This document shows, piece after piece, positions 1 through 33,092 of a DNA stretch of 33,092 bases (positions are counted from its first letter, which is position 1; every line of letters begins with the position of its first letter). Location of the stretch: positions 1-33,092 of IMG/VR virus record IMGVR_UViG_3300025904_000008, one strand, 5' to 3'. The notes below the pieces were generated by a model. It was not told where the DNA came from. It was given only the letters and a program-made list of their open reading frames with translations, and made no database searches. Origin of the DNA: a virus. The position numbers and the translations under genes were made by a program.

Positions 1-5
1 GGGGA

Positions 6-560
6 TCAGCCCGGCAGGAGCGATCCGGAACCGTCGCCGGCCTTGACCTGGTCGAGGGCCATGTAGCCCTTGACCTCGTTCTTCATCGGCTTCGGACCCT
101 TGCCGTCCCACTCGCCCTGGTCGATGGCGTACTTGTCGACCTGCTTGCGGACGATGGCGATGCCCTCCTTGCCCAGCAGCTCGTCACCGGAGCGGACCGT
201 GTAGGACCCCTCGCTGATGTCGACGCCGAAGAGCGCCTTCTCCAGCTGCGCCAGGCTGTACAGGGCGCCGTTGAAGAGCATCACGTTCGCCCAGAGCTTC
301 CGGCCGTCGTACTCGCCACCCTGAACGGTCAGCTCGAGGTGCCAGAACGGCTTGCCGGGGTTCTTGGAGTTCGGTCCGCACTTCTCCATCGACCAGTCCG
401 TGACGGCGAAGGGGTACTTGCCGGACGGGATCGGGTCGAACGAGCGTCCCTCTGACCCAGCCTCCTCGCTCGAGAAGTCGACGCGGATGTTGCTGAAGTC
501 CTCAGCGCCATCAGCGGTGTCCTCGGGCAGCAGGTTGGTGTCTTCCTTCTTCGTTGCCAT
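6..560 (-). CDS. DUF669-like recombination/replication accessory protein
   Basis: A 184-residue protein that resembles the DUF669 family, which in many phages is encoded directly beside a Sak4-type ATPase and is thought to act with ssDNA during recombination or replication. The N-terminal ~35 residues are acidic and low in complexity. The core carries the family-like stretch of 'F.PIPSGKYPFAVTDW', 'GKPFWHLELTV..G.YDGRKLW' and a C-terminal GY-ALDQ region. I chose the ATG at 560 because a GAGGAAA Shine-Dalgarno precedes it and the upstream extension is Arg-rich out-of-frame-looking sequence. It lies 16 bases after the Sak4 gene in the same leftward operon. The family call is from recognition; the biochemical role is inferred from the neighbour. 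Confidence 0.75.
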   Translation of the reverse strand: MATKKEDTNLLPEDTADGAEDFSNIRVDFSSEEAGSEGRSFDPIPSGKYPFAVTDWSMEKCGPNSKNPGKPFWHLELTVQGGEYDGRKLWANVMLFNGALYSLAQLEKALFGVDISEGSYTVRSGDELLGKEGIAIVRKQVDKYAIDQGEWDGKGPKPMKNEVKGYMALDQVKAGDGSGSLLPG

Positions 561-576
561 GTTTCCTCTTTCCCTG

Positions 577-1347
577 TTACTTGGATGGGTTGTTGATCGC
601 GTCAAAGATCGCCTGCATGGTCGGGTTCTCCATGACGGGCGCCGGTAGACGCTGAGTCCGATCCTTGGCGATGATCGTCTCGGTCTTCTTGGTGAGCAGG
701 AGACGCTTCTCTTCCGCCTCGTCTCCTGAACCAACTCGCTTGACGTAGTAGTAGCACACGATGTCCAAGAACGCCGCTACTTCGCCAGCAAGCTTTCCTG
801 ACAGACTCGGCATGGTGGTGACCATACCTGTCTTGTCGTTCTTGTCGTTCTTCGCCAGGCACGTGAAGATGGAGTTCATCTGCAGGTCCCTGAACGCTCG
901 AACGAACTTGCGCATCTGCTCCAGGTTCTTGCCCCACTCTCGCATGCCTGGAACATCCGGGTCGAGGTCGGGCCGATTCGTGATCAGCTCTTCCATGACG
1001 TTGTACATGTTGAACTTCTGGATCTCGGTCAGCGAGTCCAGGATGACAGTTCTGAACTCGTGCTTCCCTCGCTGCAGGTCGTCGTAGACTCCCTGCATCT
1101 GCTTCCAGTTCTCCACGCGCACCTGCTGAACGTCGGGGTACATCCGAACCAGCGATTCGGTTCCACCCTCGAAGTCCAGGATCAAGCACGGACGGAGGTC
1201 GGCACAGTCATCGGCGCTGCCGGCGAGAACTGTCTTACCGACACCCGAGTCGCCGTAGAACATGATGTTGATGTACTGCGCACGCTGCTGTACTGGGTGG
1301 ATCTTGAGTCCGCCCAGAGTCGTCGTGGTCAGGGTGTCAGTAGCCAC
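577..1347 (-). CDS. Sak4-like RecA-fold ATPase (AAA_24)
   Basis: A 256-residue P-loop ATPase. Walker A is GDSGVGKT at residues 32-39. A hydrophobic strand ending ILDFEGG follows at about 53-59, and the Walker B-like strand VILDSL lies near residue 100. Length and layout match phage Sak4/AAA_24 proteins, single-strand annealing or recombination ATPases related to RadB/RecA. The DUF669-like gene downstream and the RecB/Cas4-like nuclease upstream form a familiar actinophage recombination cassette. The start overlaps the end of the small Lys-rich ORF by 11 bases, suggesting coupled translation. Confidence 0.85.
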   Translation of the reverse strand: MATDTLTTTTLGGLKIHPVQQRAQYINIMFYGDSGVGKTVLAGSADDCADLRPCLILDFEGGTESLVRMYPDVQQVRVENWKQMQGVYDDLQRGKHEFRTVILDSLTEIQKFNMYNVMEELITNRPDLDPDVPGMREWGKNLEQMRKFVRAFRDLQMNSIFTCLAKNDKNDKTGMVTTMPSLSGKLAGEVAAFLDIVCYYYVKRVGSGDEAEEKRLLLTKKTETIIAKDRTQRLPAPVMENPTMQAIFDAINNPSK

Positions 1348-1435
1348 GCTTGCCTGAACCCTTCGAACCGGACGACTTGCCGCCCTTGCCCTTACCGGAC
1401 TTGGACGTGGCGGTCTTTTTCGTGTTTCCCTTCAC
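1337..1435 (-). CDS. small Lys/Gly/Ser-rich basic protein
   Basis: A 32-residue ORF with a GTG start at 1435, preceded by a strong AAGGAGG at a suitable distance. The product is almost entirely K, G, S and T and ends in RGY, so it is highly basic and probably disordered, possibly nucleic-acid binding. It overlaps the end of the nuclease gene (GTG at 1433-1435, nuclease stop at 1437) and the start of the ATPase gene, which fits a coupled cistron. A longer version reading upstream to 1579 would overlap the nuclease in another frame and is unlikely. Function unknown. Confidence 0.6.
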   Translation of the reverse strand: MKGNTKKTATSKSGKGKGGKSSGSKGSGKRGY

Positions 1436-1436
1436 C

Positions 1437-2726
1437 CTATTCTCCTCCTTGACTATCTGTTGAAGCTTCCTTGACCCAGTAGTGCTTGTCGCGCTTGTCG
1501 AACAGCGTGTCGAGCAAGTACTGCGGGTCCATCTGTCGGTACGTCTCCAGGCACGGTTGACGGAAGGCACAAAAACCACAGGAGAACCTACCAGGGGAAG
1601 GGTAGACCCGCAAGTTGGGGTCGCACATCTCTGAGGCCTCGAGGAACAGCTGACGCTCGATCTCTTCCAGCTCAGGCTCTGACTTCACGACCTGGTATCG
1701 GTTGTGGAACTTCGGACCCTCACTCTTCAGCCACTCGAGGTGCTCGTCGTACAAGCCTGCCTCGTAGGCGTCGGTGTCCTCTTCCTTGACCGTCTTCAGA
1801 TAGCTGTCGTAGTCAACTGCCTGTTGTCTGTTGACGGAATACATACGACCAAGCCGTACCTGAGTGTTGCGCTGAGGCGGCGAAGGGAAGGCCTTCTTGA
1901 GTTCGACGTAGATGAAACCTCGTACGTTGAGGCCCAGCTTCCGTCGTAGTGCCATGACGTAGCTGCCGATCTGATCGTCGAGCTCAAGGAACTCATCCCT
2001 GTCTTGTCCTGAGGCGTCACCTCGAGCCAGACGTGCAGCAGTCTTCCAGTCGAGGATCCAGTAGTCACCGTGCTCATCCTCCGCCAGTAGGTCGATACGT
2101 CCCGCGAGGCAAACCGGAAGACCTGACTTGCGTAGGTTCGAAGCCTGCTGCTGTACTGCGACGAGGTCTTCCCCGTTCGCTTCCATGCAAGTCTTCTGGT
2201 ACCACTCGTCGATGGTCTTCAGGCAGCGCTTACAGGTACAGAACAGGAACTCGCCGGTGTCGGGGTTGTTGATCGGAACGATGAACGAGACTTCAACGCG
2301 CAGAGGTGTCAGGTGCGCGTCGTAGATGGGAGCGACTTCGGTCGCGTAGTAGTTTAGCATGCCGAGTCCGAGCTCGACGCGGTCGCTGTAGTCCTGCTCG
2401 ACTTCTTCGTTCTGGATGTACTGGGAGGACGTTGACTCCAGGAACTTCTTCTTCTGGCTTTCGCACGTCTCCAGGAACTTCTCCTTGGCCGAACCGAGCA
2501 CTACGTCTCTAGGCCACTTCCACGTCTTCGGTTCGTAGAGCACTTCCATCGCGTTGTGGAAGGCGACACCGAACTCGAGAGGCTTGGCCGTCACCTGAGG
2601 GTAGTAGAAGTCCTGGAAGATCCAGTGCCACCGGCGCCTACATCCTCGAAAGGAGCGGCGCTCAGAGGTGTGCACCTCATGCACCAATCCTTGACGGATT
2701 AGCGCAGTGACTTCTTTGGATTCCAA
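1437..2726 (-). CDS. RecB/Cas4-like PD-(D/E)XK exonuclease with Fe-S site
   Basis: A 429-residue nuclease of the PD-(D/E)XK superfamily. Visible motifs are G53xxxH57xxxE61 (RecB motif I), E145, G209RID212, D226WK228 and Q252xxxY256. C29 near the N-terminus and the C-terminal C383xxC386x5C392 match the four-cysteine 4Fe-4S arrangement of Cas4/AddB nucleases. An extra cluster, CTCKRC at 163-168 plus C180, lies before the active site and may bind a metal. The start is a TTG at 2724-2726 with GGAGGT upstream. It is the first gene after a leftward promoter at 2754-2783 and probably resects DNA ends for the Sak4/DUF669 pair. Family strong, exact polarity unknown. Confidence 0.85.
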   Translation of the reverse strand: MESKEVTALIRQGLVHEVHTSERRSFRGCRRRWHWIFQDFYYPQVTAKPLEFGVAFHNAMEVLYEPKTWKWPRDVVLGSAKEKFLETCESQKKKFLESTSSQYIQNEEVEQDYSDRVELGLGMLNYYATEVAPIYDAHLTPLRVEVSFIVPINNPDTGEFLFCTCKRCLKTIDEWYQKTCMEANGEDLVAVQQQASNLRKSGLPVCLAGRIDLLAEDEHGDYWILDWKTAARLARGDASGQDRDEFLELDDQIGSYVMALRRKLGLNVRGFIYVELKKAFPSPPQRNTQVRLGRMYSVNRQQAVDYDSYLKTVKEEDTDAYEAGLYDEHLEWLKSEGPKFHNRYQVVKSEPELEEIERQLFLEASEMCDPNLRVYPSPGRFSCGFCAFRQPCLETYRQMDPQYLLDTLFDKRDKHYWVKEASTDSQGGE

Positions 2727-2753
2727 GGCCGACCTCCGACGTGTGATGTTCTA

Positions 2754-2783
2754 ATTATATAGGGGATCAAGCTAGCCTCACAA
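2754..2783 (-). promoter_or_regulatory. leftward sigma70-like promoter (CTATATAAT class)
   Basis: On the minus strand TTGTGA, an 18-base spacer and TATAAT lie 28 bases upstream of the nuclease TTG start. The -10 is embedded in CTATATAAT, shared with the promoters at 8743, 11978 and 14421. A small imperfect hairpin over the stop of the preceding gene (about 2797-2814) sits just upstream. Confidence 0.7.
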
Positions 2784-2804
2784 GAGGGAAGAGCGAACTT
2801 TCCT

Positions 2805-3008
2805 CTAGGAAGTTTCTTCCTCCAAGGCATTCCTGATAGCCTCCCTGATGCCCAGTGTGTCGAGCACGCCCTCTAGCTCGCCGATAGTTGCCTTGACCCT
2901 GATAGCTGTCGACGTAAGGACCTCTGCGGCGGCTAGTGCCTCTTGGTAATCCAGCGCCATCGTCGTCATCGGGATGATGGGTCCCTTGTCAGACGCCTTG
3001 CTCGCCAT
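2805..3008 (-). CDS. hypothetical protein, 67 aa
   Basis: A 67-residue, mostly helical small protein rich in Ala, Leu and Glu, with no motif I recognise. The ATG at 3008 has GGAAGG upstream and overlaps the end of the preceding zinc-ribbon gene by 20 bases. It is the last gene of its unit, since the 2754 promoter follows. Confidence 0.65.
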   Translation of the reverse strand: MASKASDKGPIIPMTTMALDYQEALAAAEVLTSTAIRVKATIGELEGVLDTLGIREAIRNALEEETS

Positions 3009-3354
3009 TGGGTACCTTCCTAGCTAGTGCGCCCCAACCTTCAACGAAGGGACTGTGAAGCTGCGACTTCCGATCAGGCAACAGATTGCGTGCGCTGCTG
3101 ATGACAGCGCGCATAAGCTGCTCCGGACCCTGTACAGCTCGAGAGGGCTTCTTACAACGCTCGCACACCCACCAGCCCCACTTCTGCCCTCGTACGAAAG
3201 CCTTGATGCGACCCTTCCCACATCCCCCGCTGGGACAGAACTGAGTAGGCTTGGCATACACGCCAACGACCTGCTCACCATCATGCAGCATGTCGCCAAC
3301 GAACATGTCAGCATCCTCATTGAACTCGAACTCGAGTACTACATACCTAGCCAT
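2989..3354 (-). CDS. putative zinc-ribbon protein
   Basis: A 121-residue protein. The start at 3354 (MARYVVLEF) is preferred because an AGGGA-type site lies just upstream; a longer form to 3396 would run into the hairpin. After an acidic N-terminal strand, a CPSGGC and a WWVCERC pair about 25 residues apart form a likely four-cysteine zinc ribbon, followed by a basic helical tail. Such ribbons bind nucleic acid or stabilise small folds. Specific function unknown. Confidence 0.7.
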   Translation of the reverse strand: MARYVVLEFEFNEDADMFVGDMLHDGEQVVGVYAKPTQFCPSGGCGKGRIKAFVRGQKWGWWVCERCKKPSRAVQGPEQLMRAVISSARNLLPDRKSQLHSPFVEGWGALARKVPNGEQGV

Positions 3355-3374
3355 GTTCCCTCCCCTTTGACGTA

Positions 3375-3396
3375 GTGGGGAGCCCGAGCTCCCCAC
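3375..3396 (-). terminator. hairpin terminator-like element
   Basis: A perfect 9-bp stem, GTGGGGAGC with GCTCCCCAC, around a 4-base loop. It starts 8 bases after the stop of the secreted-protein gene ending at 3404 and ends before the next start at 3354. There is no T-tract, as is common in high-GC actinobacteria, so efficiency is uncertain. Confidence 0.6.
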
Positions 3397-3403
3397 TCTG
3401 TTG

Positions 3404-3874
3404 TCAGCAGCCCGATGACCAGTCGGTGTGGTGGATGGTCATCTTCGCACACTGCTGCACGTTGCCACCGGGCACGAAGATGTCATCGAACAGCCAGCCA
3501 GTCCTCAACGTCGAGGCGTCCGGCATCCCGATCTCCAGATCCCACGACCGGCACTGACCCGGGTTCAGGTCGTCGTTGTTGGTCGAGAACTTGGTCACGC
3601 CGTCCTCGTTGCGGATCCACAGCCCCTTGCCAGCGATGCCCTCGTAGGCAAGCCCACCGCTATTGGCACAAATCTTCACCGACTCGACGTAAAACCCGAC
3701 ACTGTACTGCTGTCGGAGCCGGTAGTTGATCTGGAGCTGTCCGTTGCCAGCGAAGTCGCTGTGGGTGACGATCGGGCCCCAGTCGTAGGCAGCCTGTGCC
3801 GGCTGTGAAACTACGACCTGCATACCGGCACAGGCAGCGAGAGCTGCGACGAGTAGGGCAATCTTGTTACGCAT
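3404..3874 (-). CDS. secreted protein with signal peptide, unknown function
   Basis: A 156-residue protein with a clear Sec signal: MRNK, a hydrophobic core of about 16 residues, then a likely cleavage after AQA near residue 28. The mature part has four cysteines (two in the middle, two near the C-terminus) and a beta-rich composition, consistent with a disulfide-stabilised exported domain. The ATG at 3874 follows AAGGAGG; a slightly longer reading to 3892 lacks a good site. It is first in line after two other secreted-protein genes (3885-4580 and 4614-5168), so the phage may remodel or coat the host surface, but no family is recognised. Confidence 0.75.
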   Translation of the reverse strand: MRNKIALLVAALAACAGMQVVVSQPAQAAYDWGPIVTHSDFAGNGQLQINYRLRQQYSVGFYVESVKICANSGGLAYEGIAGKGLWIRNEDGVTKFSTNNDDLNPGQCRSWDLEIGMPDASTLRTGWLFDDIFVPGGNVQQCAKMTIHHTDWSSGC

Positions 3875-3884
3875 GAGGGCCTCC

Positions 3885-4580
3885 TTAGCCACTCGTTGGG
3901 TGGTGATGTCCGCAGCGTCCGAGGTGCTTCAGGTGGACGTGTCGGACGAACCTCTTCTTCATGACCACGTTGCCGTCCTGGTGCAGGAAGAATCGAGCGT
4001 GGTGCCCGGCCCAGGCCCTGACGGTCCAGTTGAACTTGGCATGGTCGTGTGTAACCAGGACCTTCCGGATGTGGTACCGGTTGTTGGTCCAAACAGTCCT
4101 GTCACTGCGTGCACAGGACTGCAGCTTGTGCACCTTGATCGATGCGTGCTTGAACTTCGGCGGCGGAGGGGTGCAGTTGTCCTGTGAGGACAGCAGAACG
4201 ATGTCGGAGTAGTTGTGCGGCTCCAACGGCGTGTCGGCTGGACGGTTGTCCGTCTCGGTGAGCCCGTTGGCTTCCAGGCTGTCGAGAAGGTTCCTGTCAC
4301 CCTCATCGCGGATCCAGTACTTGTCGAACTGGTATTCCGCGTCATCACTGCACTTCGGGACCGACGTCGGACAGAGAGTCGCAGCAGTGTCTTGAGCCGT
4401 ACCCTCCTTGACGAAGGTCTGCGGGAACTCCGCTGTGTCGTTGGACGTGTCGGGGTTGTCGATCTTCCAGCAGGCCGACACCTCCTTCGGCGGTGGCCCT
4501 TGATGACACGCGAACGCTGAGGTCTGGAACCCCAGTACGATCGCGACTACCATCATCGCGATCCTCCATGTGTACCTCAT
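3885..4580 (-). CDS. secreted Cys/His-rich protein, unknown function
   Basis: A 231-residue protein beginning with MRYTWRIAMMVVAIVLGF, a hydrophobic core and a likely cleavage near SAFA. The mature chain holds six or more cysteines and a His-rich C-terminal third (VTHDHAKFNW, GHHARFF, RHVHLKHL, CGHHH) that could bind metal. It ends 10 bases before the next secreted-protein start. The function is unknown. The signal peptide is the solid part of this call. Confidence 0.75.
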   Translation of the reverse strand: MRYTWRIAMMVVAIVLGFQTSAFACHQGPPPKEVSACWKIDNPDTSNDTAEFPQTFVKEGTAQDTAATLCPTSVPKCSDDAEYQFDKYWIRDEGDRNLLDSLEANGLTETDNRPADTPLEPHNYSDIVLLSSQDNCTPPPPKFKHASIKVHKLQSCARSDRTVWTNNRYHIRKVLVTHDHAKFNWTVRAWAGHHARFFLHQDGNVVMKKRFVRHVHLKHLGRCGHHHPTSG

Positions 4581-4613
4581 GTGTTGTACCTCTCTGTTGG
4601 TGAGCAGGGTTGC

Positions 4614-5168
4614 TCAGTAGTGGTTCACCTGCTTGTCAAGGCTGGCGACCTTGACGCACAGGGCGTAGACCTCGAGCGTGCCGTGGGTAGCGTCGGGGGC
4701 GTCACCGGAACCGAAGTTCACGATCCACCCGTCGAGACGTCCCGGCTTTGGGGTGTTCGTCGACCAGTCCATCCGACCGGCGAACGAGCTGGTGATCGGC
4801 TGGGTCGCGGTGTTGATCGGGTCGGTTGACCGGATCGAGTACGCACCGCCGCTGATCGCGACGTACTGCTGGCTCGCAGCGTCGTCGTCAGCACAGGCCA
4901 CGGTAGCGATGCCGCCACCGCCGTTGTCGTAGTGCGCTGTCCGGTAGACCGCACCGTTGGCGAGCACGTCGCTGTCGGACAGGAACGCACCACGCGCCTT
5001 GGCCGTCAGGTCCGACTTGTGGATCGTGTCGAACTTGATGATCCGGTGCCCGACGGAGTCGGTTGCGATCTGCGGGCCGGTGATCTGGCTAGCAGCAAGA
5101 GCTCCGACTGCGCCACTCCCGACAAGCGCCGCCGTAGCGATGCCAATGGTGATGATGTTGCCCTTCAT
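4614..5168 (-). CDS. secreted protein with actinobacterial-type repeat-like N-terminus
   Basis: A 184-residue protein with a signal peptide (MKGN, hydrophobic core, cleavage near ALA about residue 25). The following segment, with SQITGPQIATDSV and IHKSDL, resembles the 'ITGxQIxxxSVxxxDI' strand repeats common in exported actinobacterial proteins. Two cysteines occur in the mature part. The ATG at 5168 overlaps the preceding stop (ATGA), so translation is coupled. A small hairpin (4602-4615) covers its stop. It is probably exported; its role is not known. Confidence 0.75.
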   Translation of the reverse strand: MKGNIITIGIATAALVGSGAVGALAASQITGPQIATDSVGHRIIKFDTIHKSDLTAKARGAFLSDSDVLANGAVYRTAHYDNGGGGIATVACADDDAASQQYVAISGGAYSIRSTDPINTATQPITSSFAGRMDWSTNTPKPGRLDGWIVNFGSGDAPDATHGTLEVYALCVKVASLDKQVNHY

Positions 5169-5359
5169 GTGGTTCCCTCTTCCTCTTTCAGGTCGGCGAA
5201 GCGGAAGTGCTCGCACCGTTCGGTACAGGGCTGTCCTACCCTGTGGTAATGCACATCCGTCTCCTCTGGGAAACGAATGTCAGTCAGACGCTTCTCGGCT
5301 TGCGCGCGCAATACCGCAGCGTCGACAACATTGGGGTCAAACACGTAGCTGTGGTGCAT
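5165..5359 (-). CDS. hypothetical protein, 64 aa
   Basis: A 64-residue protein containing CTERC and several histidines (MHHSY, VHYHRVG). The ATG at 5359 follows AAGGAGA and directly abuts the helicase stop at 5360. It is coupled by a 4-base overlap to the secreted-protein gene. A lone CxxxC with histidines could bind a metal. Otherwise unrecognised. Confidence 0.7.
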   Translation of the reverse strand: MHHSYVFDPNVVDAAVLRAQAEKRLTDIRFPEETDVHYHRVGQPCTERCEHFRFADLKEEEGTT

Positions 5360-6949
5360 TTACTCTCCTTGGTCCAGCTCGATGATGTCGTCCAGGCTCA
5401 GCTCCTTGACAACCTCCTCCGGGTTGACTCTGTCGCCCATAAGCATCTGAAGCCACTTCCACTTGTTGTTGATGGCAGTCCACCGTCCGAGGTCGACAGT
5501 GTTCCTAGCCATGATGTCTATGACTTCGACCGCTTCACGCTGCCCAATGCGATGAGCACGGTCTTCAGCCTGACGATTCTTCGAAGGCGACCACCATCGG
5601 TCAATGAAGATGACGGTAGAGCTGCGAGTGAGGGTGATACTCTCACCACCAGCCTTAATGGTCCCAGCAAAAACTCGTACATCACCTCGTTGGAACGATC
5701 GAACAAGCTCATCACGAGCCGCTTGCTTGGTATCGCCAGTGTAAAGCCCGTGGGATATATGCTTACTCTCCAGCCTTTGCCCGAATAGGTTGATCGCAGC
5801 CTTGGACTGACTGAAGACGATGAAGCTTGGTCCGCCCTTTTCATACACACCCCTATCGGTCATGAGCTCTACGAGAGCATCCATCTTGGCTGACGGGTCG
5901 ATCATCTCCCACTGAGGGACCTCGACCAGATCGAACTCTGTATGATCTTTGTTCCACTTCTTGCGGTACTTGATCTCCTGCTCGCCAGTCGCAGGGTCGA
6001 TCTTCGCGACGAGGTACCCTGCCGTCATCTGTTGCAGACGGACCAGCTGTACTACGACAGCCTGCGCAATGATCGGGTCCTCGCGTTCAATCTCCTCCCT
6101 GTGGTCTTCGCACCAAGCAGCCATGGTCTTCTTCATCTGGTCGTAGACCTTGCGCTGCTTCGGGTCTAGGTCGACCCAGATACGGCTGTAGTACTTGTCA
6201 GGCAAGTCGGTGAGGACGTCTTCCTTCCGTCTGCGGGTGAACCAGGGCTTCATCTCCTCCCGCAGGACAGGGATGGCTTCCTCGTTGACCCCTACCGTCT
6301 TCTGATAGCCGAGCTCGTTCCCGTCTCGATCGAGGACTGGTATCTGGATAGTGTACGCCCTGACGAAACGCCAGTACGACGTGTAGTAGTTCGGCCAGAG
6401 CCAGTTCAAGATGGACCAGAGGTCCTCGGGCTTGTTGTCCGCCGGCGTTCCGCTCATGCCCGTCTTGTACAGAGCGGGGATACGCTTGAAGGACTGTACG
6501 AGCTGCGCCTTGCGGTTCTTGATGCGGTGGATCTCGTCACCGATGATGTGGAACCAGGTGATCTGATTCAGCCCTCGCATGTCCTTGATGCGTACGCTGT
6601 CGTAGTTCATCACGAAGTAACCGGACCGCCTCGGGTCCTTAGCGTACTGCATGAAACGCTCGCGAGTGTGGTAGGTATACACGTAGATGTCGTCCTCGGT
6701 GTACTGCATGAGGTGTTCATCCCACACGTCAATCGCGTTCTTCGGGCAGACGACAAGTGTCTTCAATGCCCGGTGCTTGCGCATGTAGTTGTCGACGTAC
6801 TCTCCCTTAGCACCGTCACCAGCCCTGTTTGCCTGGTCGAGAGCGATTCCGATAAAGGTCTTCCCAGTACCGGGATCGTTCCCGACCAGACGTGACCGCT
6901 TCGACTTGAGCTGGTCTACGTCTTCCTGTTGGAAGGCAAACAGTTCCAT
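5360..6949 (-). CDS. SNF2-family DNA helicase/translocase
   Basis: A 529-residue superfamily 2 ATPase. Motif I GNDPGTGKT is at 23-31, motif II DEIH at 138-141 and motif III SGTP at 166-169. The SNF2 hallmark motif VI QAEDRAHRIGQ spans about 460-470, with the RecA2 strand VIFIDRWWSPSKN just before it. The length is that of the compact phage SNF2/Rad54-like helicases, with no accessory domains. It is the replication-module helicase candidate and could remodel nucleoprotein at the phage origin. Start and stop are coupled with neighbours (TGATG at 6949). Confidence 0.92.
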   Translation of the reverse strand: MELFAFQQEDVDQLKSKRSRLVGNDPGTGKTFIGIALDQANRAGDGAKGEYVDNYMRKHRALKTLVVCPKNAIDVWDEHLMQYTEDDIYVYTYHTRERFMQYAKDPRRSGYFVMNYDSVRIKDMRGLNQITWFHIIGDEIHRIKNRKAQLVQSFKRIPALYKTGMSGTPADNKPEDLWSILNWLWPNYYTSYWRFVRAYTIQIPVLDRDGNELGYQKTVGVNEEAIPVLREEMKPWFTRRRKEDVLTDLPDKYYSRIWVDLDPKQRKVYDQMKKTMAAWCEDHREEIEREDPIIAQAVVVQLVRLQQMTAGYLVAKIDPATGEQEIKYRKKWNKDHTEFDLVEVPQWEMIDPSAKMDALVELMTDRGVYEKGGPSFIVFSQSKAAINLFGQRLESKHISHGLYTGDTKQAARDELVRSFQRGDVRVFAGTIKAGGESITLTRSSTVIFIDRWWSPSKNRQAEDRAHRIGQREAVEVIDIMARNTVDLGRWTAINNKWKWLQMLMGDRVNPEEVVKELSLDDIIELDQGE

Positions 6950-7146
6950 CAGACCTCCAGAATGATCGGGTCGTTGCTGTCCGCGATCGCACGTACTGGC
7001 GCGAGGGACCCTAGTACGCCTAGGTCGATGACGATGTAGCAGTCATCGCACGCATGGTCCTGCTTAGCGATCCATCTACGTAGGTCGCCAAGTGTGATCC
7101 CGGTCGCCTCGTCGTCGTACTCGACAATAGCTGTCATGAGGTTCAT
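6949..7146 (-). CDS. hypothetical protein, 65 aa
   Basis: A 65-residue protein with the pattern of a small alpha/beta fold; it contains CDDC near the middle (KQDHACDDCYIVIDLG). The start at 7146 is chosen because it forms a TGATG with the upstream gene, and its own stop forms a TGATG with the helicase. No family recognised. Confidence 0.7.
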   Translation of the reverse strand: MNLMTAIVEYDDEATGITLGDLRRWIAKQDHACDDCYIVIDLGVLGSLAPVRAIADSNDPIILEV

Positions 7147-7532
7147 CAGGTGTGTACCTCGTCTGCATCGCAGGTGCACTCGAAGAGACGGTACTCGCCC
7201 TTGCCGAGCTCGTACCCGATCATGAAGGCGGTCAGTAGGCCGTCGGCGTGGATGTGTGCGATCGTGTCGCGCGTAAGGGGCCCGCCCTGGTCCAGCAACG
7301 CAACGAACGCATTTGCTTCGGCGTTACCCATCTGCTCGAGAAAGATCTGAACAGCTGTATTGTGCCACATGATGCGCTCGTCCATCAACGCTTCCCAGAC
7401 GTAGCCCAGCGCGTTCAGGTCGTCAGCGGTCTTGTGGGCAGCATCGAGCTCCGCCTCTGGCACAGCGCCCTTCTGGATCTCCTTGCGGAGCTGGTGGGCC
7501 AGGCCGTGCAGCGGACATTCAGAGGTAGGCAT
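7146..7532 (-). CDS. hypothetical protein, 128 aa
   Basis: A 128-residue, mainly helical protein with an N-terminal CPLHGLAH and a C-terminal ECTCDAD cysteine pair, so a Cys/His metal site is possible. The start at 7532 forms TGATG with the upstream stop and has GGGAGCAGG before it; an alternative ATG at 7547 adds five residues. Unknown function. Confidence 0.7.
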   Translation of the reverse strand: MPTSECPLHGLAHQLRKEIQKGAVPEAELDAAHKTADDLNALGYVWEALMDERIMWHNTAVQIFLEQMGNAEANAFVALLDQGGPLTRDTIAHIHADGLLTAFMIGYELGKGEYRLFECTCDADEVHT

Positions 7533-7843
7533 CAGACCTGCTCCCATGCTGTCGCGTAGTAGACCGAGCCGTCCACCGCCTTGCTGAGGTGCGCTGAGAC
7601 GAGCTCGTCCCAGTCGCGGCGGGTGTTGAACTGGCTCGTGGTGTACCAGTTGCCGGCAACCTTCAAGGCGGCGAAGGTGTAGGCGACGCCTCGCGGCGAG
7701 AACTTCTGGTTCCAGATCAGAACCGTCAGCTCCGGGTAGTCGTCGTCCTCGCCAAACTTCTCCAGCGAGGCTTGCTCCTTAGCCAGCTCCTCGTAGAGAC
7801 GCTCCAGTCGCGCCTCGAGGTAGGCGATCTTACCTTTTGCCAT
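7532..7843 (-). CDS. hypothetical protein with N-terminal coiled coil
   Basis: A 103-residue protein. Residues ~3-30 form an amphipathic, probably coiled-coil helix (LEARLERLYEELAKEQASLEK). The remainder looks like a small beta-rich domain containing 'SPRGVAYTFAALKVAGNWYTT'. It may be an oligomeric adaptor. The start overlaps the end of the preceding gene by 14 bases. Confidence 0.7.
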   Translation of the reverse strand: MAKGKIAYLEARLERLYEELAKEQASLEKFGEDDDYPELTVLIWNQKFSPRGVAYTFAALKVAGNWYTTSQFNTRRDWDELVSAHLSKAVDGSVYYATAWEQV

Positions 7844-8120
7844 CTTTCTTCACTCCCTCTTCCTTCAGTACGTTGTTTGTGCGGGTGCAATACCAGAGAA
7901 TCCACCAGTTCGTCTGGCGCTTCTCCAGCCTGAAACCCAGAGTACGTCTGTTCCGCCAAGGATGCACGGACTGGCACGCTTTGCACCAAACCCCAAGGTC
8001 AGTGTTTGGTTGTTTCCTCTGATCAGGCTTCCACGTCTCGCCGACGTGCTTCCTAATCCGCCGAAAGGGCTTGTTTCCCAGGCGGATCAAGTCTCTATGT
8101 AGGCCGTCTCGCTCAGGCAC
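7830..8120 (-). CDS. basic hypothetical protein with CxxC
   Basis: A 96-residue, strongly basic Trp/Arg-rich protein with CKAC and a later lone Cys (WYCTRTN). The start is a GTG at 8120, overlapping the upstream stop by 8 bases, with GGAG about 10 bases upstream. Charge suggests nucleic-acid binding; no family is recognised. Confidence 0.65.
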   Translation of the reverse strand: MPERDGLHRDLIRLGNKPFRRIRKHVGETWKPDQRKQPNTDLGVWCKACQSVHPWRNRRTLGFRLEKRQTNWWILWYCTRTNNVLKEEGVKKDGKR

Positions 8121-8268
8121 CGTGCAAGTACTCCACAGTGACGATCATGCAGTCGTCGTCGGTGATCTCGACCGACTTCATCTGCACAGGGATGTCAGCG
8201 CCTACTGTGATGAAGCGGCGATCAATCTCGTCCCCGTCCTTGTCAACGATCCTCCACACCGTTTTCAC
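8113..8268 (-). CDS. hypothetical protein, 51 aa
   Basis: A 51-residue protein, probably a small beta-barrel (KTVWRIVDKDGDEIDRRF then VEITDDDCMIVTVEYL). The GTG at 8268 is the best start because GGGGGAG lies six bases upstream; it lies inside the end of the preceding HTH gene (26-base overlap). Unknown function. Confidence 0.6.
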   Translation of the reverse strand: MKTVWRIVDKDGDEIDRRFITVGADIPVQMKSVEITDDDCMIVTVEYLHGA

Positions 8269-8503
8269 TGTGCTCCCCCTTCTTGAAGAACTGATCCGCC
8301 TTCTCGATGTCGATGACCGTCCGGCCACACAGACAACGTTCCTTGTCTACGTGGCCTTGTCGGATGTGGTAGTACACGAGCTGAGGTGCGATGCCGCGAA
8401 GCTTGCCGTAGTCCCGAGGCGACAGCTTGGTCGCACCCTCGAGATCGTCCAGCTCCATCTGGTGCATGAGCTCGTCGGTCCTGAAGACCCTGTCGTCGCT
8501 CAT
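8243..8503 (-). CDS. small helix-turn-helix (excisionase/MerR-like) protein
   Basis: An 86-residue protein whose centre (about 28-70) reads SPRDYGKLRGIAPQLVYYHI, then a short basic turn and VIDIEKADQFF. This is the pattern of a MerR/excisionase-type winged HTH that would bind DNA. A CLC pair sits in the wing. The 'xPQ(L/M)(V/M)Y' recognition-helix pattern recurs in the proteins at 11297-11791 and 15738-15986. It is second in the unit driven from 8743. Role as repressor, activator or directionality factor is not decidable here. Confidence 0.65.
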   Translation of the reverse strand: MSDDRVFRTDELMHQMELDDLEGATKLSPRDYGKLRGIAPQLVYYHIRQGHVDKERCLCGRTVIDIEKADQFFKKGEHSENGVEDR

Positions 8504-8505
8504 GA

Positions 8506-8715
8506 CTACAACGACGCGTCCTCGACCATCCAGCGCACATTCAACTCGCGCGAGGAAGCCGGAGCCGACCGGATACGTTGCCGAACGCCTCGCACCTTCG
8601 CCCGCGCGTTCGCCAGAGCGATAGCGATGCTGAACCCCGATTCACCACCTGAGACACCGTGCCAAACAGGTGCGGCTGTGAAGTGTGTGTCCTTGTATAG
8701 CTCTTCAAGACTCAT
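8506..8715 (-). CDS. hypothetical protein, 69 aa
   Basis: A 69-residue protein (MSLEELYKDTHF...) with an Ala/Arg-rich C-terminal half. The ATG at 8715 follows a purine-rich AGAGAGGAAAGAGGG leader. It is the first gene after the 8743 promoter and sits 2 bases before the HTH gene. Not recognised. Confidence 0.65.
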   Translation of the reverse strand: MSLEELYKDTHFTAAPVWHGVSGGESGFSIAIALANARAKVRGVRQRIRSAPASSRELNVRWMVEDASL

Positions 8716-8742
8716 GTCCCTCTTTCCTCTCTGTCTACTACA

Positions 8743-8772
8743 ATTATATAGCAGACCCCTCGGACCAAGCAA
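8743..8772 (-). promoter_or_regulatory. leftward sigma70-like promoter (CTATATAAT class)
   Basis: TTGCTT, 18-base spacer, TATAAT on the minus strand, ending 28 bases before the ATG at 8715. An A-rich tract (minus strand AAAAAGAA, about 8776-8783) lies just upstream of the -35, like an UP element. The 8788-8940 structured element begins 16 bases beyond the -35. Confidence 0.7.
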
Positions 8773-8787
8773 GGGTTCTTTTTATAG

Positions 8788-8940
8788 TCACCCTGTGGTC
8801 TTGGTGAGTTGAGCAGCGGGTAGTCTCTATCGCGTCTAACCTCCTGAGATTACGATTAGACATACAACTACCCCCTCCTCAACGGGTTACTGCGGCGATC
8901 GGTCTAACCGCGGTCTAAGTGATCGCCCAAGACCACAGGT
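8788..8940 (+). repeat. structured dispersed element, copy A
   Basis: This copy shares with 29766-29898 a 15-base block TCACCCTGTGGTCTT (8788-8802), a 21-base block at 8821-8841 (18/21 identical) and a 17-base block at 8902-8918 (14/17). The last two are 81 bases apart in both copies. Inverted repeats are nested: 8792-8804 with 8927-8939 (13 bp), 8809-8814 with 8878-8883, 8818-8824 with 8867-8873, 8834-8839 with 8856-8861, and 8894-8900 with 8921-8927. GTCTAA motifs occur in both orientations. It overlaps the last codons of the gene ending at 8904 and lies just upstream of a promoter. It could be a protein-binding array or a folded RNA. Confidence 0.75.
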
Positions 8941-9227
8941 GTGTTCTCAAAGAGATGCATGATCACACCAAAGCCGCCGACCAGTGACTTGATGTACTGG
9001 GCGGGAGCGTCAGCACTGTCCTTGACGACTGCACCGGTTGGGACTAGGACGAAAGACCTCTCGACCAGTTCGGGTTCGCGATTGCGTACGAGCACCCACG
9101 CCATAAGGCCTTGACCGAAGACGCTGTTCTGGAAAGCGACCTCGAGGATGGGTTCGTGCGCAGGCATCTGTACCTTGCAGGAGAAGTCCGTCAGCAGACC
9201 TTCGAGGCTGTACTTGTATACCCTCAC
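8904..9227 (-). CDS. DUF7352-like small phage protein
   Basis: A 107-residue protein with the order 'VYKYSL', 'MPAHEPILEVAFQ', 'AWVLV', 'ERSFVLVPTG', which resembles the small DUF7352-type proteins of phages and bacteria. I am moderately sure of that match. The GTG at 9227 gives a 4-base GTGA overlap with the upstream stop; a TTG one codon earlier is the alternative. The final ~12 codons lie inside structured element A, so the C-terminus may have been supplied by that element. Function unknown. Confidence 0.6.
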   Translation of the reverse strand: MRVYKYSLEGLLTDFSCKVQMPAHEPILEVAFQNSVFGQGLMAWVLVRNREPELVERSFVLVPTGAVVKDSADAPAQYIKSLVGGFGVIMHLFENTPVVLGDHLDRG

Positions 9228-9403
9228 CAACTTGTCCTTCGCATCAGTTCTGCCGTGATCTGATCAACGGTGTCTTGGGCCGACTGCAGCTCAGCGAGAG
9301 GTGCGTCGGACACTTGGAGGATGCCGAGCTCGCCGGCTGCAAGCGTCAGAGCTGAGAACAGCGACGTGGTATCCTGCTGCTGGTAGTTAGGAGGCATCGA
9401 CAT
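9224..9403 (-). CDS. hypothetical protein, 59 aa
   Basis: A 59-residue helical protein (SLFSALTLAAGELGILQV then LAELQSAQDTVDQITAELM), possibly a coiled-coil dimer. ATG at 9403 (alternative 9397); GGTGAG lies upstream, and it overlaps the end of the small membrane-protein gene. Not recognised. Confidence 0.6.
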   Translation of the reverse strand: MSMPPNYQQQDTTSLFSALTLAAGELGILQVSDAPLAELQSAQDTVDQITAELMRRTSW

Positions 9404-9503
9404 CGTACTCACCGACTTCTTCCATCGCACGCCGCTCCCAGTAGAGGTCGTACAACCAGGCACCGACGATGCCACCTGCAATTCCGATGACGAATGTGAT
9501 CAT
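9387..9503 (-). CDS. small single-pass membrane protein, 38 aa
   Basis: A 38-residue peptide. Residues ~3-20 (TFVIGIAGGIVGAWLYDL) form one transmembrane helix, followed by a charged WERRAMEEVGEYD tail. The ATG at 9503 overlaps the upstream stop as ATGA. Small membrane peptides of this kind are common in actinophages and may alter envelope properties or exclude other phages. Role not known. Confidence 0.65.
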   Translation of the reverse strand: MITFVIGIAGGIVGAWLYDLYWERRAMEEVGEYDVDAS

Positions 9504-9844
9504 GCCAGCTCCTTCGCTGCCTGGATGAGTTCGCACTCCTCGTAGTGGATGATCGACCCGTCGTCGTTCTCGACCATCGACTGGCAGGTGCACTTGAGGT
9601 CTTCTTCCCACGTCTCCGACCGCTCCTCGATCGTCAGGTAGCTGCTGCACTGAGCGATGGTGGGGTTGCCGTCCCCGAGCATCGCGTCGAGTGCTGCAAC
9701 AGCATCGGAGTAGTCCGAGTGCCGGCCCTTGGCGAGGGCGTGCCTCCGGAAGTTGATCGGCGTGTCAGGCAGGTAACGCAGGACTGCGAAGTCGTACGTG
9801 ATGACCTTGACCTGACGTTCCGTGTCAGTGGTTTCGGTGATCAT
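9500..9844 (-). CDS. hypothetical protein, 114 aa
   Basis: A 114-residue acidic protein with CTC near residue 85 and two further cysteines (CSSY, CEL). The ATG at 9844 is 1 base after the upstream stop. Tightly packed operon position; no recognised domain. Confidence 0.65.
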   Translation of the reverse strand: MITETTDTERQVKVITYDFAVLRYLPDTPINFRRHALAKGRHSDYSDAVAALDAMLGDGNPTIAQCSSYLTIEERSETWEEDLKCTCQSMVENDDGSIIHYEECELIQAAKELA

Positions 9845-9845
9845 G

Positions 9846-10043
9846 TCAGCGACCTACCTGTGTGCCGAGCAGCGTGCAGTCGGATGCGGGGTGATCAGCG
9901 GCAAGGCAGGCCGAGACGACCTTCTCCTGCTCCTCGATCTTCCGCATCTTGGTCTGGTGTGTTGTGACACCGATCGTTGCGATGAGTACGATCACTACCG
10001 CTGCGACGCAGACGAACAACGTCTTCCATGGTGTATCTCTCAT
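9846..10043 (-). CDS. small membrane-anchored protein, 65 aa
   Basis: A 65-residue protein with a single transmembrane helix at ~8-28 (TLFVCVAAVVIVLIATIGV), then a charged linker and a C-terminal part with two cysteines (SACLAADHPASDCTLLG) that could form a disulfide outside the cell. It could equally be an uncleaved signal anchor. The start is 1 base after the preceding stop. Confidence 0.7.
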   Translation of the reverse strand: MRDTPWKTLFVCVAAVVIVLIATIGVTTHQTKMRKIEEQEKVVSACLAADHPASDCTLLGTQVGR

Positions 10044-10044
10044 G

Positions 10045-10386
10045 TCATCCTCCGTGTGGGTTGTAGACCTCGGAGCCGCCCTCTTGGGTCTCGGCCTCGA
10101 GCTGCTTGCGGATGTTGTCCTGGATGCGCGTCTCGGTCTCCTGCGACAGCTTCGGGAACTGCTTCGGGCCGAGCTGCGAGTAGGCCTGCGGGATGGAACC
10201 GTCGGGGTTGACCTGGACGATCCAGTTGGTGTCGAGCCAGATGCAGAGCGGGTTGCGACAGAAGATGATGTGCAGCTCGACCCTCGCTCCCTGGGTGTCG
10301 CTCCACCGGTGCTTGGTCTCGACGTCCTCGCCTGGCTTGCCGCACTTGGGGCACTCCTTGGCTTGCTCGAACGTTGTCTCAGACAT
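10045..10386 (-). CDS. zinc-ribbon protein, 113 aa
   Basis: A 113-residue protein with CPKC at 12-15 and C43xxxxC48 (FCRNPLC) about 28 residues on, a plausible zinc ribbon, and a helical Glu/Gln-rich C-terminus. ATG at 10386 with GGAGAGG upstream. Unknown partner. Confidence 0.7.
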   Translation of the reverse strand: MSETTFEQAKECPKCGKPGEDVETKHRWSDTQGARVELHIIFCRNPLCIWLDTNWIVQVNPDGSIPQAYSQLGPKQFPKLSQETETRIQDNIRKQLEAETQEGGSEVYNPHGG

Positions 10387-10495
10387 GACCTCTCCTCTGA
10401 CGTCGGTGCTGTTGGTGTCGCTCGCGCTGTCGGCGCAAGTCAGGTTCGTAGAGCAGACGGTAGTACTTCAGCACGCGCTTGCGCTGTCTACCCAT
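10379..10495 (-). CDS. small Arg-rich protein, 38 aa
   Basis: A 38-residue ORF (MGRQRKRVLKYYRLLYEP..., ending in Arg/Gln/His clusters). More than a third of residues are Arg or Lys. ATG at 10495 preceded by AGGTGG. It overlaps the upstream stop by 8 bases and the next start by 8 bases, and would otherwise leave the only gap in this part of the operon. Could bind nucleic acid; existence is moderately supported. Confidence 0.5.
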   Translation of the reverse strand: MGRQRKRVLKYYRLLYEPDLRRQRERHQQHRRQRRGHV

Positions 10496-10973
10496 CCACC
10501 TGTACTTCGTCGTCATCGGTCACAACCTCCGTTCCGAACTTGTTGCCGAGGAACTCGTTGACGCTCTCTTGCCACTCTTCCAGCTCGGACACACGATTGA
10601 TCAGTGCCTCGATCTGTTCGTTGGCAGCGTCGAGTCGGGTGGGCTGCCGAGGCTTCTTCACCTCTTGGTCTAGGAACGCCTCGAGGGTGGGCTCGTAGAT
10701 CAGCTCCCACTGCGACATCGCCGTCCCGCCTCCGCGTCGCAGCTGCCTGATGCAGCCCATTCGCATCAGTGCCTTGCGGACCGACGTGTAGTACGGAACT
10801 GACAGGTTGAGCTTGGACGTGATCAGTGTCGTGAGGAAGCCCTCGTACACGATCATCGTCTTGCCATCCTCAGCGGATGGGATTGCGGAGGCCTCTGCCA
10901 ACATGGTGGCGTAGGTGCGCTCGCAGTGCGCGTAGAGCGCTGGCGGTGCGGGTGCCTCCGTATCGGTTGTCAT
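10488..10973 (-). CDS. winged-helix DNA-binding protein with coiled-coil tail
   Basis: A 161-residue protein. Residues ~38-95 (MIVYEGFLTTLITSKLNLSV, then YYTSVRKALMRMGCIRQLRR, then a Gly-rich wing and SQWELIYEP) fit a winged helix-turn-helix. Residues ~110-145 form a coiled coil (DAANEQIEALINRVSELEEW), so it probably dimerises. It could be a transcriptional regulator or a replication-initiation factor; the sequence does not decide. The ATG at 10973 is preceded by AGGAAGG and lies within the 3' end of the upstream ORF. Confidence 0.65.
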   Translation of the reverse strand: MTTDTEAPAPPALYAHCERTYATMLAEASAIPSAEDGKTMIVYEGFLTTLITSKLNLSVPYYTSVRKALMRMGCIRQLRRGGGTAMSQWELIYEPTLEAFLDQEVKKPRQPTRLDAANEQIEALINRVSELEEWQESVNEFLGNKFGTEVVTDDDEVQVDG

Positions 10974-11169
10974 GGTTCACCACCTTCCTTCTGATAGCCT
11001 CGACCTCGAGGCGATCGGTTGTTGCGTCCTGCATGACATCGACGAAGGTGTCGAAGTCAGGTAAGGTCGCATGGTCTGCGGACATAGCCAGCTCGGCCTC
11101 GTGCATACCCTGCAGGTGCATGTCGAGTACTGTGAGAAGGACAGTCCGCTCTTTCTCGTTCAGTTCCAT
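10870..11169 (-). CDS. hypothetical protein, 99 aa, long overlap
   Basis: A 99-residue protein. The N-terminal ~70 residues look like a normal helical domain (MELNEKERTVLLTVLDMHL). The last ~30, coded in a 104-base overlap with the winged-helix gene, are Arg/His-rich and look like read-through of another gene's frame. The true product may end earlier through a sequence variant or may really carry this tail. ATG at 11169, AAGGT upstream. It is the first gene after the 11203-11242 terminator. Confidence 0.6.
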   Translation of the reverse strand: MELNEKERTVLLTVLDMHLQGMHEAELAMSADHATLPDFDTFVDVMQDATTDRLEVEAIRRKVVNHDNRYGGTRTASALRALRAHLRHHVGRGLRNPIR

Positions 11170-11202
11170 ATTTACCTTCGTATCACATGTCAGGAAGAAG
11201 GC

Positions 11203-11242
11203 GGGGAGGGAGCACCGAGGTTCGGCAAGGTGCTCCCTCCCC
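11203..11242 (-). terminator. strong hairpin terminator
   Basis: A perfect 14-bp stem, 11203-11216 with 11229-11242, around a 12-base loop. It lies between the stop of the HTH gene at 11297 and the next start at 11169. A second GC-rich inverted repeat (GAGGCC about 11249-11254 with GGCCTC about 11273-11278) precedes it. There is no T-tract, but the stability is high. Confidence 0.8.
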
Positions 11243-11296
11243 AGGGTAGGAGGCCCGCATCGGGGGACAGCGCGGCCTCAACCCTCCCTCAGGGGG

Positions 11297-11791
11297 TCAC
11301 TCGGCCTCGGACACGGAGGCGTCGCCGGCGTCGGACGACTCGCCCTTCTCGGCGGCCTCCCGCTCCCGCTTGGCCTTGTTCTCCGCGGCCTTGTCGGCCT
11401 TGGCCTTGGCGTTGGCCTTCTTGTCGTCGACGCGCTTGTTCTTGCGCTCCCACCAGGCAACGCCGTCGTCGATCTTGAGCGCCTCGCGCTCCACACCGAT
11501 GGAGTCCTGCACCTTCTCGATCGGGAAGGGGTCGTCCTTCGGAGCGTTCTTCTTGTACGAGTACACCATCTGCGGACGCACCTCGGTGAGGACGTTGCCG
11601 TCGCGGTCCTTCTGCAGACCGCGCTGCTCGAGGATCTTCGCGAAGCCGACCGGCGTCACGTAGCCGTCGGGCAGCTGTCCGCGCTTGGGCTCGGACTTCT
11701 TCGACTCCTTGGGAGCGTCGGCGGTGGCCTCGGGACCGTTGCTGTCCGTGGTCTCCTCGACGTCCGCCTGAGCCTGTGACTGTCGTGCCAT
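11297..11791 (-). CDS. HTH protein with Lys/Ala/Glu-rich tail
   Basis: A 164-residue protein in three parts: a polar disordered N-terminus (~1-40), a small HTH-like domain (~45-125, with GYVTPVGFAKILEQRGL and VRPQMVYSYKK), and a highly charged Ala/Lys/Glu tail. The middle aligns with the 82-residue protein at 15738-15986 (AxxL.E..GL...RPQMVYSY), so the two are paralogues, and Xis/MerR-type DNA binding is likely. ATG at 11791 is preferred; a GTG at 11800 is possible. It is the only gene of a unit with its own promoter, tRNA-like leader and strong terminator. Confidence 0.7.
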   Translation of the reverse strand: MARQSQAQADVEETTDSNGPEATADAPKESKKSEPKRGQLPDGYVTPVGFAKILEQRGLQKDRDGNVLTEVRPQMVYSYKKNAPKDDPFPIEKVQDSIGVEREALKIDDGVAWWERKNKRVDDKKANAKAKADKAAENKAKREREAAEKGESSDAGDASVSEAE

Positions 11792-11819
11792 TTGGATCAC
11801 TTACCTTTCTCGCACCTCT

Positions 11820-11856
11820 GCAGGTGCCCCTTGTTCGCCGGATACCCTCTGTATCC
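11820..11856 (-). other. two leader hairpins upstream of the HTH gene
   Basis: On the minus strand, CGGATAC/GTATCCG (7 bp) around a 5-base loop is followed by a GCACCT/AGGTGC (6 bp) hairpin that ends near the Shine-Dalgarno of the 11791 gene. Together with the tRNA-like fold they make this ~165-base leader almost fully structured. They may control translation or protect the processed 5' end. Confidence 0.5.
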
Positions 11857-11873
11857 GATCTGCGTTGTTGCGT

Positions 11874-11928
11874 GGGATGCCAGGAATCGAACCCGGGTTG
11901 CTAACGCTCTGCCACTGAGCTACATCCC
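11874..11928 (-). ncRNA. tRNA-like RNA lacking the anticodon arm
   Basis: The minus strand shows an acceptor GGGATG paired to CATCCC, the TA at positions 8-9, a D arm GCTC-AGTGGCA-GAGC and a perfect T arm CCGGG-TTCGATT-CCTGG with the invariant GTTCGA. Between D and T arms only 9 bases (GTTAGCAAC) remain where about 26 would hold the anticodon stem-loop and variable loop. No CCA is encoded. It lies ~45 bases downstream of a leftward promoter and ~80 upstream of the HTH gene. It cannot decode. It may be a decayed tRNA or a tRNA mimic, for example an RNase P/Z processing signal. Confidence 0.75.
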
Positions 11929-11977
11929 TGCCACTCAACTAAGAGACTACGTACTAGCTGCGCTGCTACATGCTTCA

Positions 11978-12007
11978 ATTATATAGCAACCTCGCTAGGA
12001 CATTCAC
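11978..12007 (-). promoter_or_regulatory. leftward promoter (CTATATAAT class)
   Basis: TATAAT (11978-11983) within CTATATAAT on the minus strand, with the spacer ending GCGAGGTTGC. That spacer is nearly identical to the one at 14421. The -35 at 18 bases is weak (GTGAAT), so the conserved extended -10 region may carry recognition. It would transcribe the tRNA-like RNA and the HTH gene. Confidence 0.65.
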
Positions 12008-12030
12008 GCCCGTATCGCGGGTGCTTTTTT
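12007..12030 (+). terminator. hairpin followed by T6 (plus-strand sense)
   Basis: CGCCCG-TATCG-CGGGTG (one G.T pair) followed by CTTTTTT reads as a Rho-independent terminator in the rightward direction, where no gene is seen. It sits between the leftward gene ending at 12060 and the 11978 promoter, so it may block antisense reading or, as a bare hairpin, end the leftward unit. The minus-strand A6 could act as an UP element. Confidence 0.5.
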
Positions 12031-12059
12031 GCGAGTTGTCTAACTTCCGTCCTGGGAGT

Positions 12060-12308
12060 TCACTCGTCCTGGTATGGTGTAACCGGATCGCCTTCCCCAT
12101 TCCACGGCTTCGGCCCGCTCGTGGCTTCTTCTACTATGGTTCTGGCAATCTCTCTGCGGTGCTCAGGTGAGGACAGGTATGACCACTCCTTCATCCGCTC
12201 GGCATGTTCAGCCTCGAGCTGTGCCAGCGTCCTCGTTGGCAGGAACTGTAGGTCCGTCGAAGTGAATCCAGGTTCCGATGGTGACTCTGAAGGAGATGAA
12301 TCGTCCAT
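12060..12308 (-). CDS. hypothetical protein, 82 aa
   Basis: An ORF with a Ser/Pro-rich N-terminus followed by a charged helical region (LAQLEAEHAERMKEWSYL, PEHRREIARTIVEEA) and ending VTPYQDE. The start is uncertain: ATG 12308 gives a 101-base overlap with the preceding gene, while an internal ATG near 12191 gives a 44-residue product with almost no overlap. The helical C-terminal part is the reliable portion. Not recognised. Confidence 0.45.
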   Translation of the reverse strand: MDDSSPSESPSEPGFTSTDLQFLPTRTLAQLEAEHAERMKEWSYLSSPEHRREIARTIVEEATSGPKPWNGEGDPVTPYQDE

Positions 12309-12459
12309 CGAAGGCTGTGCTCGCGATGTAGAACCTGCTTGGGCCGGAGAAGTCTGCTGCGTGGAACGTTGCGCCCATGAAGTCAGCCAAGCGAAGGACG
12401 TCCGCTTCCGTTTCCGGTGTGCCGAGTATTCCTCCCGTCGATGTGTCATGGAGTGTCAT
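12208..12459 (-). CDS. hypothetical protein, 83 aa
   Basis: An 83-residue protein, probably a compact alpha/beta domain (ETEADVLRLADFMGATFHAADF, RFISFRVTIGTWIHFDGP). The ATG at 12459 overlaps the secreted-protein stop as ATGA, which fixes the start; longer readings extend into that gene. Function unknown. Confidence 0.65.
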   Translation of the reverse strand: MTLHDTSTGGILGTPETEADVLRLADFMGATFHAADFSGPSRFYIASTAFDGRFISFRVTIGTWIHFDGPTVPANEDAGTARG

Positions 12460-12749
12460 CTCTTCCAGCACCAGCCGTCCTTGCGGTCCAGCTTGTGGTT
12501 GACGAAGAAGACACACGTGATGCGCTCGAGTGTGCGCCCGTTGTTGTTCACCACACGACGATTCACCTGGTAGTGCGAAGGTGCCGAGCCGTCTCCTTGG
12601 GACCAGAAGCAGTTGGTGCTGCTGGGTGTAGCGCAGTCACGCTCCATCCATCGGGTCTGCGGGTGCAGCTCCGAGGTGGCGAACGACGCGACGGGCGCGC
12701 CGATGAGGAGTCCTGCCAAGACTCCTACGGTTGTTGACTTGATGTTCAT
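12456..12749 (-). CDS. small secreted four-Cys protein (paralogue 1)
   Basis: A 97-residue protein with a signal peptide (MNIKSTTVGVLAGLLIGAPV, cleavage near SFA about residue 24). The mature ~70 residues hold four cysteines in the order W-x4-C-x8-C-x-W ... C-x-FFV ... DRK-x3-CW. The same frame occurs in the protein at 14082-14390, so they are diverged duplicates of a disulfide-stabilised exported domain. The ATG at 12749 follows AAGGAAA. The 14-base TCACCCTGTGGTCT motif lies just upstream on the same strand (12771-12784). The function is unknown; host-surface or culture-medium action is inferred. Confidence 0.75.
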   Translation of the reverse strand: MNIKSTTVGVLAGLLIGAPVASFATSELHPQTRWMERDCATPSSTNCFWSQGDGSAPSHYQVNRRVVNNNGRTLERITCVFFVNHKLDRKDGWCWKR

Positions 12750-12770
12750 TGCGGTTTCCTTTCGTTGCAC

Positions 12771-12784
12771 AGACCACAGGGTGA
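12771..12784 (-). repeat. single copy of the TCACCCTGTGGTCT motif
   Basis: An exact 14-base match, on the minus strand, to the 5' block of the structured elements at 8788 and 29766, here alone and 21 bases upstream of a secreted-protein start. It may be an operator-like site or a decayed copy. Confidence 0.6.
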
Positions 12785-12800
12785 TCGGTAATGGTTGGGC

Positions 12801-12983
12801 CTAGGACAGCAGACGCCTGCGCAGCTCCGCTTCGGGTACTTGCATAAGGTCGTCGATGTACGCCTTGCAGGTGTCGCATTCGTCAGACGGTTGGTGTCCA
12901 TGTTCTTGTGCTATCTCCACGAACGCCGCGATGGCTTCCAGCTGTAGAGGTGTCGCATCCTCAGGTATGGTGAGCTTGTCCAT
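12801..12983 (-). CDS. hypothetical protein, 60 aa
   Basis: A 60-residue acidic helical protein with CDTC and nearby histidines (QEHGHQPSDECDTCKAYI), so a small metal site is possible. Start TAATG-coupled to the preceding 47-residue gene. Not recognised. Confidence 0.65.
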   Translation of the reverse strand: MDKLTIPEDATPLQLEAIAAFVEIAQEHGHQPSDECDTCKAYIDDLMQVPEAELRRRLLS

Positions 12984-13126
12984 TAGTCCTCCCTCTCGAA
13001 TCCGAGCTCCGTCATCCCGTCGTTGCGGGCCTCACGAAGCGTTTCCGTCAGGTGCTCGGCTGTGACGTGTTCGCGGTAGATGACCCAGTTGCCATCCTTC
13101 GAACCTGTGATGGTGTATTCAGGCAT
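12983..13126 (-). CDS. hypothetical protein, 47 aa
   Basis: A 47-residue ORF starting MPEYTITGSKDGNWVIYREH and ending GFERED. ATG at 13126 is TGATG-coupled to the gene upstream and its TAA overlaps the next ATG. The couplings on both sides and the beta-then-helix composition make it a likely real small gene of unknown role. Confidence 0.6.
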   Translation of the reverse strand: MPEYTITGSKDGNWVIYREHVTAEHLTETLREARNDGMTELGFERED

Positions 13127-13305
13127 CAGTCCTCCACTAGGTGGCTGCGTGTACTGATGTACACGCGGTGTCTGTCTTTGGGGTCGGTCTCGTCGCCTGC
13201 GGACACCGCGTAGGTGTCGAACACGTGCGACTCGCCGAAAGCGATGACGACCTCTGCGTCTTGGTCTTCCTCGTTGAGGTATGCGATCATGTCTGCGACC
13301 CTCAT
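13126..13305 (-). CDS. hypothetical protein, 59 aa
   Basis: A 59-residue protein, MRVADMIAYLNEEDQDAEVV..., matching the pattern of small phage proteins with an N-terminal 'xVxDLIxxLxxxDPDAEV' helix followed by beta strands. That pattern is widespread in actinophages, but its role is unknown. ATG at 13305 lies 1 base after the upstream stop. Confidence 0.7.
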   Translation of the reverse strand: MRVADMIAYLNEEDQDAEVVIAFGESHVFDTYAVSAGDETDPKDRHRVYISTRSHLVED

Positions 13306-13306
13306 G

Positions 13307-13732
13307 TCACACGTCCAGCTCACGTCGGACGTCGTTGATGAGGTCCTTGGAGTGGTTCTGGACGATCTCGAACAACGCATTGTTGACCTTGTACAGCGTC
13401 TCGTAGAGGAACGTCAGCTCCTCGAACTCGTCACAGCTGTCCAAGAGGGTACGCGTGTGCACCTGCACCACGTTGCTGACGAGGTTCTGACCGGGGTCGA
13501 TGTGCTCGAGTGCGTCCTTCAAGGTGCAGCACCCGCACGACAGCGGTGTGTTGGGGTCGACCACGTAGTCGTCCTGGTCGAGACTCCCGGTGATCGCGGT
13601 CTCGAGGGACTTGTGCAGGTTGCTTCGGTACTCGATGAGTGCGAAGTAGATCGTACGGATGTCATCCGTGTTGGTGGTGCGGAGCTCCCACAGGGGAACC
13701 CCCGGCGGTGTGCGCCTGAAATTGAGTTTCAT
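13307..13732 (-). CDS. hypothetical protein, 141 aa
   Basis: A 141-residue, mostly helical protein with CGCC near residue 66 and long amphipathic helices in the C-terminal half (LLDSCDEFEELTFLYETLYK). The start at 13732 (MKLNFRR) is preferred to an ATG at 13789, which would lie in a hairpin. A ~104-base structured gap precedes it. Not recognised. Confidence 0.65.
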   Translation of the reverse strand: MKLNFRRTPPGVPLWELRTTNTDDIRTIYFALIEYRSNLHKSLETAITGSLDQDDYVVDPNTPLSCGCCTLKDALEHIDPGQNLVSNVVQVHTRTLLDSCDEFEELTFLYETLYKVNNALFEIVQNHSKDLINDVRRELDV

Positions 13733-13761
13733 GGTTACTACCGAACCTCTCTGTTTCGATA

Positions 13762-13817
13762 CCTTCCGTATGGGAAGGGAGCCATCCACGTCTCGCAGGG
13801 AGGTCGTGACGTGGATG
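13762..13817 (-). terminator. intercistronic double hairpin
   Basis: Two inverted repeats in the 104-base gap between the stop at 13837 and the start at 13732: CATCCACGT (13783-13791) with ACGTGGATG (13809-13817), 9 bp; and CCTTCC with GGAAGG (about 13762-13778). No T-tract. It could end or attenuate the unit begun at 14421 or stabilise mRNA ends. Confidence 0.5.
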
Positions 13818-13836
13818 ACCCTCCTCTCACAAGGAA

Positions 13837-14082
13837 CTAGCCGACCACTTGCACCTCGACGTTAGGCCACTCCTGCTCCTCGACGAGTGCGCGCACGTCC
13901 TGTGCGCACTCCTCGATCTCGGTGGCAGGCTTGTCGAACCCGAACCGCTCACGGTGTAGGCCTGCCTTCGGGCTGCTGCACACGGCGTACGTGAGGTTGT
14001 GCTTCACGACCACCGCGTCCAGATGGACCTCGATGTCGTCGTTCAGCAGGTCTGTTGGGAAGGTGACTTGGAGGTGAGGCAT
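13837..14082 (-). CDS. hypothetical protein, 81 aa
   Basis: An 81-residue protein with alternating strands (HLQVTFPTDLL, IEVHLDAVVVKHNLTYAVC) and a C-terminal helix then strand. ATG 14082 forms TGATG with the secreted-protein stop. No family recognised. Confidence 0.65.
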   Translation of the reverse strand: MPHLQVTFPTDLLNDDIEVHLDAVVVKHNLTYAVCSSPKAGLHRERFGFDKPATEIEECAQDVRALVEEQEWPNVEVQVVG

Positions 14083-14390
14083 CAGATGCCACCTCCGTCG
14101 TACCGCCAGCACTGGTCGAACTTGCGGTCGGCCTTCTTCACGTAGAAGATGCAGACCAACGGTCGCTCTCCTGTGTTGGGCAGCTTGCGGATGATGAAGG
14201 ACTTGCCGACTCCGTTCCCCTGGGTCTTGGCGTTCCAGTGACAGTTGAGGCTGTCCTCGGTCTTGCAGGGTTTGGTCACCCAGTGCGGGAGCTCGTTGTT
14301 CGGTGTCGAGGCGCTGCTACCACTCAGGGTGGCCGTGCCGAGCACCGCAGCAGTGACAGCTCCTGCCACCGTTACGAGTGTGTTGGTCAT
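14082..14390 (-). CDS. small secreted four-Cys protein (paralogue 2)
   Basis: A 102-residue protein with a signal peptide (MTNTLVTVAGAVTAAVLGTA, cleavage near SSA about residue 27). The mature part carries W-x4-C-x7-C-x-W ... C-x-FYV ... DRK-x3-CW, the same cysteine and aromatic frame as the protein at 12456-12749. Both are short, exported and probably two-disulfide proteins. It is the first gene of the unit driven from 14421, with GGAG seven bases before the ATG. Function unknown. Confidence 0.75.
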   Translation of the reverse strand: MTNTLVTVAGAVTAAVLGTATLSGSSASTPNNELPHWVTKPCKTEDSLNCHWNAKTQGNGVGKSFIIRKLPNTGERPLVCIFYVKKADRKFDQCWRYDGGGI

Positions 14391-14420
14391 GGTCGTGCTC
14401 CTTCTTCTCTATTGGATTCC

Positions 14421-14450
14421 ATTATATAGGAACCTCGCGCGGACCTTCAA
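14421..14450 (-). promoter_or_regulatory. leftward sigma70-like promoter (CTATATAAT class)
   Basis: TTGAAG, 18-base spacer, TATAAT on the minus strand. The spacer's GTCC..GCGAGGTT-CTA matches the 11978 promoter at almost every position. ACCTTC/GAAGGT (14443-14448 and 14470-14475) forms an inverted repeat overlapping the -35, perhaps ending the preceding unit. Confidence 0.75.
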
Positions 14451-14487
14451 CACCCCAATTCGTGGGCGCGAAGGTCACACGTGGTCA

Positions 14488-14664
14488 CTATCCATGGGTT
14501 ACTGGAGAGTTGTGCGACTTGAGGGTCAACATCGAGTAGTACTTCACCTCGCCTGCCTCCACGAGGCGTTCCAGGTTCTCGTAGAGGTCGATTGGGTCCT
14601 CGACGGTGAAGATCCTCTGTTGGATGGCGTCCTCACTTGTAGTCAGTGTGACGATGGTGGTCAT
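14488..14664 (-). CDS. hypothetical protein, 58 aa
   Basis: A 58-residue protein (MTTIVTLTTSEDAIQQRIF, then VEDPIDLYENLERLVEAGEV). ATG 14664 preceded by GGGAGGTG. Last gene before the 14421 promoter. Not recognised. Confidence 0.65.
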   Translation of the reverse strand: MTTIVTLTTSEDAIQQRIFTVEDPIDLYENLERLVEAGEVKYYSMLTLKSHNSPVTHG

Positions 14665-14669
14665 TTCGT

Positions 14670-15080
14670 TCACCTCCCTGCGTTGCATGCGCCGCAGTAC
14701 AGCTGGTCGCACATGCCTTCGAGGTGGCTGAGGGCTGACTCGATCGTGAACCCCTTGGCCACCATCTTTTCGACTGCGCGGGCCTTATTCAGTGAGTGCT
14801 GCGCCCTGCCTGCATCGGTCATGTCTTCGTACTCGCGGTAGTCGAGGTAGAACGCACCGCGCTCGGGGTAGCACAGGCACGTCGAGAGGCTGGACGTGAG
14901 GTACTCGATGGCCCAGCTGTACGGCGTTGATGAGTAGACCGAAGGGGTCTCGCCGTCCTCACGAAGTTCGGTTTCTCGCGTCACGAACCTCAAGAAGTCC
15001 TCGTCCTCGAAGTCCTCGTTGTCCCGAGCGTTCTCGATGGCACTGATGACTGACCGTGCCAAGCACTGCTTGGTGTGCAT
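14670..15080 (-). CDS. hypothetical protein, 136 aa
   Basis: A 136-residue helical protein with two C-terminal cysteine pairs (GMCDQLYCGACNAG) that look like half of a zinc site, plus CLC at mid-protein. ATG 15080 follows GGGAG. The 196-base AT-rich iteron region lies directly upstream. Function unknown. Confidence 0.65.
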   Translation of the reverse strand: MHTKQCLARSVISAIENARDNEDFEDEDFLRFVTRETELREDGETPSVYSSTPYSWAIEYLTSSLSTCLCYPERGAFYLDYREYEDMTDAGRAQHSLNKARAVEKMVAKGFTIESALSHLEGMCDQLYCGACNAGR

Positions 15081-15157
15081 TAGCTTACTCCCTTACTGTC
15101 GTATGCTTCCCGCATGTTTGGACCCTTGGGTACCAAGATGCGCCTATATTTGCAGTT

Positions 15158-15205
15158 TTAGGTATTGAGGTAATAGGGTAGTTAGGTAATAGTTATCTAA
15201 GGTAA
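15158..15205 (+). repeat. three tandem 16-bp iterons in AT-rich gap
   Basis: Three consecutive 16-base units (15158-15173, 15174-15189, 15190-15205), each ending AGGTAA and carrying TTAG or TAG-like starts. They lie in the gene-free interval 15081-15276, which is much more AT-rich than its surroundings. Downstream are a 7-base CCTCAAT tandem (15268-15281), GGTAGG/CCTACC and a CTGGG/CCCAG hairpin (15286-15300). This is the look of a replication origin or an operator array. It is the best origin candidate in the window. Confidence 0.6.
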
Positions 15206-15276
15206 GAAGTACTTGTACCTGGTAGGCATTGTGTTCCTTGTAAACCTACCCCCTACGTTTCTCAAATCCTCAATCC

Positions 15277-15393
15277 TCAATTGCCTGGGGTATATCCCAG
15301 TATCACTAGGACCCTGAGGAGGATGAGGACCCACGCGTAGATGAGGACCCCTGCGAACATGGACCCGATCACGCGATTGAGGAACCTGTCCAT
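15277..15393 (-). CDS. small membrane protein, 38 aa
   Basis: A 38-residue ORF, MDRFLNRVIGSMFAGVLIYA then WVLILLRVLVILGYTPGN. Residues ~9-33 form one strongly hydrophobic helix after a basic N-terminus. ATG at 15393; the upstream site is weak (GGAAG about 14 bases away). It fills the gap between the Cys-rich gene and the iterons. Probably a membrane peptide; existence less certain than its neighbours. Confidence 0.5.
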   Translation of the reverse strand: MDRFLNRVIGSMFAGVLIYAWVLILLRVLVILGYTPGN

Positions 15394-15418
15394 ACCTGTT
15401 ACCGTCTTCCTGTGGTCT

Positions 15419-15667
15419 TTAGCACCCGCAAGTCCCGGTGCCGGTCGCCTTCGTCATGTGACACATCCCGCAGATGTTACCCCGGGAGTTCGTCCGTCGT
15501 TCTGCGGCCTCGCGGGCCTTGGTCTCGTCGGACTTTGGCTTCCGGCGGAACATCTGGGCCTGAGCTCGTGTGTGTGCGGTGTCGTTGGCACACCGCCCGT
15601 CGTTCTTGTACAACTCGTTCGCGATGTACGGATTGAAGTACGCCGCTCGTTGTGCTGAGTACGCCAT
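15419..15667 (-). CDS. Cys-rich small protein, 82 aa
   Basis: An 82-residue protein with a Lys/Arg-rich middle and a C-terminal CGMCHMTKATGTGTCGC, plus an earlier Cys (GRCANDTAH). Four or five cysteines and a His suggest a zinc knuckle, possibly nucleic-acid binding. ATG 15667 has AAGGAG at the right spacing. It follows the strong terminator at 15697-15733, so it needs its own promoter or read-through. Confidence 0.65.
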   Translation of the reverse strand: MAYSAQRAAYFNPYIANELYKNDGRCANDTAHTRAQAQMFRRKPKSDETKAREAAERRTNSRGNICGMCHMTKATGTGTCGC

Positions 15668-15696
15668 GGTACTCCTTTCATAGTCCCCCGAGTAGG

Positions 15697-15733
15697 GGTG
15701 GCGGGGTAGGGGGCCGAGTCCCCCTACGCCACC
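15697..15733 (-). terminator. strong hairpin terminator after HTH gene
   Basis: GGTGGC with GCCACC (outer 6 bp) and GTAGGGGG with CCCCCTAC (inner 8 bp), separated by a 3-base bulge and closing a 6-base loop. It begins five bases after the stop of the 15738 gene. Very stable, no T-tract. Confidence 0.8.
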
Positions 15734-15737
15734 GTCC

Positions 15738-15986
15738 TCACTCGGACTTGGCCTCTTCGGCCACCTCGGCGGGCTGGGCCTTCTTGGCGACGTACGCCTG
15801 CGTCCACCTCTCGAGGTCGGCCTGGTCGACACCCTTCTTGTCGTCCCACTTGATGAAGGGCGCCTTCCCCTTGGCGACGCGCTGCGAGGTGTAGTTGTAC
15901 ATCATCTGGGGCGGGATACGGACGTCGAGTCCGGCAGCCTCCAGCTGTGCGTTGACGTACTTGTGTGCGGCGTAGGGTGTAGTCAT
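15738..15986 (-). CDS. small HTH (excisionase/MerR-like) regulator, first leftward gene
   Basis: An 82-residue protein (MTTPYAAHKYVNAQLEAAGL, then IPPQMMYNYTSQ, a basic wing and VDQADLERWTQAYV) with the layout of an Xis/MerR-type winged helix: recognition helix after PPQ, wing, then a helix with a conserved Trp. It is paralogous to the middle of the 11297-11791 protein and related in pattern to the one at 8243-8503. ATG 15986 follows TAGGAG; reading back to 16082 would translate the A-rich leader and is unlikely. Its place at the divergent control region makes it a candidate master regulator, an inference. Confidence 0.7.
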   Translation of the reverse strand: MTTPYAAHKYVNAQLEAAGLDVRIPPQMMYNYTSQRVAKGKAPFIKWDDKKGVDQADLERWTQAYVAKKAQPAEVAEEAKSE

Positions 15987-15997
15987 GGTAGTACTCC

Positions 15998-16065
15998 TAG
16001 GTTGAGAGATGTTTGGATTGAAAAGAAATTGTTTTGTTTTGTTGTTATTTTTTATTTTGTTATAA
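15998..16065 (-). other. G-free leader of the first leftward transcript
   Basis: On the plus strand no C occurs from 15998 to 16065, so the leftward RNA would have no G from its start until the Shine-Dalgarno of the 15986 gene. It is mostly A and C with some U. Such RNA cannot form GC pairs and leaves the ribosome site open. It stands out sharply against the GC-rich genome. Confidence 0.75.
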
Positions 16066-16086
16066 CTATATAATACATGCAAGCAA
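16059..16086 (-). promoter_or_regulatory. leftward promoter candidate at the divergent region
   Basis: TTGCTT (16081-16086), 16-base spacer and TATAAC (16059-16064) on the minus strand, directly before the G-free leader. Overlapping AT-rich hexamers make the exact -10 uncertain. A second leftward -10, TGATATAAT at about 16145-16153 (extended -10 form), lies further upstream. Confidence 0.55.
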
Positions 16087-16119
16087 AGCTGCGCGCGGCT
16101 CGGAGGGGTTTTAATACAC

Positions 16120-16200
16120 TCCAGGAGGTTTTGGTTGTGTTACTATTATATCACCAACCTAGTCCTCCACCATCACCGACCTTATATACTACAGGTGAAC
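16120..16200 (+). promoter_or_regulatory. probable rightward late promoter region
   Basis: The gap 15987-16230 has no gene. On the plus strand CTTATATACT (TATACT at 16185-16190) lies 41 bases before the 16231 start, without a convincing -35, so an activator or another sigma factor may be needed. GGTTG/CAACC repeats flank the 16145 TATAAT of the opposite strand. Confidence 0.4.
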
Positions 16201-16230
16201 CAGCAGAGACTCTAGGAGCCGGAGGTCATA

Positions 16231-16596
16231 ATGGATGACGAGTTCGAAGGCGTAGAGCACGCGGTCGAGCACGGAGGTGTCGATCCCGAGTCCGCCAGCC
16301 TCTGGGACAACGAGGAGGCCCTCGATGCTCTGCGCGCTGAGCGCCAGGTGAAGACCGAGGAGTCCTACGAGCAGATGACGAAGCGCCTGTTCGAGGAGGC
16401 CTCGCCCCTCGCAGCGCAGAGGATCATCCACATCGCCGTCAAGGGAGCGAACGAGAACACGGCGCTTGCTGCGGCGCGGTACATCACGGACAAGATGTAC
16501 GAGGGCGAACTCGGCGGCGCGAAGCCGCTCTGGGAGAAGATCGTGTACGAGGCCGTCTCACAGGCCGAGCTGCACGCGAACGCGGAGAGGAGCTAG
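16231..16596 (+). CDS. putative terminase small subunit
   Basis: A 121-residue acidic, helical protein. The region ~55-95 (LFEEASPLAAQRIIHIAVKG, NENTALAAARYITDKMYEGE) resembles the helical repeat that phage small terminases use after their DNA-binding segment. It is the first gene of the rightward operon, and the large terminase lies two cistrons on. Start ATG 16231 with GGAGGT upstream. A clear HTH is not visible, so the call rests on pattern and position. Confidence 0.6.
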   Translation: MDDEFEGVEHAVEHGGVDPESASLWDNEEALDALRAERQVKTEESYEQMTKRLFEEASPLAAQRIIHIAVKGANENTALAAARYITDKMYEGELGGAKPLWEKIVYEAVSQAELHANAERS

Positions 16597-16598
16597 TC

Positions 16599-16646
16599 AT
16601 GAGCTGGCTTGTCATCCTGATCGTCGTTCTGGTGAGAGTCCTCTGA
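16599..16646 (+). CDS. 15-residue hydrophobic mini-ORF
   Basis: MSWLVILIVVLVRVL followed by TGA. It has a strong GGAGAGGAG Shine-Dalgarno inside the end of the preceding gene, and its stop overlaps the next ATG as TGATG. The peptide is almost wholly hydrophobic and could span a membrane. It may be a real micro-protein or serve only to couple translation to the EEP gene. Confidence 0.45.
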   Translation: MSWLVILIVVLVRVL

Positions 16647-17404
16647 TGCGCGACATCGTGGCGCCGCAGAAGGTAGGCGTCGGACTCGAGAAGAACCTGG
16701 CACACATCCGTGATGAGCACCCTCACGGTGTCGCTCTCACGGAACTCGACCTAGGCAAGCGCGACTACATCCCAGTCGTACGCAAGGTCTTCCGTCCGCA
16801 GTTCGAGGTCATCGCTCCTGATAAGGGACAGCACAGCAGGGAGATTGCTGTCGTCGTCAAGGGCAAGGTGCTCTCGAACGAGACCATCCAGATCAGTAAG
16901 GACATCGGCGATGCTGGTGTCGGCAACGACCGCTGGGTGAACCGCGTCAAGTACAAGCGGTGGGGTCGTACCTACGTGTGGCTGCACACTCACGTCGATG
17001 CCGTCATTCAGGATCACGAGCCGCGGTCGAAGGACTTCGGCAAGATGCTGGATAACGCTCGCACGTTAGTGACAGCGAAGGCGATGGAGACGATCGAGGG
17101 TCTGGCGCGAGAGGCTCTGCGCGATCCCAAGGTATTCGCGATCAAGATCAGTGGCGACTTCAACTACCTGCCGGTCGGCAAGGGCACCACCATCCCGCAA
17201 GTTCAGCCGTGGGAGTTCAGTCCCCAGGAGATGTTCCGCCGGCTCGGGATGCAGTGGGTGAACTCCCGCGTCGTCTACTACGCGTGGTCCAAGAACCTCC
17301 GCAAGCGCCGTGTCAAGCAAGTACCTCCGCACTCTCGGACGAACCTTTCGGATCATGGGCGAATCGTCGTTGACGTGCTGCCCCGTCTTCATCGTCGCAA
17401 GTGA
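16646..17404 (+). CDS. endonuclease/exonuclease/phosphatase-fold nuclease
   Basis: A 252-residue protein with EEP (DNase I-like) motifs in order: LTE at 31-33, REIAVVVK at 65-72, the HTH of WLHTHVDAV at 114-116 and SGDFN at 169-173, plus a late basic stretch. E33, D171 and N173 are the likely metal and catalytic residues; the final SDH (about residue 236-238) supplies the C-terminal His of the fold. It lies between the terminase genes, suggesting a DNA-processing role in packaging or host DNA breakdown, but the substrate is unknown. ATG 16646 is coupled to the mini-ORF stop. Confidence 0.75.
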   Translation: MRDIVAPQKVGVGLEKNLAHIRDEHPHGVALTELDLGKRDYIPVVRKVFRPQFEVIAPDKGQHSREIAVVVKGKVLSNETIQISKDIGDAGVGNDRWVNRVKYKRWGRTYVWLHTHVDAVIQDHEPRSKDFGKMLDNARTLVTAKAMETIEGLAREALRDPKVFAIKISGDFNYLPVGKGTTIPQVQPWEFSPQEMFRRLGMQWVNSRVVYYAWSKNLRKRRVKQVPPHSRTNLSDHGRIVVDVLPRLHRRK

Positions 17405-17422
17405 CGACCTAGGATACGAGCC

Positions 17423-18928
17423 ATGTCGCAAGTGAGCACTGCCGAGCGCGTGCTCGATCGTGCTGCCCTCTACAAGGCGGTTGGCTATCAGCCGCACAAA
17501 GAGCAAATCCTGTACCACAACTCCAAGGCGCGGTACAGGGTGCCAGTGTGCGGACGTCGATTCGGTAAGAGCACGATGGCAGGTCACGACCTTGAGCCCA
17601 AGCTCTTCCTCCCGAACAAGATGTACTGGATCGTCGGCCCCACCTACGACCTGGGTGAGAAGGAGTTCCGCGTCATCTGGGACAGCCTGATCATCAAGAT
17701 GCAGATGGGCAGAGACAAGAAGTTCAAGAAGGGGTACAACAAGAAGCAGGGGAACATGTTCATCGAGTTCCCTTGGCAGACGCGCCTGGAAGTTCGTAGC
17801 GCCGATCACCCAGAGAACCTGGTTGGTGAGGCGCTCGATCACGTGATCCTGTCAGAGGCGGCGAAGCAACGGCTCGAGACCTGGGAACGGTTTATTCAGC
17901 CGGCCCTGTCCGACCGTAGAGGCGGCGCAGACTTCCCCACTACACCGGAGGGCTTCAACTGGCTGCACAAGTTGTGGCAGCTTGGCAACAACCCCGACTT
18001 CCCACAGTACGAGAGCTGGTCGTTCCCGAGCTGGGCTAACGAGGTCGTGTTCCCGGGTGGGAGGAACGACCCCGAAATCCTGCAGATCGAAAAGACGTCA
18101 ACGCCTGAGTGGTTCCTTCAGGAGTACGGCGCCGACTTCGCTTCGTTCGTCGGCAAAATCTTCCCGGAGTGGGATGAGAAGGTGCACGTCAGGAAGGTCG
18201 AGTTCAGGCCGGAGCTGCCGAACTACATGGCCTTCGACTTCGGGTACACAAACCCGCTAGCGGCGATCGAGTTCCAGATCGGGCACAACGACGAGATCCG
18301 GATCTGGCGCGAGCACTACAAGTCCTTGACGACGATCCCTGATCACATTGACCTCCTCAAGAATCGCGACCACCCGGAAGGATACCATCTTGATCTCGCC
18401 TTTGGTGATCCGGCAGACCCAGAAGCGGCAGCGACGATTAGTCGCGATTTTGTCCCGTGCGTCTGTATGCCGGAAGTCAAAAGCGACTACACGTGGCGGG
18501 AAGGGATCGACCTCACGCGGGGGTTCATGAAGCAGGTGCCCCAAGAGACTGAGGGCGGCTCGATCATCGTAGTCGACGAGTACGGAACACCTGCCCCCGA
18601 CAGGCCGCGCTGGATCGTTGACCACTCCTGCGTGAACACGATCAAGGAGTACAACAACTACCGGACCAAGGAACCTGTGAAGGGCCAGAACGTTCCGGAG
18701 TTCGGCACCAAGATGGACGATCACGCCATCGACGCTATGCGTTACGCCATGGTCTACATCTGGAAGCTCGGCGCTACCTACAGTCTGGCCGACGTCTACA
18801 GCATGCCCAACCCGTGGACGCCGGTGGAACGTGTATTCGAAAGCTCGCCCGGGATCACAATGTCGGATGATGTTGGTTCCGGTCCTACTAGTTCGGGCTT
18901 CGGCAACCTGAGTGAAACGGAGTTCTGA
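17423..18928 (+). CDS. terL: terminase large subunit
   Basis: A 501-residue packaging motor. The N-terminal ATPase has CGRRFGKST at 43-51 (Walker A variant) and VILSEA at 141-146 (Walker B, catalytic E145). The C-terminal RNase H-like nuclease has MAFDFGYTNP (D272), LAFGDPAD (D329) and MDDHAIDAMRY (D437) as the metal-binding acids. The length is typical. It translocates DNA into the prohead and cuts the concatemer. The stop overlaps the portal start (TGATG). Confidence 0.95.
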   Translation: MSQVSTAERVLDRAALYKAVGYQPHKEQILYHNSKARYRVPVCGRRFGKSTMAGHDLEPKLFLPNKMYWIVGPTYDLGEKEFRVIWDSLIIKMQMGRDKKFKKGYNKKQGNMFIEFPWQTRLEVRSADHPENLVGEALDHVILSEAAKQRLETWERFIQPALSDRRGGADFPTTPEGFNWLHKLWQLGNNPDFPQYESWSFPSWANEVVFPGGRNDPEILQIEKTSTPEWFLQEYGADFASFVGKIFPEWDEKVHVRKVEFRPELPNYMAFDFGYTNPLAAIEFQIGHNDEIRIWREHYKSLTTIPDHIDLLKNRDHPEGYHLDLAFGDPADPEAAATISRDFVPCVCMPEVKSDYTWREGIDLTRGFMKQVPQETEGGSIIVVDEYGTPAPDRPRWIVDHSCVNTIKEYNNYRTKEPVKGQNVPEFGTKMDDHAIDAMRYAMVYIWKLGATYSLADVYSMPNPWTPVERVFESSPGITMSDDVGSGPTSSGFGNLSETEF

Positions 18929-20556
18929 TGTCGGTTTTTTCACCCCTGTGGTCTCGACGAGACAAGGGGACCCGGTCTGACCGGCTTTCGGAGGTCACAC
19001 TCGACGAGCTCGATGCGCAGAATTACGAGATCGTCCGCGTCATCAACGACGTCCCAGGTCAGGAATTCGCCATCGCTGCGCCACGATCCAGCTCAATCGG
19101 CTCGCAAGGTGCGATCGAGTTCGGCAGTTCGTCGCCTTCACCCTTCACTTCCTGGGTTCGACAGGAGTACAACCCGAACCTCCGCGGCATCGAAGGGCTC
19201 AAGAACTTCGACAAGATGCGCAAGAGCGACGGTACGGTGCGCGGGACGCTACGTGCCTACAAGATTCCTGCACTCGCCGGTCGGTGGTACAACCAGTACT
19301 ACTGCGACGAGAACGCTTCCGACCGCCAGAATAAGGTCTGGAAGGAGCAGAGCGACTGGGTTTGGCACAACCTGCAGAACTTGATGACCATTTCCTGGAC
19401 GCAGGTGATCACTGAAGCACTCCTAATGGTCGATTTCGGCTACTACATGTTCGAGTGTGTCTGGGAAAACCGCGTAGTTGACGGCAAATTGCGCACAGTA
19501 CTGACAAAACTCGCGCCAAGACACCCGATGGACGTGAAAGAGTGGGTTTTTGACTCACATGGCGGTCCTTTGGGCGTGATCATGTACACCGAGGTGTCGG
19601 ATATACACCCTCTCGGCGAGGTTGCCATCCCGATCGACAAGTTGCTCGTGTTCAGCTTCGATCGTGAGGGTGGCGACATCACAGGCGTGTCCGTACTGCG
19701 CTCGGCCTACCAGCACTGGTACTACAAGACGCAGCTGTACAAGATCGACGCCATCCAGAAGGAACGGCACGGCATCGGCATCCCGGTGATCAAGCTCCCC
19801 CTCGGGTACAAGAAGGGGAAGGACGACGTCGTTGCCGAGGAGCTCGGTCGCAACATCCGTACCAACGAGCGTGCGCATATCGTGTTGCCTCCTGGTTGGG
19901 AGGTCTCGATGCTCAAGCTCGAGGGGCAGCCGGTCGATCCGATGATCTCGATCGAGCACCACGATGATGCAATCCGCGAGAACATGCTGGTCAACTTCAT
20001 CGCTAGTGGTGCTCGCGAGGATGATCTCGTCATGTTCATGAAGGCGGCACGCTTCCTCGCCGACATCATGGCGGAGACGTTCTCGCTGTACTTGTACCCG
20101 AAGATGGTGACGTACAACTGGCCACTCGAGGAGCACTTCCCGAAGCTCAAGGTCCGCCGCGTTGGCGAGTCCGCCGATTGGCGTACGCTCAGCTTCGCGA
20201 TCAGGAACCTCATCGGCGCAGGCGCGCTTATCCCCGACAAGCCGCTCGAGGAGAACCTGCGCGAAGAGATGGATCTGCCGGAGATCGACGAGGAGACGTC
20301 GCGCCTCATCGCTACCCCACAGAACCCGTACGACGTCAACGACCAGACAGACCAGGGCGCACCTGGTGCTCCGAACGACATCCACAATAACCAGAACCCG
20401 AACTACGACCGCGGCAGTAAGGCACAGCAGCGGATTCAGCGCAAGAAGCGCAGCGCGAAGCAGCGCGGCGCGCGCGTGGGTCTGCCTCGACAGGCCTCGA
20501 TTCCTGCACAACGAGGACCTACCAGAACCGGTACGGGTGACAGGAGTGGCGGATAA
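18928..20556 (+). CDS. portal protein (DUF935/Mu gp29-like)
   Basis: A 542-residue protein following TerL. Its central region (MRKSDGTVRGTLRAYKIPAL, FGYYMFECVW, DKLLVFSFDREGGDITGVSV, LRSAYQHWYYK) is the DUF935-type portal pattern known from Mu-like phages. The ~70 C-terminal residues are basic and low in complexity. It would form the dodecameric ring at the packaging vertex. A hairpin, CCCCT..GTCTC-gac-GAGAC.AGGGG (about 18944-18969), lies just after the start codon and could affect its translation. Confidence 0.9.
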   Translation: MSVFSPLWSRRDKGTRSDRLSEVTLDELDAQNYEIVRVINDVPGQEFAIAAPRSSSIGSQGAIEFGSSSPSPFTSWVRQEYNPNLRGIEGLKNFDKMRKSDGTVRGTLRAYKIPALAGRWYNQYYCDENASDRQNKVWKEQSDWVWHNLQNLMTISWTQVITEALLMVDFGYYMFECVWENRVVDGKLRTVLTKLAPRHPMDVKEWVFDSHGGPLGVIMYTEVSDIHPLGEVAIPIDKLLVFSFDREGGDITGVSVLRSAYQHWYYKTQLYKIDAIQKERHGIGIPVIKLPLGYKKGKDDVVAEELGRNIRTNERAHIVLPPGWEVSMLKLEGQPVDPMISIEHHDDAIRENMLVNFIASGAREDDLVMFMKAARFLADIMAETFSLYLYPKMVTYNWPLEEHFPKLKVRRVGESADWRTLSFAIRNLIGAGALIPDKPLEENLREEMDLPEIDEETSRLIATPQNPYDVNDQTDQGAPGAPNDIHNNQNPNYDRGSKAQQRIQRKKRSAKQRGARVGLPRQASIPAQRGPTRTGTGDRSGG

Positions 20557-21113
20557 TGGCACTGCCTGGGGACTGGGATACCGTCCCAGTTAGATACCAC
20601 TCGGTCCTGCTCGACGGGAATCAACCAACCGGGAAACTGGTCATTACCGTCGTGTGGGAGCGTGTCACTGACGACGATGCGACCGATCCGATCTGGATCA
20701 TCGGCGCACCTCTCGAGATCGACCTCGAAGCTTCAGGTCCGACTGACTTCGAGTTGCCGGCTACCGACGATCCCGACATCGATCTGTCGGGCTGGCAGTA
20801 CCAGGCGAAGGAGGTATTCGACTCCGGACCGGGTCAGACGTTCGTATTTCAGGTGCCAATGGCCTCGCTCCCGGGAGGTATCAACCTCGTCCGTGATGCG
20901 GTGTTGGGAGATGATCCAACAGCGGGTGCTCTCATTGACGGCGCTGCAGCGTTGCTGCGGTACATTCCAGAGATTTCTGGCGTATATGCGGCGAGGCCGC
21001 CTTCGACTGGGCCGATCCTGTACATCGGACCGGATTCGCCTCCTGGTGGAGGTACCACTGCTGGTGGTGCAGGTGCAGTAGATGATCTCGACCTTTGGCT
21101 CCAGACAACGTAG
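20556..21113 (+). CDS. minor tail/appendage-like protein
   Basis: A 185-residue beta-rich protein. Its core (GKLVITVVWERV, then FELPATDDPDIDLSGWQYQA, then FVFQVPMASLPGG) matches the N-terminal beta domain seen in many actinophage minor tail or fibre proteins. The C-terminus is Gly/Pro-rich (PDSPPGGGTTAGGAG) like a linker. TAATG-coupled to the portal gene. Its position between portal and protease is unusual for a tail-fibre part. Confidence 0.6.
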   Translation: MALPGDWDTVPVRYHSVLLDGNQPTGKLVITVVWERVTDDDATDPIWIIGAPLEIDLEASGPTDFELPATDDPDIDLSGWQYQAKEVFDSGPGQTFVFQVPMASLPGGINLVRDAVLGDDPTAGALIDGAAALLRYIPEISGVYAARPPSTGPILYIGPDSPPGGGTTAGGAGAVDDLDLWLQTT

Positions 21114-21121
21114 GAGAGGAC

Positions 21122-21415
21122 ATGCCAGAAATCACGAAGCGGAAGGTGACCATGCGGTCGGTTTCGCTCTCAGGTACGACGAACAACAAGGGTGAGCCCG
21201 AGTACATCATCCATGAAGCTGTCGATTACGTACGTCCAGACCACCTGGATGCGTACGTAGCCGATGCGAGGACGCGTTGGCAGTCGGTGACGGTCTCGAA
21301 GGAGCCTGACGCCGGTCCGGGTGGCTACGACGGTGCTACTCACGTACCGGAACACCTCGATCTGCCTGATGCGGGCGTTACTTACCCGGCGAACTCGAAG
21401 CTGAAGGAGCTCTGA
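21122..21415 (+). CDS. hypothetical virion-region protein, 97 aa
   Basis: A 97-residue protein (MPEITKRKVTMRSVSLSGTT...) with a C-terminal segment rich in Asp, Gly and Pro. ATG 21122 has TAGGAGAGG upstream. It sits in the appendage-like block, so a structural or assembly role is plausible but unproven. Confidence 0.65.
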   Translation: MPEITKRKVTMRSVSLSGTTNNKGEPEYIIHEAVDYVRPDHLDAYVADARTRWQSVTVSKEPDAGPGGYDGATHVPEHLDLPDAGVTYPANSKLKEL

Positions 21416-21416
21416 C

Positions 21417-21767
21417 ATGGCAGTCGATGGCACAGCCATGAAGAACATCCTGTCGGATGCGTACAAGGGCTCCGCGGCCTATCTGTCGGCGTTCACCGCG
21501 ATGGGTTCGGCAGGATCAGCAGGCACTGAGGTCTCGGGTGGTTCGCCTGCCTACGCACGCAAGGCGCTCTCGTGGGGCTCCAGCTCGGGTGGCGTTGTAT
21601 CGGCGTCGCAGGTGACGTTCGACATCCCGGCGAGCACGACAGTCGTCGGTGTAGGCGTCCACTCAGCTGTCACCGCCGGTACCTACTACGACAAGACCAC
21701 AGTGACGAACCAGACGTTCGCCTCACAGGGCACGTACGGAGTGACTGCAACCTTCACCGAGACGTGA
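21417..21767 (+). CDS. putative tail-appendage structural protein
   Basis: A 116-residue beta-rich protein. 'VSGGSPAYARKALSWGSSSGG' followed by VTFDIPASTTVVGVGVHSAV and GTYYDKT is a frame found in small tail/appendage proteins of many phages. ATG 21417 lies one base after the previous stop, with AAGGAG upstream. Family role known only in outline. Confidence 0.65.
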   Translation: MAVDGTAMKNILSDAYKGSAAYLSAFTAMGSAGSAGTEVSGGSPAYARKALSWGSSSGGVVSASQVTFDIPASTTVVGVGVHSAVTAGTYYDKTTVTNQTFASQGTYGVTATFTET

Positions 21768-21770
21768 TCC

Positions 21771-22565
21771 ATGACGGTCACTCGACGGGGAGCGTTCGCA
21801 ACTACAGTGCCTGCAACAGCTGGTGCTGAAGCTGCAACACTCCCAACTCATCAAACGGGTGACCTACTTCTGGTTGCGGAGCTAGGCAAGTACACCGGAG
21901 CCACTCGGCCGATGGGTCTAACGGCTGGGTGGACGATGGTTGCTAATGGCGGATTTGCGACTGGGCAGTCAAACGGTAACGATACGGGAACTTGTCACTT
22001 CCAGATTGCGGCGAAGGTCGCGGCCTCATCGTCGGAGACGAACCCGACGTTTACGCCAGGTGCAACAGCACCTAACTCTTGGGAGTTTATTGCTGGTGCA
22101 TACATCTTCCCGAACGGGATGAAGGATGCGGTAGGCTCGATCCCTGTTGTATCGGCAGTCGACACAGTGACTACCTCGCCATTGTCAGCATCACCTGCAG
22201 CGTTCGGTGCAGGTGCACCGCTGCCTGGCGATTTGATTGTCATGTTCGGTATCACACCGACTGACACAGGTACGGCGCTCGGAGCAGTGTCCTTGACGAA
22301 TGCAGGCCTCTCAGGCGGAACTGTAACAGGTGGCTCACTAGTCAACAACGCTCTAGGCCAGGATACGGGCGCCGCAATGGCTGAGTGGGCAGGATTTACG
22401 GGCGCAGAATCTGGTGCATATTCGGCGTCGATGACTATTACCAGTAGCACGGCGCAGTACGGAGGTATTGTTCTGGTGTCGCTGCGTGAGGCAGCTGCAG
22501 CTGCTGCAGCAAGTCTGGTTCCGCTCAACCCCACTAGTCAGCTCCTACCCATCCTTACGAGGTGA
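21771..22565 (+). CDS. putative minor tail/fibre protein, beta-sandwich
   Basis: A 264-residue protein rich in Ala, Thr, Gly and Ser, with 'TGDLLLVAELGKY', 'GWTMVANGG', 'FQIAAKVA', 'WEFIAGAYIFPNG' and 'YGGIVLVSL'. This is the pattern of a jelly-roll-like domain common in phage fibre and appendage proteins. It ends in a low-complexity Ala tract and LVPLNPTSQLLPILTR. Probably displayed on the virion. Confidence 0.65.
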   Translation: MTVTRRGAFATTVPATAGAEAATLPTHQTGDLLLVAELGKYTGATRPMGLTAGWTMVANGGFATGQSNGNDTGTCHFQIAAKVAASSSETNPTFTPGATAPNSWEFIAGAYIFPNGMKDAVGSIPVVSAVDTVTTSPLSASPAAFGAGAPLPGDLIVMFGITPTDTGTALGAVSLTNAGLSGGTVTGGSLVNNALGQDTGAAMAEWAGFTGAESGAYSASMTITSSTAQYGGIVLVSLREAAAAAAASLVPLNPTSQLLPILTR

Positions 22566-22569
22566 TCCA

Positions 22570-23055
22570 ATGATTGAACTGTCCCGTTCCTACGTCGCGC
22601 CGATTGTCATTAGCACGGCCTTCACTGCCCAGATCGACGTCTTTGAGATTCTGGCCGCTTCCGGCAAGCCATGCGTTCTGCTCGGTTGGGAGTTCGGTCA
22701 GCTCACCGAAGTTGGTGACGCGCAGGAAGAGCAGCTGCAGATGGCTTTGAAGCGCTGCGTTGGTGGTACTTCAGGTTCTGGTGGCGGTACATCAACCTTC
22801 CAGTCCACGCGGCCCAACGACACAGCTGCTGGCGTGACGATGGAAACCGGCAATACGACTAAGTACGCAGCTGGTACTGTTGTTGAGATGGCACGCTTCA
22901 ACTGGAACGTACGCATGAACTGCCTCTACGTGCCTGTGCCAGAAGAGCGAATTGTCTTCGACGCTAGCACGCGCATGGTGCTCGAGCTGGTCACCACGCC
23001 GGCCGACTCGATCGGTGGAATCGCCGGTCGCGTGTCGGTGGGAGAGATCATCTGA
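22570..23055 (+). CDS. putative virion structural protein, 161 aa
   Basis: A 161-residue protein with 'AQIDVFEILAASGKPCVLLG', 'QLTEVGDAQEEQLQMALKR', a Gly/Ser-rich linker, 'WNVRMNCLYVPVPEE' and a final 'LVTTPADSIGGIAGRVSVGE'. That arrangement recurs in small beta-sandwich virion proteins of phages and prophages. Start ATG 22570, five bases after the previous stop. Exact location in the particle unknown. Confidence 0.65.
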   Translation: MIELSRSYVAPIVISTAFTAQIDVFEILAASGKPCVLLGWEFGQLTEVGDAQEEQLQMALKRCVGGTSGSGGGTSTFQSTRPNDTAAGVTMETGNTTKYAAGTVVEMARFNWNVRMNCLYVPVPEERIVFDASTRMVLELVTTPADSIGGIAGRVSVGEII

Positions 23056-23058
23056 CCC

Positions 23059-23811
23059 ATGTCCGGTATCTTCTACCGGACTTACCTTTGGCTGCCGCCG
23101 AGGGTCCCGCCGGTCTTCAGTGCGGCTGGTGCGCCAGCTTATACGGACGCGGCTGCCTTCAGTGGCGCAGGATCTCTGTCAGCTCTAGGTACTCCAGCCG
23201 TTGCTGTCTCTGCAGGCTTCTCAGGCAGTGGACAGCTGAGTATTGTTGCTGTCCCTGGGTTCGTTGGCGCAGCTGCCTTTAGCGGATCAGGACAGCTCAG
23301 TGTCGTTACGAAGCCTGGACTCACCGACAATGCAGCCTTTAGTGGTTCGGGACAGCTTTCGGCAGTTACTAAGCCAGGTTTCACAGGTGCTGCTGCGTTC
23401 GGCGGCAGCGGCCAGCTAAGCACGACGCAGAAGCCTATGGTCGCTGTCGCAGTTGCCTTTAGCGGCACAGGTACCTTGGCTGTCATTGCTACACCTGCGT
23501 TCGCTGTCGCAGTGAACTTCTCAGGCACTGGCCTACTCAGTGCAGCCGGTAAACCAGGCTTTGCTGGCAATGCAGTCTTCTCAGGCCTCGGCTCTCTGAC
23601 TGTGGTCGTTGTTCCTCGATTCGCGGACAATGCCAGCTTTAGTGGGTCCGGACAATTGAGTGTTGCAGCACAGGCTGCCCTATTCGGGGCAGCTGCGTTC
23701 TCTGGCGATGGCCAATTGACGGTTGTAGTAGCACCTTCAGGCATTGATCAGGAGTACCTGTACTTGCTCGCTACTAGCGGACCAGTACTTCTAGCGTTGC
23801 ACCAGTTGTAG
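23059..23811 (+). CDS. 20-residue-repeat fibre/appendage protein
   Basis: A 250-residue protein. After ~25 residues, residues 26-225 are ten 20-residue repeats of the form P-x-F-x-x-x-A-x-F-S-G-S-G-x-L-S-x-V-x-x; a short tail (IDQEYLYLLATSGPVLLALHQ) follows. The regular Phe, Gly and hydrophobic spacing suggests stacked beta turns or strands in an extended fibre. It is the last gene before an internal promoter. Family-level function (host contact or decoration) is inferred. Confidence 0.7.
   Translation: MSGIFYRTYLWLPPRVPPVFSAAGAPAYTDAAAFSGAGSLSALGTPAVAVSAGFSGSGQLSIVAVPGFVGAAAFSGSGQLSVVTKPGLTDNAAFSGSGQLSAVTKPGFTGAAAFGGSGQLSTTQKPMVAVAVAFSGTGTLAVIATPAFAVAVNFSGTGLLSAAGKPGFAGNAVFSGLGSLTVVVVPRFADNASFSGSGQLSVAAQAALFGAAAFSGDGQLTVVVAPSGIDQEYLYLLATSGPVLLALHQL
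23134..23733 (+). repeat. ten tandem 60-bp coding repeats
   Basis: The repeats of the 23059-23811 gene are visible at DNA level as 60-bp units with recurring TTYAGYGGHWCVGGACAG-like cores. The third to fifth units are most alike. The copy number could change by slippage or recombination. Confidence 0.75.
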
Positions 23812-23835
23812 GAGGTTACTGTTATATACGAACCG

Positions 23836-23865
23836 TTGTCCTCCCAGTAAGGAAGACGTTATATT
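23836..23865 (+). promoter_or_regulatory. internal rightward promoter before head genes
   Basis: TTGTCC (23836-23841), 18-base spacer, TATATT (23860-23865), 26 bases before the protease ATG. It lies in the only gene-free gap (23812-23890) between the fibre-like block and the head genes, so capsid genes may get extra transcription. Confidence 0.55.
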
Positions 23866-23890
23866 TATCACACCACGAGGAGGTTCCCAT

Positions 23891-25060
23891 ATGAACAGAT
23901 TCGGCTATCTGGCCGATCTGGCGGGCGCGACGTTCGATGACGTGACCCGTACTACGTGGATCCAAGCATTGCCTCTCGGCACCTACGACCACCCGGTCTA
24001 CGGCACGATCGAGGCAACGCCTGAGAAGGTCCAGACGATGGCGATGAACGTCAACAACGGCGTTCGCGAGACCGAGCTGGACATCGACTACGACCACAAG
24101 GCGCAGGACGGCAAGGCCGCCGGCTGGATCAAGCAGGCTCAGGCCCGTGACAACGGTCTCTGGGTCCTGGTCGAGTGGACGAAGAAGGCGTACAAGGCCA
24201 TCAAGGACAAGGAGTACAGGTACTTCTCGCCCGAGATGGTCGACGAGTGGCAACACCCCAAGACGAAGGCCGTGCACAAGCACGTCCTTTTTGGTGGCGG
24301 GATTACCAACAGGCCGTTCCTGAAGGACATCCTCCCACTGAACATGTCAGAGCTGTTCGCCGAGCAGCACCCACAGGAAGGAACAAGCATGGATCCGAAG
24401 CTGCTTCGCAAGCTGCTCGGCCTTCCGGAGGACGCGACCGAGGACCAGGTCACCGAGGCGGTCTCCAAGCTGCCCGACGACGCGGTCATCGGAGCGCCAC
24501 CGGTACCCGCCGAGCCGCAGACCCCGACCCCGGGCGACGGCATCGAGACGGACCATCAGGTCGTCGCGGCTGCCGAGGGTCTTCCCCAGGAGGTGATCCG
24601 TCTCAAGGAGTCCGACAACCCCGACGTCAAGGCCCTGGCGACGGCGTTCGAGGGACTCTTCGTGCAGAACCAGACCCTGTCGACAGCTCTTCAGCTCTCC
24701 GAGACGGCTCGTACCGTCCAGAAGCTCACGGAGCCCGTGGACGGCAAGGCTCTGCCGGCGGGAACCGTCACCAAGCTGAACGAGGTGCTCCTGGCGCCTT
24801 CGCAGAAGGGGATCGTCGAGCTGATGGAGGGGCTGGTCAAGACCGGCTTCGTCAACACCAAGGAGACGATCACCGACGACGCGCGTCAGCGTGAGGGCAA
24901 CACCGACGCGATCAAGCAGTTCACCGACAAGGTGGACGAGAAGCTGAAGAACGACGAGAACCTCCAGTACGCGGACGCGGTGACGGCCGTGGCCAAGGAG
25001 GACCCGAAGCTCTTCGCCGAGTACCGTGGCGCGTCGTACGCTGACGCCCCGAGCAACTGA
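23891..25060 (+). CDS. Mu I-like prohead protease with scaffold domain
   Basis: A 389-residue protein. Residues ~15-165 match the Mu-like prohead protease family (PF10123): YGTIEATPEKVQTMAMNVNN, ELDIDYDHKAQDGKAAGWI, YRYFSPEMVDEW, FGGGITNRPFLKD. The remaining ~220 residues are acidic and helical (DNPDVKALATAFEGLF, FTDKVDEKLKNDEN), as in a scaffold. The protease would digest scaffold during capsid maturation. GAGGAGG lies before the ATG. The decoration and major capsid genes follow. Confidence 0.88.
   Translation: MNRFGYLADLAGATFDDVTRTTWIQALPLGTYDHPVYGTIEATPEKVQTMAMNVNNGVRETELDIDYDHKAQDGKAAGWIKQAQARDNGLWVLVEWTKKAYKAIKDKEYRYFSPEMVDEWQHPKTKAVHKHVLFGGGITNRPFLKDILPLNMSELFAEQHPQEGTSMDPKLLRKLLGLPEDATEDQVTEAVSKLPDDAVIGAPPVPAEPQTPTPGDGIETDHQVVAAAEGLPQEVIRLKESDNPDVKALATAFEGLFVQNQTLSTALQLSETARTVQKLTEPVDGKALPAGTVTKLNEVLLAPSQKGIVELMEGLVKTGFVNTKETITDDARQREGNTDAIKQFTDKVDEKLKNDENLQYADAVTAVAKEDPKLFAEYRGASYADAPSN
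24389..25060 (+). CDS. nested in-frame scaffolding protein
   Basis: An ATG at 24389 (residue 167 of the protease, MDPKLLRKLLGL) is preceded by CAGGAAGGA at ideal spacing, so the C-terminal 223 residues can be made alone. Mu makes its scaffold gpZ from within gene I in the same manner. The product is acidic and helical as expected. The start signal is seen directly; expression is inferred from the Mu precedent. Confidence 0.7.
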   Translation: MDPKLLRKLLGLPEDATEDQVTEAVSKLPDDAVIGAPPVPAEPQTPTPGDGIETDHQVVAAAEGLPQEVIRLKESDNPDVKALATAFEGLFVQNQTLSTALQLSETARTVQKLTEPVDGKALPAGTVTKLNEVLLAPSQKGIVELMEGLVKTGFVNTKETITDDARQREGNTDAIKQFTDKVDEKLKNDENLQYADAVTAVAKEDPKLFAEYRGASYADAPSN

Positions 25061-25074
25061 GGAGGTGACTGACC

Positions 25075-25491
25075 ATGGGTGTGGGTGCTGACCACGTACT
25101 CACCAAGGGCCACCTGGCCACCGGTGCGACGGCTTACAAGGCCGGCGAAGCAGTGGTGTCCAGTGGCGACGGGACGAAGGTCGCGCGAGCGACTTCCGCC
25201 GGCGCCAAGCTCCGTGGAGTGTGCCAGGAGAACCTGGACACGAACCGATTGGCGTCCGGTAAGGCCGTCGTCGGTGTGAACATCCTCGGCATTTGCCGAG
25301 CCCTCGCCGGCGGCGCCATCGCTGTCGACGATCGTGTGACCAACGACACCACTGCGCGGTTCGTCACCGTCAACGCGGCCGTTGGGTCCAAGGAGTGTGC
25401 AGGCATTGCCCTCACCGCCGCTACCGGCGCGGGCGTGTACTTCGACCTGCTGCTCACCCCGTACGGTTCCGTCAACACGGCCGTCAGCTGA
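25075..25491 (+). CDS. capsid decoration protein (DUF2190-like)
   Basis: A 138-residue protein rich in Ala, Gly, Val and Thr: HLATGATAYKAGEAVVSSG, then AVGSKECAGIALTAATGAG and VYFDLLLTPYG. This pattern and the position immediately before the major capsid gene fit DUF2190/gpD-like head decoration proteins. GAGGAGGTG upstream of the ATG. Confidence 0.75.
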   Translation: MGVGADHVLTKGHLATGATAYKAGEAVVSSGDGTKVARATSAGAKLRGVCQENLDTNRLASGKAVVGVNILGICRALAGGAIAVDDRVTNDTTARFVTVNAAVGSKECAGIALTAATGAGVYFDLLLTPYGSVNTAVS

Positions 25492-25507
25492 GAAGGAGGT
25501 GTAACAG

Positions 25508-26494
25508 GTGGCAATCTACGACCCGACAGGCTCGAACAACATCCACATCGACCGGGCGCTCACCAACATCTCCGTTGGCTGGTCGAACGTGGGACTCGTT
25601 GCCGAGCAGCTGTTCCCGTCGGTGCCTGTGCTGAAGCAGGCCGACAAGTACTACACGTTCGGTCGCGAGGCCTGGCTGCCCGAGTCGGGCGACCTCCGCG
25701 CGCCGGGCTCCGAGGCCAATGAGATCCCCGGCCTGGGTGTCTCGACCGACACGTACTACGCACAGGAGCACGCGCTCCAGGTTGCGGTGACGGATGAGGA
25801 GCGGGCCAACACCGACTCCCCGATGTCCCCGGACCGGGACGGCACCGAGCTGGTGACGAGCAAGATCCTCCTGGGTCGCGAGCTGGCGATGGCCACGCTC
25901 GTGAAGGACGCGACGCAGTACGCCTCGGACATGACCGTCGACCTCTCCGTGGGTGTCAACACCCAGTGGGACGAGGCCTCCGGCCATCCGATCGTCGACA
26001 TGAAGCTGGGCAAGCACAAGATGCACAGCCACATCTTCATGGAGCCGAACACGGCGATCATTCCCTACCAGGTGATGTCGGTCCTCGAGGACCACGCGGA
26101 CATCATCGAGCGCATCAAGTACTCGGAACGCGCCGTCCTGACGGTGGAGATCATGCAGCAGATGTTCGGTGTGCCGAACATCATCGTTCCGGGCACTGGC
26201 ATCGCGACGGGAGCGACCCTCACCCCCAGCTACCTGTGGGGCAAGGACGTTCTCCTGGCGTGGGTGCCGGCGCGTCCGGGCCTTCGCATTCCCGCCTTCG
26301 CGTACGAGTTCACGTGGGGCGTGGATGGGTTTGGCCAGATCGTCGACCGGTGGCGTGAGAACCGCCGGAAGTCCGATCTCATCCGTTGTAGCCGTCGCTA
26401 CGACCTGAAGCTGGTCGGTCGGGAGAACAACCCGAACGACGCCAACTTCGGCAAGGTCGTGTCGGGTTACCTGATCAAGAACGCGGTGAGCTGA
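25508..26494 (+). CDS. major capsid protein (HK97 fold, Mu T-like)
   Basis: A 328-residue protein downstream of protease/scaffold and decoration genes. The opening MAIYDPTGSNNIHIDRALTN, then GLVAEQLFPSVPV, YYTFGREAWLP, a mid-protein LGRELAMATLVKDATQYAS and the late FGKVVSGYLIKNAV match capsid proteins of the Mu-like group. The start is GTG at 25508, with AGAAGGAGG upstream. Forms the icosahedral shell. Confidence 0.88.
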   Translation: MAIYDPTGSNNIHIDRALTNISVGWSNVGLVAEQLFPSVPVLKQADKYYTFGREAWLPESGDLRAPGSEANEIPGLGVSTDTYYAQEHALQVAVTDEERANTDSPMSPDRDGTELVTSKILLGRELAMATLVKDATQYASDMTVDLSVGVNTQWDEASGHPIVDMKLGKHKMHSHIFMEPNTAIIPYQVMSVLEDHADIIERIKYSERAVLTVEIMQQMFGVPNIIVPGTGIATGATLTPSYLWGKDVLLAWVPARPGLRIPAFAYEFTWGVDGFGQIVDRWRENRRKSDLIRCSRRYDLKLVGRENNPNDANFGKVVSGYLIKNAVS

Positions 26495-26495
26495 C

Positions 26496-26897
26496 ATGCC
26501 GGGCAAGAAGAAGACCAACTACAAGGCCGTCGCAAGGCTCAAGCTGGACGACAACGAGTACATCGAGCGTGGCGAGGACGTCGACGTCTCCGACCTGGAG
26601 GAGGAGCACGTCAACCAGCTGGTTGCCGACAAGGTGATCCTGGAAGCCGACGCCTTCGACGCGATGTTCACGGAGCCGAACGAGGGCGCCAACCAGGCCT
26701 GGGGGACTCCCTCCAACCTGGACAAGATCGAGGGCACCGACCTCCAGATGAACCCGCCCGAGAACGATCCGGAGGACGAGGCGCCCGACGTTCGCGATGC
26801 TCCGGCGAACCCGGCCGACGTTCAGCCGGTCGAGGGTGCGGCTACTCCTGGCGACGGAACCGACGCCGTCGGCCAGGACCACAAGGAAGACTCATAG
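26496..26897 (+). CDS. hypothetical head-region protein, acidic tail
   Basis: A 133-residue protein. A short N-terminal domain (YKAVARLKLDDNEYIERGED, VNQLVADKVILEADAFD) precedes a long disordered acidic Pro/Asp/Glu tail. It lies between the capsid and connector genes, where actinophages often encode a small head-associated protein. Specific role unknown. Confidence 0.65.
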   Translation: MPGKKKTNYKAVARLKLDDNEYIERGEDVDVSDLEEEHVNQLVADKVILEADAFDAMFTEPNEGANQAWGTPSNLDKIEGTDLQMNPPENDPEDEAPDVRDAPANPADVQPVEGAATPGDGTDAVGQDHKEDS

Positions 26898-26946
26898 TCG
26901 TCCTTCAGCCCCCCAATAGGTCCAGCTTGGTGAGAGGAGAGGTACC

Positions 26947-27435
26947 GTGACCGCATTGTTCTCCGTGAACGAGGCGAAAGCGTTCCTCGAATCCACCAAG
27001 CTGGACCTAACCTCAATCGAGGACTCGCTGGCCGATCAGATGGCCCTGCAGGTTCTCCCGAAGCTGGCCACGGTCTACGACACTAGCGCGTGGATCGACA
27101 CCGCAAGTACTCCTGCTCTCGTACGCTCCCTCATTGCTATGTTGTACGTGGCAGAGGTGTACGATCGCACCTACAGCGACAACTCCGACGACACGACGTC
27201 GAACTACGCCTTCCTTCTACGGCGCACAGTCCAGGCAAACATTGCTGGTCTGCTCAACGGTTCCATCGTCTTGCCAGAGTTCCCCGATGTCTCGACAGGC
27301 ATCGACACACCATTGTTCTTCCCGACGGACGCGAGCTCGCTTGCGAACAAGGGGGCCGGGTGCGAGGGTAGTTTGGGTACCCTCGACGACCCGGCCAACA
27401 CGGATGCATCCTTCTCGATGGGACTGACGTTCTGA
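26947..27435 (+). CDS. head-tail connector (adaptor-like) protein
   Basis: A 162-residue helical protein in the position of the first head-completion protein. It contains helices such as VRSLIAMLYVAEVYDRTYS and NYAFLLRRTVQANIAGLLNG, followed by a loop-rich C-terminus, as in DUF1320/gp6-like adaptors that bind beneath the portal. GTG start at 26947 with GAGGAGAGG upstream. Family assignment tentative, position strong. Confidence 0.65.
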   Translation: MTALFSVNEAKAFLESTKLDLTSIEDSLADQMALQVLPKLATVYDTSAWIDTASTPALVRSLIAMLYVAEVYDRTYSDNSDDTTSNYAFLLRRTVQANIAGLLNGSIVLPEFPDVSTGIDTPLFFPTDASSLANKGAGCEGSLGTLDDPANTDASFSMGLTF

Positions 27436-28010
27436 TGGTCACTTTCAGCAGCGGGTTGATTGTCACCCCGACGCTGCGAGCTGCCCAGGTGTCATCCGTC
27501 GAGATGACGTTCGAGCCCTCCATCGGCATCATGGCCCGCAAGTACGACAAGCTCGGCGCCAGCATCAAGTCGTTTCGGGTGCCTCTGAAGCGTGCCGTCC
27601 AAGAGGTCGTGATCCCGAGCATCCAGGTGAACTTCCACAAGAGCGGTCGCCCTCGCTGGCCTGATCTCGCCGAGAGTACTTGGCGGCAGAAGGGCTCTGG
27701 CGAGAAGGCTCTGATCCGTACTGGTGCGCTGATGCGACGGATGGCTCAGGTCGGCATCTGGCAGATCGACACCGAGAAGGCCATGATCACGCACATGCCG
27801 GAAGACGTCTGGTACGGTGCTCTGCATCAGGCTGGTCACGGTACCTACGAAGGCTTCTTCGACCCGGTGAAGCGTGCCACTGTCAACATTGGTGGCGAAG
27901 GCGCGCTCCCCGCTCGTCCGTTTGTCATGCTGCAGAGTGAGGACCTGCCCAAGATCGATCTGATCTTCGTCGAGTGGGTCAACGAGCGTGTTCAGAGAGC
28001 AGGTCTCTGA
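27435..28010 (+). CDS. phage virion morphogenesis (Mu gpG-like, PF05069)
   Basis: A 191-residue protein with the family frame: HKSGRPRWPDLAESTWRQKG, then LIRTGALMRRM, HQAGHGTYEG and LPARPFVMLQSED near the C-terminus. Members act in head or tail completion at the head-tail joint. TGATG coupling on both sides. Confidence 0.85.
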   Translation: MVTFSSGLIVTPTLRAAQVSSVEMTFEPSIGIMARKYDKLGASIKSFRVPLKRAVQEVVIPSIQVNFHKSGRPRWPDLAESTWRQKGSGEKALIRTGALMRRMAQVGIWQIDTEKAMITHMPEDVWYGALHQAGHGTYEGFFDPVKRATVNIGGEGALPARPFVMLQSEDLPKIDLIFVEWVNERVQRAGL

Positions 28011-28456
28011 TGGCCAGCCCGACGACGAATCAGGAGGAGTACGCGCAGTTCTTCGTCGACCTGATCACGAACAACCTCGCCGCTGTCGGCCTCGCTGATG
28101 TCTTCTACGGCGACCAGCAGAAGATTGCCAAGACTCCGATCGCCTGCGTCGAGCCTGGTATGAAGAGGCGCGAGGAGAATGGTGCACCTCGGCGCTACAT
28201 GAACCTGATGAACACGCACATCATCATCTACCACGGACAGGTACAGAGCACCAGCCAGAACCAGAAGGTCACCGACGGCATCGCTGAGTCGTTGCAAGAC
28301 CTCATCCACGCCGATGCCACACTCGAAGGTAGGTGCATCGACTCGGTCGTCCGATCAGTCGAGCCAGGCTACCAGACACGTGGCACCTCACTCTTCCGAG
28401 CCTCGATGCTGACAGTCGAAGCACGGCAGCAAGAGCTATTGCCCAGTAATTTCTAG
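28010..28456 (+). CDS. tail terminator-like protein
   Basis: A 148-residue protein between the gpG-like and major tail genes. 'DVFYGDQQKIAKTPIACVEPG', 'RRYMNLMNTHIIIYHG' and the strand-loop pattern fit tail-terminator/joining proteins that cap the tail tube. ATG 28010 by TGATG coupling. Family fold inferred. Confidence 0.7.
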   Translation: MASPTTNQEEYAQFFVDLITNNLAAVGLADVFYGDQQKIAKTPIACVEPGMKRREENGAPRRYMNLMNTHIIIYHGQVQSTSQNQKVTDGIAESLQDLIHADATLEGRCIDSVVRSVEPGYQTRGTSLFRASMLTVEARQQELLPSNF

Positions 28457-28469
28457 GAGGTGTACAAAC

Positions 28470-28826
28470 ATGTCAGACGACAACAAGAACGAGCCTGAGC
28501 CCGAGCAGGAGTCCAAGCCCGTGTATGAAGTGACGCTCGACCAGGAGAGCCTCCAGAAGGGCTCGCTCATCCAGATCCCTGGGCTCGGAACGTTCGAGAA
28601 CGGATCCACATTCGAAGTCAACGAGGACCAGCACGCCACGTACCGTGCGCATCACCAGGAGATGGTGATGGTGCTCGATGACAACGACAACCCGGTTCTC
28701 GACGACAACGGCGCCTACACGTTCGAGCTACAGCAAGGCCCGACGCTGCTGCAGGCATCCAAGGGCATGAACGGGGTCGAAGTGACCACCGTGCTCAACA
28801 AGAAGCAGAAGGAAGGTGACAGCTGA
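28470..28826 (+). CDS. hypothetical tail-region protein, 118 aa
   Basis: A 118-residue protein with an acidic disordered N-terminus and a beta-rich core (YEVTLDQESLQKGSLIQIPG, FEVNEDQHATYRAHH). GGAGGTG precedes the ATG, and the stop overlaps the major-tail ATG. Probably a tail accessory protein; not recognised. Confidence 0.7.
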   Translation: MSDDNKNEPEPEQESKPVYEVTLDQESLQKGSLIQIPGLGTFENGSTFEVNEDQHATYRAHHQEMVMVLDDNDNPVLDDNGAYTFELQQGPTLLQASKGMNGVEVTTVLNKKQKEGDS

Positions 28827-29764
28827 TGCCTGGTACAGGAGCAGGCGGCTTCGTCGGCTACTCGCACGAGATCACGCCGGGCACGTTCGTCGCCGCAACG
28901 AAGTTCGTACCCGTCACCAGTGAGGGTCTGCAGTACATCCAGGACACCATCTGGCGGCGTCCGATCCGCCAAGCTGCTGCCATTGTCGGTGCTGTTGCCG
29001 GCAACAGCCGCATCGAGGGTGACCTCGCCATGGAGTGCTTCGAGGACGATCTCGCGATGTTCCTCTACTGCGCTCGTACGGCGGTTGTGAAGAGCGGCAC
29101 CACGCCGAACTTCACGTACACCTTCACGGCGAGCCCGATCGCCATCCCGCCGCGCACCATGTCGATCACTGTTGTCCGCAACGCGATCGTCATGGCCTAC
29201 ACGGGCGTTGTGGTCGGCTCGTTCAACTTCGGCATCGAAGACGGTCTTCTGACCTTCAACCCGACGCTGCTAGGTCGTGACGAGGCAACGCAGTCGGCGC
29301 CCACCGCGACGTGGGGCTCGACGGTTCAGGACAACCCGTACGGTGCTGGGTCCTACCAGGTCCAGATCCCGACGGCGTCTCAGGTCTTCGACACTGACAA
29401 CTTCGTGTTCACGGTCGACGACAGTCCGGAGGCGCAGTACCGGCTGAAGGACACCGGTCGCGGTGCGCAGTTCATCGCGTACGGTGAGAACACCACGTCG
29501 ATGACGGTCGATCGCGACTTCGAGAGTCGCGCCGACTACGACGCGTTCAAGGCTCTGACGGCCCAGTCGATCACGCTGACGGCCACGAAGGGCGTGAACA
29601 ACTCGATCAGCATCGTCATGCCTGCGGCGATCAAGGACACCTACGAGGTCGGTTTGTCCGGTCAAGGCGATCTCATTCGCGCCTCGGTGGCCTACAACGG
29701 AGTTCTGGACGCCACCGGCAACGCCTACACGATCACCGTCAAGACGCAGCAAGACATCACCTGA
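28826..29764 (+). CDS. major tail tube protein
   Basis: A 312-residue beta-rich protein upstream of the chaperone and tape-measure genes. 'PGTFVAATKFVPVTSEGLQY', 'RIEGDLAMECFEDDLAMFLY', 'GSFNFGIEDGLLTFNPTLLG' and the repeated short strands fit a long-tail tube subunit with an additional immunoglobulin-like C-terminal part. ATG 28826 coupled to the previous stop. Confidence 0.85.
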   Translation: MPGTGAGGFVGYSHEITPGTFVAATKFVPVTSEGLQYIQDTIWRRPIRQAAAIVGAVAGNSRIEGDLAMECFEDDLAMFLYCARTAVVKSGTTPNFTYTFTASPIAIPPRTMSITVVRNAIVMAYTGVVVGSFNFGIEDGLLTFNPTLLGRDEATQSAPTATWGSTVQDNPYGAGSYQVQIPTASQVFDTDNFVFTVDDSPEAQYRLKDTGRGAQFIAYGENTTSMTVDRDFESRADYDAFKALTAQSITLTATKGVNNSISIVMPAAIKDTYEVGLSGQGDLIRASVAYNGVLDATGNAYTITVKTQQDIT

Positions 29765-29765
29765 T

Positions 29766-29898
29766 TCACCCTGTGGTCTTCGTGGTGAGCGCTACCTCGT
29801 CTATATCGAGTCTAACCGGCTTAGACTTGAGAAAGACCACAGTAGCGCCCACCCGGAGACTACTACGCGGTTGGAAAGTCTAATCGCAATCTAAACAG
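29766..29898 (+). repeat. structured dispersed element, copy B
   Basis: It starts two bases after the tail-tube stop and ends before the chaperone Shine-Dalgarno. The 15-base block (29766-29780), the 21-base block (29797-29817) and the 17-base block (29878-29894) correspond to copy A, with the same 81-base interval. Inverted repeats: 29771-29780 with 29833-29842 (10 bp), hairpin 29806-29815 with 29821-29830 (10 bp, one G.U), and 29784-29795 with 29842-29853 (11 of 12). The first and third pairs interleave, so they form a pseudoknot or alternative folds. GTCTAA motifs repeat at 11-base spacing. Confidence 0.75.
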
Positions 29899-29915
29899 TC
29901 CTGAGGGAGGACGAA

Positions 29916-30290
29916 ATGCCGAAGGCAATCGCAACACAAGAAACGCAGACGCTGCAGCTCAAGTCCGTCGAAGGTGGCGAGATCACCGCAAGGCGTCTGT
30001 CGTACGGCGAGAAGCTCATCCGACGCTCCATGACCTCCTCGATGAAGATCGAAGCAGGCAAGGGCAAGGACTTCGCCGGCGAGATGCAGCTCATCACCGA
30101 GCAGTCGACCGCGTTCGACTTCCAGAAGTGCATCGTCGACCACAACCTGTACAAGGACGACGAGGAGACGCAGAAGTTCGATCTGACCAAGCTCTCCGAC
30201 ATCCGCATGCTGGATCCGCGCGTCGGCGAGGAGATCGACAACTGGCTCTCCGAGCTGAACAACTTCGAAGAGGACGAAGAGGGAAACTAG
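29916..30290 (+). CDS. tail assembly chaperone (G-like)
   Basis: A 124-residue helical, charged protein located between the tail tube and tape-measure genes, the conserved place for lambda G-like chaperones. It ends ...EEDEEGN at TAG, with a slippery G GGA AAC at its last codons. GGGAGG precedes ATG 29916. Confidence 0.85.
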   Translation: MPKAIATQETQTLQLKSVEGGEITARRLSYGEKLIRRSMTSSMKIEAGKGKDFAGEMQLITEQSTAFDFQKCIVDHNLYKDDEETQKFDLTKLSDIRMLDPRVGEEIDNWLSELNNFEEDEEGN

Positions 30291-30517
30291 CTGCCCGCAT
30301 CCGGGTCGCGATTGTCATTCCTCGAGGGGATGGTGGACTCGATCCCGATGTAGCATTCGCCATAGAGATGACGAATCTATGTCAGGCGTTTCAAACGCTA
30401 CCCGGACCAGGCGGGCTCATGCAGCAGGATAGTTTGTACGTCTACATGATGGAAGCGGTGTTGACGGCTCAGGCGGAGAAGGAAGCCTTGGACATCCGTC
30501 GCTCGCAGTCACAGTAG
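29916..30517 (+). CDS. frameshifted tail assembly chaperone (GT-like fusion)
   Basis: A -1 shift at 30281-30287 would bypass the TAG at 30288-30290 and add 76 residues (LAARIRVAIVIPRGDGG... to RRSQSQ), giving a ~200-residue fusion. The second frame has no good start of its own. Programmed frameshifting here is near universal in long-tailed phages; the product helps load the tube protein onto the tape measure. Confidence 0.8.
30281..30287 (+). other. -1 slippery heptamer G GGA AAC
   Basis: It is in the zero frame of the first chaperone, directly before its TAG. Both P- and A-site tRNAs can re-pair as GGG AAA. A small CCCG/CGGG hairpin follows at about 30294-30306. Confidence 0.8.
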
Positions 30518-30532
30518 AAGGGAGGTGGCGTC

Positions 30533-33092
30533 GTGGGTCTCAGTGCACGGGAAGTGCTCCTGGTCTTGCGTGCTCGTGATGAAGCGAGTCGTACGATTGG
30601 GCACGTTTCTGGTGCCATGCGGCGCATGGGCACTGAGGCCGCCTCCAGTACGGCTGGTATGGTCAACGAGCAGCGTAAGGTCTTGCAGAAGCTGCAGGTT
30701 CAGCTCGGTGACGTAAACCACGCCTACTCCAAGACCACGGCGCAGGCTCTCGAGTCGCACCGTCGCGAGATGCGCGCGATCGAAGAGCAGACTGCCGCAC
30801 TTCGTCGGCAGGAGAACGAGGTACGCGAAGCAGCTGCACTTCAGGCTCGCGAGTCCCGTCAGCTTCGTAACCAGGACAAGATCACTGCCGAGCAGTACAG
30901 GCGTGCTGCCGACTCCCGTATGCAGCTCGAGCGGAAGCAGATCGGTGCTATCCGCGAGCAGAAGGCGGCCCTCGAGGGACTAGCGGCGCAGTCGCGGCGT
31001 ACGTACAACCAGCAGATCGAGGAAGCGCGGCGACTGCATATTGCGCAGGTCGAGCAGATTCGACAGTCGAGAATAGCTGCACAGGCTCAGCTGAATCAGC
31101 ATCGCGAATCGCTGAGCCAGATGAACGAAGAGCAGAACGCGATGCGTGCTCGCGGCGACGCACTCAGAAGTATGGGTTCCGCCGCAATAGCGTCCGGTGT
31201 CGGTATGACACTGATGGGCGTCATCGGAGTACGCGCCCTTGGTAGTCTCGTCCAGGCCAACTTTGCTTACGCGACGGCTTCCCGTCGCACTCTGACTCAG
31301 GTCGATAAGACCCACGCCTCTCTGCAGCGCGTAGAGGATATCGGCAAGGAGATCGGTCAGAAGATCCCGGTCGACTTTGCCCAGATCCAGCCTGCGCTGT
31401 ATGACATCTTCTCGTCCATCGACGTTGGCTACTCTGGCGCACGGAAGCTCCTGAAGCAGTTCTCGAAGGACGCTGTCGGTGGCCAGACTGATGTCGAGAC
31501 GGCTACTAAGGCCAACCTGGCGATCATGAATGCCTATGGCATTAGCGTCAGGAAGGCCGGTAGCGTCTCCGACTTCATGTTCCAGCTAGTCCGCAAGGGT
31601 GTTGGTACGTATGCAGACTTTGCTAAGTCGATCGGTCTGATTCTTCCGTCAGCAGCACGTCTCGGTGTCACTCTCCATCAGGTCGGCGGTACTCTGGCGT
31701 TCATGACCAGGAACGGTCTGAGCGCCTCTCGTGCTGCTACTTCTGGTGCACGTGCCTTCGACGCTCTGTCGAACCCGAAGACTGCCGATAACCTGAAGAA
31801 GCTCGGCGTCCAGATTCTGAACACCCACGGCGACTTGAAGACTTTGCCCGTCATCCTTGACCTGATGATGAAGAAGATGAAGGGCATGAACAACTTCGAG
31901 AAGTCGGAGTTCCTGAAGAACGCTTTCTACGGCAGCGGCGGTACTATTCAGGCTCTACGCTTCTTCAACCTGGTCTTCAAGCACATGGACAAGTTCCACA
32001 AGTACGTGGGCGACATGACTAAGGATTCGGGGACCGCTAAGAAGGCCTTCGAGACGATGGCTAAGGGTCCTCAGGCGCAGATTCAGCAGCTGACGAACCA
32101 CTGGCAACTGTTGCGCATCGAGCTCGGTCACGATCTGCTTCCCGTTGCGCTCAAGCTAGTCAAGATCGCAGAGAGCCTGATCAACACATGGAACTCTCTC
32201 GATCCGTCGGTACGTCGGAACATCGTAACTGTTGCTGCTCTGACTACAGCCTTCCTGGTTCTGGCTGGTGTCATAGTAACGGTTATGGGCGGTATCGCTA
32301 TCTTCGTTGGCGCTACTAAGACGCTAAACGTCACTGCTGCTACTGCTGCCAGTAAGCTCGGCATGGTCGCGGGTGGCTTGACAGCTATGGCGTATGGCAT
32401 GTACACCGCCTATACTGCTACTGACAAGACGCATAAGGCTCTCGGCATCCTGACGTCCGCTCTTGGTGGTGCTACAGCTGGTGCTGCCTTCGGTCCGTGG
32501 GGTGCAGCTATTGGTGGCTTCGTAGGTGCTCTGGGTGGTCTGGTAGCCGCTCTGCACAACTCCAAGGATGCGGCGAAGACGTACAACGCCGACTACTCGA
32601 AGATCATCGACACGATGGATCAGCTCACCGGTGCTACTACGGCTGCTACACGTGCAGCCGTGCTAGACCAGTTGCAGCGCTCGGGCACGCTCAAGAACCT
32701 GCAAGCGTATGGCATCTCGACTCGTACAGCTGTTAGTGCCATCCTCGGCGAGGCCGACGCTCGTAAGGTTGTTACCGCCGCTATTCACGGACAGCAAGAG
32801 CACTACCAGCTCTTGGAAGGTCAGATCAATCGGCTGAAGGCTGCGAACGCTCGGGCGAACAGAGGATTGTCTGGATCTCGTGCTGGTGGTGTTGATGCTG
32901 CTACGCGTGAGCGTAACAGGCAGATCGCGCAGCTGCAAGAGCAGGCCGACGCCGAGAAGAAGGTCATCGACGCTGTCAAGACTGGCATTCCCGATGTTAG
33001 AAGGGCAGTGAAGGAAGCGCGAGACCGCGCCTTCGCAGTTCAGGACTTGACCGGTAAGCTGAATGCTCTGCCTAGGGAGAAGCGTACACGCA
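30533..33092 (+). CDS. tail tape measure protein (partial, 3' end outside)
   Basis: Open from GTG 30533 to the window edge, 853 codons. AGGGAGGTGG lies upstream. Residues ~40-205 are a long Arg/Gln/Glu coiled coil. A TP901-type tape-measure core follows (~213-480, with GGTLAFMTRNGLSASRAATS near 385 and AFYGSGGTIQALRFF near 465). Hydrophobic Gly/Ala-rich segments at ~562-680 could insert in the host membrane. A further coiled region begins near 760. It sets tail length and likely aids DNA entry. Confidence 0.9.
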   Translation, partial: MGLSAREVLLVLRARDEASRTIGHVSGAMRRMGTEAASSTAGMVNEQRKVLQKLQVQLGDVNHAYSKTTAQALESHRREMRAIEEQTAALRRQENEVREAAALQARESRQLRNQDKITAEQYRRAADSRMQLERKQIGAIREQKAALEGLAAQSRRTYNQQIEEARRLHIAQVEQIRQSRIAAQAQLNQHRESLSQMNEEQNAMRARGDALRSMGSAAIASGVGMTLMGVIGVRALGSLVQANFAYATASRRTLTQVDKTHASLQRVEDIGKEIGQKIPVDFAQIQPALYDIFSSIDVGYSGARKLLKQFSKDAVGGQTDVETATKANLAIMNAYGISVRKAGSVSDFMFQLVRKGVGTYADFAKSIGLILPSAARLGVTLHQVGGTLAFMTRNGLSASRAATSGARAFDALSNPKTADNLKKLGVQILNTHGDLKTLPVILDLMMKKMKGMNNFEKSEFLKNAFYGSGGTIQALRFFNLVFKHMDKFHKYVGDMTKDSGTAKKAFETMAKGPQAQIQQLTNHWQLLRIELGHDLLPVALKLVKIAESLINTWNSLDPSVRRNIVTVAALTTAFLVLAGVIVTVMGGIAIFVGATKTLNVTAATAASKLGMVAGGLTAMAYGMYTAYTATDKTHKALGILTSALGGATAGAAFGPWGAAIGGFVGALGGLVAALHNSKDAAKTYNADYSKIIDTMDQLTGATTAATRAAVLDQLQRSGTLKNLQAYGISTRTAVSAILGEADARKVVTAAIHGQQEHYQLLEGQINRLKAANARANRGLSGSRAGGVDAATRERNRQIAQLQEQADAEKKVIDAVKTGIPDVRRAVKEARDRAFAVQDLTGKLNALPREKRTR

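Follow-up and report, generated by a model that had tools for sequence, protein, structure and literature searches.

BldC and Xis line up head to tail on direct repeats, and the arrays recognized by BldC, lambda Xis and Pukovnik Xis are composed of short direct repeats that lie about one helical turn apart. The P1 parS site is asymmetric, has a bendable spacer with protein boxes to its left and right, and involves one conserved and one species-specific contact. The stoperators of mycobacteriophage L5 and the CIRs of phiC31 are single sites of 13-17 bp in temperate phages, where they are repeated in intergenic positions scattered through the genome, and the put RNAs of HK022 are intergenic as well and occur more than once per phage genome. 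In integrons, the R''/R' boxes of attC sites follow the consensus RYYYAAC/GTTRRRY, and attC clusters without an integrase exist, so that the absence of an integrase is not decisive on its own. Sites of the attC type, with a GTTRRRY box, have been described in lytic phages (PMC9892861).

The element analysed here is roughly 110-150 bases long, sits between gene blocks and is present twice in an IMG/VR virus record of 33,092 bases, the whole of which is the stretch of DNA that was analysed and is referred to below as the window. As in the arrays of BldC and of the two Xis proteins, short direct repeats are placed about one helical turn apart, but those sites are single arrays, whereas the element combines three pairs with a fixed spacer, occurs 2-5 times per genome and is a putative binding site; a further likeness to MerR-like binders lies in the predicted fold of the protein whose gene adjoins copy 1. 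The arrangement of boxes on either side of a spacer is like that of P1-type parS, from which the element differs in box sequence and spacing, in its multiple copies per genome and in belonging to phages that appear to be lytic and in which no ParA/ParB was noticed. The L5 stoperators and phiC31 CIRs share its repeated, scattered intergenic placement; unlike them, the element spans 110-150 bp with several boxes, and no integrase was found here. Unlike the put RNAs of HK022, it shows no preference of strand or orientation, is located inside operons and has no copy-specific pairing. Its GTCTAAC/GTTAGAC boxes fit the attC consensus, and inverted boxes of the attC type surround the spacer in many copies with the +- arrangement, but not in the ++, -+ or -- copies; the fixed spacer, the extra third pair, the occurrence of any pair orientation and the lack of an integrase and of a cassette array set it apart from integron attC. 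Searches of Rfam, of cultured-phage DNA and of the full-text literature gave no match to the element and no description of it. The Tetrasphaera phage TJE1, suggested as a cultured carrier by its published attC sites, was found to contain no arrays; a published palindrome of TJE1, TGTTAGACCGATCGGTCCAAC (L217, 49198), resembles GGTTAGACCGATCGCC of window copy 1.

The two copies in the window and their recurrence among relatives

The sequence-only reading had described two distant copies of an element with shared sequence blocks, and the comparison of the two intervals bore this out: positions 8788-8802 and 29766-29780 are identical (15/15), a 21-base block agrees at 18/21 positions (8821-8841 and 29797-29817), a 17-base block agrees at 14/17 (8902-8918 and 29878-29894), and the starts of the latter two blocks are 81 bp apart in copy 1 and copy 2 alike. 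GTCTAA is not enriched across the whole window, with nine occurrences compared with 8.2 expected; seven of the nine fall within the two intervals. Copy 2 conforms to the general plan of the element (Table 1). In copy 1 the 68-bp box distance is retained, but the inner box expected at 8845 is degenerate and one box sits within the spacer; most elements follow the spacer rule more closely than this copy does. The exact 15-base 5' block had no other occurrence in IMG/VR. The edges of elements carry a further recurrent motif, GACCACAGGG/CCCTGTGGTC (8788-8802 and 29766-29780 in the window, and the sense 3' end of many elements in relatives), which in most relatives lies on the side where the next gene starts; it is inverted in window copy 2 and in L038.

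Table 1. Features of the two copies and of their surroundings, in window coordinates.
Feature	Position	Strand	Remark
Small winged-helix (MerR/Xis/BldC-like) protein gene	8243..8503	-	candidate binder; homologue adjoins site c in relatives
Promoter-like TTGCTT-N18-TATAAT	8743..8772	-	~15 bp outside copy 1, directed at winged-helix gene
Copy 1 of element (site c)	8788..8940	.	between - strand genes
Copy 1 left terminal inverted-repeat arm CCTGTGGTCTTGG	8792..8804	+	13/13 complementary to right arm
Copy 1 box pair GTCTct..GTCTAA	8823..8839	+	11 bp apart; first box degenerate
Copy 1 inverted box TTAGAC	8856..8861	-	
Copy 1 box pair GTCTAA N5 GTCTAA	8902..8918	+	11 bp apart
Copy 1 right terminal inverted-repeat arm CCAAGACCACAGG	8927..8939	-	perfect 13-bp partner of left arm
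Copy 2 of element (site a)	29766..29898	.	directly past stop codon of 28826-29764 gene, ahead of 29916 start
Copy 2 arm CTGTGGTCTT	29771..29780	+	perfect 10-bp inverted repeat
Copy 2 box pair GTCTAt..GTCTAA (pair 3)	29799..29815	+	
Copy 2 box TTAGAC of pair 2	29821..29826	-	inverted relative to pair 3
Copy 2 fixed-length spacer between inner box cores	29826..29878	.	53 bp
Copy 2 arm AAGACCACAG	29833..29842	-	perfect 10-bp partner of 29771..29780
Copy 2 box pair GTCTAA N5 aTCTAA (pair 1)	29878..29894	+	

The genes recognized in the window encode a terminase, a portal protein, a Mu-like head protease, a helicase, an exonuclease and a Sak4-like protein. Since the portal is far closer to IMG/VR loci (42-59% identity to 33 loci) than to cultured phages (about 32% identity for the best among the matches listed, from Corynebacterium and Arthrobacter phages), the IMG/VR relatives were used for comparison; these are uncultured metagenomic records of uncertain completeness. 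No Phage_integrase (PF00589) or Resolvase domain was found in 18 family records, which are possibly incomplete; the phages of the family look lytic, and both lysogeny and site-specific recombination are unlikely because of this absence. The sole Rfam match in the window is a tRNA (11872-11929, - strand, 37.7 bits). From sequences read by eye, relatives (L113/L114 of G014, 21014-25262, and others) apparently encode QueC, QueD, QueE, FolE and a DpdA-like protein, a set that would point to phage DNA modified with 7-deazaguanine.

A uniform caller returned 48 arrays in 21 records (1.07 Mb) compared with six in dinucleotide-shuffled DNA. It called none in G022 or G026; on reading, the single call in G021 looks genuine, whereas both calls in G008 seem to be due to chance. 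The pattern matched 13 of 21 relatives, whereas a reversed-pattern control matched one record; it also matched eight of 12 further records and nine of nine that had been picked because they matched. An initial loose pattern scan gave mostly simple tandem repeats, a geometry-based scan of IMG/VR gave 35 stretches, about 22 of which were judged genuine by reading, and blastn against cultured phages found no relatives of the element. Most complete-looking genomes of 45-73 kb hold 2-5 copies, with five in each of two larger ones, of 62.7 and 72.8 kb, and the relatives that lack GTCTAA arrays show no evident substitute box. The sequence-only reading had looked to related phages for further copies with conserved spacing, and such copies are what the relatives hold.

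Three recurrent sites were labelled by hand in complete-looking relatives. Site a lies in the structural operon, past a tail-tube-like gene (a name inferred from position and sequence style, for which PHROGs gave no match) or ahead of the M.VYSPSGSGNVHVDR gene; site b lies upstream of or near a RuvC-like gene; and site c, the place of copy 1, lies upstream of a winged-helix gene of about 90 residues. The syntenic position of copy 2 is occupied by a like array in L038-L040 and by a divergent one in L008, and arrays are also found at other positions. Sense was assigned by hand judgement from gene runs and reading.

Architecture, polarity and evolution of the element

Same-strand box spacings in 31 elements show peaks at 10-12, 56-58, 67-68, 77-79 and 87-90 bp. 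The GTCTAA boxes about 11 bases apart, some of them inverted, that had been noticed in the window reflect a family rule of direct pairs with a spacing of 10-12 bp; two of the pairs stand side by side in opposite orientations, and the third pair is located across the spacer. The fixed internal geometry claimed for the two window copies likewise extends to the family, as neighbouring boxes flank the long spacer in 28 of the 31 elements, with core-to-core distances of 56 bp (10 elements), 57 bp (16) and 58 bp (2) and spacer lengths of 51 or 52 bp in 26 elements and 53 bp in two. The length of 51-53 bp does not depend on how the boxes are oriented, since it is found with all four arrangements, be they convergent, divergent or in one direction. 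Since the first elements were found by the density of boxes and not by the length of the spacer, this rule is not built into the set of 31 elements.

The spacer also carries sequence information, part of which is due to sequence shared among related genomes: the alignment of 47 spacers in their best orientation, after removal of eight spurious spacers by hand, contains 12.35 bits compared with 4.12 +/- 0.11 for shuffled spacers given the same treatment, and the spacers of the first 28 elements contain 15.3 bits compared with 5.8 +/- 0.3 after shuffling. In 26 of 32 cases the orientation of the spacer, as judged only from its own sequence, predicts correctly on which side the third pair is found (Fisher p = 0.001). 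The element is therefore polar, and its order is pair 1, spacer, pair 2 and pair 3, with pairs 2 and 3 mutually inverted.

Each spacer has a sequence that is characteristic of its genome, with similar arms inverted at its ends. The mean similarity of spacers is 8.96 within a genome versus 0.69 when one site is compared across genomes (p = 4e-13, an optimistic value because the pairs of copies are not independent), and between genomes spacers of the same site are no more alike than those of different sites. Near-identical spacers within a genome are absent, the best score being 19 for spacers of 51-53 bases, which would argue against recent copying and in favour of a shared genome-specific partner. 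Some relatives lack the element, or have a reduced form of it, at individual sites, so that no one copy is essential everywhere. At the tail site of G003 (L105, ~16355-16414) just the remnant GTCTAACAAATAACCACAGG is present where a relative holds the full element, which looks like the result of an internal deletion between the element ends, and in G025 and G026 the portal site is without the element and retains a promoter-like TATAAT.

Repeated boxes at helical spacing with fixed distances between them are one mark by which a multi-box protein-binding DNA site was to be recognized, and both are found here. In our reading each of the two intervals is probably a single copy of a polar DNA site with several protein-binding boxes, of the operator, centromere or origin type, with a probability of roughly 0.7.

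Candidate binding protein

As judged from its predicted fold, the small winged-helix protein whose gene neighbours copy 1 is perhaps the binder of the element. The protein and its homologues have no match in Pfam or PHROGs, a tblastn search of cultured phages found no relatives, and a profile search of the PDB with the alignment gave chance matches only. Its AlphaFold model (pLDDT 77.5) comprises a helix-turn-helix and a wing, and the nearest solved folds identified by Foldseek were those of BldC-DNA, RacA-DNA, Pukovnik Xis and RdfS, with weak E-values (best 0.008). Since BldC and Xis occupy direct repeats head to tail, a winged-helix fold suits the direct box pairs. G022 and G026, both of which are without an array, have the gene as well, so that it does not strictly track the element, and no gene family does so across the records. 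In the mechanism that we propose, a small winged-helix protein, which may be this neighbour of copy 1, would sit head to tail on the direct boxes, the two ends of the element would meet across the spacer, and the spacer would be bent or would be held by a second, genome-specific contact.

Possible purposes of the site

Among the purposes that such a protein-binding site may serve, control of transcription is ranked first, bridging or partition second and replication third. Setting the transcription of the neighbouring gene block, including that of the regulator itself, is the single most likely purpose, although this assignment is tentative and we would give it somewhat less than an even chance. 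Promoter-like sites adjoin copy 1 and the portal-site copies G007a and G010a, and most elements and most promoters lie apart. The suggestion that there is one element per operon fits poorly, as the copies are located inside operons and often far from promoters. The phages share a promoter-like sequence, TTGNNN-N18-TATAAT, which is found in the window at 2754, 8743 and 14421 (-), and a spacing of 18 is common among exact TATAAT matches.

A less probable purpose, though one that should be kept in view, is that of a centromere or bridging site of the parS/ram-like type, which would gather or place the phage DNA by means of copies spread round the genome. In nine genomes 3-5 copies are found about 8-24 kb apart, with five in the two largest, and the largest gap between copies is below the random expectation in each of these genomes (P = 0.02-0.13, for genomes that are related and thus not independent and for maps assumed to be circular). 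RacA is among the fold neighbours of the winged-helix protein, and P1 parS likewise has two ends and a second contact of narrow specificity, comparable to the genome-specific one proposed here; the lytic appearance of the phages and the absence of an integrase speak against this purpose. It is possible, with a slightly smaller chance than that of the centromere, that the element is a distributed DNA-organizing site, a polar docking site that a family of lytic phages would place along its genome at intervals of about 10-20 kb. If this is true, the protein contacts of these docking sites co-evolve genome by genome, the sites serve to gather, segregate or order the genome in replication or packaging, and they form a phage counterpart of the multi-copy centromere, of which no description was found in the literature and databases searched.

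It is doubtful that the element acts as a multi-copy replication origin or initiator-binding site. The boxes flanking a spacer, together with a third, adjacent inverted box, recall the oriS of HSV, and one copy is located upstream of the replication gene block; however, the GC skew tracks the direction of the genes, with no switch tied to the elements, the spacers are not AT-rich by eye, and no initiator protein was recognized.

A structured cis-acting RNA formed from an intergenic transcript, such as an antitermination, RNase III-processing or translational element, is improbable. Both window copies fold far better than shuffled sequences on either strand (z from -4.4 to -6.3), 11 bp also corresponds to one turn of the A-form, the elements are situated inside operons, and complementarity between the spacer arms exceeds the chance level between elements (z = 4.1). 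The sense strand, however, folds more strongly in only 17 of the 31 elements (Wilcoxon p = 0.36), and by hand count the spacer runs along transcription at site c (9/10) and against it at site b (9/11). Moreover, the length of the spacer is fixed even where its flanking boxes are direct repeats, which are unable to pair, and Rfam 15 gives the window no match to a described RNA family at the element. The arm-arm score is 2.39 within a copy versus 2.70 between copies of one genome, and since the arms match between copies at least as well as within them, the complementarity is most readily explained by a recognition sequence repeated in inverted orientation and not by pairing. The sequence-only reading had proposed a folded or a protein-bound structure: the 11-bp direct pairs, the rigid spacer, the polarity and the multiplicity favour its protein-bound DNA, whereas its folded or antitermination RNA, likened to HK022 put, lost ground to the lack of strand preference, the opposite orientations and a complementarity that is not copy-specific.

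The least probable alternative is that the element marks one end of a small mobile element or serves in recombination as an att, res or integron attC site, in keeping with boxes that fit the attC R''/R' consensus and have a second box 10-12 bp away, with presence and absence among relatives, including the remnant GTCTAACAAATAACCACAGG in G003, and with the attC sites reported in lytic phages, but opposed by the absence of Phage_integrase and Resolvase domains from the 18 family records, by boxes that are direct within a pair and not inverted as in recombinase core sites, by a spacer that is fixed, unlike the variable terminal structure of attC, by the many genes between copies 8-24 kb apart, by the absence of near-identical copies as recent transposition would leave (best within-genome spacer score 19), and by the absence of arrays from TJE1, the actinobacterial phage of PMC9892861.

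In conclusion, the preferred reading, a polar multi-box protein-binding DNA site, describes a large and strictly measured site that is common to uncultured phages and absent from the databases and papers searched. Its copies keep each other's spacer sequence within a genome, and a given site does not keep it across relatives, which points to a fast-evolving partner, and the element offers a natural system for the study of co-evolution between a DNA site and its binding protein. The role of the element would tell how phages without recognizable lysogeny genes coordinate their gene blocks or their whole genome.
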